Shown in pieces: positions 1 to 36,084 of a DNA stretch of 36,084 nt. This DNA is from a virus: the IMG/VR virus record IMGVR_UViG_3300032053_000248, positions 1 to 36,084 of that record; one strand, given 5' to 3'. Both the position numbers and the translations under genes were made by a program. The notes under the pieces were generated by a model. It did no database searches. It worked only from the letters and a program-made list of their open reading frames with translations, and was not told where the DNA came from. The number at the start of each line of letters is the position of its first letter. The first letter of the stretch is position 1.

Positions 1-1746
1 CAAGGTCAAACTGGTGCGGGTATACAAGGAATAACTGGAGTAACAGGTGTTACTGGTATCCAAGGTGTTACAGGATTGGGTACAACAGGAGTTACAGGTT
101 TACAAGGTCAGACCGGAGTTTCAAATGTAGCAGGGCCAACAGGTGCTACAGGTATACAAGGTACAACAGGAGCAGGCCCAACTGGTGCTACAGGCATCCA
201 AGGGCAGACAGGTATACAAGGTACAACAGGAGCAGGCCCAACTGGTGCTACAGGCATCCAAGGGCAGACAGGTATACAAGGTACAACAGGAGCAGGCCCA
301 ACTGGTGCTACAGGCATCCAAGGGCAGACAGGTATACAAGGACAAACAGGTGCAGGAATACAAGGTATAACAGGTGTCACCGGAAGAACTGGTGTACAAG
401 GTCTCACTGGTATGACAGGCGTAACAGGTATTCAAGGTCAGACCGGAGTTTCAAATGTAGCAGGGCCAACAGGTGCTACAGGTATTCAAGGTACAACAGG
501 AGCAGGCCCAACTGGTGCTACAGGCATCCAAGGGCAGACAGGTATACAAGGCTTAACAGGCGTAACAGGCTTAAAAGGTATAACTGGTGCTACTGGATTT
601 TCGCCAACCACTTCTCTTGAAGTACAAAATATGATTTCAGATGAGACTGGTTCAGGGGCATTAATGTTTGGGACATCTCCAACTATTACCACTTCTTTAA
701 ACATTACCGGAACTAAACCAGCCAACGTACCCACTACTCCGGGGACAGCAGCTACCGATTCTTTAGGAATTTCACTTGGCATTGGAGGAGATACAACAAT
801 AGCCACTACCGGAGGTGGAGGAATAGGTGCTAAAGTTAGTATAACTTCTGGAGCAGGAGGCTTAGCAAGTTCTGCAACAACATCTTCTACCGGAGGTAAT
901 GGTGGGGCACTTATACTAACATCAGGAACAGGAGGTGCGGCTTCCCAATCAGGTATTGATATTGGTGGAAATGGAGGCACATTCACTATTGCCGGAGGAG
1001 ACGGAGGAGCTGCAACTGTTGGCACATCAACTACAGGCGGTGATGGAGCACATGTAATTATAAAGGGTGGAGTAGGAGGTGCTGGAGCAACCACACCTGG
1101 GACAGCAGGAACAGTAAGATTGTATGCAGGAACAACAACTTCTGCGGTAACACTTAAGCTTCTTGCTGATGGAACAGGTATAGGTATAGGGCCAGCACTA
1201 TCAACCGTTGATGCTTTAGATATAAATTCTACTACTGGTGCAAGCATGACTTTACGCAGAGTAGATAATAGCATTAATGCTGGTGATATAATAGGAACTA
1301 TAAAGTGGTATGCAAAAGACTCAGATACAACTAGTATTATGAATCCTGCCTATATACAAGTTACTGCTCTTCAAACAATATCTGGAACTGATATTAATCC
1401 GGGAGTTATGACATTTTGGATACACGGAACAGAAGCAGGAGCTGTCAGTGATACTAATTGCCTACAATTAGCGGCAACAACTGTTGCCCAAATAGGATTT
1501 CTTGGGGCAACCCCTGTAGCGAGACCTTCAGTTATTACTCAAACATATTCAACAGCTGCAAGCACACTAACTCAGGCCACCATGACTGACCCGGCTACTT
1601 ATGGAGCAGGTGCAAACGGATATTCTACAGCCGGGCAAGCATCCGCCATTCATGCAGAAGTTATTGCATTGAAAGCCAACATGGTTGTGACCCAAAATGT
1701 TCTTAATCAAGTAATAGATAGTTTACAGGCTTATGGCTTATTATAA
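1..1746 (+). CDS. Collagen-like fibre protein, C-terminal part (5' end outside window)
   Basis: The frame is open from base 1 to the TAA at 1744-1746, so the gene starts upstream of the window. A TTG at 76 is only an internal codon. About 195 residues are Gly-X-Y triplets rich in GIQ, GVT and GAT, with Thr common at Y. These are followed by a glycine-rich region of about 200 residues and a C-terminal domain ending in a helical heptad-like segment ([14 protein letters not shown]). Phage collagen-like proteins form trimeric fibres, and the C-terminal domain probably nucleates the trimer. The triplet tract is broken at two SNV motifs (about 121 and 451), where Asn replaces the expected Gly, and at GAG steps. 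It may be the same gene as the one that runs off the right end of the window, which is in the same codon phase. Receptor binding or adhesion is inferred. Confidence 0.85.
103..551 (+). repeat. 119-bp direct repeat (103-221 and 433-551)
   Basis: The two copies are offset by 330 bases (110 codons) and differ at one base (156 versus 486). Each starts with the segment coding [14 protein letters not shown]. The spacing is a multiple of 3, so recombination between copies would delete 110 residues without a frameshift. Confidence 0.9.
161..340 (+). repeat. Three perfect 60-bp tandem repeats in the fibre gene
   Basis: Bases 161-220, 221-280 and 281-340 are identical. Each codes 20 residues beginning [13 protein letters not shown] fourth identical copy lies at 491-550. 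Because the unit is a multiple of 3, gain or loss of copies keeps the frame and only changes fibre length. Confidence 0.95.
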
Positions 1747-1786
1747 ATAAATGTTTATTTACTTATTGATTTGACTGCAAGCGATA

Positions 1787-1799
1787 ACCGCCTTGCGGT
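1787..1799 (+). terminator. Short hairpin after the fibre gene
   Basis: ACCGC (1787-1791) and GCGGT (1795-1799) form a 5-bp stem with a CTT loop, followed by TATTTATTTAT. The stem is short and the T-tract is broken, so it is at best a weak terminator. It is the only structure seen in the 112-base gap before the next gene. Confidence 0.3.
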
Positions 1800-1858
1800 A
1801 TTTATTTATCTTGGAGGCGTTCCCCATAAAAATACATAGTTAAAAAAGGAGAAATATT

Positions 1859-2848
1859 ATGGCTTTAACTGAATTACAAGTAACACAATTGAACAACATG
1901 AACGTGGCTGCACAGAGAGCGCAGCTAGGCACAATCTTGGGTATCCTTGGCGGGGTTGGTAATGTTTATTACCTAGACCCAACTAATGGATTGGATACCA
2001 ATACTGGTACAGCACCCGGAAGTGCTGTAAAGACATTCTTGGTTGCAGAAGCTCTGCTTACAGCCAACCAGAATGATGTACTTGTTTACATGGCTGGAAC
2101 AAGCTCTTTCAACTTGGCAGCAGCTTTTGATTGGGATAAGAGTTACACTCACTTCGTAGGCGCTTGCGCTCCTACCCGCATTGAACAACGTGCTCGTATC
2201 TTCCAGCTTTCCACTTTGACAGGTGCATCTCCATTACTTACAATCTCAGCTTCTAGCTCTATCTTCAAAGATTTCTATATCTTCCAAGGTGTTAATGACG
2301 CTACATCTCTTATTAATGTAAGAGTAACTGGCTCTCGTAACTACTTTGAGAATGTACACTTTGCTGGTGCTGGTCATACTGCTCAGGCAGTTGATGGTGG
2401 CGCAAGCTTGAACATTAATGGTGGTGCTGCCAACACTTTCTACAAATGCACAATCGGTACTGATACTGCTGTTGCAGCTACAGGCGTTTCCGCATTAACC
2501 TTTGGGCCAGCTATTGACGCTGCTCATAACTATTTTGACCACTGCACCTTCCGTGTATGGGCAAATAGCACTGGTGTTAACTTTGTTGAGACAACCATTA
2601 CTGGTATTAACTTTGACAACACTTTTGAAGACTGCATTTTCATTAACAGAAAAGCAGCAGGTGGAGTTCAAGCATTGGCTTCTGCCTTCGTTATTCCCGG
2701 TTCTACTACTGGTTATTTGCTTTTGAAAGATTGTATGTTCAGAAATGCAACCACACTTGACCTTAATAAGACTGGTTGCTTGCTTGGCAACATGAATGCT
2801 GTAACAGGTGCAGATTTGTCTGGTGTTGCAGTAGCTTTACACGCATAA
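1859..2848 (+). CDS. Putative beta-helix structural protein
   Basis: 329 residues, with ATG at 1859 preceded by AAAAAAGGAG. After a short helical start (residues 1-30), the sequence begins YYLDPTNGLDTNTGTAPGSA, an entry often seen in right-handed parallel beta-helix proteins. It continues with repeated short strands rich in Asn, Phe, Ile and Thr (for example NYFENVHF, NTFYKCTIG, NYFDHCTF and NTFEDCIF). These look like successive coils of a pectate-lyase-like solenoid. Unlike neighbouring genes, it uses CGT/CGC and TTC/TAC codons freely, as the major capsid gene does, so an abundant virion protein is likely. It sits directly after the collagen-like fibre gene, which suits a fibre or decoration role. 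No catalytic residues were recognised and the exact function is unknown. Confidence 0.6.
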   Translation: MALTELQVTQLNNMNVAAQRAQLGTILGILGGVGNVYYLDPTNGLDTNTGTAPGSAVKTFLVAEALLTANQNDVLVYMAGTSSFNLAAAFDWDKSYTHFVGACAPTRIEQRARIFQLSTLTGASPLLTISASSSIFKDFYIFQGVNDATSLINVRVTGSRNYFENVHFAGAGHTAQAVDGGASLNINGGAANTFYKCTIGTDTAVAATGVSALTFGPAIDAAHNYFDHCTFRVWANSTGVNFVETTITGINFDNTFEDCIFINRKAAGGVQALASAFVIPGSTTGYLLLKDCMFRNATTLDLNKTGCLLGNMNAVTGADLSGVAVALHA

Positions 2849-2855
2849 TTAATTT

Positions 2856-2885
2856 TACAAGCCCCTTGAAATATAGGGGCTTGTA
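2856..2885 (+). terminator. 11-bp inverted repeat after the beta-helix gene
   Basis: TACAAGCCCCT (2856-2866) and AGGGGCTTGTA (2875-2885) are perfectly complementary around an 8-base loop, 8 bases after the stop codon. There is no long T-run (AATACAACAAAAA follows), so it may protect the mRNA 3' end or act as an attenuator more than as a classic intrinsic terminator. Confidence 0.6.
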
Positions 2886-2905
2886 ATACAACAAAAAGGA
2901 GGTCT

Positions 2906-3307
2906 ATGGACGAAAAAGTAGAACCTTGCAGCACCAAAAAAGAAACAATAAGTATGAGAGATTATGTTGACCTTAGATTTAATGAGTCTCAACGTGCCAT
3001 AGACAAAGCGGAAAAAAATATTTGTATACGGATGGACGCAATGAACGAATGGAGACAAGCAATGACCGATAGGGAAGCTAAATATTTAACAAGAGAGGAA
3101 TACCGTCTCTCCCATGAAGCGTTGGATGGTCGTCTAAATAGTGTTAAAGAGTTATCTGCAAAAAGCATAACTAAAGATGAATTAGCTTTAACCCAAAAGA
3201 ACATTGAGACAAGCGGAAAGGATAGAACAGCATTAGCCTTTGCTATTGTTGCGTCCGTAGTTTCGTTAATTAGCCTCATAATTAATATTGCTGTAAAAGC
3301 GATATAG
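2906..3307 (+). CDS. XhlA-like coiled-coil protein with C-terminal membrane segment
   Basis: 133 residues, with ATG at 2906 just after AAAAAGGAGG. Residues 15-108 are charged and helical, including RLDYxxxRF-like and MNEWRQAMTDREAKYLTREEY segments. A MNEFR...FITRDE-type pattern is common in small phage proteins encoded near lysis genes. Residues 112-131 form a single hydrophobic helix (AFAIVASVVSLISLIINIAV). This architecture, a cytoplasmic coiled coil plus a C-terminal anchor, matches the XhlA/hemolysin group of phage accessory lysis proteins. The next genes are a small helical protein and a cysteine peptidase, so a lysis module is plausible. The role is inferred from architecture and position only. 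Confidence 0.55.
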   Translation: MDEKVEPCSTKKETISMRDYVDLRFNESQRAIDKAEKNICIRMDAMNEWRQAMTDREAKYLTREEYRLSHEALDGRLNSVKELSAKSITKDELALTQKNIETSGKDRTALAFAIVASVVSLISLIINIAVKAI

Positions 3308-3371
3308 GTTGAATATACAAACCCTGTATCGAAATATTATTGTGGGGACTTGTCATATAAGAAAGGATAAA

Positions 3372-3584
3372 ATGGTTACTCGTGAATGGTTGTTAGAACA
3401 AACTAAAAAATATAAAGCGCAAAGAGATAGCGCTATTGCTACAGCAAACGCTAACGTGGGAGCATTAGAGGCTATTGAACTTGCTTTATCTGAATTAGAC
3501 AAAAAAGAAGAAGAAGAAAATATAAAAGTGCCTATAAAAACTCGGCAAAACTCCGTTGTTGGACGAGACGTTGCTGCTGGATAA
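3372..3584 (+). CDS. Small helical phage protein, unknown function
   Basis: 70 residues if started at ATG 3372, which has AGAAAGGAT upstream. The longer reading from TTG 3309 has no ribosome binding site and begins only 2 bases after the previous stop, so it is not preferred. The sequence MVTREWLLEQ followed by KAQRDSAIATANANVGALEAIELALSEL predicts one long amphipathic helix, then a charged tail (KKEEEEN) and a basic end. Short proteins starting with VTREW and carrying an Ala/Gln-rich helix occur in many tailed phages next to lysis or tail-fibre genes, but their role is unknown. It lies between the XhlA-like gene and the cysteine peptidase and is probably co-transcribed with both. Confidence 0.55.
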   Translation: MVTREWLLEQTKKYKAQRDSAIATANANVGALEAIELALSELDKKEEEENIKVPIKTRQNSVVGRDVAAG

Positions 3585-3593
3585 GGAGATAAT

Positions 3594-4289
3594 ATGGAAT
3601 TTTCTTTAGGACGCTTTCCTTCCGTTTTTGATGCTAGAGATTATAATCTGGTAACTTTTATGCCAAAAGGTATTTTAAAATTAAGTGCTGTAACAGAAAA
3701 GAATTGGGAATTCCCATCATCTCCTTTAAATCAAGAAACCACAAATCATTGTGTAGGGTTTAGCATGGCTGATTTTGGTATTAATTTGCCGATTCAAGAC
3801 CTTTATAACAATGATATAGGTCATAAGTTTTACTACATGTGCAAAGAGATAGATGGAGACCCCGCCAACGAAGAAGGTTCTAATATTCGTTCCGCAGCCA
3901 AAGTTTTAAAGCAGGTGGGTAGAATAGAGGCTTATGCGTTTGCGCCTAATATAGAAGCCATAAAGTGGTGGATACTTAATCGCAGTCCCATGATTGTGGG
4001 AACTATTTGGACAGAAGGGATGTTTACCTCTAATTCTGATAATATTATAGAAATTGCCGGAAAGGTTGCTGGAGGACATGCTTATCTTATTAATGAGTGG
4101 ACAAAAGGCAATTATTTAGGTATTCAAAATTCGTGGGGATATAACTGGGGAATTAACGGAAAAGCATATATTTCTGCTGTTAACTTTGAGAAGATATTTA
4201 AGTATAACGGCGAAGCGATTGCAGCGGTGGAACTTCCGCTTGTTGCAAGTGAAAGTAAGAAATCTTGCTTATTCCCTTTCTTTAAATAA
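3594..4289 (+). CDS. Papain-like (C1 family) cysteine peptidase
   Basis: 231 residues, ATG 3594 with AAGGAGAT upstream. The papain-fold active site is readable: Gln47 (oxyanion hole) and Cys53 in NQETTNHCVGFSMA, His162 in AGGHAYLIN, and Asn179 in QNSWGYNWG. The order Q-C-H-N and the final NSWG..WG block are diagnostic for family C1A. There is no signal peptide and no long propeptide: about 45 residues precede the active-site Gln. The length matches a bare catalytic domain plus a short tail. It closes the small-gene cluster after the XhlA-like protein, so it may serve as the lysin, for example by cutting a proteinaceous cell-wall layer or peptide cross-links, or as a virion-associated protease. 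No wall-binding domain is visible. The family is clear but the target is not. Confidence 0.85.
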   Translation: MEFSLGRFPSVFDARDYNLVTFMPKGILKLSAVTEKNWEFPSSPLNQETTNHCVGFSMADFGINLPIQDLYNNDIGHKFYYMCKEIDGDPANEEGSNIRSAAKVLKQVGRIEAYAFAPNIEAIKWWILNRSPMIVGTIWTEGMFTSNSDNIIEIAGKVAGGHAYLINEWTKGNYLGIQNSWGYNWGINGKAYISAVNFEKIFKYNGEAIAAVELPLVASESKKSCLFPFFK

Positions 4290-4295
4290 ATAGTC

Positions 4296-4335
4296 GGTCT
4301 ACTGGTGTTAAGGGCGGTTCGATTCCATCCAGACC
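4296..4335 (+). other. Structured intergenic element with a tRNA T-arm-like loop
   Basis: GGTCT (4296-4300) pairs with AGACC (4331-4335). Allowing a 2-base bulge, the stem extends through TGG/CCA to about 8 bp. Inside is GGCGGTTCGATTCC, which matches the T-arm consensus GG-TTCGATT-CC. No D-arm or anticodon arm is present upstream, since the peptidase gene ends at 4289, so this is not a working tRNA. It could be a tRNA fragment or an unrelated structured site ahead of the packaging genes. Confidence 0.4.
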
Positions 4336-4356
4336 ATATAAAACTGGAATTTTATG

Positions 4357-4383
4357 CGGACATTTACTCGGGCATTTTGTCCG
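4357..4383 (+). other. 6-bp inverted repeat upstream of the terminase genes
   Basis: CGGACA (4357-4362) and TGTCCG (4378-4383) are perfect inverted repeats separated by 15 bases. No T-run follows. It sits 32 bases before the small terminase start, where a regulatory or terminase-recognition site would be plausible. That role is inference. Confidence 0.35.
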
Positions 4384-4414
4384 GTAATACTTTATCATAT
4401 GGAGGATAAATAAC

Positions 4415-5422
4415 ATGGGAGTTAAAAAAGCACCCGAAGCTATAACTACAAAAACGGGTGAGACAGTAACGTTAAATTACTGTAGGAAGTGTATGCAGAA
4501 TCTTCCAGCGAAAGAGTTCTACGAATGTACGGATGCTGGCTTTGTAGATGCTAACGGTTTGCAAAGCGTATGCAAATCATGTGTTCAGGAAATTTATGAA
4601 TATTTCTATACAGAAACAAAAAGTATAGAAAAAGCGATACATAAAACATGTGTTAGTTTGAATATGAAATATTCGAATGAATGTGCTTCCGCTACCAAGT
4701 CCCACATTGAAACACTGTTAGAAGGAGGTAAGAAGGTAAACACGGTGATGGGCATTTTTAAATCAAAACTTATAGCCACTAACCCCTCAATGAATAAGAG
4801 TGCAATAATTGATTTGACTTATTCTGATATGGGGGCAATATACACATCCCAACCGCTTAATATAAAAGAAATTAAGATACCAGACGAAGTTATTGTTTTT
4901 TGGGGAGATGATTTGACTAGAGATGATATTCAATATTTGGAAATGGAATATACAAGCTTTAAAGGCACACATAAAGCAGACACTTATGCGGAAATAACTT
5001 TGTTTAAACGAGTTTGTTATACTCTACTAGACATTAAGCACGCAAGACTTGCTGGCGATGACACAAATAAACTTGTAAAAGAGCTGCAAGACTTGATGAA
5101 AAATTTGGCTATATCCCCAAATGCCATTAATGCGTCTGGAACAGATAAAGGATTAGATACTTTTGGACTTTGGATACAAGACATTGAGAAGCAAGAACCT
5201 GCTCAATGGCTGAAGACTGACCCACGAGGCGATATGTACAGAGACGCAGGAAACGTGGAAGAATATTTTCAAAAATATATTGTTAGACCTCTAAAGAATT
5301 TCATTACCGGAAGTAAAGATTTTAATATTGATGAATCTTCAGGAGACGATGATGACGATATGTTTCTAGACGATGTCGTTGATTATAAAAATATAGATGA
5401 TGGTGAAGTAGGAGAAGTATGA
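4415..5422 (+). CDS. Putative terminase small subunit with N-terminal zinc finger
   Basis: 335 residues, ATG 4415 with ATGGAGGAT upstream. The N-terminal domain has a four-cysteine zinc site, C23-x2-C26 and C53-x2-C56 (CRKC, CKSC), around FYE and DANGLQS. Such Cys4 modules occur in small phage DNA-binding proteins encoded just before large terminases. The middle is mainly helical. The C-terminus is very acidic (ESSGDDDDDMFLDDVVDY), which could contact the large subunit. The gene overlaps the large terminase by ATGA (5419-5422), showing translational coupling, and position is the main reason for the call. Small terminases bind packaging sites on phage DNA and load the large subunit. Sequence similarity alone would not settle it. 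Confidence 0.6.
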   Translation: MGVKKAPEAITTKTGETVTLNYCRKCMQNLPAKEFYECTDAGFVDANGLQSVCKSCVQEIYEYFYTETKSIEKAIHKTCVSLNMKYSNECASATKSHIETLLEGGKKVNTVMGIFKSKLIATNPSMNKSAIIDLTYSDMGAIYTSQPLNIKEIKIPDEVIVFWGDDLTRDDIQYLEMEYTSFKGTHKADTYAEITLFKRVCYTLLDIKHARLAGDDTNKLVKELQDLMKNLAISPNAINASGTDKGLDTFGLWIQDIEKQEPAQWLKTDPRGDMYRDAGNVEEYFQKYIVRPLKNFITGSKDFNIDESSGDDDDDMFLDDVVDYKNIDDGEVGEV

Positions 5423-5934
5423 ACAAAAAATCATTATCTCCCCCTCTTAGGAACATGAAATATTACACAAGGATGAATGACCCTGTTAAAATGCTTACAG
5501 ACAAAGAAATGACTGAGGCAAAGAAAAGTCGCATTAAGAGTTGGGTAACTTTTTATAGGTCTAACCCTTCTTTTTTTATAGAACACTATATGGGGGTAAA
5601 ACTTTATCCATATCAAAGATTTTGGGTAAACTTAATGTCTAGGTCTACAGAATTTGTGGGCATTGCTTCACGTGCTAGTGCGAAAAGTTGGATTGTAGGC
5701 GTATACACTATAGCAAGGTGTATATTATACCCCGGTACTATTGTTGCTTTAGCTTCTTCTACAAAAGCCCAAGCAGGATTAATCATTGCAGAAAAATGTG
5801 CTGCTCTTAGGGATGAACACCCAAACATAGCCAGAGAAACATTAAGTATAACAACCAATCAAAATAAATGGGAACATCTTTTTAAAAACGGCTCTAGAAT
5901 AAATGTGGTTGTATCTGGTGAAGGCGGTAGAGGT
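5419..5934 (+). CDS. terL: Terminase large subunit, exon 1 (ATPase N-terminal half)
   Basis: 172 codons from ATG 5419, which overlaps the previous stop as ATGA. The exon holds the Walker A-like motif SRASAKS (residues 84-90) after the adenine-binding region YPYQRFWVN, and runs to SGEGGRG. The frame meets TAA at 5935-5937, the first bases of the intron. Joining codon 172 (GGT, 5932-5934) to CAC at 7047 restores GGRG-HRSNITVLEE, the usual run into the Walker B motif. The spliced protein is 604 residues, normal for the family. Large terminase drives DNA into the prohead and cuts the concatemer. Without splicing, only an inactive ATPase fragment would be made. Confidence 0.9.
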
Positions 5935-7046
5935 TAAAATAATAAATATTTGTAGCAATAAAATTTTATATAAATAAATCCAAAAGGAGGAACATATAAA
6001 ATGTTTACAACAGGAAAAGAATGGACGGAAGAAGATATAAAGTTTCTAAAAGATAATTACACAACCATGACAACTCGTGAGTTAGCAAATTCTCTTGATA
6101 GAACTTATTCTTCTGTAGAAAATAAGAGAGGAAGATTGGGTTTAAAAGAGGAAAGAAAATATAATTTCAATTTTGATTTTTTCAAAAACCCTTTAAATGA
6201 GCATTCCGCATATTGGCTTGGCTTTATCGGCGCTGATGGTTATGTTTCAGATGATGGTAAAAGTCTGGGAATTACATTGAAAAGTGATGACTACGAACAC
6301 TTGAAAAAACTTAATAAAACATTAAAAGGAAACGTTCCGGTGGTTTTCAGAGAAAGAGCCCCAACCATTATATCAGGAAGAGAAACAGGGGTTAGAAAGC
6401 AATGCTCAATTCGATTTTATAGCAAAGAGATGGTGAGAGACCTGTCTTCTTACGGAATAGTTCCAAGAAAATCTTTAATCATTGAATTTCCGCCCATTGA
6501 AGACAATTATTTACTCTGGTGCTATATACGTGGATATTTTGATGGAGACGGTTCTTTACATTACGATAAGAGAAGTAACCAATTAAGGGCAAAAATAACA
6601 TCGGGCTCTTACTCCTTTATAAAATCTTTTTCCGAATATCTAAAAAATTTTGATATAAAAACATACATTACAACTAATAAAATGGATTGTGGAATAACAG
6701 GGAAAGAATGTACTAGATTGTTTTTATCAAAGATTTATGACAATGCCGGCGTTTATTTAAATAGAAAATTCAAGAAGTATAAAAAATACAAATATTTATT
6801 TGGCTTCAGCGAGTAGCAATGCTCGTTTAAAATGGCGCAAAAAACGGGAACGTTGAGACACAAACCCGAGTGGAAGGTTATAATTAAAAACATAACCACA
6901 CGCAACGCATAGAAAATGAACCCTTGAAAAAGGAATATAATTTTTCCAAGAGTGCGCCTACCCCAAGTGGGTAAAAAGATATGCTGAACTTAAGAGAAAA
7001 AAATCTTAAGAATGCGAGAATAAAAAGTCTTGCAGATAACATAATG
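5935..7046 (+). ncRNA. Group I intron interrupting terL
   Basis: 1112 bases. The core after the endonuclease gene folds in group I order. P1 is exon GAGGT (5930-5934) with guide GCTTC (6803-6807), closed by the expected U-G pair. P2 is CGAGTA-GCAA-TGCTCG (6810-6825), capped by a GNRA loop. P3 is near GTTTA (6825-6829) with TGAAC (6917-6921). A CGGG/CCCG helix (6845-6848, 6865-6868) lies in the P4-P5 region. A P6-region hairpin is GGTTAT/ATAACC (6876-6881, 6892-6897). P7 is GCATA (6907-6911) with TATGC (6980-6984). P8 is TACCC/GGGTA (6959-6973). P9 is CTTAAGA/TCTTAAG (6989-6995, 7004-7010). The AAAAGATATGC run matches the conserved S/P7 element AAGATATAGTC. Exon 1 ends in T and the intron ends in G (7046), as group I splicing needs. 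The boundary gives an uninterrupted TerL motif. Pairings are hand-made; P3 to P5 are the least certain. Confidence 0.88.
6001..6816 (+). CDS. LAGLIDADG homing endonuclease (intron-encoded)
   Basis: 271 residues, ATG 6001 with AAAAGGAGG ten bases upstream. Residues 7-50 resemble a Myb/SANT-like helix-turn-helix (EWTEEDIKFLKDNY ... SSVENKRGRLGL), a common extra DNA-binding unit on phage homing enzymes. Two LAGLIDADG motifs follow: YWLGFIGADG (71-80) and YIRGYFDGDG (175-184). Each keeps the acidic catalytic residue (Asp79; Asp181/Asp183), so a single chain can make both halves of the active site and cut an intronless terL allele. The stop codon TAG (6814-6816) and last codons overlap the intron guide sequence and P2 helix, so the coding end and ribozyme share bases. 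The gene is intact and looks functional. Confidence 0.92.
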   Translation: MFTTGKEWTEEDIKFLKDNYTTMTTRELANSLDRTYSSVENKRGRLGLKEERKYNFNFDFFKNPLNEHSAYWLGFIGADGYVSDDGKSLGITLKSDDYEHLKKLNKTLKGNVPVVFRERAPTIISGRETGVRKQCSIRFYSKEMVRDLSSYGIVPRKSLIIEFPPIEDNYLLWCYIRGYFDGDGSLHYDKRSNQLRAKITSGSYSFIKSFSEYLKNFDIKTYITTNKMDCGITGKECTRLFLSKIYDNAGVYLNRKFKKYKKYKYLFGFSE

Positions 7047-8345
7047 CACCGCAGTAATATAACTGTACTAGAAGAAAGGCGCTTAATTCCTACTGTCATT
7101 ATTGATTCAATCATTAGACCCTTTCTAGTTAGCCGCCAACCCCCTTACATGATGAAGCCAGAATATTCGGCTATTGAAGAATTAAGGGAAGAACCAATAG
7201 AAATAATTATTACCAGTGCCCATTACAAAACATATGAGTGGTATCCTGAAATTAAAAAATTTATCAAGAAGATGGCAGAAGGTGACCCTGATATAAAAGC
7301 CATATTCTTTGATTACTTAATTTCTTTGCATCACGGCATTAAGACCAAGAAGCAAATGAAAAAGGAAAATGAAACCCTTGACCCGATTACTTTCTTGATG
7401 GAATATGGAAATATACCATACGGGTCATCCAGTCTATCTTTCTATAAACTTGGTTTGTTTAACAGGGATGTTAAAAAGAGTTGGAGACCAATAACTGATG
7501 AAGAGTACATAACCACAAGGAAAAACCCTTATGATATAATCAAAAGGGCTGACGAAATGCGAATTGTTTCAGTCGATGTGGCTATGAGAGCGGGGTCTAC
7601 CAACGATAATACAATTATAAGTTGCGGTAGGTTAACCCCTAGCCGAAAAGGATGGATAACAGAAATATGTTACATGGAATCTCATAACGGAAAGAACACA
7701 GCTTTACAGGCACTGCGTATAAAGCAGATATATAAAGAGTTCCAAGCCGATGTACTTGTACTCGACTTAGCAAACGCTGGAATATCCGTGTTCGATGCCC
7801 TTTCATCTGTTACTAAAGATGAAGTTAGAGGATTAGAGTATGAAGCATATACGGTTATGAATTCAGATGATGTTGACGATAAAGTTTATGAAGAGTTAAT
7901 CAACAGGACACTTGGGCAAGATGCTGTTGGATGTATTTTTCCAATCTCAGCCACCTCCCAACTAAACTCCTTGATAGCAGTTAAATTCAGAGAGAGATTA
8001 AAAAAGAAACTTGTTTTATTCTTAGTTGACGATAACACGGAGGAAGAGTTCTTGATTAAATCAGGAAACAAAGATATATTAGACCAAGAAGATACAGGCA
8101 TAAGAGCCCACCTATTACAAGCTCATTTGCAGACAAGTTTATTTATAAATGAGTCAATTGCACTAGAGATGATGCTCCAGAACGGTTTAATTAAATTGAT
8201 AGAACCACCGGGAGCTAGGAAAGATAGATATACATCTGTTAGTTATCTCAATTATTATGTATCTTTAATGGATACACAATTATTGAAAGAAAAATACTCC
8301 GGTAACGATGAGCTTGAATTCTTAAGTTTATCTCGGGTGTATTGA
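7047..8345 (+). CDS. terL: Terminase large subunit, exon 2 (Walker B and nuclease domain)
   Basis: 432 codons after splicing. The open frame extends upstream to ATG 6981, but those 22 codons lie in P7-P9 of the intron, lack a ribosome binding site, and do not fit TerL. Exon 2 begins HRSNITVLEERRLIP: ITVLEE is Walker B plus the catalytic Glu (residues 177-182 of the spliced protein). The RNase H-like nuclease half shows an acidic Asp in IVSVDVAMRAG (spliced residue 349) and another in VLVLDLANAGISVFD (412). In this family such acidic residues bind the metal ions that cut DNA during packaging. The downstream portal starts 12 bases after the stop. Confidence 0.9.
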   Translation, partial: HRSNITVLEERRLIPTVIIDSIIRPFLVSRQPPYMMKPEYSAIEELREEPIEIIITSAHYKTYEWYPEIKKFIKKMAEGDPDIKAIFFDYLISLHHGIKTKKQMKKENETLDPITFLMEYGNIPYGSSSLSFYKLGLFNRDVKKSWRPITDEEYITTRKNPYDIIKRADEMRIVSVDVAMRAGSTNDNTIISCGRLTPSRKGWITEICYMESHNGKNTALQALRIKQIYKEFQADVLVLDLANAGISVFDALSSVTKDEVRGLEYEAYTVMNSDDVDDKVYEELINRTLGQDAVGCIFPISATSQLNSLIAVKFRERLKKKLVLFLVDDNTEEEFLIKSGNKDILDQEDTGIRAHLLQAHLQTSLFINESIALEMMLQNGLIKLIEPPGARKDRYTSVSYLNYYVSLMDTQLLKEKYSGNDELEFLSLSRVY

Positions 8346-8357
8346 AAGGAGGAATAA

Positions 8358-10127
8358 TTGGAAGAAAATGACAACGAAAAAGACGAAATTCTTATAACCG
8401 AAGAAAACGTGTGGTCGGTTATTGAATATGCTAGGGCACTGTCTATGGGAATGTATGGGCAAACCTATTTGAATCCAGAATTAATTTCTGGAAGAATGAA
8501 AGATATTACTCTTAACCCATTACAGGCAACTCAGGATATGCTTGATAAGGCAATGAAAGAACCTAAGTCAAATGAGACACAACTTCAGCAGTTCTCCCAA
8601 AGTTTTGAACTTACTTCTATGGTATACAAAAGGCTTATTTCTTACTTGGGAAATATGCTTTCATTCGATATTACTTATACAGCGAATACTAAAAACAAAG
8701 AAGACTACACAACCCCTAAGTATAAGAAAGACCTTCAGGCAGTAGAAACCTTTTTGGATAAATTCGACTATAAGAAAGAACTGCGGGTTGTTGTAAGAGA
8801 AATGTTAAGGAACGATGCCTACTTTGGCTGCTTTGTGGATACAGGAAACGGTTATGTTCTACAAGAATTACCTGCCGAATTTTGCAAAATAACAGGCAGG
8901 TGGGAAGGCGGTTTTCTATTCAGCTTTAATACCTACTGGTTCTTGCAGCCCGGAGTTGATATTAACATGTATCCTCCTTTCTTTAAAAAGAAATATAAGG
9001 AAATATGGGAAAACTCAAACGCACTCAAGAGTTATAATCCATCTTTACCAGTTGAGCTAAGAGATAGGTCATCTTGGATTTATTGGGTTGATATTCCAAC
9101 AACGTTTGGTGTTTGTTTTAAATTGTCACCCGAGCTGGCAACAAGGTTACCTTATTTCAGTCCTATTTTTAATGACTTGATTTTACAACCCTTGATGCGC
9201 AACTTGCAAAAGAGTATCAGCATGGCAGCGGCTACCAAGATAATTATGGGTGAAGTTCCCTTGCTTAACAGGGACGCCAAAGCCAGTGTAAAAGATATGT
9301 TCTCCATCAGTCCTGATTTGCTAGGCAAATTCATGGCGTTGGTGAAAAGCGCTATCACAGAAGCAGTTAAAGTCGCATCTGCACCTTTGACAAATATAAA
9401 AGGTATTGATTTTAAAGGCGACAATGAAATGTATGATAGCTACTTGAGAACAGCTCTGGCTTCCAGCGGTATTAATACAAATCTTATTTTCAGTAGCAGT
9501 GTAAAGCCAAACGCAGTAGAAACTCAATTAAGTTTAAATGTTGATGAACAAATGATGACTGCTCTTTATGAGCAGTTCAATGAGTTTATGAATTATTTCA
9601 TAAACAAGCGCACCAACACTTATAAATTTAAACTTGTTTTTGAAGGAACTGATTTCTTCTTAAACAGGGCAGAAAGATTAGAAACAGCGATTAAACTGTT
9701 TGATAAGGGTATCATATTGCCCCAAAAGATTGCGGCTGCAATAGGTATGAAACCCGCTCAAATGAGAAGGCAGATGGAAGAGTCTGGCGCTATGGACTTT
9801 ATGGCATTGGTGAAAGCACCTGCTTACGAACAGCAAACCAAGATAGCCCAAATGACGATAGATGCTCAACAGGACTTGACTGAGTTAAGTCAACAAGGGC
9901 AGGTTGAAATAACCGAGTTAAATCAGGAGGGTCAAAAAGAACTCGCAGATTCTAATCAGCAAGCAACTTTAGAGACCGCAAAAATAACTAAAGCAAACAC
10001 ACCTAAAGTTCCAGCCACAAGTAAAGCCGACAAAGGCAGACCACAAAAAAAGACTTCTAGATTGGGGGAAGAGGGGCTTAAAACTCGTGAGACGGGTGGA
10101 AATCTTGGGAGAGGAGGAAAAATTTGA
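8358..10127 (+). CDS. Portal protein
   Basis: 589 residues from TTG 8358. The start is supported by AAAGGAGG five bases upstream and by the lack of a better ATG. The position right after the large terminase, the length, and an alternating helix/strand pattern fit siphovirus portals. The segment from about residue 355 (GDNEMYDSYLRTALASSGI) through SVKPNAVETQLSLNVDEQMMTALYEQF, followed by TYKFKLVFEGTDFFLNRAERLETAIKLFDKGIILPQKIAAAIG, resembles the crown/stem end of many portals. The last 90 residues are a Gln/Glu-rich helix and a basic, low-complexity tail. Portal forms the dodecameric gate through which DNA enters the prohead. The stop TGA overlaps the next ATG (TGATG), indicating coupled translation. 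Confidence 0.82.
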   Translation: MEENDNEKDEILITEENVWSVIEYARALSMGMYGQTYLNPELISGRMKDITLNPLQATQDMLDKAMKEPKSNETQLQQFSQSFELTSMVYKRLISYLGNMLSFDITYTANTKNKEDYTTPKYKKDLQAVETFLDKFDYKKELRVVVREMLRNDAYFGCFVDTGNGYVLQELPAEFCKITGRWEGGFLFSFNTYWFLQPGVDINMYPPFFKKKYKEIWENSNALKSYNPSLPVELRDRSSWIYWVDIPTTFGVCFKLSPELATRLPYFSPIFNDLILQPLMRNLQKSISMAAATKIIMGEVPLLNRDAKASVKDMFSISPDLLGKFMALVKSAITEAVKVASAPLTNIKGIDFKGDNEMYDSYLRTALASSGINTNLIFSSSVKPNAVETQLSLNVDEQMMTALYEQFNEFMNYFINKRTNTYKFKLVFEGTDFFLNRAERLETAIKLFDKGIILPQKIAAAIGMKPAQMRRQMEESGAMDFMALVKAPAYEQQTKIAQMTIDAQQDLTELSQQGQVEITELNQEGQKELADSNQQATLETAKITKANTPKVPATSKADKGRPQKKTSRLGEEGLKTRETGGNLGRGGKI

Positions 10128-10606
10128 TGCTAATATCAGATAACTTAAGAAAATCAATATGTGAGCAGATTTCGCATGAGAAATATAACTCTCACCTTTA
10201 TTTATATATCTGCGGATACTTAAGGAATAAAGGCTTGGAAAATTTAGCAAAGCATTTTGAAGAACAGCACAAAGAAGAATTCGAACATTCACTTGAATTT
10301 TTTAACTTGCTCACCGATATGAATGCAGATGTAGTGATTCCAGAAGTGCCTGAAATTTCAATGCCTTTCCCAACAATCATTGATGTTGCAAAGTTCTATT
10401 TGGCTAGGGAGATTCTTACCACGACAGCCATTAACGCTATTAAGAAAATGGCTATGGAAGAAGATAACCCTATAGTCGAAGAGAAAATGCGTGAGATGAT
10501 TACCAAACAACAGAATGAATATGGAGAAGCTACTACATTCTTAGACAGGGCTATACTTATGTCAGAGTGGTGGCAGGTGGCCTTGTGGGATGCGTCTATA
10601 GGGTGA
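10127..10606 (+). CDS. Ferritin (phage-encoded, diiron site intact)
   Basis: 159 residues from ATG 10127, which overlaps the portal stop as TGATG and has GAGGAGG nine bases upstream. It reads as a bacterial-type ferritin along its whole length, with four long helices. Compared with E. coli FtnA, the ferroxidase ligands are all in place: Glu18 and Tyr25 (SHEKYNSHLY), Glu51 and His54 (EEFEH), Glu95 (AREILTT), Gln128 and Glu131. The FtnA third-iron (C-site) ligands Glu126 and Glu129 are replaced by Lys127 and Asn130. Ferritins oxidise Fe(II) and store iron in a 24-subunit shell. The gene is locked between portal and protease genes in the late operon, so the protein is made during virion assembly. 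Whether it stores iron, protects from oxidative damage or is packaged is unknown. The family call is strong. Confidence 0.88.
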   Translation: MLISDNLRKSICEQISHEKYNSHLYLYICGYLRNKGLENLAKHFEEQHKEEFEHSLEFFNLLTDMNADVVIPEVPEISMPFPTIIDVAKFYLAREILTTTAINAIKKMAMEEDNPIVEEKMREMITKQQNEYGEATTFLDRAILMSEWWQVALWDASIG

Positions 10607-10610
10607 TATA

Positions 10611-10808
10611 ATGATAGTAAATCCAGACAGTATTAAAGACTTGTATAAATGCAAAGAACAGGTCATGAGGTACTTAGCATACAAATGCCACATTCCTGTT
10701 CTTTCTTATGACAAAGATTATTATTATTTTGTTTATAATAATCATTTAAAAGATGCTTTAAAGAAGATGCCTTTGGGAATAAAGTTACATTCTTATTTTA
10801 AAACATGA
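10611..10808 (+). CDS. Small protein of unknown function
   Basis: 65 residues, ATG 10611, starting 4 bases after the ferritin stop with only a weak site (AGGGTGATAT) upstream, so translation probably depends on coupling. The sequence is rich in Lys and Tyr (SYDKDYYYFVYNNHLKDALKKMPLGIKLHSYFK) with no membrane helix. I do not recognise it. It is followed by a degraded stretch of 129 bases, so this pocket between ferritin and protease may be an insertion-prone site. Confidence 0.45.
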   Translation: MIVNPDSIKDLYKCKEQVMRYLAYKCHIPVLSYDKDYYYFVYNNHLKDALKKMPLGIKLHSYFKT

Positions 10809-10818
10809 ATATGCTTAA

Positions 10819-10932
10819 ATGAAAAATGATTATGCAATAAGTAAAAATATTCCTTTGATTAGAATTAAACAAAAAAACTTCAAGAATATTTCCAATATAT
10901 TGCAAGAGAAATTATTTTTGGGAAGGAGGTAA
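10819..10932 (+). pseudogene. Remnant of a homing-endonuclease C-terminus
   Basis: A 37-codon frame with no ribosome binding site and an in-frame TAA just before its ATG. It translates to KNDYAISKNIPLIRIKQKNF then KNISNILQEKL. The pattern NxIPLIRI followed by a short gap and NIxxIL is typical of the last 30 residues of VSR-like phage homing endonucleases. The rest of such a gene is absent, so I read this as the tail of a lost endonuclease. The fragment's last codons overlap the ribosome binding site of the protease gene (AAGGAGG, 10923-10929). A chance match is possible because the fragment is short. Confidence 0.4.
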
Positions 10933-10937
10933 AAATA

Positions 10938-12500
10938 TTGAAACAAAAATTAAGTTTTTCAGTCGAAGATGCTAAGATGATAAACGAGAATCCAGATTCC
11001 AACTTTGCGGTTTTAGCATTAGACTTTTTTGCTTCCGGGGAGAACCTACACGACATGTATGTTTCGGAAGAAACTCTCATGAGGACTGCCGATACAATAA
11101 AGAACTGCCCTCTCGTGTGGTTGTATGACGAGACCTTAGATGATATTTATACTCACGACAAAAATGAAGTCCCCTGCGGGTTTGTTCCAGAAAGTTCCAA
11201 TCTATCCAGCAAAAAGACGGAAGACGGGAGGACGATGCTTTCTGTAATTGCCTATGTATGGAAAAGATATACGGGAGAATTATTAAACTTTTTTAAGAGG
11301 GATGGTGGTAAAAAACCAATAAGTGTGGAAATGACTGTTTATAAAATGCAAACTCTTCCAAACGGATACCAAGAGTTACTTGACTTCAAGTATGAAGGTA
11401 TAACCGTTTTAGGAAGTTTTGTTACTCCAGCTATCCCTATGGCTGAGGCGACTGTTTTATCTTTTGCTGAGCTTACAAATGAGTATAATGATGATTTAAG
11501 AAATGAGTTTGATTCTGATAATATCAGAACTTCACTCCCTCATACTGACAAAAGCGCCGAAAAATGGGCAGAATTAATTGTTGAGAAAATGGACAGTAAA
11601 AGAGAAATCCTTACTTTTCCATATAAATCTATGAAAGACGCAAACCCCGCTTTGAGGGGTATAAGTCCGCCTATCACGGTTGAGCAAGCCAATGAAATAG
11701 CTAAGCAAGCTGATGCGATTGGAAGTGATGACAAAAAGAACGGTTGGGCTATTGCAATCAGTTCGTTTAAAAAAACTCACACCGTTAAAGACGGAAAATG
11801 GGTAAAAAAGGAGATAACTAATATGACCGAACAAGAAAAATTAGAACAAATGGCTGCGGAGGCTAAAGCTGCTGAAGAAGCTAAATTTGCCGAAGATGCA
11901 AAAACTGCCGAGGAAGCAAAGTTCGCAGAAGATGCGAAAGCTGCCGAGGAAGCTAAGGCTGCTGAGGAAGCTAAAGCCAAAGACGAAAAGAAATTCGAAT
12001 TTCCTAAAAACATGAGCCTTGAGAAAATGGCGGCACTCTTCTCAGATGATGCTGATGAAGACGATGTGAAGATGGCAAAAGAAGAGTGGGCTAAAGGTGC
12101 TGAGTTCGCCAATCCTGCTGTTGTTATGGGCGGCATGTTTGCCAAGATGTGCAAGATGGCTGAAGTTATGGAAAAGATGACAGCCGACAGTAAAGCATAC
12201 ATGGCTGAGAACGAAGAATTAAAGAAATTTAAAGCTGAGTTTGAAGGTCAACAGAAACAGTTTGCCATTGATAAGACATTCAAAGCACTCGAAGAGAAGG
12301 TTATTATTCCGGATGACGCAAGGAAAGAAATGATTGCAGAAGCTGATAAATATTCTTTCGCTCAAATCGAAGAGTGGGAAACATATTGCAAGGCAAAATC
12401 ATTTGACTTCGCTGTAAAAGGTGACAGCAAATCAGATGTTGTACGAATTGGTATCTGGTCTACCGGAACAACCAAAAAGCCAGATGAACTCTGGTCTTAA
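10938..12500 (+). CDS. Capsid maturation protease fused to scaffold domain
   Basis: 520 residues from TTG 10938, with AAGGAGG eight bases upstream. Residues 1-180 look like a phage prohead protease: His73 (YTHDKNEVPCGFV), Ser129 (KPISVEM) and a closing block YEGITVLGSFVTPAIPMAEA, which is characteristic of this fold. Residues about 225-290 match a ChaB-like segment often joined to such proteases (KSMKDANPALRGISPP ... GWAIAISSFKKTHTV..GKWVK). From residue 296 on it is an acidic, Ala/Glu-rich helical region with EEAK repeats, as in scaffolding proteins. The protease would trim scaffold and capsid proteins before DNA filling. A strong internal start at residue 296 suggests a second, shorter product. 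The gene sits between portal and capsid, the usual place. Confidence 0.75.
   Translation: MKQKLSFSVEDAKMINENPDSNFAVLALDFFASGENLHDMYVSEETLMRTADTIKNCPLVWLYDETLDDIYTHDKNEVPCGFVPESSNLSSKKTEDGRTMLSVIAYVWKRYTGELLNFFKRDGGKKPISVEMTVYKMQTLPNGYQELLDFKYEGITVLGSFVTPAIPMAEATVLSFAELTNEYNDDLRNEFDSDNIRTSLPHTDKSAEKWAELIVEKMDSKREILTFPYKSMKDANPALRGISPPITVEQANEIAKQADAIGSDDKKNGWAIAISSFKKTHTVKDGKWVKKEITNMTEQEKLEQMAAEAKAAEEAKFAEDAKTAEEAKFAEDAKAAEEAKAAEEAKAKDEKKFEFPKNMSLEKMAALFSDDADEDDVKMAKEEWAKGAEFANPAVVMGGMFAKMCKMAEVMEKMTADSKAYMAENEELKKFKAEFEGQQKQFAIDKTFKALEEKVIIPDDARKEMIAEADKYSFAQIEEWETYCKAKSFDFAVKGDSKSDVVRIGIWSTGTTKKPDELWS
11823..12500 (+). CDS. Nested in-frame scaffolding protein
   Basis: 225 residues from ATG 11823, in frame inside the protease gene (its residue 296). 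AAAAAAGGAG ends at 11813, nine bases before the ATG, a better ribosome binding site than many in this window. The product starts MTEQEKLEQMAAEAKAAEEAK. It consists of an acidic helical coiled-coil region, a middle segment with ANPAVVMGGMFAKMCKMAEVMEKM, and a C-terminal basic/hydrophobic end. This is the arrangement of lambda C and Nu3, where the scaffold is made from an internal start of the protease gene. The internal site is seen; its use is inferred. Confidence 0.6.
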   Translation: MTEQEKLEQMAAEAKAAEEAKFAEDAKTAEEAKFAEDAKAAEEAKAAEEAKAKDEKKFEFPKNMSLEKMAALFSDDADEDDVKMAKEEWAKGAEFANPAVVMGGMFAKMCKMAEVMEKMTADSKAYMAENEELKKFKAEFEGQQKQFAIDKTFKALEEKVIIPDDARKEMIAEADKYSFAQIEEWETYCKAKSFDFAVKGDSKSDVVRIGIWSTGTTKKPDELWS

Positions 12501-12531
12501 TTTTATTTTTTATTTTAATAGGAGGTTTTAA

Positions 12532-13089
12532 ATGGCTTATCATGGTGTTTTAATACCGGAAGCAATCGCAGCCAGCACTATCGACTCTTTAGTTAGAAGT
12601 GTCGTAGATGCAGCCGATGTTGATAACGGCAATGTTTTTGTAATGGGTGCACGTTCAACTACCGCAGGACTGCCCGAGGTTTTTGAAATTTCTGTTCCTT
12701 TAACTGGTGCGACAACTCTAGGTAATCTTTGGATGGCATATTCTGGTGACGAAATTGTTGTTACTGATAGCAAGTACAAAGGTTTAGACCCCGATGTTCG
12801 CAATTTCTATAATGCTGCTGGCAAGGTATTTTCTGCATACAAACCCCAAGTTGGTGACATTATTATGTTAACCGCAGATGCAATTTTAGACGCTTATGAT
12901 GCGGGTAATGACCTTTTCATAGTTGCAGCAAATAGTTCTTGGGAACTACAGTGGAGTACTACCAATCCCGGCACAGGTTTAACTTACGCCCTTCTAGGAG
13001 TTAAGTATATTTCTCTTGCTACGGGTGGGATTGATAGCCAACGTGTGGCTGCTTATGAATTTGAATGTATTGCAACTTACGCAGTGTAA
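12532..13089 (+). CDS. Small virion protein, paralogue A (decoration-like)
   Basis: 185 residues, ATG 12532 with TAGGAGG upstream. It begins MAYHGVLIPEAI and contains YSGDEIVVTDSKYKGLDPD, FSAYKPQVGDIIML and KYISLATGGID. All four blocks recur in the next gene, so the pair arose by tandem duplication. The predicted fold is mostly beta, with no membrane or signal segment. Position directly upstream of the major capsid gene, and codon choice resembling it, suggest an abundant capsid-associated protein such as a decoration or cementing subunit. I do not recognise a named family, so the role is inferred. Confidence 0.6.
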   Translation: MAYHGVLIPEAIAASTIDSLVRSVVDAADVDNGNVFVMGARSTTAGLPEVFEISVPLTGATTLGNLWMAYSGDEIVVTDSKYKGLDPDVRNFYNAAGKVFSAYKPQVGDIIMLTADAILDAYDAGNDLFIVAANSSWELQWSTTNPGTGLTYALLGVKYISLATGGIDSQRVAAYEFECIATYAV

Positions 13090-13111
13090 TTTTTGAAAAA
13101 GGAGATATAAT

Positions 13112-13681
13112 ATGGCATATCATGGAGTTTTAATTCCCGAGGCAATTTACGCTAAAGATGTAGATGCCTATATTAGAAGTGCAGTTTCTACTACTACAGC
13201 GGTTGACAACGGGAACATTGTTAAACTTACAACCCGCTCTGCTGTTGCGGGGGAAGGTGAAGTATTTCTTGCGATAGCACCTTCAACCGGAAACGGTCTT
13301 ACTGGCTTGTGGATGGTATATTCTGGTGACGAAATTGTTGTTACAGATGCAAGATACAAAGGCTTAGACCCTGACCCTCGTAATTTTTTTGTTCCAATCA
13401 GCACAAGCACAGAAAGGCATGTCTTTTCTGTGTATAAACCAGCTTTAGGCGACATTATTCTGTTAAGTGCAGATGCCCTTGCTGGTTCATATGTTGCTCT
13501 TTCAACAACCCATATCAGCGCAACTGATACTACTGGTGGCATTCACTTGTTATGGGACACTCAACTTCGCACCGCAGTTCTATGCTACAAGTTATTGGCA
13601 GTGAAATATATTTCTCTTGCCACAGGTGCTATTGATGACCAACGTGAAGTTGCTTACGAATTCGAATGCGTAAGTCTTTAA
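13112..13681 (+). CDS. Small virion protein, paralogue B (decoration-like)
   Basis: 189 residues, ATG 13112 with AAAAAGGAGAT upstream, 22 bases after paralogue A. It keeps the same start (MAYHGVLIPEAI) and the same core blocks (YSGDEIVVTDARYKGLDPDPRNFF, KYISLATGAIDDQREVAYEFEC), while the loops between them differ and are a few residues longer (for example around ISTSTERHVF and THISATDTTGG). Strongly conserved cores with diverged loops suggest two related subunits at different positions on the capsid, or a diversifying surface. The gene lies 24 bases before the major capsid gene. The function is inferred from context. Confidence 0.6.
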   Translation: MAYHGVLIPEAIYAKDVDAYIRSAVSTTTAVDNGNIVKLTTRSAVAGEGEVFLAIAPSTGNGLTGLWMVYSGDEIVVTDARYKGLDPDPRNFFVPISTSTERHVFSVYKPALGDIILLSADALAGSYVALSTTHISATDTTGGIHLLWDTQLRTAVLCYKLLAVKYISLATGAIDDQREVAYEFECVSL

Positions 13682-13705
13682 TATTCAAAAAAGGAGAAAT
13701 ATAAT

Positions 13706-14830
13706 ATGAAAATAGCTAATCAAATTGTCGCTTTCGCAGGGGAGGCTAACTTAGCTCCTTATAAAATGTTTGCCGACTACTACAACCACTTCCTTTCACT
13801 GAACGGTGCAAAGAACGTTGATTTCCAGACTACAGCAACAACCCCCGAAGGTATTGTTGTGCCTGTTTCCTTCTCCGAAAAAGAAGAGAAAATGAACGCG
13901 GCTCTTAAACGTGAAATTATGCGTGTTGCTGGCGTAACCAATATCGGGGATTTCCCGATTGAAAGTTGGGCAAATCATCCTACTTTAAAGTGGGCTACAT
14001 TCGCAGTTATTTCTGCCATGATTGATATGGTTCTTCCTGATGCAATCATCGGAGATGTAGGTATTTATTCAGATGTTCGTACCATCGGTTGGGGCGATAG
14101 CGCCGCATTTGACGTTAAACCCCGTGACCTTTTTGTTGTGTCTAAAGGTGGTAAGTCAAAGAGAACCACCGAACTCCACAAACAATTCGTGGGTCAGATT
14201 ACCGTTATGCCAGAACCTCGTCAGATGACCGTGTTCGTGTCTTTGATGAAAGTTTTAGCAGGTAAGGAATCCCTTGCTGATATGGTTATCAAGATGGTTC
14301 GCTCATTTGAGACTCAATTGAGCTATGATATTTACGATGCATTTGCTACTGCTATGGGCGCTGTTACCAACACTGCTTCTACCGGACTTCGTGTTGCGGG
14401 TTACACACAGGCTGAATTTGTACGCTTGTCACAAACCGTTGCCGCATGGAATGGTGGTGCTAAACCTGTTGCTATCGGAACTCAACGTGCTTTGGCAAAA
14501 ATCCTACCTTTGGACGCAAACTATCGTTACGAGATTGACAGCGATTTCGTAAAAGTCGGTTACCTACGTAACTTCCAAGGAACTGATATTATGGTTCTAC
14601 CTCAAATCGCTGACTGGACAACTCCGTTTGCTTTGAAATTGTCTGATTCTAAGATTTGGATTGTTTCACCTTCTGCACAGAAAATCGTTAAGCTTGTTCT
14701 GGAAGGTTCTGCCCTATCTTATACTTCTGACGTTTACGCAAACGCAAATCTTGTTCAAACTTCTACCCTTATTAAGAGTTGGGGTACTGCTATCGCAACA
14801 AACGCTGTTGCCGCAGAAATCACTCTTTAA
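13706..14830 (+). CDS. Major capsid protein (HK97 fold)
   Basis: 374 residues, ATG 13706 with AAAAAAGGAG upstream. Length, position after protease/scaffold, and a pattern of long N-terminal helix, mixed central domain (IQxGRDIL-type region: GWGDSAAFDVKPRDLFVVSKGGKSKRTTELHKQ) and C-terminal domain (PVAIGTQRALAKILP ... LRNFQGTDIMVLPQIADW ... IWIVSPSAQKIVKLV) fit HK97-like capsid proteins of siphoviruses. Codons are strongly biased to CGT for Arg and to TTC/AAC/GGT, unlike the AGA-rich neighbours, as expected for the most abundant virion protein. A 9-bp hairpin follows. No maturation-cleavage site is obvious; the protease upstream may remove the first residues or only the scaffold. Confidence 0.85.
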   Translation: MKIANQIVAFAGEANLAPYKMFADYYNHFLSLNGAKNVDFQTTATTPEGIVVPVSFSEKEEKMNAALKREIMRVAGVTNIGDFPIESWANHPTLKWATFAVISAMIDMVLPDAIIGDVGIYSDVRTIGWGDSAAFDVKPRDLFVVSKGGKSKRTTELHKQFVGQITVMPEPRQMTVFVSLMKVLAGKESLADMVIKMVRSFETQLSYDIYDAFATAMGAVTNTASTGLRVAGYTQAEFVRLSQTVAAWNGGAKPVAIGTQRALAKILPLDANYRYEIDSDFVKVGYLRNFQGTDIMVLPQIADWTTPFALKLSDSKIWIVSPSAQKIVKLVLEGSALSYTSDVYANANLVQTSTLIKSWGTAIATNAVAAEITL

Positions 14831-14841
14831 TTTCAATAATA

Positions 14842-14865
14842 GGAGTGGGGCTAAGTCCCCACTCC
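14842..14865 (+). terminator. Hairpin after the major capsid gene
   Basis: GGAGTGGGG (14842-14850) pairs perfectly with CCCCACTCC (14857-14865) around CTAAGT, followed by ATTATCTTTTATATAT. The GC-rich 9-bp stem with a loose T-rich tail suits a leaky terminator or mRNA 3' stabiliser, raising capsid mRNA over the downstream connector genes. Confidence 0.7.
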
Positions 14866-14895
14866 ATTATCTTTTATATATATTAGAGGAGAATA

Positions 14896-15567
14896 ATGAA
14901 TACAAAAAGTACTACCAAGCTTTCAACTGAAGGTAAAATCGAAACCGCAAAGGCTAGGTTAGCCCGTTTGAAAGCAGAGATTGCTGAATTAGAAGGAAAT
15001 GTCGAGGCTGCTAAAGAAGAAGCCAGAACATTTGCAAAGCCAAATGTGGTGGATGTGAAAATTCAGCAGGACGAATATATCCCTGTTATGAGTTTGTTAC
15101 CGTACAATCTTAACCTTACCACGAGGGAAGGTGGGCAGGGAAGCGTCAAAAAGTTTACCAAGTTCGGAGAAGTAAAAAGAATTATTTATAAGGATTTGGT
15201 GGACATTCTTGAAGTACACCCTAATTTTATGGAGGCGGGATATTTCTATATCTTACATCCGGGGTTCATACGTCATCATGGTTTAAATGACATTTACTCT
15301 AAAATATTAACAAAGGATAAAATTGAAGAAATACTTTTAGCAAACACAGAAGAGTGTGTTACTCTTTATAGCTCAGCTAATGCGGGGCAGCAAGAAATAA
15401 TTATTCAACTGCTTGTAGATAAGGTTCGTGATAATCCTGAATCTATAAATCTTAATATGATTGACAAGATTTCTAGGGTATCTAAAGTTGACATTATCAA
15501 ACGAGCAGAGGATAGTAAATTCGTTGACCCGGCGACTGAGCAGCAAGAAGAAGCTCAAACAGCTTAA
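14896..15567 (+). CDS. Virion-associated protein of unknown function
   Basis: 223 residues, ATG 14896 with AGAGGAGAAT upstream. Residues 15-48 are a coiled coil (KARLARLKAEIAELEGNVEAAKEEA). Residues 55-150 form a globular region with VMSLLPYNLNL, GQGSVKKFTKFGEVKRIIYKDLVDIL and NFMEAGYFYIL. The rest is helical with an acidic end (ATEQQEEAQTA). Proteins with this MSLL...NLxT...G.VxxFxxFG..K.I.Y.DLV arrangement appear after capsid genes in other low-GC Gram-positive phages, but no function is known to me. It lies between capsid and connector genes, so a head-vertex or connector role is plausible. Confidence 0.5.
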   Translation: MNTKSTTKLSTEGKIETAKARLARLKAEIAELEGNVEAAKEEARTFAKPNVVDVKIQQDEYIPVMSLLPYNLNLTTREGGQGSVKKFTKFGEVKRIIYKDLVDILEVHPNFMEAGYFYILHPGFIRHHGLNDIYSKILTKDKIEEILLANTEECVTLYSSANAGQQEIIIQLLVDKVRDNPESINLNMIDKISRVSKVDIIKRAEDSKFVDPATEQQEEAQTA

Positions 15568-15589
15568 ATAAATTTAAAAAGGAGGTCTA

Positions 15590-16048
15590 ATGGCTAATAC
15601 TTCTTTAAGTGAGGTTTACGACCTCTTTATGATGACAATAACTGACTACAGGTTAATTGACCTGTTGCAAACGTCAGAACCGGACTTTGAAAATTACCTA
15701 CAGTCGTGGCTTGAATATGCGATTGTAGATTTTAGTGTCTGCGACCAAGATTTAGATTTTGACGAAGACACAAAAGAGTTCCCGGTTGTTTTAAGTAGAG
15801 ATAACAAAACAATGCTGGCTACTTTGATGATGAAATACTGGCTGCAAAAGGCAGTGAATGATGTAACCCAATTTAACTTGCACATAACTGATAGAGACTT
15901 TAAAGTTGCATCGGAGGCGCAAAACCTGAGAGAAAAGAGTACCCACCTTAACATGGCTATAGAAAGATGCTCTCAAATGTTGAATGACTATGCATACAAA
16001 AGGGTCGATTGGACAAATTGGTTTAATCAAAGTTTTAGTGGGGTGTAA
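15590..16048 (+). CDS. Putative head-tail connector (adaptor-like)
   Basis: 152 residues, ATG 15590 with AAAAAGGAGG upstream. It is almost all helical (DLFMMTITDYRLIDLL, WLEYAIVDFSVCDQDL, MLATLMMKYWLQKAVNDV). The size, helix pattern and place two genes after the capsid match the small adaptor proteins that dock onto the portal ring. No specific family motif was recognised. The following gene starts 2 bases after this stop, so translation is coupled. Confidence 0.5.
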   Translation: MANTSLSEVYDLFMMTITDYRLIDLLQTSEPDFENYLQSWLEYAIVDFSVCDQDLDFDEDTKEFPVVLSRDNKTMLATLMMKYWLQKAVNDVTQFNLHITDRDFKVASEAQNLREKSTHLNMAIERCSQMLNDYAYKRVDWTNWFNQSFSGV

Positions 16049-16050
16049 AT

Positions 16051-17343
16051 ATGAGTGATTATAAATACACCCTCTCTTCTTTGGTTGGTGCAGCTAAGAA
16101 GGGTACAGACCCAAAGGCTCAGTATATTGAGTTATTTCAAAAAACATTAACAGACCAGTTCTATAATTCATCTGACTGGTGGACAGTTCAGGAGGAAATA
16201 AGCTTTGGTTCTCAGACATACTCAGATGTTGATGTACGTATAAATCATGTTATCAACGCAGAGACAGGCTTAAAACTCGGGGACGACTGGAAGACAGTGC
16301 TTTTCCAAGACGTAAATCATGGTATAGAATTAGGAAAACATTTTATCTTTGATAATAACACTTGGCTAACTATAAATACTGAACTTGTTAAAAACCTTAC
16401 TGGAACATGCACTATCAGAAGGTGCAACAATACATTGAGATGGATTGAAGAATCAACAGGTATATACTATGAAGAGCCGTGTTGTATTGAATATATGGTC
16501 AAAGAGCCTAGAGATTATGCTACAGCAGGTTCTCCATTCATGACCCCCGGAGGATTCCTGCATATTGAAATGCAGTTTAACCCGAGAAGCAATTTAATAA
16601 ACGAAAACCAGAGATTCTTATTTGGAAACCCTAATCATTGGACTTGCTATAAAGTGATAGGGACTGGTTTGAACGACTTCAGGAATAATGAGACATATGA
16701 CAACGGCACTGCAAGAATATTGACTCTAGACTTAATTGCTAATTTTGTTAATAATGAGTTAGATGATATTACAAACGGAATTGCAGATGTTGGTACAAAT
16801 GTGTACACTATTACTCTTGATAAAACAAGCGCTTCGGGGGCTGCTGCCAGCGCAATACAGTTGACTCCAAGCATAACTTACAACGGGAAGAGTACGACTA
16901 GGACAGTATTGTGGACAAGTTCTGATACAGCAAAAGCTACTGTAAATTCATCTGGTTTAGTTACTCTTGTGGCTAACGGAACAGCTACCATAACAGCAAC
17001 AATTGATGGAAACCCCGCCCACACTCACTGTGCAATAACGGTTAGTGCATCACCTTCTGTAGAGAGTGTAATAAAAATTACTCCTGATACTAATTATATA
17101 TTGGAAGGGGCTACCAAATCTTATACTGTATTCCTATATGAAGATGATGTTATTCAATCGGATACGTTTACAATCACATGCGATAACCATAGCGTTCCTG
17201 CTGGAAACTTTACTTTTTCAGCCAGCGCAAACGGGTTTACAATTGTAAATAAATTAAAAAATGTGGATTCATATTTGACTGTCAGTTGTGTTGTTGGGAG
17301 CATTACAAGAACATTTAAGATTTATTTGAAAGGTGCATGGTGA
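16051..17343 (+). CDS. Head-closure/neck-like protein with Ig-like domains
   Basis: 430 residues, ATG 16051, two bases after the previous stop and with only GGGTGT upstream, so translation is probably coupled. Residues 1-245 form a beta-rich domain of unknown family (for example IEEPCCIEYMVKEP). Given its place, this may be the stopper or neck protein that seals the filled head. Residues 250-332 look like a BIG2-type Ig-like domain: the pattern TSSDTAKATVNSSGLVTLVA followed by NGTATITATIDG is typical. Residues 337-428 are a second Ig-like unit (IKITPDTNYILEGATKSYTV). Ig-like additions on phage virion proteins are thought to bind weakly to cell-surface sugars. The Ig calls are firm; the neck role is inferred. 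Confidence 0.55.
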   Translation: MSDYKYTLSSLVGAAKKGTDPKAQYIELFQKTLTDQFYNSSDWWTVQEEISFGSQTYSDVDVRINHVINAETGLKLGDDWKTVLFQDVNHGIELGKHFIFDNNTWLTINTELVKNLTGTCTIRRCNNTLRWIEESTGIYYEEPCCIEYMVKEPRDYATAGSPFMTPGGFLHIEMQFNPRSNLINENQRFLFGNPNHWTCYKVIGTGLNDFRNNETYDNGTARILTLDLIANFVNNELDDITNGIADVGTNVYTITLDKTSASGAAASAIQLTPSITYNGKSTTRTVLWTSSDTAKATVNSSGLVTLVANGTATITATIDGNPAHTHCAITVSASPSVESVIKITPDTNYILEGATKSYTVFLYEDDVIQSDTFTITCDNHSVPAGNFTFSASANGFTIVNKLKNVDSYLTVSCVVGSITRTFKIYLKGAW

Positions 17344-17347
17344 TAAT

Positions 17348-17902
17348 ATGACAGATACTCCAAACATAGGTTCAAGTGCTTATAATGATTTTAGAAGTTT
17401 TTCAAAATTATCTTATAATTGCATAAAACATATGATAAATAATAATGAGTTAATTTGGAAGTTATTAAAATATACTGACCCGGATGCTTGGGGCAAAGCA
17501 GATTTATCACAGGAAGAGAAAGCGTCTTTAATTTACGCGGGGCAGCAGGATACTTCTATGTACAATGTCTTTATGGACGGGAAGCAACCGGACGTTCTTG
17601 TGAAAGAAGTTACTTTGGTCAGAATAATGCCGAGTTATGCTGTAGGTTTAAATAGAACTATTGGTTATATTGAGGTAAGCATGGAAGTATTTTCTCACTA
17701 TAAAATAAACCATCTTTCAAATTATAAAACTAGAATCGACACCATCACGGAAGAACTATTAGCTACTTTTAATGGTGTAGATGTGGGTGGTTTAGGCTTA
17801 TTATCATTTGATAAAATGGCTGACCAGAGTTCTAGACTATTTCAAGCAGGGCAGATACCTTTTGGTGGAAAGCAGATAATATTTTCCACCTATTCAGCAT
17901 AA
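17348..17902 (+). CDS. Putative neck or tail-completion protein
   Basis: 184 residues from ATG 17348. A GTG at 17333 would add five residues and overlap the previous gene; the ATG is preferred, with AAAGGTG upstream, although spacing is long. The N-terminus is helical (FRSFSKLSYNCIKHMINNNELIWKLL) and the rest mixed, with VLVKEVTLVRIMPSYAVGLN and FNGVDVGGLGLLSFDKM. Size and position between the closure-like protein and the tail tube gene suit the tail terminator or a neck protein. No diagnostic motif was recognised, so the assignment rests on gene order. Confidence 0.45.
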   Translation: MTDTPNIGSSAYNDFRSFSKLSYNCIKHMINNNELIWKLLKYTDPDAWGKADLSQEEKASLIYAGQQDTSMYNVFMDGKQPDVLVKEVTLVRIMPSYAVGLNRTIGYIEVSMEVFSHYKINHLSNYKTRIDTITEELLATFNGVDVGGLGLLSFDKMADQSSRLFQAGQIPFGGKQIIFSTYSA

Positions 17903-17909
17903 GGAGCGT

Positions 17910-18698
17910 ATGGATATTAGCAGATATGTTACTTATGATTTACCTGTTCCATATAGAAATATAATTATATATCCTGCAATAGTAAAAGATTATTTTCATT
18001 TTGCAATCTATTCACAATGCTTAACGACAGAGAAAAACTTTATTCCCGATATAAAATTAATATCAATGACAGAATTAGAATATCTTTATTATGGAACAAT
18101 TCAAAGTCCGGATAAAACCCCTTATTTGTTTCAACTCGATAGGCTTCTTTCTATATGTTTGAAAGAAGACAAAAGTTTTGAGAAAATTGAAAAAAGCGTA
18201 GAAAGATATAAACAGGATGAAAAGGGAAAACCTTTTTTTATTATTGATAACGAGGAATACAGGGCGAATGACTATGATGAAATTAAAAAAATAATCTGTG
18301 AGCAAAATTTCATAGAACTTCCAGACCCTACAATTTCGAAAGAGGTTAGAGATTCTTTAGAAGAGGCTAGACGTTATAAGCAAAAAATAGCGGGGAATAT
18401 TCCCGGCTCTTTTGAAGATTATATAATTTCTCTTTCTACAGTGACCGGATGGACACAGGAGTATATCCATTCAATGTCAATAAGAAAGTTTATTAAAAGC
18501 ATACGGAGAATGGATAATTTAATACATTATAAAATTTATCTTGCTGCGTCTATGTCAGGAATGGTTGAATTTAAAGACAAATCATTCATAAAACATTGGC
18601 TGACAAATATAGATGAAACGGATAAATATAGAGATGTGTCTATGGACTTAGATGCAATGAAAGATAAAATTTCTATGGAAAGCGCTAAAAATAACTAG
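17910..18698 (+). CDS. Structural-module protein of unknown function
   Basis: 262 residues, ATG 17910 with AAGGAGCGT upstream, 7 bases after the previous gene. The N-terminal third is mixed (YVTYDLPVPYRNIIIYPAIVKDYFHFAIYSQCL) and the middle charged. The C-terminal third is helical (SFEDYIISLSTVTGWTQEYIHSMSIRKFIKSIRRMDNLIHYKIYLAASMSGMVEFK), which recalls tail assembly chaperones that carry short helical repeats. It sits just before the tail tube gene rather than after it, so it may be a neck or chaperone-like protein. I do not recognise its family. The last codons form part of a hairpin. Confidence 0.45.
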   Translation: MDISRYVTYDLPVPYRNIIIYPAIVKDYFHFAIYSQCLTTEKNFIPDIKLISMTELEYLYYGTIQSPDKTPYLFQLDRLLSICLKEDKSFEKIEKSVERYKQDEKGKPFFIIDNEEYRANDYDEIKKIICEQNFIELPDPTISKEVRDSLEEARRYKQKIAGNIPGSFEDYIISLSTVTGWTQEYIHSMSIRKFIKSIRRMDNLIHYKIYLAASMSGMVEFKDKSFIKHWLTNIDETDKYRDVSMDLDAMKDKISMESAKNN

Positions 18699-18704
18699 CG
18701 CTTT
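18679..18704 (+). terminator. 9-bp inverted repeat spanning the stop codon
   Basis: AAAGCGCTA (18679-18687) and TAGCGCTTT (18696-18704) pair perfectly around an 8-base loop. The second arm begins with the gene's own TAG stop codon. No T-run follows directly, although AAAATTTTTAGGAGG comes 11 bases later. It may limit read-through or insulate the tail tube ribosome binding site. Confidence 0.45.
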
Positions 18705-18734
18705 AATTACAAAATTTTTAGGAGGTTCGAAATT

Positions 18735-19787
18735 ATGGCTAATAGAAAATTCTTAACAAGTGTGGCAGACGTTTTTGCATATGATGACAGTGATAATATT
18801 TTGTTTACTGCAAAAACACTCTTAGATAGCTCAATTGAAGTCTCTCTAGGTTCTGCGCCTGTTCGTGGTGGTCGTGGTAACCAGTTACAATATATTTATT
18901 ATCACACAGGCGAAATGAAATTCAACTTGACAGACACCCAATGGAATCTGGCAATGTTGGCTGGAACAGTTGGTTCTTTGCAATCATCTAGTGAACCATA
19001 TTATATTGAAGAAGAGGTTACGGTTACAGGAAGTGCCGGAACTGTAGCAGAACTGCCTTTAGCATTCGAAACTGGCGGGGTTATTTATGGTTGGGCAACA
19101 TCTCCTCTGGGAGTTAACCAAAGAATCGTGATTGCAAGTCCTGCTAGAACTTTTAGTGTTAGTGGTGTAGAAACATCAGGGACTTGGTGTGTCCGTTATC
19201 TTACGTTAAATGCAAGTGTAGGAAAAACCGTAACAATCTCAGCAAACATGATTCCTAGCGTTATTAAACTCGTTATGGAAACTCAGTTAAACTCTTCTGA
19301 TGTTAATACCAATAAGATTGGTATTGTTCAAATAATTGCCCCTACCGTTACCCTTTCTGGTGGTTTTTCAATTGCTATGAAGGCTGATGGAGTTGCAAAC
19401 ACTCCTCTAACCGGAACGGCTTTGTCTTACAATCCCGGCGGAGCAGGATGCACTACTGAACCATACTATGCCACAATCACTGAAATTATTGACTCTAGCA
19501 ACTGGTATGATGATGTTGTTGCATTGGCTATCGAAGGTGGTAACTATACGCAAGCAACCGCGACAACTCATACGGTTGTTGTCTGGGCTATCCCATCAAG
19601 CGGGGCTGCTTTTCACGCTCCATATGAGGGAAAAATAACATTCGGATTGGCAACTCTTGCAGGAACAAGCATTAATGCATCAACTGGTGTTGTCACCTCT
19701 GGTACAACCGCAGGGACAGCCACCATTACTGCACTTATTGCAAGTGCTACAACCATTGACGTAACCTGTATTGTTACTGTGGCTTAA
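18735..19787 (+). CDS. Major tail tube protein with C-terminal Ig-like domain
   Basis: 350 residues, ATG 18735 with TAGGAGG upstream. The N-terminal part (RKFLTSVADVFAYDDSDNILFTAKTLLDSSIEV and APVRGGRGNQLQYIYYHTGEMKFNLTD) resembles tail tube proteins of Gram-positive siphoviruses. The last 85 residues end in a BIG2-like Ig domain (TSINASTGVVTSGTTAGTATITAL), a common C-terminal decoration of tail tubes exposed on the tail surface. Codon use is biased as in the capsid gene and a GC-rich hairpin follows, so the product should be abundant. It precedes the chaperone and tape measure genes, the expected order. Confidence 0.75.
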   Translation: MANRKFLTSVADVFAYDDSDNILFTAKTLLDSSIEVSLGSAPVRGGRGNQLQYIYYHTGEMKFNLTDTQWNLAMLAGTVGSLQSSSEPYYIEEEVTVTGSAGTVAELPLAFETGGVIYGWATSPLGVNQRIVIASPARTFSVSGVETSGTWCVRYLTLNASVGKTVTISANMIPSVIKLVMETQLNSSDVNTNKIGIVQIIAPTVTLSGGFSIAMKADGVANTPLTGTALSYNPGGAGCTTEPYYATITEIIDSSNWYDDVVALAIEGGNYTQATATTHTVVVWAIPSSGAAFHAPYEGKITFGLATLAGTSINASTGVVTSGTTAGTATITALIASATTIDVTCIVTVA

Positions 19788-19801
19788 CTTTGTTTTAAAA
19801 T

Positions 19802-19823
19802 AGGGCGGGGTTTATCCCGCCCT
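19802..19823 (+). terminator. Hairpin after the tail tube gene
   Basis: AGGGCGGG (19802-19809) and CCCGCCCT (19816-19823) form an 8-bp GC-rich stem around GTTTAT, followed by TATATATT. Same design as the hairpin after the capsid gene: a strong stem with a poor T-tract. Confidence 0.7.
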
Positions 19824-19840
19824 TATATATTGGAGGCATC

Positions 19841-20044
19841 ATGGAAAAATATGAAGGAAAGAAAGAAGAGGTAAAGCCTGTTCTTGAAGAGCCTAAAAAA
19901 CCGCCAAAAATAAAAACTCAAGTAGAAGTTACAGCGGTGGCAAAAGGTTATGTTTGGTTTAAAGATTCCGAAGGAAACGGAAGCAGAATTCCTATAACAA
20001 AAGAATATGAAAAAGCAAAAGTAGGGGATAAATTATATATATAG
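19841..20044 (+). CDS. Small basic/acidic protein, unknown function
   Basis: 67 residues, ATG 19841 with TGGAGG upstream. Residues 1-27 are highly charged (EGKKEEVKPVLEEPKKPPK), followed by a small beta-like domain (VEVTAVAKGYVWFKDSEGNGSRIPI) that ends KAKVGDKLYI. That C-terminal part resembles short SH3/OB-like or KOW-like folds. It stands alone between two hairpins, so it is probably transcribed by read-through. The function is unknown. Confidence 0.55.
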   Translation: MEKYEGKKEEVKPVLEEPKKPPKIKTQVEVTAVAKGYVWFKDSEGNGSRIPITKEYEKAKVGDKLYI

Positions 20045-20058
20045 CAGGACAACTAATA

Positions 20059-20095
20059 GATACACCACCTTTAACAGGTCGGTGTATCTTTTTTT
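20059..20095 (+). terminator. Intrinsic terminator
   Basis: GATACACC-ACCT (20059-20070) pairs with AGGT-c-GGTGTATC (20076-20088) to make a 12-bp stem with one bulged C and a TTAAC loop, followed directly by seven T. This is a classic rho-independent terminator separating the tail tube block from the chaperone and tape measure block. Confidence 0.85.
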
Positions 20096-20120
20096 AATTT
20101 TTTAATAAAATGGAGATATG

Positions 20121-20687
20121 ATGGACAAGGTTAAATTGGAATTTAAAATTCCAAAAAATAAAAAAATTGAATATAACGGTGTTGAATTTGAAGTTACCCC
20201 TTTTCTAAGTATGGCTAATCAGGCGGTTTTAATTAACAGGTATATAGCTGAATATTTTGAAAAAGTTGAAATTCCTGTTACAAAAGGCTCTGACTACAAC
20301 TATCTTGGAGCAGAATTTAGTTTAAAAAATAACATTCTTCAAGCGGTAACTAATATAGACACAGAACCATTAGAAAATGATTTTTATGTAGACCCGGATT
20401 TGTGGAATTCTATAACAAGAGAAATTATAAACTATTGGGAGTTCGATGATAGTTTACATTATATTGTATCTGAAATAAAAGAACAATATGTTTTAAAGAG
20501 CTCTGTTGGAAAAGTTATTTCTGATTTGGCTGATAAAGTCTATCCTTTATTGGAGAGCCTTTCAAATATAACTCCAGAAGAAATTGAAAAACTCACAGAG
20601 TCAACGAAAGGGCTTATGAAAGAAGTTGAAGAAACTTCTTTTCCGGGTAAGGTAGAAAGAGCCCCGAGAAAGAAAAAGCTGCAATGA
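20121..20687 (+). CDS. Putative tail assembly chaperone
   Basis: 188 residues from ATG 20121. The ATG at 20118 is only two bases from GGAG, so the second ATG is the better start. The N-terminus (KLEFKIPKNKKIEYNGVEFEVTPFLSMANQAVLINRYI) is a typical entry of tail chaperones in Gram-positive phages. The rest is helical and ends in a basic stretch (RAPRKKKLQ). It lies between tail tube and tape measure genes. Its stop overlaps the next start (ATGA), and the last codons run AAG-AAA-AAG, a possible slippage site, like the G/GT arrangement of other siphoviruses. The chaperone coats the tape measure protein before tube assembly. Confidence 0.6.
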   Translation: MDKVKLEFKIPKNKKIEYNGVEFEVTPFLSMANQAVLINRYIAEYFEKVEIPVTKGSDYNYLGAEFSLKNNILQAVTNIDTEPLENDFYVDPDLWNSITREIINYWEFDDSLHYIVSEIKEQYVLKSSVGKVISDLADKVYPLLESLSNITPEEIEKLTESTKGLMKEVEETSFPGKVERAPRKKKLQ

Positions 20688-20896
20688 TTGGCAGGTTAAA
20701 GCATTCATTAAAAGAACGTTGTCCTGAATGTGGAAAAATACTTCAGCTTAGAGCAATAGATATTAAGGCTATGGATAACGGTATTGAAATTACCATTCCA
20801 AAAGAAATTATCTGCTGCTCTAACCGAACTTGCCATTATGAAAGAGCCGTAGAGCAAAAACGGAGGAGAAGACAGGAAGATATTTTAACATTATAA
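20684..20896 (+). CDS. Zinc-ribbon protein; possible frameshift extension of the chaperone
   Basis: 70 residues from ATG 20684, overlapping the upstream stop as ATGA and lying in the -1 frame relative to it. Zinc-ligand pairs are Cys13/Cys16 (CPEC) and Cys45/Cys50 (CSNRTC, with Cys44 adjacent). The C-terminus is very basic (EQKRRRRQEDILTL). Two readings fit: an independent coupled small protein, or the T-like domain of a G-GT fusion made by -1 slippage at GAAAAAG (20672-20678). No ribosome binding site better than the overlapped coding region is seen. Confidence 0.55.
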   Translation: MIGRLKHSLKERCPECGKILQLRAIDIKAMDNGIEITIPKEIICCSNRTCHYERAVEQKRRRRQEDILTL

Positions 20897-20945
20897 AAGG
20901 ATTATTTTATAGCCTTCTTGATGTTATAAAAGGAGGTGGAATATT

Positions 20946-22148
20946 ATGCCAGATAGAGATTTCTTAGCAGAAATTGAAAATATAGATAATCAAGGTAAAA
21001 AGCTTACTTATGATGCCGTTGAACAAGTTATAACAGAACTTAAAAAAGATATAGATGATTCTGGAATTCTTAAAATCGCGGCATCTGGCTATGCTGAAGC
21101 TTTAACAATTAATATGGAAAAGAAAATGTACAAAGGGCTTGATAACGTTGTCCAAAAGGTAATGGCAGGAAGACTACCTCCTTCAGGAAAAATAAACTCC
21201 GGTAATTGGTTTCGTGCTGATGAGGAATCATATATACTTGACTATAGTGATAAACCGGGGATATATTTTAATCCTCAAGCTAGCGGGGTACACGGACAAT
21301 TTTTAGAAGCACTTCTTTTTGGACAAAAACCGAGTAACACAGAAGAGGCAGATATTTTATTAGGTAATACAGGGCTTATTGGAAGCATTAAAAAAGAAAT
21401 AAGAACAGAACTAAAATCAATTGGTACAGACCAAGGGGATTTGAAAGTTGGAACTCATGTGACCAGATATATAAATCAAGGGCTAATAGATGAGGTTCGT
21501 AAAACTGGTTATTTAATACAACAAACTGCTATTAAAGATAAAGATGGTAAAGAAATATTATCTGGAAGTTATATAGACGAAATGGTAGCCGCAGCCATAG
21601 GACTTGTAAAAATATGTATGAAAATAATGAGTTTGTTACTTGTTAGAACTGCTAAAAAAGAGATTACAGAAGGTATAGAAACAATTAGAATAAATAAGTC
21701 GGGCAAAGAATCAAGCAAAAAAAAGGTTATTTGGTCAAAATTTAAATATGTGTCTGCTGTTGTTTATGCACAACTAAAAGTAAATGAAATAATGGAAAGG
21801 TTTAAAGAACGGTATAAACCCGAGGGAAAGGGCGCTCCTTTTCTTTCAAAAGGTCGTGATTTTGGGCTTTTTAAAATGAGTGCAGCAAAATATAAAGGCA
21901 CTAATAGCGATAATTATTATATGGGTTCAGCCACAATAACTGTTGAAATAAACATAAAGGACATGATTGAAAAAACAGCCAGAGAAATGAGTGAAAAAAC
22001 TATTGCTGAAGGCGGTGGACTATATTCTAGTCGTGATGATTTATGGTTAAACCCTCGTTCAAGAAGAGCTTTTTTTGATACCATGCTGGATAGTGTTAAG
22101 GCATTTAACGAAGCGGGAAGACAAAAAATATGGATGGTATACGATTAA
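20946..22148 (+). CDS. Protein of unknown function in the tail module
   Basis: 400 residues, ATG 20946 with AAAAGGAGGTGG upstream. It is predicted mostly helical: residues 1-60 contain a coiled-coil-like region (FLAEIENIDNQGKKLTYDAVEQVITELKKDI). A middle hydrophobic stretch (MVAAAIGLVKICMKIMSLLLV) is followed by basic residues. The C-terminal part has DLWLNPRSRRAFFDTML. I do not recognise the family. It stands between the chaperones and a holin-like gene, ahead of the tape measure protein, so it may be a virion or assembly protein. The hydrophobic stretch could be a buried helix rather than a true membrane segment. Confidence 0.5.
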   Translation: MPDRDFLAEIENIDNQGKKLTYDAVEQVITELKKDIDDSGILKIAASGYAEALTINMEKKMYKGLDNVVQKVMAGRLPPSGKINSGNWFRADEESYILDYSDKPGIYFNPQASGVHGQFLEALLFGQKPSNTEEADILLGNTGLIGSIKKEIRTELKSIGTDQGDLKVGTHVTRYINQGLIDEVRKTGYLIQQTAIKDKDGKEILSGSYIDEMVAAAIGLVKICMKIMSLLLVRTAKKEITEGIETIRINKSGKESSKKKVIWSKFKYVSAVVYAQLKVNEIMERFKERYKPEGKGAPFLSKGRDFGLFKMSAAKYKGTNSDNYYMGSATITVEINIKDMIEKTAREMSEKTIAEGGGLYSSRDDLWLNPRSRRAFFDTMLDSVKAFNEAGRQKIWMVYD

Positions 22149-22174
22149 ATTATAACAAAAAGGAGAAAATAAAA

Positions 22175-22393
22175 ATGTTAAAATTATTACTTACGAACAA
22201 ACAATTTTGGTTGGCTGTACTCGCACTTGTTCAAACACTTGCGCTTAACTATCTTGGAGTACCTCAAGATGTATGGCAAGCAATCAACTTAATTTTAATA
22301 ACGTTAATTGCTGCTTTAACTGTTGATGGTGCTACCAAACAACTTGTCACAGAAATTCGCGCATACCGTGCTGACTTAAAAACACGTAAATAG
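22175..22393 (+). CDS. Holin-like small membrane protein
   Basis: 72 residues from ATG 22175, with AAAAAGGAGAAAA upstream. A longer reading from 22130 lacks a site and overlaps the preceding gene. Two hydrophobic helices are clear, residues about 11-28 (FWLAVLALVQTLALNYLG) and 32-50 (VWQAINLILITLIAALTVDG). They are followed by a charged C-terminus (EIRAYRADLKTRK), the usual holin layout with two spans. Its Arg codons are CGC/CGT, unlike the AGA-rich neighbours, and a strong terminator follows, so it may be well expressed. It could be the holin that times lysis, but it sits far from the peptidase gene. Confidence 0.6.
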   Translation: MLKLLLTNKQFWLAVLALVQTLALNYLGVPQDVWQAINLILITLIAALTVDGATKQLVTEIRAYRADLKTRK

Positions 22394-22403
22394 TAATACT
22401 ATT

Positions 22404-22440
22404 AGCAAGGGAGGGCATTATGCCTTCCCTTGCTTTTTTT
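22404..22440 (+). terminator. Strong intrinsic terminator after the holin-like gene
   Basis: AGCAAGGGAGGGCAT (22404-22418) pairs with ATGCCTTCCCTTGCT (22420-22434) through 14 Watson-Crick pairs and one G-U pair, except for the tight turn, followed by TTTTTTT. It is the best terminator in the window and marks the left edge of the recombination cassette. The RusA ribosome binding site (GGAGAAAAG) begins right at the T-tract. Confidence 0.88.
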
Positions 22441-22450
22441 GGAGAAAAGA

Positions 22451-22897
22451 ATGGAAGAAAAAATAGTAATAGACAAGGAACTTATTAAAGTTTATAATGA
22501 ACATTACTTTAAAAAGTATCCTAAAAGAAAGAAAGTCCCTATTAAAAAACCAATACCTCCTTCTTTAAACTATTTCATAGCTATGCAGAGGATGGCTCAA
22601 AACTCACTAAAACAAACATACAAAGAATTTTCAATTTGGTTAGCAAATTATTATAATATTGCTGATTTAAATTTAAATAAAGCTCAAATAAATTATACGT
22701 TCTTTTTTGGTGACCACCGAAGAAGGGATGTAGACAATTTAATGCTTACACCAAAATTGATAAATGATGGGTTTGTTGAAGCGGGAGTTTTAATAGATGA
22801 CAACGGGGAGAATTTAAGTTTAGTTTTCAATTCTTTTAAATATGATAAAGAAAATCCAAGAGTTGAAATGCTCATAAGGAGTGTTGACGATGAATAA
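22451..22897 (+). CDS. rusA: RusA-type Holliday junction resolvase
   Basis: 148 residues from ATG 22451, with GGAG ten bases upstream. An earlier TTG (22430) lies in the terminator stem and is rejected. The RusA signature is visible: PPSLN (36-40), RRRDVDN with Asp93 and Asp95, Lys102, and GVLIDDNGENL with Asp116/Asp117. These match the Asp-Asp-Lys-Asp metal/catalytic set of E. coli RusA (70, 72, 76, 91), except that the Lys is three residues further along, in a slightly longer loop. RusA cleaves four-way DNA junctions. Here it could clear branched replicated DNA before packaging. It is unusual to find it inside the tail gene block. Its 3' end overlaps the next gene by 8 bases. Confidence 0.88.
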   Translation: MEEKIVIDKELIKVYNEHYFKKYPKRKKVPIKKPIPPSLNYFIAMQRMAQNSLKQTYKEFSIWLANYYNIADLNLNKAQINYTFFFGDHRRRDVDNLMLTPKLINDGFVEAGVLIDDNGENLSLVFNSFKYDKENPRVEMLIRSVDDE

Positions 22898-23126
22898 TAT
22901 TGCATCTTTGAAGGGAAGGAAAATGAAAAATGCATCAAGCCAACATTTTGGAGTTTCCATAGACCTTCCTAGAAACAAATGGGCGGCTACCATACTTATA
23001 ACAAGAGGAAAAAGAAAGACATTAGGAAGATATAAAACGGAAGCAGAAGCGGCTAAAAGATATAATAATTATGTTTTAGAGAATAAATTAAATAAGCCGT
23101 TAAATATTATAAATGAGGAACTCTAA
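22890..23126 (+). CDS. AP2-domain DNA-binding protein (small)
   Basis: 78 residues from ATG 22890, which overlaps the RusA stop and follows AAGGAG at 8 bases. The stretch from GVSIDLPRNKWAATILITRG through KRKTLGRYKTEAEAAKRYNNYV matches the AP2/integrase-like DNA-binding fold (GV..d...kW.A.I...gkr..LG.f.teeeAA.aYd). In phages this fold is usually part of HNH homing endonucleases. Here it stands alone, with no HNH module seen. It may be a small regulator or a recombination accessory protein for the tyrosine recombinase that starts directly after its stop codon. The domain is clear; the function is inferred. Confidence 0.75.
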   Translation: MNNIASLKGRKMKNASSQHFGVSIDLPRNKWAATILITRGKRKTLGRYKTEAEAAKRYNNYVLENKLNKPLNIINEEL

Positions 23127-24092
23127 ATGAAAAGATTGCCAAATATTACGGAAGAAATGTGGTCATCTATAAATCCTGAAAATAGAAAAATAGTGGAAGA
23201 ATTTATAAGAGAGTCTACGAGCCTCAGTACAGATACTTTGAAGCAATATGAATCTGCTCTAAAAATATTTTATTATTGGGTAAAAGAGAATGCCAGCGAT
23301 AAAGTTTTTTATGAAATTAAACCAAAAGATTATCTCTTATATCAAAACTTTTTAATTCGTTACGGATTATCTTCGTCTGCTGTTAAAATAAAAAGAAGTT
23401 CTATTTCATCTTTAAATGGCTATGTTGAAATTTATTATTCAGACGAATTTCCAGAGTTTAGGAATTTCGTTAATAAAAAAATACCTGCCCCCGAAACAAA
23501 CTTTGTAAATGAAAAAAAACCATTGGATTTGGATGAATATAAAAACCTCTGCAATGAACTTGAAAAAATAGAGAAATGGCAAGAGCTTGCTTATTTAAAA
23601 TGCTCTTTTTCTAGTGGCGCTAGAAGAGGGGAAGTTAGACAATTTTTAAAAGAAATTGCAAAAGAAGAACCTAAGATAATAGGAAATACAAAAATATATT
23701 CTACGGGAGATATTCGTTGCAAAGGAAAAGGAAAAACAGGGAAAATAAGGAAACTTCAAATAGGCGAAGATGCCATGAATTCTATTAAAAAATGGTTAGA
23801 AATAAGAGGGGATGACGATTGCAAATATCTTTTTATTTCAAAAAGCAAAGAAGGTATTAATCAAATAGCACCAGAACGATTTAATTCTTGGTGTAGTACA
23901 ACGTTTGAAAAAATAGTTGGTAGGAGAATTCATCCCCACCTTTTCAGAGAGTCAAGAGCTACTTCAATGGTTGTTGAGCAGGGCAAGGACATAAAAATTG
24001 CCCAAAAACTATTAGGGCATAATTCATCATTAACAACCGAAATATATGTTGTAAGAGATGACAAGGATGATTCAGATGAAGCATTCACATAA
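23127..24092 (+). CDS. Tyrosine recombinase (XerC/D-like integrase)
   Basis: 321 residues, ATG 23127 directly abutting the previous stop (TAA-ATG). Residues 15-115 form a core-binding SAM-like domain (STDTLKQYESALKIFYYWVKEN). The catalytic domain has Arg166 (SGARRGEV), a beta-hairpin Lys near 202-207 (KGKGKTGKIRKL), His271 and Arg274 (PHLFRESRAT), His298 (LLGHNSSLTTEIYV) and the nucleophile Tyr307. All catalytic residues are present. Such enzymes integrate phage genomes, resolve dimers or invert segments. No attachment site or inverted repeat pair was found beside it. Sitting in the late tail block, it may act on concatemers or on a repeat region rather than integrate. Integrases usually lie near lysogeny genes, so this position is odd. 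Confidence 0.9.
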   Translation: MKRLPNITEEMWSSINPENRKIVEEFIRESTSLSTDTLKQYESALKIFYYWVKENASDKVFYEIKPKDYLLYQNFLIRYGLSSSAVKIKRSSISSLNGYVEIYYSDEFPEFRNFVNKKIPAPETNFVNEKKPLDLDEYKNLCNELEKIEKWQELAYLKCSFSSGARRGEVRQFLKEIAKEEPKIIGNTKIYSTGDIRCKGKGKTGKIRKLQIGEDAMNSIKKWLEIRGDDDCKYLFISKSKEGINQIAPERFNSWCSTTFEKIVGRRIHPHLFRESRATSMVVEQGKDIKIAQKLLGHNSSLTTEIYVVRDDKDDSDEAFT

Positions 24093-24124
24093 GGAGTTGG
24101 AAAATTTAAAATTATAGTTACATG

Positions 24125-24146
24125 ATAAAGCCTCTTTTGGCTTTAT
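24125..24146 (+). terminator. 8-bp hairpin between recombinase and tape measure genes
   Basis: ATAAAGCC (24125-24132) and GGCTTTAT (24139-24146) pair perfectly around TCTTTT. No T-run follows; instead GAAGGAGG of the tape measure start does. It may be an attenuator or RNA-processing site at the right edge of the recombination cassette. Confidence 0.45.
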
Positions 24147-24159
24147 TGAAGGAGGTTTT

Positions 24160-27100
24160 ATGCCAAGTATTACCATTGATATTTTAGCTAATACGAAAAA
24201 ATTTGTAGACTCATTTAGCCAGATTAACTCTATGATGAAGTCAAAGCCATTAATCATTCCCACAGCACAAACAAGCGCCACGTCGGGAAATATTACAGAA
24301 GCTAACGCGATTAATACATCAATAAAAGAAAGAGCCGTTGGAATTTCTGAAGTCATTACAAAGACAAAAGAATATACTGATGCCTTGGGGCAAAACAAGG
24401 TAATTACAACAGAGTTAGAAAAAACATGGATTGGCACTAACGGGGAAATATATAAAACAACAGAAAAAGTAGGAACTGGTTGGGATAACTTAACAAAAAA
24501 GCATAAATTATTAAAAGAGACAATGGCTACTCAAGATTTTAAAGTATTTGCAGAAAATCTTGAAAGAGCAAAATTAGATGTTGATAAAATGGCTAAAAGT
24601 GCCGAAGACTTTAAAGCTAAAGCAACAAATATGGCAGGAAAACCCGCAGAAGAAGTAAAAAAACTTACAACTCAAGTTATTGAAGCTGCCGCCGCTTTTG
24701 GTAAAATGGGGGCAGACGACAAAGGCTTAACTGACGCATACAACAAGGTTGTAAACTTGAGCAGGGCGCTTCAATTAGCACAGGAAAAAACAACACAAGC
24801 AGCTAACGCAAACAAGAGTTGGGGAGCAAGTTTAGCTGGTGCAATGAAACAAACCATTGCGTATGCCGCATCCCTTGGATTGATAAGAATGGCACAGCAG
24901 CAACTAAGGGAAGGTTTGCAGTATATCATTGAATTAAATAAAGAAATGGTTAGCATTCAAGTTCTTCAAGCAGAAGGTGCTCAAACCCCGGAAGAAATTA
25001 ATTCTTTGGCCTCAGCATATAATGATTTGGCAAAAGCAATGGGTGTAAGTACCCTTGAAATAGCTAAAGGAAGCCTTGAATGGCTACGTCAGGGTAAATC
25101 AATTGCAGAAACAACCGAATTACTTAAAGCTTCAACCGCTCTTTCTAAACTGGGTAACATGAGTGCGGCAGAAGCTACAGAGTATCTAACTTCAACCGTA
25201 AACTCTTACAAATTATCAACTGAAGATGCTATTAAAGTTGTAGATAAATTAATTGCAGTAGATAACAAAAGTGCTACTAGCGCAATGGAACTTGCAACTG
25301 CATTAAGATATTCAGCAGCAACAGCGGCTGAAGCTGGCGTTTCTCTTGAGCAATTAATTTCGTATATTGGTGTTGTATCATCTGTTACCAGAATGAATGC
25401 TGAATCTATAGGTCAAGCTTTCAAGACAATGCTGACCCGTATGCAAGATATTAAGGCTGGAAAGATTGATGAGGACGGTTTAGGAATTAACAACGTAGAA
25501 AGTGCTTTAGCCAGAGTTGATATAAAGCTCAGGGATAGCGCCACAAGTTTTAGAGATTTAGGCGGGGTTCTTGAAGAGCTTGCTACAAAATGGGATACTT
25601 TAAACGAAATTGAACAAGCAAACATCAGTAAAGCTATAGCCGGTATTCGTCAAGCAAACATGTTCCAAGTATTAATGCAGAACATGAATATTGCCTTAGG
25701 ATACCAAAAGGAACAATTTAACTCTGCTGGTTTGGCTATGGATAGGTATCAAATCTATCTTGAAGGAGTTGAAGCTGCTCAAAATAAACTTAAAACATCT
25801 GTGGAAGGTTTATGGCAAGACGCTATAGCCAGCGGAGCTATAAAAAGTGTATTAGATTTTGGTACTAGCCTTGCTGGATTAGTTGAAGCATTAGGTGGGT
25901 TGCAAGTAGTTTTAGGAATTACAATAATAGCGCTTGCCGCTTACAAAATAGCAGTATTAGCAGCGGCGGGTGCAGAAGCTCTTTGGTTAGCGCTTAGCCC
26001 TATTGGATGGGTAGTGGCAGTAGTTGCAGCGCTTGCTGTATTGGCTGCTGGATTTAATCATCTTACCGGAGGTGTCAAGAGAAACACAGACGCATTTCGA
26101 GAATCCAGCAAAGCATTACAAGATACATCTGATGCTACGAGAAGTTTAAAACATTCTCAAATCGAAACCGAAACTCTTTCTGCCAGATATGCAAAATTAG
26201 CTGGAACTATTAGAAGAACAGCAGATGAAGCTAAAGAGTTTACAGATATACAAAATAAATTGCATGACTTATTTCCAGAACTAAGTGGTACATATGATGA
26301 TAACCTTAATTTTCTAATATCATCTAGAGATGTATCTCAACAAATATTAGACATAGAAAGAGAAAAATATAAAGTTCTTTTGGCTGAGGGGCAAGAAAAA
26401 GGCAAGCAAGCTGCTATTGACGCCTTTAAAGTAATGGAAGATGATAAAAACAGATTGGCTGATGCCCAATATAAGCGTGACTTGGCGGCATATAATTATA
26501 ACCAAAATTTTATCAATGCTATTCATAGTCAAAAGTATAAAAACGCTAAAGAAATAGAAAATCTTCCTTATATGATAACTTTAAAAAGTCAGTTAGATGC
26601 AGCAGAAATTATTTTGAATGAAGCTAAAAAATCAACAAAATCTTTTGAGTTGACACTCAAAGATATATATATGAGATTAGGCGTTGAAGCTAGAAAAGCA
26701 CTGATAGAAGGGCTAGACCCAAACGGAACTAATTCTCTAATTCAAGGATTTATAAAAAAGGTAAATGACACAGAAGCTCTTCAGGCAGAAGTAAATATGG
26801 CTAAGATGCGAAGAGATGCCGGTATGTCACTTCGCCCTGAAGATATTTTTGGCAAAGCCACAGATGCCTTAACCTATGCTTCGGCTTTAAGTGAAATAAC
26901 GGATGGTTTAGAGGGAGTAAATGCTATTAAGAAAGCAATAGCTGAGAACGGGGGTATACTTCCAATAGATAAAATTAAAGACGCAGAAAAATTAGGTTTA
27001 GTGATAGAAAAAGACCTTAACGGGAATTTAATTATCACCGAGAAATCTTTAAATAGAGTAACAGAGAACGCATACTATGCCAGTGATGCATTTATAAATT

Positions 27101-29022
27101 TGACACCAGAACTGCAAAATGCAGCAAGAGCGGCGATTGATTTGGCCAATGCAGAAGAAGCAACAACAGATGCATTTTTCAGCAATCAACAAATGCTTGA
27201 AAGCGTTATGGAGTCTTATCGCCAAACGGGGGAATTAACTTATCAACAAATGATACAGATGATGAAAGCCGGATATGCAGAAGCTATAATGATTGACGTA
27301 AAAACCGGAAAAATAACATTAGATACGATAGCTCTCCATTATCTTGTTGTAGCAGAAGCCGAAGTCATTGCTACGGAAGCGTGGCATGCTTACCAACTTG
27401 CTCTAACGGGAAACGCTCTAGATACAGAAACAAGAAAACTATGGCTAAACTGGCAAGCCCTTGATGCTCTAGCTAAAAAATTAAAAGAAATGCCAGATGC
27501 AATAACAATCCCAACATATGACGGCGGAGGTGGTGGAGGTGGTGGAGGAAAATCAGAAGAAGAGATAAGGTTGGAAGGAGAAATTAAACTTCTTGAAAAG
27601 AAAAAGAAAGCTCTCCAAGACCAACTCGAAGAATATAAAAAATACATCGCCGCACAAAAAGAATCTCTAAAGCGCATGAAAGAAGAGAAAGACTTCACTG
27701 ATGAATTGATGAAGAAGAACTTGGATTTGGCTAAATTAAAAGCCAGAATCACCATCCTTTCTTTAGATGATAGCGAAGAAGCTACCGCAGAGAGACTAAA
27801 GCTCGAAGAGGAAGCCGGTCAACTTGAAACTGAAATTACCAAAGATAAGGAAGACAGAAAGTACGAACTCCAAATACAGGCATTAGATGACTTAGAAAAA
27901 GCATTTGAAGAAATGATTAACAAACAAATTGAAGCAATTGACACCATGATAGACAAGCTTCGAGAACAAATAAGCGCCTTGCAAAAGGGGTCTTCATCTG
28001 GTGCTAATACTATTGTAAAGAATAATGACAAGATAAAAATGTCATATGCCGAGATGATGGCAACAATTACCCAAATGATGAAAGATACATTCGGAGAAAT
28101 AGATGTTGCGCATCAGGCGTGGGTTGATGAAACAGTAGAGGGTATGCTCAGACAAGGAAAGTCTTATGATGAGATATTAGAAAAACTAAGAGAGATGCTT
28201 CGCTTGCAGGATGAGTTATCCAAAAAAGAGGGTACTACTCCGCCTCCGGTTATCCCCCCTCCCACTGGCAAAGGTTGTTTTATAGCAGGAACAATGGTTT
28301 CTATGGCAGACGGGACAATTACACCAATAGAAAAAATCAATGTTGGAGATTTAATAAAATCATATGATTTTGAACAAGATAAATTAATTGACACAACAAT
28401 AACTGAAACACTACATCATAAAAAAGAAGAAGTTGAAGAATATATTGTACTAAATGATTTCCTTAGCGTAACTCCCAATCACGCAATGTATGTGGAAGGT
28501 TGGTGGAAGCCTGTTAAAGATTTGACAATTGGCGAATACTTAACAGATATTCATGGAGTAAAAATAGAGGTTGCATCGTTGGAATGGGTTAAAGCAAGTG
28601 TTCCAGTATATAACCTTCATACAAACCATGAATCCCACAACTATTTTGCCAACGGGATTCTTGTTCATAACATCTATAAAAAGCATGAGGGTGGAATTGT
28701 TGAACAGCATCATGGAGGAGAGTTCGCCGGAAAACTAAAAAGCAATGAAGTATTTTCCAAGTTATTAAAAGGCGAATATGTTGCTACAGAAGGACAAATG
28801 AGTAACTTTATGGGTAACATACTTCCTAGAATTGCAAATCAACCAACAGGAACTTCTATTAAAAACGGGGAAACAAATATTTCCATGCCAATTCACGTTG
28901 AAGGCAATCTTGATAAATCTGTTCTACCCGACTTGGAAAAGATGATGAACAAAACATTTGAAAAAATGAATGCGGCATTAATGAGCAGAGGATATAAACG
29001 GTCAACTGACCAAGTTCTATAA
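24160..29022 (+). CDS. Tape measure protein with embedded Hint domain
   Basis: 1620 residues, ATG 24160 with GAAGGAGG upstream. The longest gene in the tail block, before Dit, is the tape measure protein that sets tail length. Residues about 255-430 match the phage-tail minor protein core (ELNKEMVSIQVLQAEGAQTP ... AMELATALRYSAATAAEAGVSLEQLISYIGVV). Hydrophobic helices occupy 583-632. A Gly run (about 1122-1130) and long coiled coils (about 1135-1290) follow, then a Pro-rich linker (TPPPVIPPPTGKG). Residues 1373-1504 are a Hint domain. The C-terminal 116 residues start IYKKHEGGIV, with NEVFSKLLKGEYVATEGQM, the normal end of such proteins. The chain may be cut at the Hint domain. A serine or cysteine needed for splicing is missing after its final Asn. 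Confidence 0.9.
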   Translation: MPSITIDILANTKKFVDSFSQINSMMKSKPLIIPTAQTSATSGNITEANAINTSIKERAVGISEVITKTKEYTDALGQNKVITTELEKTWIGTNGEIYKTTEKVGTGWDNLTKKHKLLKETMATQDFKVFAENLERAKLDVDKMAKSAEDFKAKATNMAGKPAEEVKKLTTQVIEAAAAFGKMGADDKGLTDAYNKVVNLSRALQLAQEKTTQAANANKSWGASLAGAMKQTIAYAASLGLIRMAQQQLREGLQYIIELNKEMVSIQVLQAEGAQTPEEINSLASAYNDLAKAMGVSTLEIAKGSLEWLRQGKSIAETTELLKASTALSKLGNMSAAEATEYLTSTVNSYKLSTEDAIKVVDKLIAVDNKSATSAMELATALRYSAATAAEAGVSLEQLISYIGVVSSVTRMNAESIGQAFKTMLTRMQDIKAGKIDEDGLGINNVESALARVDIKLRDSATSFRDLGGVLEELATKWDTLNEIEQANISKAIAGIRQANMFQVLMQNMNIALGYQKEQFNSAGLAMDRYQIYLEGVEAAQNKLKTSVEGLWQDAIASGAIKSVLDFGTSLAGLVEALGGLQVVLGITIIALAAYKIAVLAAAGAEALWLALSPIGWVVAVVAALAVLAAGFNHLTGGVKRNTDAFRESSKALQDTSDATRSLKHSQIETETLSARYAKLAGTIRRTADEAKEFTDIQNKLHDLFPELSGTYDDNLNFLISSRDVSQQILDIEREKYKVLLAEGQEKGKQAAIDAFKVMEDDKNRLADAQYKRDLAAYNYNQNFINAIHSQKYKNAKEIENLPYMITLKSQLDAAEIILNEAKKSTKSFELTLKDIYMRLGVEARKALIEGLDPNGTNSLIQGFIKKVNDTEALQAEVNMAKMRRDAGMSLRPEDIFGKATDALTYASALSEITDGLEGVNAIKKAIAENGGILPIDKIKDAEKLGLVIEKDLNGNLIITEKSLNRVTENAYYASDAFINLTPELQNAARAAIDLANAEEATTDAFFSNQQMLESVMESYRQTGELTYQQMIQMMKAGYAEAIMIDVKTGKITLDTIALHYLVVAEAEVIATEAWHAYQLALTGNALDTETRKLWLNWQALDALAKKLKEMPDAITIPTYDGGGGGGGGGKSEEEIRLEGEIKLLEKKKKALQDQLEEYKKYIAAQKESLKRMKEEKDFTDELMKKNLDLAKLKARITILSLDDSEEATAERLKLEEEAGQLETEITKDKEDRKYELQIQALDDLEKAFEEMINKQIEAIDTMIDKLREQISALQKGSSSGANTIVKNNDKIKMSYAEMMATITQMMKDTFGEIDVAHQAWVDETVEGMLRQGKSYDEILEKLREMLRLQDELSKKEGTTPPPVIPPPTGKGCFIAGTMVSMADGTITPIEKINVGDLIKSYDFEQDKLIDTTITETLHHKKEEVEEYIVLNDFLSVTPNHAMYVEGWWKPVKDLTIGEYLTDIHGVKIEVASLEWVKASVPVYNLHTNHESHNYFANGILVHNIYKKHEGGIVEQHHGGEFAGKLKSNEVFSKLLKGEYVATEGQMSNFMGNILPRIANQPTGTSIKNGETNISMPIHVEGNLDKSVLPDLEKMMNKTFEKMNAALMSRGYKRSTDQVL
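28276..28671 (+). other. Hint domain (bacterial-intein-like) inside the tape measure gene
   Basis: Residues 1373-1504, 132 long, the size of a mini-intein without endonuclease. Block A begins with Cys1373 (CFIAGTMVSMADGTITPIEK, then VGDLIKSYD). Block B is VTPNHAMYV with the conserved T-x-N-H. Blocks F and G are VYNLHTNHESHNYFANGILVHN. It ends His1503-Asn1504 and is followed by Ile1505, not Cys, Ser or Thr, as in type B bacterial-intein-like domains. The expected chemistry is N-terminal acyl shift at Cys1373 and Asn1504 cyclisation, giving cleavage rather than protein splicing. The domain is flanked by a Pro-rich linker on the left and the usual tape-measure C-terminus on the right. Confidence 0.85.
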
Positions 29023-29054
29023 GGTAATAAAAGAAACATTTTATATTAAGTAAG

Positions 29055-29082
29055 GGGGTTTATTTTATTATAAACCCCTTTT
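29055..29082 (+). terminator. Hairpin after the tape measure gene
   Basis: GGGGTTTAT (29055-29063) pairs with ATAAACCCC (29070-29078) around TTTATT, followed by TTTTAC. The stem is 9 bp with a short T-tract, making a moderate intrinsic terminator. Confidence 0.7.
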
Positions 29083-29099
29083 ACAGAAAGGAGAAATAA

Positions 29100-29891
29100 A
29101 TGCCATTTTATGGAAGAACATTTATCTATAATGGAATACCCTCTGAATTTTTTAATTGTTACATCGGTGACTTCGGAGGCGAAGGAGAGTCAAGAACAAC
29201 TGGCTCTAACAATGTAGAATTACTTACACAAAAATTATTTAGAAGACCCGCTCCCCTACTTTTTGGAGCAGAACAAACTCCCGTGCTAACATTTCCCCTT
29301 TCTGCATATTTTCAAACTGAGTTAACAGCGGCAGAATATAGCGGCGTCGCAGGGTGGTTATTTGGGCAACAGGAATATAAACCTTTAAGAATTTGTCAAA
29401 ATGATATGGAAGATACCTATTTTAATTGTTTCCTGACAGAACCTGATATTTTACGAATTGGTAATATGATTCAAGGGTTTACAACAACAGTTGTTTGTGA
29501 TGCCCCTTGGGGATGGCGTGAGCCAAAAAAATATAGTTATACTTATAGGGGTGCTACTGCGTCTGGAACAATTATCTTTTTTAATGAATCTGCAAATTCT
29601 TTTTATACCTATCCAACAGAACTTATGATTACAGCAAATCGTTTTGGTGGAAGTGTAACAATAACCAACGTGACAGATAATAACAGACAATTTTATATAA
29701 CACTATCCCCCTATGAAATAATAACAATGAACTGTGATTTACAATTTATTAGTTCAAGTATAGTAACATATCCATTGGAAAATTTTAATAAAAATTGGTT
29801 GAGATTTTTAAAAGGGCGCAATGACCTTACCGTATTGGGAAATATCTCAGCTATTTCTATAACCTCTCCAATTGCAGTTAAGGTTGGTTAA
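29100..29891 (+). CDS. Distal tail protein (Dit-like)
   Basis: 263 residues, ATG 29100 with AGAAAGGAGAAAT upstream. The start FYGRTFIYNGIPSEFFNCYI is the classic Dit N-terminus (FxxNGxxSxxYxxxL). The TPVLTFPLSAYF, WLFGQQEYKPLRI and CFLTEPDILRIGNMIQGFTTTVVCDAPWGW blocks match the same family of Gram-positive siphovirus baseplate hubs. The second half is beta-rich, with a carbohydrate-binding-like profile (TELMITANRFGGSVTITNV). Dit forms a hexamer at the tail end that joins tube to Tal. It lies between tape measure and Tal genes. Confidence 0.82.
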   Translation: MPFYGRTFIYNGIPSEFFNCYIGDFGGEGESRTTGSNNVELLTQKLFRRPAPLLFGAEQTPVLTFPLSAYFQTELTAAEYSGVAGWLFGQQEYKPLRICQNDMEDTYFNCFLTEPDILRIGNMIQGFTTTVVCDAPWGWREPKKYSYTYRGATASGTIIFFNESANSFYTYPTELMITANRFGGSVTITNVTDNNRQFYITLSPYEIITMNCDLQFISSSIVTYPLENFNKNWLRFLKGRNDLTVLGNISAISITSPIAVKVG

Positions 29892-29912
29892 TATTATGAG
29901 AAGGAGTTAACA

Positions 29913-32900
29913 ATGAGTGAAACTTTAATTTCTACTTTCGAAAATGGGACTAATGACCCGCTTTGTACTCCTAGACCAACCGGTTTTGATAATATTGGAG
30001 GAAATCTTCCCAATTATGGCTGGTATAAAAGTATCCATTTTGATACATCCACATTTGTTAGCAGCTTTTTTGATACGGTTACTGATACAGAAAATAAATT
30101 AACCATAGCCCCCCAAGGCGCTCACGATGGCTCAGGAGGGCTTGTTTATACACATAGCAGTGTAACCGCATCATATGGGAAATTAGATATATCGGTTTTA
30201 GGGGGAGGATTTTTTGACCATTTTACAAACTTTTGGATAGATTTTTCTAAAATTTCTGTGGCAAGTGGAAAGACAATGGTTGTGTATAGGCAGCAAAACA
30301 GCACAAATAATACCGTGTTTCAAATAGAGCTTCAGGGTAATTACCCAAACACACTTACTTTTTATAAATATATTGACGGTGTTAAAACAATTATTGGGCG
30401 CTCATCTAGTTTACCAGCAGACTATAATAACGTATACATAGAGCAAAGGGAATATGGCAATGGAGGAATCAATTATATAGAAAGATTTATAGCCGTAAAT
30501 GAAACAACCTTGTTTCATACAACAGGAGAAAGCTTTTCAAATTCAACCATTTATGTAAAATATGGTTTATTTGGATGTGTAGAAACAAATGACACAACCA
30601 CAACTGGAACTTTGAAATTTGACAGTATATATTCAACCAGTATTGCGTGCCCACCAGTACCATCAACCCTTGCAAAAAAATCTGGGAATTATGGGGCGGC
30701 TTTTTACGCAGCCAGAAGTATTTCATTCGGGCAATTTGCGTATACAGAACAAAAAAATAATGTTGAATACTATTTTGATGTAAATATTGATAATTTAAAT
30801 TTATCAAATTATTCTGATAATGTTACATATCTAGATTATTTTAATACCTTGGATTCATCCCCGGTTGTCTTTTATGCAACGGGGGATACTTCGACAATTA
30901 TGGTGTTTGTTCGTTATACCCCCTCAACTGGAAAAACAATATATTTAGGGATATGGGATGATACACTGAGTGCCTTTTCATTCTCTTCACAATACTCGAT
31001 TCTATCATGGAAAAATATAGGGTTAAAAATAGGAACAGGAGACGTTGTAACATTATTTATAGATGGGGTTGAAAAAGAAACGATAAGTCCCTCTGTTTTA
31101 AATGTAACATCGGGAATTGATACTGTTAATTTTGGAATACAGTCTTGGAATATCCCTATGGAAGACCCTGCGAGAGATTATGGGTTTGTATATATAGATA
31201 ATGTTATTGAGCGGGATATTCCAGCCTTAATTCCTCAAACAATAACCCCAACCTATAACTATTTTAACCAACTCGAACTTCCCGGACTAATCCTGTGCAC
31301 CCCAACAAAAGATGAAATATACCCTCTTGGTTTGGCCTACGGAATTAAAAATGTTCTCCGCTATAATGCACTTTCTGACCTTGAATTTAAATTCCCAAGA
31401 GTAGAAGGTGCTGAAGAAATATATGATGCAATTCAAGGAAAGATGGTAATTCTTCTTAATGACATTGGATATTACTTGATAGATTCTGCCAGCGAAGAAA
31501 CGGACGGAGGCACTCTTGTAAAACAAGTGAATTGCCATTCTTTGGAATCAGAAATGATTGCGAGAAGGTTGACAGGATTCGAAGGAACTTATGAATTTTC
31601 AGATTTACTTAATACAATTATAAAACTTGCCCCAACTTGGAGTATGGGAAGCATAGCCACATCTTTATTAGGAGTGTATCGCACATTCAAGTCAAACAAC
31701 AGTACTCTCTATAATTTTTTAATGAAAGATGTAGAAAAAGCTTATGGATGTATATTTTTGTTTGATACATTTACTAAAACTGTAACTGCATTAAAAAATG
31801 AAATACCCGCTCCAAGTACAAACATCTATGTTTCTATGGAAAATCTGATAAAAAAAACAGAATTTAAAGAAATAACAGAAGAAATATGTACTGCCCTTTA
31901 TTGTTACGGTGGAGATGGATTGGACATAACCGGAGTTAATCCTCTTGGTACAAAGGTAATTTATAACTTCATTCATTTTAAAACAACTGCTTGGATGACA
32001 CAAGGGTTGATTGATGCCCTGACCGTTTGGGAAGACGCCGTAGTAGCCCAACAAGCAGGTTATGCAAATAAAGTAACCAGATTAAATATTTTAAATGCTA
32101 ATATGTTGATATTGGTAGATGCTTATGATGAATTAACTACCCAATATCAAAGTATGATAACTACACGAAATGGGTTATTAGAGCAAGACCCACCCGGAGA
32201 TACAACGGATATAGATGCTAAGATTGCTGCACAAAAATTAAAAATATCCAGTGCGGTAGCAGATATTGCATCAAAGCAAATGGCAATAGATTCTCTACAG
32301 GTAGAACTTAGAAAAATCAGCAACAGACTTGCGTTCTCTCAAGGCGTTGTTTTTGCAAACATGGAAAAGAATGTAATTGCAATGGGAGAGGATATAGAGT
32401 TTCTAAAAGGGGATTGGGAAGCCGTTTATAAAAGTGCTTCTGGAAGTTGGCCTTATTTTGACCAAGCACTTATGGACAGTAGCAAAGAAGGAATATATAA
32501 TCTATTTCGTGATGCCGAAGATGCTAATGATGATTTATTAGAACTTATAGATAATTTGTTTTCAGGAACAATTTTTACTGTTCCTAGTGGTTCTGTAAAA
32601 ACAAGTATCGTTCAAGCTATCAATGGGGAAATAGTGGTTCTTGATGATATATATTCTGCTCTTCAAAAAATAATCCCGAATACAACAACAACCATATCCA
32701 TAGATGAAATAAGAACTAAATTAATTGCTTATAAAGAAATAATTTATTTCGAACCCAATATGACAGAGGCTCAATATCTTGAATTAACCAGTTATATTTA
32801 TGAAAATACTTATACAAATGCAAATATTAAAACATACACTGGAAAAACACCAAAAGAAACAATGGAGAATTTTCAAACATATTCTCAACAATTATATGAC

Positions 32901-34751
32901 CAATCTCTAACGGTTTCAGAAAGGGTTGCCGTACCAAGATTTGAGTTCAAAGGGGATTATACAAATTTACTGGCATTGAAAGAATTTACCCCATTTACAG
33001 ATGAATTAGACTTGGGTAAATCTATAACGGTTGGAAAAGATAATGATTTGGATATTATAGCAGTTCTATTGGAGCTTGATATAACCTATGATAGTCCTCA
33101 AGATTTTAATTTAACCTTCAGTAATAGCTTGCGTTTGGATAACTCAAGATATATCTACGGAGATTTAATGGGAGAAGCTGCACAACTTGGCAGCAACTTG
33201 AGTGCGCTGGCAGCAGGGGGAACAGCAATAGCATCTGTAGCCAATACATTTATGGGTACTTCTTTTATGGATGAGTCTTTTACTGCTGGTTTGGATACAG
33301 GGGCTTTATTAGAAGTTCCCACCCTTGGAGGAATTTCATCAGGGACAACTCCGGGACATAAGATAGTTGTTGAAGATTCGTTTATGCCACAAAGAGCGGG
33401 ATTAAGTTTTGGACTTGGATTTAGCGTTCAAGATGATGTTATAAATAACAGAACTATTGTAACAAGCCTTGAAGGCGAGGGGGGTGGAGGAGGAATTACA
33501 CTTGCTTCCGATGAACACGGATTGAGTTTAGCTGGCACGGTTCTCGATTCGTATTTGCTTTCAACGCATGCTGCCATAGGAACAAATGGAAATAATGTTT
33601 GGATTGGAAGCGGTGGTGATTCCGTAAGTGGAACAGGAACACAGGGGTCTTATAATATCTCTTTGGGAATGGTTGCCCTTTATAATAACACTAGCGGATA
33701 TTATAATGCTGGTTTAGGGACATATTCTCTTGCTGCAAACACAATAGGCGCTAATAACTCTGCTGTAGGCTCATATAGTTTATATTCAAACACATCAGGC
33801 TCTTATAATGTTGCTTTTGGATATTATGCTCTCCATACAAGTAATGGGGATGAAACAGTTGGAATAGGTGCATATGCTCTTCAATATAATAATGCTAATA
33901 CTGGCAATGTTGCCATAGGCGCATATGCAATGGCTTCTTATCTAACGGCACAAGGATGTGATAATGTTGCCGTTGGTTATGGTGCGCTTAATGGAAATAC
34001 TTCTGGCAGAAGAAATTCTGCCGTAGGAAAAGGCGCTCTTTATTATAACACAGATGGAGACAATAACATTGCTATGGGAACAGATGCTCTTCATTCAAGT
34101 ACATTGGGAGATGATAATGTTGGGGTTGGATATTTAGCACTTTATCATAATACAGAAGGATATAGTAATACTGCTATTGGAACAAATTCTTTACACGCCA
34201 ATATAGATGGAAATTATAATATAGCAATGGGAGAAGGCACGTTAGAAAAAAGTACAACATCTGATAAAAATATAGCTATTGGAAGTTTTGCTGCGGGAGA
34301 TAATACAACTGGAACAAGTAATATAGCAATTGGATATTCGGCATTACACGCAAATACTACCGGAGATAAAAATACCGTAGTTGGAAGTGATGCAGCACAA
34401 GATATTAATATAACTGGTGGTTCTGCCGGTCAAAATACCCTTATTGGTTATAATTCTGGACGCGGCATTACAACCGGTGTAAATAATACAATGTTGGGAG
34501 CTAATACAAATGTTGGAAATGTTTCTAATAGTATTGTTATAGCCGATGGTGCAGGACTTGTTCGTTTCTACTCTGACGCAACCTATAAGGGTAAACTTAC
34601 TACCGCTATAACAACAGCAAAAACATTAACCCTAACTAGTGCCGATAATTACAATCTAACCATCCCTCGCTCTGGCACAGTTGGGATGGTAGTAATTTCA
34701 GCATCTGAACCAACAGGACTTTATGCGGGGATGATATGGATAGATACATAA
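29913..34751 (+). CDS. Tail-associated lysin-like protein (Tal) with lectin-like and YadA-like repeats
   Basis: 1612 residues, ATG 29913 with AAGGAGTTA upstream. Residues 30-245 and about 250-445 look like two concanavalin/LamG-like jelly-roll domains (for example LTIAPQGAHDGSGGLVY, FKYIDGVKTIIGRSS-type stretches). Residues about 455-1120 carry the Tal core (YPLGLAYGIKNVLRYNALSD, CHSLESEMIARRLTGFEGTY), with a coiled coil around 730-810. Residues 1245-1545 contain about 17 repeats of 16-17 residues with the pattern NxAxGxxAL, as in YadA-type trimeric left-handed beta-rolls. A beta-rich end follows (ASEPTGLYAGMIWIDT). Tal forms the tail tip; here it probably also binds the host surface. Jelly-roll domains before the Tal core are unusual and could hide the Dit-binding part. 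Confidence 0.75.
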   Translation: MSETLISTFENGTNDPLCTPRPTGFDNIGGNLPNYGWYKSIHFDTSTFVSSFFDTVTDTENKLTIAPQGAHDGSGGLVYTHSSVTASYGKLDISVLGGGFFDHFTNFWIDFSKISVASGKTMVVYRQQNSTNNTVFQIELQGNYPNTLTFYKYIDGVKTIIGRSSSLPADYNNVYIEQREYGNGGINYIERFIAVNETTLFHTTGESFSNSTIYVKYGLFGCVETNDTTTTGTLKFDSIYSTSIACPPVPSTLAKKSGNYGAAFYAARSISFGQFAYTEQKNNVEYYFDVNIDNLNLSNYSDNVTYLDYFNTLDSSPVVFYATGDTSTIMVFVRYTPSTGKTIYLGIWDDTLSAFSFSSQYSILSWKNIGLKIGTGDVVTLFIDGVEKETISPSVLNVTSGIDTVNFGIQSWNIPMEDPARDYGFVYIDNVIERDIPALIPQTITPTYNYFNQLELPGLILCTPTKDEIYPLGLAYGIKNVLRYNALSDLEFKFPRVEGAEEIYDAIQGKMVILLNDIGYYLIDSASEETDGGTLVKQVNCHSLESEMIARRLTGFEGTYEFSDLLNTIIKLAPTWSMGSIATSLLGVYRTFKSNNSTLYNFLMKDVEKAYGCIFLFDTFTKTVTALKNEIPAPSTNIYVSMENLIKKTEFKEITEEICTALYCYGGDGLDITGVNPLGTKVIYNFIHFKTTAWMTQGLIDALTVWEDAVVAQQAGYANKVTRLNILNANMLILVDAYDELTTQYQSMITTRNGLLEQDPPGDTTDIDAKIAAQKLKISSAVADIASKQMAIDSLQVELRKISNRLAFSQGVVFANMEKNVIAMGEDIEFLKGDWEAVYKSASGSWPYFDQALMDSSKEGIYNLFRDAEDANDDLLELIDNLFSGTIFTVPSGSVKTSIVQAINGEIVVLDDIYSALQKIIPNTTTTISIDEIRTKLIAYKEIIYFEPNMTEAQYLELTSYIYENTYTNANIKTYTGKTPKETMENFQTYSQQLYDQSLTVSERVAVPRFEFKGDYTNLLALKEFTPFTDELDLGKSITVGKDNDLDIIAVLLELDITYDSPQDFNLTFSNSLRLDNSRYIYGDLMGEAAQLGSNLSALAAGGTAIASVANTFMGTSFMDESFTAGLDTGALLEVPTLGGISSGTTPGHKIVVEDSFMPQRAGLSFGLGFSVQDDVINNRTIVTSLEGEGGGGGITLASDEHGLSLAGTVLDSYLLSTHAAIGTNGNNVWIGSGGDSVSGTGTQGSYNISLGMVALYNNTSGYYNAGLGTYSLAANTIGANNSAVGSYSLYSNTSGSYNVAFGYYALHTSNGDETVGIGAYALQYNNANTGNVAIGAYAMASYLTAQGCDNVAVGYGALNGNTSGRRNSAVGKGALYYNTDGDNNIAMGTDALHSSTLGDDNVGVGYLALYHNTEGYSNTAIGTNSLHANIDGNYNIAMGEGTLEKSTTSDKNIAIGSFAAGDNTTGTSNIAIGYSALHANTTGDKNTVVGSDAAQDINITGGSAGQNTLIGYNSGRGITTGVNNTMLGANTNVGNVSNSIVIADGAGLVRFYSDATYKGKLTTAITTAKTLTLTSADNYNLTIPRSGTVGMVVISASEPTGLYAGMIWIDT
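33650..34530 (+). repeat. About 17 YadA-like head repeats in the Tal fibre region
   Basis: Repeats of 16-17 codons with the consensus N-[STVI]-[AGV]-[VIM]-G-x2-[AS]-L-x-x-N-T-x-G. Examples are NSAVGSYSLYSNTSGS, NIAMGTDALHSSTLGDD and NIAIGYSALHANTTGDK. At the DNA level the units have diverged, unlike the collagen tract. Such repeats fold into a trimeric beta-roll stalk in phage fibres and bacterial adhesins. Confidence 0.85.
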
Positions 34752-34776
34752 TGCATACCAATCAAGGAGGTGTTAA

Positions 34777-36084
34777 ATGGCTCTTTTAAAAGTGCGTAAT
34801 GAAACCAATGATGGTTGGTATGAATTTGGAGGAACAACAGGAGCACAAGGCTTTACTGGACTTCAAGGAATTACAGGCATAGGAACTACTGGTATACAAG
34901 GAGTAACCGGAATACAAGGTGTTACAGGCATGGGGGTTACAGGTGAAGGAGTCACTGGACTTCAAGGGGTTACGGGTGTTACAGGTATACAAGGGGCTAC
35001 TGGATATGGAAGTGGTAATACTGGAAGCCAAGGTGAAACAGGTTTACAAGGCGTAACAGGAATATCAAATGTTCCCGGAGTTACTGGTATACAAGGAGTA
35101 ACAGGACTCCAAGGAGAAACCGGAATACAAGGTGCTACAGGTATGGGAGTTACTGGCGAAGGAGTTACCGGACTTCAGGGTATTACTGGAGTTACAGGCA
35201 TCCAAGGTATAACCGGACTCGGAATAACTGGAGTTACAGGTTTACAAGGTTTAACTGGTGTAACAGGCTTGCAGGGACAAACTGGAGTTTCTAATGTTCC
35301 CGGAGTTACTGGTGTTACTGGTATACAAGGTGTGACTGGTTTAGGGATAACCGGAGCTACAGGGTTACAAGGCCTAACAGGTGTTACAGGTTTACAAGGT
35401 CAAACTGGTATTCAAGGAGTTACAGGTGTACAAGGCATTACTGGACTTGGCACAACCGGAGTTACCGGACTACAAGGTATTACTGGTGTATCTAATGTTG
35501 CTGGAGCAACAGGTCAAACTGGTGTACAAGGTACTACAGGTTTACAAGGTATTACTGGTTTAGGAATAACTGGTGTTACCGGACTTCAAGGTATTACTGG
35601 TATATCAAATGTTGCTGGAGCTACAGGTCAAACTGGTATTCAAGGAGTTACCGGATTACAAGGCTTAACAGGTGTTACAGGATTGCAAGGGCAAACGGGT
35701 GCTGCATCTACTATACAAGGAATTACTGGTGTTACCGGCATCCAAGGCATAACTGGTTTAGGGACAACAGGCTCTACAGGCTTACAGGGCTTGACTGGCG
35801 TAACAGGCTTACAAGGCATTACTGGAATCTCAAACGTTCAGGGGGCAACTGGTGTAACCGGAATTCAAGGTGTGACTGGTTTGGGGACAACAGGTGTTAC
35901 AGGCTTACAAGGTTTGACAGGTGTAACAGGTTTACAGGGACAAACCGGAGCGGATATACAGGGTTTGACTGGCGTAACAGGTTTACAGGGACAAACTGGT
36001 GCTGGAGTACAAGGATTAACGGGTGTAACAGGGTTACAAGGTTTGACAGGTGTAACGGGTTTACAGGGTCAAACGGGTGCGGGT
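34777..36084 (+). CDS. Collagen-like fibre protein, N-terminal part (3' end outside window)
   Basis: 436 codons, ATG 34777 with AAGGAGGTG upstream, open to the last base. The first 19 residues ([19 protein letters not shown]) form a short head found at the start of phage fibre proteins and probably bind Tal. From there it is almost entirely Gly-X-Y triplets ([12 protein letters not shown]), with Thr at most Y positions and no typical Pro-rich clamp. The tract is broken by five SNV motifs (near 35067, 35289, 35490, 35607, 35828), where Asn stands in place of Gly, and by two-residue steps such as GLG or GMG. In sequence and phase it matches the gene cut by the left edge of the window. It probably makes a long trimeric fibre. 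Confidence 0.9.

Follow-up and report, generated by a model that had tools for sequence, protein, structure and literature searches.

The window analyzed here, an IMG/VR virus record, spans 36,084 bases and is probably a fragment of a larger phage genome, given that related records reach 75–123 kb. Its head genes and the signals between them are arranged as follows:

8358..10127, + strand: portal protein, SPbeta/YonE-like (PHROG 2739 portal, E 2.9e-57; tblastn to annotated phage portals)
10109..10117, + strand: ribosome-binding site of the ferritin gene, approximate, AGAGGAGGA, within the 3' end of the portal gene (from the sequence)
10127..10606, + strand: non-haem ferritin, 159 aa (Pfam PF00210; AF2 model; match to 1s3q; invariant ligands)
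10611..10808, + strand: 65-aa ORF with no assigned function, also retained between the slot and the protease when ferritin is missing
10938..12500, + strand: putative prohead protease/scaffold fusion, 520 aa (PHROG 3313, unknown function, E 8.8e-19)
12532..13681, + strand: two tandem paralogous head proteins, presumably decoration-like
13706..14830, + strand: major capsid protein (PHROG 4088, unknown function, E 2.1e-40; PMBT24 homolog annotated as major capsid protein)

The ferritin ORF opens with an ATG whose A is shared with the TGA stop of the portal gene (TGATG), and a strong AGGAGG lies upstream of this start, inside the portal gene; translational coupling of ferritin to portal is thus plausible from the sequence. 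Neither a promoter excess nor an Rfam element was found in the window. The original prediction had placed the ferritin inside the head operon, and recurrent synteny in related phages bears out its membership of the head gene cluster. It had also described the gene as preceding the capsid protease, which is right as to order, although the 65-aa ORF (10611–10808) intervenes and the protease starts only at 10938. This small ORF had no matches in Pfam or PHROG, and the putative protease role of the 10938–12500 product draws on its THD and SVEM motifs and on its position.

Several other features of the window deserve mention. The tandem decoration-like genes (12532–13089 and 13112–13681) are represented by a single gene at loci L004 and L019 and by two at L020 and L021. 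The terminase large subunit is encoded in two parts (5419–5937 and 6981–8345), divided by a segment that carries a LAGLIDADG endonuclease ORF (6001–6816) and is intron-like, yet has no Rfam match (within 5419–8345); the same gene is intact in L004 and L019 and divided in L006, L007, L009, and L032. An ORF at 76–1746 contains collagen-like repeats (PF01391), and a tape-measure-like protein (24160–29022; PhageMin_Tail) includes a Hint/PT-HINT domain at approximately residues 1371–1504.

Family, fold, and ferroxidase center of the window ferritin

Assignment of the gene product to ferritin is near certain. The original prediction had proposed a PF00210 search and a structure prediction with comparison to Dps as checks, and both came out in its favor: the protein scored 60.9 bits against PF00210, well over the cut-off of 24.5, and an AF2 model that drew on 19 phage sequences (pLDDT 95.9) displayed the ferritin four-helix bundle, with helices at residues 5–34, 38–64, 84–111, 115–144, and 148–158. 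Both the BC crossover and helix E are present in this confident model, which aligned with A. fulgidus ferritin (1s3q) over all 159 residues (Z 23.3, rmsd 1.6) and with E. coli FtnA (1eum) over 157 residues (Z 22.4, rmsd 1.5). The closest solved structures by sequence are likewise archaeal and bacterial ferritins. Against the NCBIfam non-heme ferritin PRK10304, the protein scored 26.9 bits, far under the cut-off of 178. We also considered a phage-specific C-terminal tail and rejected it, as the tail aligns as an ordinary helix E. Separately, three BFVD entries labeled ‘prohead protease’ (A0A6J7WIS1, A0A6J7WPK9, and A0A6J7XDU5) gave partial Foldseek matches to the ferritin model, a hint, at the level of models, that Dps/ferritin–protease fusions may exist in other phages.

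Other branches of the superfamily do not fit. Bacterioferritins have Glu and His as helix D ligands (E127, H130), where the window protein instead carries Q128 and E131, and so the bacterioferritin ligand pattern is absent. Dps proteins are without the C-terminal helix E and form their ferroxidase site between subunits; in the window ferritin, the 148–158 helix is present and the intrasubunit ligands are intact, which sets it apart from Dps. Encapsulated ferritins (EncFtn) are short, two-helix proteins that assemble as decamers inside encapsulin, whereas the window protein is full-length and four-helix.

Residue numbers in FtnA are one lower than those in the window ferritin (phmmer aligned residues 9–131 with 8–130 of PDB 9bye), such that FtnA E17, Y24, E50, H53, E94, Q127, and E130 correspond to window E18, Y25, E51, H54, E95, Q128, and E131. 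The ligands named in the original prediction each sit where it had put them and match FtnA at this offset, and its statement that two C-site ligands are changed also held, with FtnA E126 and E129 replaced by Lys127 and Asn130. All seven residues were invariant in a first alignment (20 of 20 rows) and again in a wider one of phage ferritins (30 of 30) spanning two diverged subfamilies. The window's own subfamily has Glu at position 50 and, throughout its 20 rows, no acidic residue at 127 or 130, and the window ferritin itself lacks the acidic C-site residues that mark FtnA-type three-site ferritins. In the second subfamily (L111, L121, L125, L143, L152, L170, L171, L173, and L176), Glu is usually missing from position 50 and mostly present at 127 and 130; one further member by tree, L131, nonetheless has K127 and G130. 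Ligand invariance combined with variation at 50, 127, and 130 across the subfamilies indicates a fixed diiron site and a variable third site.

The portal–protease slot among related phages

The order portal, ferritin, small ORF, protease/scaffold, and major capsid protein recurs in dozens of IMG/VR contigs; in the uncultured lineage to which the window belongs, the module runs through portal, ferritin, 65-aa ORF, protease, one or more decoration-like proteins, and major capsid protein. We retrieved 80 loci by portal similarity, and the complete portal–protease interval was visible in 56, of which 38 held a ferritin, two a ferritin fold without ligands, and 16 neither (as some of these are identical or near-identical phages, the numbers count loci rather than independent events). 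Together with locus L037, described below, these 38 answer the proposed survey for ferritin beside portal in the affirmative. In most loci, the start codon of the ferritin gene falls at the portal stop or close to it. Where ferritin is missing the 65-aa ORF is usually retained, marking ferritin as an optional element, and the existence of near relatives without the gene indicates that it is dispensable for head assembly. Other inserts in the interval comprise endonuclease-like ORFs and small Ser/Thr-rich beta-type proteins; at L144, L147, L154, L158, and L035, the latter bear repeats, start like ‘NKMNRASQ’, and are possibly head fibers or decorations.

Homologs of the terminase, portal, protease/scaffold, decoration-like, and major capsid proteins are collinear in PMBT24 (an Enterocloster phage), Sundance (Brevibacillus), vB_BcoS-136 (Bacillus), and SPbeta-like phages. 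In Sundance, vB_BcoS-136, SPbeta-like phages, Mammaliicoccus phi36, and KKP_3916, ferritin is absent and the protease gene directly follows the portal, and a tblastn search of the INPHARED phages with the window ferritin returned no matches. In the window's lineage, which is uncultivated and consists of large siphophages whose heads are SPbeta-like, ferritin is thus accessory and its slot a recombining one. A similar position was found in a second head module, L037, whose portal (PHROG 12), terminase (PHROG 5902), and capsid protein are all unlike those of the window. Here, a ferritin about 40% identical to that of the window sits after the portal and before a protease-like protein that precedes a putative capsid protein (the last two functions assigned from sequence and gene order), and the association thus extends beyond one head type.

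In some phages, the slot is instead occupied by a protein of 165–171 aa that keeps none of the ligands. Carriers include PMBT24, CB473P1, CB457P1, TR-TP1, a fecal phage contig, and several IMG/VR contigs, among them cultured phages of Enterocloster (E. bolteae) and Thomasclavelia (T. ramosa). Pfam recognition of these proteins is marginal or nil—L161, for example, reached only E 1.6e-4 against PF00210, under the cut-off. The AF2 model of one member (L039, 8001–8507; pLDDT 92.0) has helix boundaries nearly matching those of the window ferritin, and its top structural match was E. coli FtnA (Z 21.2, rmsd 1.6, 160 residues). By helix register, the ligand positions are filled mainly by hydrophobic residues, and no one-residue shift recovered the ferroxidase set. 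Profile comparison linked the catalytic and ligand-less families at E 4.8e-5 (68% probability); homology is likely, mainly on the grounds of modeled fold and place. Four residues, D26, H46, H51, and D58, are invariant in the ligand-less family and are candidates, from the alignment, for another metal site or possibly a contact site. At L124 and L161, the ligand-less version adjoins a 65-aa ORF of the window type, suggesting that the two versions swap by recombination at one locus. The presence of ligand-less ferritin folds at the same place implies that iron oxidation is not the sole use of the slot.

Codon comparisons indicate purifying selection on the ferritin gene across many phages: dN/dS between close relatives was mostly 0.06–0.13, rising to about 0.3 in two pairs, L115/L117, with a recombinant-looking C-terminus, and L170/L171, which are little diverged. 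The L115 (6776–7258) and L117 (3897–4373) ferritins are near-identical except for their last ~25 residues, and the two differing ends are types found throughout the family, consistent with recombination within the helix E region. A quick tree placed the 30 phage ferritins together and apart from the cellular ferritins fetched, with the exception of two long-branched Clostridium sequences of unsure placement. Cellular ferritins from a scan of genome contigs, a motif-based rather than exhaustive sample, were at most 35% identical to the phage ferritin. This separation makes recent capture from a host unlikely, and we rejected that origin; recurrent gene order, low dN/dS, and the L037 locus likewise argue against a stray capture. 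A portal-based prophage search of 398 genomes of one phylum, run with no positive control, gave no match. ‘Bacteriophage sp.’ fecal contigs that matched the phage ferritins were left unused, as the three inspected looked bacterial, with histidine kinase, glycoside hydrolase 92, thioredoxin reductase, and BlaR1-type genes.

Possible roles of the ferritin fold

Given the family assignment, the modeled fold, the conserved ligands and gene order, the purifying selection, and the dispensability observed here, we consider it on balance probable that the window encodes a late-made ferroxidase and iron-storage ferritin of the phage. For cage assembly, iron oxidation, timing, and benefit, all included in that estimate, we infer the following chain. 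Fe(II) would be oxidized at the intact intrasubunit ferroxidase center, and the iron probably mineralized in a ferritin-type cage. Being read with the head genes, the ferritin would be produced in bulk late in infection, a timing proposed from operon position only. Its most likely benefit would be to buffer iron and peroxide, either inside a host that is dying or close to heads under assembly. Of the uses that the original prediction raised, protection of lysing cells would be hypothetical, and packaging and iron delivery by the window ferritin are speculative.

A fixed place between portal and protease is unexpected for a purely metabolic gene, and the ligand-less proteins could not oxidize iron by this center; both points favor a further or another role for the fold, which may be related to the head. 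The main rival explanation takes this further, holding that the fold is a component of the head or procapsid (cargo, portal-associated, or decoration) that exists as catalytic and ligand-less alleles, with iron chemistry added in some lineages. We regard this as possible, though rather unlikely. It draws on conservation of the portal–protease place in two different head modules, on the occurrence in this slot, also in cultured phages of E. bolteae and T. ramosa, of a ligand-less protein whose fold and helix boundaries match those of the ferritin, on the ability of encapsulins, which are HK97-fold shells, to package ferritin-like cargo (PMC8346489 and PMC8791618), and, as a lead only, on the BFVD ‘Prohead protease’ matches (Foldseek E about 0.015). 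Against it, heads evidently form without the protein in the 16 of 56 full-interval relatives that have none, and no targeting signal was identified. Similarly tentative is the fuller version of this idea, in which the fold is a built-in yet optional part of head assembly, catalytic and pseudo-ferritin alleles interchange at one locus, and the protein is either a counterpart of encapsulin cargo or a recruited head protein.

The remaining explanations are much less likely. Ferritin-bound iron on the virion might engage host iron uptake or deliver iron at entry, a ferrojan-type mechanism proposed for Vi01-like phages and their gp217 (PMC10892097); however, the window gene lies in the head cluster rather than the tail, and in the Vi01-like case, dependence on the pathway was not found in the host tested (PMC10892097), leaving this very unlikely here. 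Alternatively, the portal–protease interval might be a recombination hot spot with changing cargo, in which ferritin is a neutral passenger without function for the phage. The other inserts that use the interval and the absence of the gene from many relatives are what such a process would leave, but dN/dS values mostly about 0.1 or less, invariant ligands, and a start codon that most loci keep at the portal stop or close by make it extremely unlikely. Finally, what was read as ferritin could have been a common head protein from some other helical family, or the contig could have been a chimera. Both are refuted, the former by the PF00210 match, phmmer, the AF2 model, and structure alignment, and the latter by repetition of the arrangement across many independent contigs. 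We thus return to a late-made ferroxidase ferritin as the preferred reading, with a fold that may additionally serve the head.

Comparison with known systems

Ferritins in phages have so far been single notices without a role. ORF39 of PMBT24, adjoining the portal, is annotated as ferritin and listed under ‘other functions’, with no role proposed in the available part of that report (PMC11035940), and the record for TR-TP1 gp13, also adjoining the portal, carries a ferritin-domain annotation and gives no role. The original prediction that ferritin has no established role in a phage head module therefore stands as regards role, but portal-adjacent ferritins had already been annotated. We found no description of a conserved head-operon ferritin slot in the literature covered, which mostly leaves out subscription papers; one lead on Dps and prohead protease was irrelevant, as DP there denotes decoration protein. 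In the phages compared here, an intact ferroxidase center is kept at one head-operon place across many members, and a ligand-less fold occupies this place in cultured relatives, a sharing which suggests that the fold itself matters to the virus. A vague annotation thereby becomes a direct question for cultivable systems—namely, whether the ferritin fold is in the particle, and what iron oxidation contributes. The answer has implications for phage management of iron and oxygen damage inside host cells, and for how ferritin cargo relates to HK97-type shells.

The closest parallels by position, PMBT24 ORF39 and TR-TP1 gp13, resemble the window ferritin in portal–protease slot, length, and predicted family fold, but keep none of its diiron ligands. 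Vi01-like gp217, modeled as a ferritin and detected by mass spectrometry of phage preparations, has a tail completion gene as a neighbor in its putative operon (PMC10892097); it shares a structural-gene neighborhood and a ferritin-type model with the window, and differs in its tail operon, in being a Phyre2 model only, and in belonging to different phages. Dps and Mn-catalase have been described in gut phages and phages of anaerobes, with protection from oxygen and iron proposed (PMC8008677), and Dps lies near DNA metabolism genes in Lactobacillus phages (PMC6669764). These Dps-like proteins and Mn-catalases (Gratiaviridae, Lactobacillus phages) are also phage-borne iron/peroxide enzymes of the ferritin superfamily, though of different families. 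Encapsulins and their ferritin-like cargo, like the window, pair an HK97-type shell with a ferritin-superfamily protein, whereas the window belongs to a tailed phage and encodes a classical ferritin of full length, with no cargo peptide known and any packaging hypothetical. Finally, the cellular ferritins FtnA and those of A. fulgidus and P. furiosus share with the window protein the whole-chain fold (Z 22.4–23.3), intrasubunit ligands, Tyr25, and helix E; they are only 19–24% identical to it, FtnA has Glu at the C-site positions (E126, E129) where the window has Lys and Asn, and the window gene, unlike theirs, stands in a phage operon.

What the first reader, a model, noticed from the sequence alone, without database searches (positions are those of the whole stretch)
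28276..28671. Intein-like Hint domain in the tape measure protein, without a splicing nucleophile
A 132-residue Hint domain (Cys1373 to Asn1504) sits exactly between a Pro-rich linker and the conserved C-terminal tail of the tape measure protein, and is followed by Ile rather than Cys/Ser/Thr. This predicts self-cleavage, releasing a 116-residue C-terminal piece. Programmed autoprocessing of a tape measure protein would be a new way to mature the tail tip or to release a piece into the host.
Basis: partly seen in the sequence, partly recalled or inferred. Interest (0 to 1): 0.85.

Follow-up and report, generated by a model that had tools for sequence, protein, structure and literature searches.

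The report
Self-cleaving domain in phage tape measure
A phage's tail-length ("tape measure") protein carries, just before its conserved end piece, an intein-related domain with all its self-cutting residues but without the residue needed to rejoin the ends, and several unrelated phages share this layout, which suggests a tail protein that cuts itself where other phages depend on a protease.

Summary
Residues 1373-1504 of the 1,620-residue tape measure protein (TMP) form a complete Hint domain (Pfam, NCBIfam, PDB sequence and fold matches). Cys1, TxxH and His-Asn are intact and the next residue is Ile. At least eleven related TMPs keep the same C-terminal tail without the domain, so it is an extra module in a variable linker. 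A second TMP (L170) has it at 66% identity, among the best conserved parts of the protein, with Ala instead of Ile at +1. Four well-identified TMP lineages (window/L170, L085/L091/L092, L181, L235), and probably a fifth (L252, L296), carry a Hint 92-125 residues from the C-terminus, directly before the Gly-Gly tail motif. A sixth group (L216/L231/L245) carries one in mid-protein. Lambda and T5 TMPs are known to be cleaved near the C-terminus during tail assembly. Best explanation: a bacterial-intein-like (BIL, A-type-like) autocleaving module that separates the rod from its tip-anchored tail in cis. Cleavage itself is inferred, not shown. The toxin-release idea has no support: the C-terminal piece is an ordinary TMP tail. 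I found no published report of a Hint domain in a TMP within the open-access library searched.

The parts
24160..29022 (+). tape measure protein gene, 1,620 aa
   Evidence: TIGR01760 4e-33, PF10145 3e-32, PHROG tape-measure families
24919..25953 (+). TP901-type tape-measure domain (aa 254-598)
   Evidence: TIGR01760 stretch
28234..28275 (+). Pro-rich linker TTPPPVIPPPTGKG (aa 1359-1372)
   Evidence: sequence; differs almost completely in L170 (12% identity)
28276..28671 (+). Hint domain, Cys1373-Asn1504, 132 aa, no homing endonuclease
28276..28278 (+). Cys1373 (Hint Cys1), predicted N-S acyl shift nucleophile, preceded by Gly1372
   Evidence: conserved in all TMP Hints found
28471..28482 (+). 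block B TxxH motif (Thr1438-Pro-Asn-His1441)
   Evidence: invariant T and H in the five-sequence TMP Hint alignment
28666..28671 (+). block G His1503-Asn1504, predicted Asn cyclisation / C-terminal cleavage
   Evidence: conserved in all TMP Hints
28672..28674 (+). +1 residue Ile1505; Ala in L170, L085, L092, L181; Leu in L091; Lys in L235
28672..29019 (+). conserved C-terminal TMP tail (aa 1505-1620), the predicted C-terminal cleavage product
   Evidence: same tail without Hint in at least 11 IMG/VR contigs

Best explanation
It is an A-type-BIL-like autocleaving Hint domain placed between the body of the tape measure protein and its C-terminal tail. After folding, Cys1373 forms a thioester at Gly1372, which water or a thiol can cleave. 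His1503-Asn1504 cyclise and cut before Ile1505. With no Cys/Ser/Thr at +1, efficient rejoining is not expected, so the TMP body (about 1,372 aa) is separated from the 116-residue tail. The tail probably stays bound to the tail-tip hub, as the cleaved C-terminal fragment of T5 pb2 does, while the freed body can later be ejected. This would do in cis what a proteolytic step does for lambda gpH and T5 pb2. Shown: domain, fold, intact catalytic residues, position, conservation, recurrence. Inferred: cleavage, its timing and order, and the role in tail maturation.
For: Complete Hint by sequence and fold. Catalytic Cys1, TxxH and HN are kept across TMP Hints mostly only about 25-40% identical to the window's, while +1 varies I/A/A/A/A/L/K. 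The Hint is among the best conserved parts of the protein between window and L170 (66% identity, against 60% for the TP901 domain, 61% tail, 25% mid-region; dN 0.27, dS near saturation). The same placement, 92-125 aa from the C-terminus and directly before the GG tail motif, is found in four identified TMP lineages: window/L170, L085/L091/L092, L181 and L235; L252 and L296 probably add a fifth. The tail occurs without Hint in 11 related contigs. Lambda and T5 TMPs are cleaved during tail morphogenesis; T5's C-terminal fragment stays in the tip (PMC10038345, PMC10713586, PMC3224144). A-type BILs keep His-Asn and can cleave at their C-terminus without ligating (PMC7765530).
Against: No cleavage data of any kind. 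At least 11 relatives lack the domain, including the nearest TMP body, L010 (69% identity), so it is not essential to this tail type, and presence is patchy. One TMP group (L216/L231/L245) has its Hint in mid-protein, which does not fit a tip-release role. L252 has Ser at +1 and might splice. Ile at +1 could slow C-terminal cleavage (general knowledge).
Confidence: 0.55

Rival explanations
1. Splicing or partly splicing intein-like parasite: the domain excises itself (well or poorly) and restores a normal TMP, so it has no function for the phage.
For: Patchy presence: window groups with Hint-less L010 and L170 with Hint-less L011, as for a mobile module. BIL domains without a +1 nucleophile have been reported to splice as well as cleave (paper title cited in PMC7765530). 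L252 has Ser at +1.
Against: No homing endonuclease in 132 aa. The +1 residue varies even between window and L170 (Ile/Ala), unlike inteins, which require it. The insertion site is a variable Pro/Gly-rich linker, not a conserved motif.
Confidence: 0.15
2. Ligating rather than merely cleaving: the thioester at Gly1372 is attacked by an amine or thiol of a partner (hub protein, another TMP copy), covalently anchoring the rod at the tail tip.
For: Gly or another small residue precedes Cys1 in most TMP Hints, suited to an activated C-terminus; BILs are thought to feed protein variability; the tail-tip hub lies next to the TMP C-terminus in T5.
Against: No partner nucleophile identified; a covalent anchor would hinder TMP ejection during infection.
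Confidence: 0.1
3. Catalytically silent folded insert or linker domain that survives in the TMP without being cleaved.
For: Nothing measured shows cleavage; the domain is tolerated in a variable linker.
Against: Cys1, TxxH and HN are kept while the rest diverges to about 25-40% identity across lineages; the Hint is conserved as well as the TMP's own core domain. A silent insert should lose these.
Confidence: 0.12
4. Polymorphic-toxin-like release of an effector into the host, as with pretoxin Hint domains.
For: PT-HINT is the best-scoring Pfam model for the isolated domain, and similar Hint domains occur in polymorphic-toxin proteins of bacteria.
Against: The released piece is the standard TMP tail, shared with at least 11 Hint-less TMPs, with no toxin family hit.
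Confidence: 0.03

Closest known systems
A-type bacterial intein-like (BIL) domains, compared through the Clostridium thermocellum BIL structure (PDB 2LWY; its A-type label is from memory)
   Same: Fold (TM 0.73/0.86), size (132 vs 138 aa), sequence match 3e-8; N-terminal Cys, HN C-terminus, no obligatory +1 nucleophile
   Different: Host protein is a phage tape measure protein with a conserved tail after the domain, not a hypervariable bacterial protein; activity untested
Proteolytic C-terminal processing of lambda gpH and T5 pb2 tape measure proteins
   Same: The TMP is cut during tail assembly; in T5 a C-terminal piece is split off and remains in the tip
   Different: Those use a proteolytic step; here the cutter would be part of the TMP. 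T5's piece carries a muralytic motif; none was found in this tail
BIL domains of the Tetrahymena BUBL loci (6Y75, 6TMM)
   Same: Best sequence (2e-11) and fold (3e-12) match
   Different: From a ciliate locus, not a virion protein
Pretoxin Hint (PF07591) of polymorphic toxins
   Same: Same Pfam model, above cut-off
   Different: No toxin after the domain; the host protein is structural
Phage inteins (terminase, helicase, RNR)
   Same: Hint fold, Cys1, TxxH, HN
   Different: Inteins have Cys/Ser/Thr at +1 and sit in conserved sites; this does not

Membership tests
A-type BIL domain | Hint fold with N-terminal Cys/Ser and block B TxxH | tested here: met
A-type BIL domain | conserved His-Asn C-terminus with variable, mostly non-nucleophilic +1 | tested here: met
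   I, A, L, K at +1 in TMP Hints
A-type BIL domain | short domain without homing endonuclease | tested here: met
   132 aa
A-type BIL domain | located in hypervariable regions of non-conserved proteins | tested here: inconclusive
   variable linker, but of a conserved structural protein
A-type BIL domain | autocleavage at N- and/or C-terminus | not testable with these tools
   needs expression or virion mass spectrometry
A-type BIL domain | groups with A-type rather than B-type BILs in a comparison of type profiles | not tested
   no A/B-type profile library at hand
Intein | Cys/Ser/Thr at +1 | tested here: not met
   Ile1505; Ala in L170
Intein | inserted in a conserved motif of the host protein | tested here: not met
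   site is a variable Pro/Gly linker
Intein | splicing with ligation of flanks | not testable with these tools
   needs experiment
Pretoxin Hint / polymorphic toxin | PF07591 above curated cut-off | tested here: met
   37.7 bits isolated and 30.8 in the whole protein, cut-off 27.7
Pretoxin Hint / polymorphic toxin | C-terminal toxin domain after the Hint | tested here: not met
   ordinary TMP tail shared with Hint-less TMPs
Hedgehog-type Hog-Hint | Hint as last catalytic unit before a sterol-recognition region | tested here: not met
   downstream region is the TMP tail; HN end kept as in inteins

The most novel reading that the evidence does not exclude
Several unrelated phage lineages have independently installed a BIL-type Hint between the rod and the C-terminal tail of the tape measure protein, making its maturation autocatalytic and independent of any protease.
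Probability: 0.45. Interest if true: 0.8.

Novelty: new variant of a known kind. Interest (0 to 1): 0.62.

Why it matters
C-terminal cleavage of tape measure proteins is a known but poorly explained step of siphophage tail assembly. A TMP with its own cutter makes that step testable with two point mutations and would give a biological role to a BIL domain inside a virion protein. It also links phage structural proteins to the wide, mostly unexplained set of Hint domains seen in phage genes.

Tried and rejected
Toxin or effector release: rejected because the tail is shared with Hint-less TMPs. Ordinary intein: disfavoured by the +1 residue and by the site. Assembly artefact: rejected because L170, from another metagenome, has the same order. 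First scans with single proteins and a Hint-plus-tail DNA pattern found nothing; alignment-based scans did. The genome-contig scan found only four distant tails, and a sample of 295 genomes of one bacterial order gave only weak Hint matches, none of them in a TMP-profile ORF, so the host is unknown. The second structure job (Hint plus tail, 10 sequences) was poor (pLDDT 55), so only the Hint model is used. MT836326 looked like a phage hit but is an RHS/YD-repeat protein. A tree of Hints leaves it open whether TMP Hints had one or several origins.

Full report
OBSERVATION. The ORF at 24160-29022 (+) encodes 1,620 aa and is a tape measure protein: TIGR01760 4e-33, PF10145 3e-32 and PHROG tape-measure families to 2e-82. 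The record is a 36-kb IMG/VR virus contig with SPbeta-like terminase relatives in Bacillota phages. Residues 1373-1504 (28276-28671) form a Hint domain: PF07591 3e-9 and PF01079 3.7e-9, both above Pfam's cut-offs, and TIGR01443 above its cut-off. The closest solved sequences are Tetrahymena BIL2 and Clostridium thermocellum BIL. An AlphaFold model built from 33 Hint sequences has mean pLDDT 85, about 95 over most of the domain, and finds the same structures first: 6Y75 TM 0.76/0.80, 2LWY TM 0.73/0.86.

CLEAN EXTRA MODULE. TMPs about 50-69% identical in the TP901 region (L010-L014, L016, L174, L178, L179 and others; identities) keep the tail motif (H.GG.V ... SNEVF.KLL.GEY..TE) but have no Hint. 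In 11 distinct contigs the region before the tail is a variable, often Pro- or Gly-rich linker. The tail, including a predicted C-terminal helix (low-confidence model), is therefore a normal TMP part and not a toxin.

CONSERVATION. L170 (IMGVR_UViG_3300031539_002097) has the same arrangement. Its Hint is 66% identical to the window's, against 60% for the TP901 region, 61% for the tail and 25% for the middle; dN is 0.27 with dS near saturation, so the ratio is only a rough sign of purifying selection. The +1 residue changes from Ile to Ala. In a tree of the TP901 region the window groups with Hint-less L010 and L170 with Hint-less L011, with moderate support. The module is thus patchy, which implies losses or exchange.

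RECURRENCE. Among other TMPs fetched, L085 (133-kb contig) has a Hint between a Gly-rich linker and the GGYTGEW...LHEKELVLN tail. L091 and L092 are the same, read with TGA as Trp. L181, a TMP with an NlpC/P60 domain, has VHN-Ala then ATGGIVPGPM. L235, a PF10145 TMP (4e-31), has AHN-Lys then QSGGYAF. The distance from Hint end to protein end is 116, 123, 124, 115, 125, 93 and 92 aa for window, L170, L085 (as L090), L091, L092, L181 and L235. L252/L266 (96 aa, Ser at +1) and L296 (101 aa, Leu at +1) are giant ORFs with a TMP-like tail (IGNEK motif) but no N-terminal family hit, so they count only as probable. L216/L231/L245 are TMPs with the Hint in mid-protein between Gly-rich linkers. Cys1, TxxH and HN are invariant in the five-sequence TMP Hint alignment; in the 33-row alignment N is invariant and C1, T and H are at least 90% conserved. 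Frequency is low: 1 of 80 loci in the TMP-domain scan, which kept only the best-scoring relatives. The Hint tree shows several deeply separated TMP groups but does not exclude one origin.

MECHANISM. Lambda gpH and T5 pb2 are cut by proteolysis during tail morphogenesis. In T5 the cut is after R1127, and the C-terminal fragment stays in the hub cup as a trimeric coil; DT57C keeps its fragment in the tip after ejection (PMC10038345, PMC10713586, PMC3224144). If T5 pb2 is about as long as DT57C's TMP (coil to residue 1227), that fragment is about 100 residues, close to the 92-125 found here; this is an inference. A-type BIL domains keep His-Asn, cleave at their C-terminus and are reported not to ligate their flanks (PMC7765530). 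The most economical reading is an in-cis replacement of that proteolytic step. Cleavage, its timing and the fate of the tail are not shown.

MEMBERSHIP AND NOVELTY. By sequence and fold it looks like an A-type-like BIL; activity and the A/B typing were not tested. It fails two intein criteria (+1 residue and conserved site) and the toxin criterion of pretoxin Hints. Open-access full-text searches for Hint, intein-like, autoproteolysis and tape measure protein listed no paper that, from its title, abstract or the passages read, reports a Hint in a TMP; not every listed paper was read, and subscription papers were not searchable. I rate it a new variant of a known kind.

Noticed in passing
window 34777-36084 and 1-1746: Both contig ends lie in a collagen-like tail-fibre ORF that joins in frame to about 1,017 codons; the ends share a 21-bp repeat unit with two mismatches, so the contig is broken, or circularly permuted, inside a repeat.
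   Followed up: partly
window 23127-24092; L004, L006: A tyrosine recombinase gene lies just before the TMP; similar order in Psychrobacillus phage Perkons and Bacillus phage vB_BcoS-136.
   Followed up: no
L298, L300, L302 (perhaps also L184, L190, L207, L228, L251): Viral contigs encode proteins with two or three Hint domains in tandem, a few residues apart, ending VHN-K-stop.
   Followed up: no
L091, L092, L216, L231, L245: TMP genes use TGA as a sense codon, apparently Trp: 21-25 in-frame TGA against 2-4 TGG and no TAA/TAG in L216/L231/L245.
   Followed up: partly
L216, L231, L245: Hint in the middle of the TMP, nearly identical among the three while the upstream linker differs, which suggests recent transfer of the module.
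   Followed up: partly
L261 5164-10640 (Ruminococcus phage NatCom_28775): Three neighbouring ORFs carry similar Hint domains followed by different 116-126 aa C-termini, resembling polymorphic-toxin cassettes in a phage.
   Followed up: no
L007 23364-29880 (Thomasclavelia phage TR-TP1): The annotated TMP is split by HNH endonuclease genes.
   Followed up: no
L002 (MT836326): A record named Bacteriophage sp. encodes RHS/YD-repeat proteins with a Hint and is probably bacterial.
   Followed up: no
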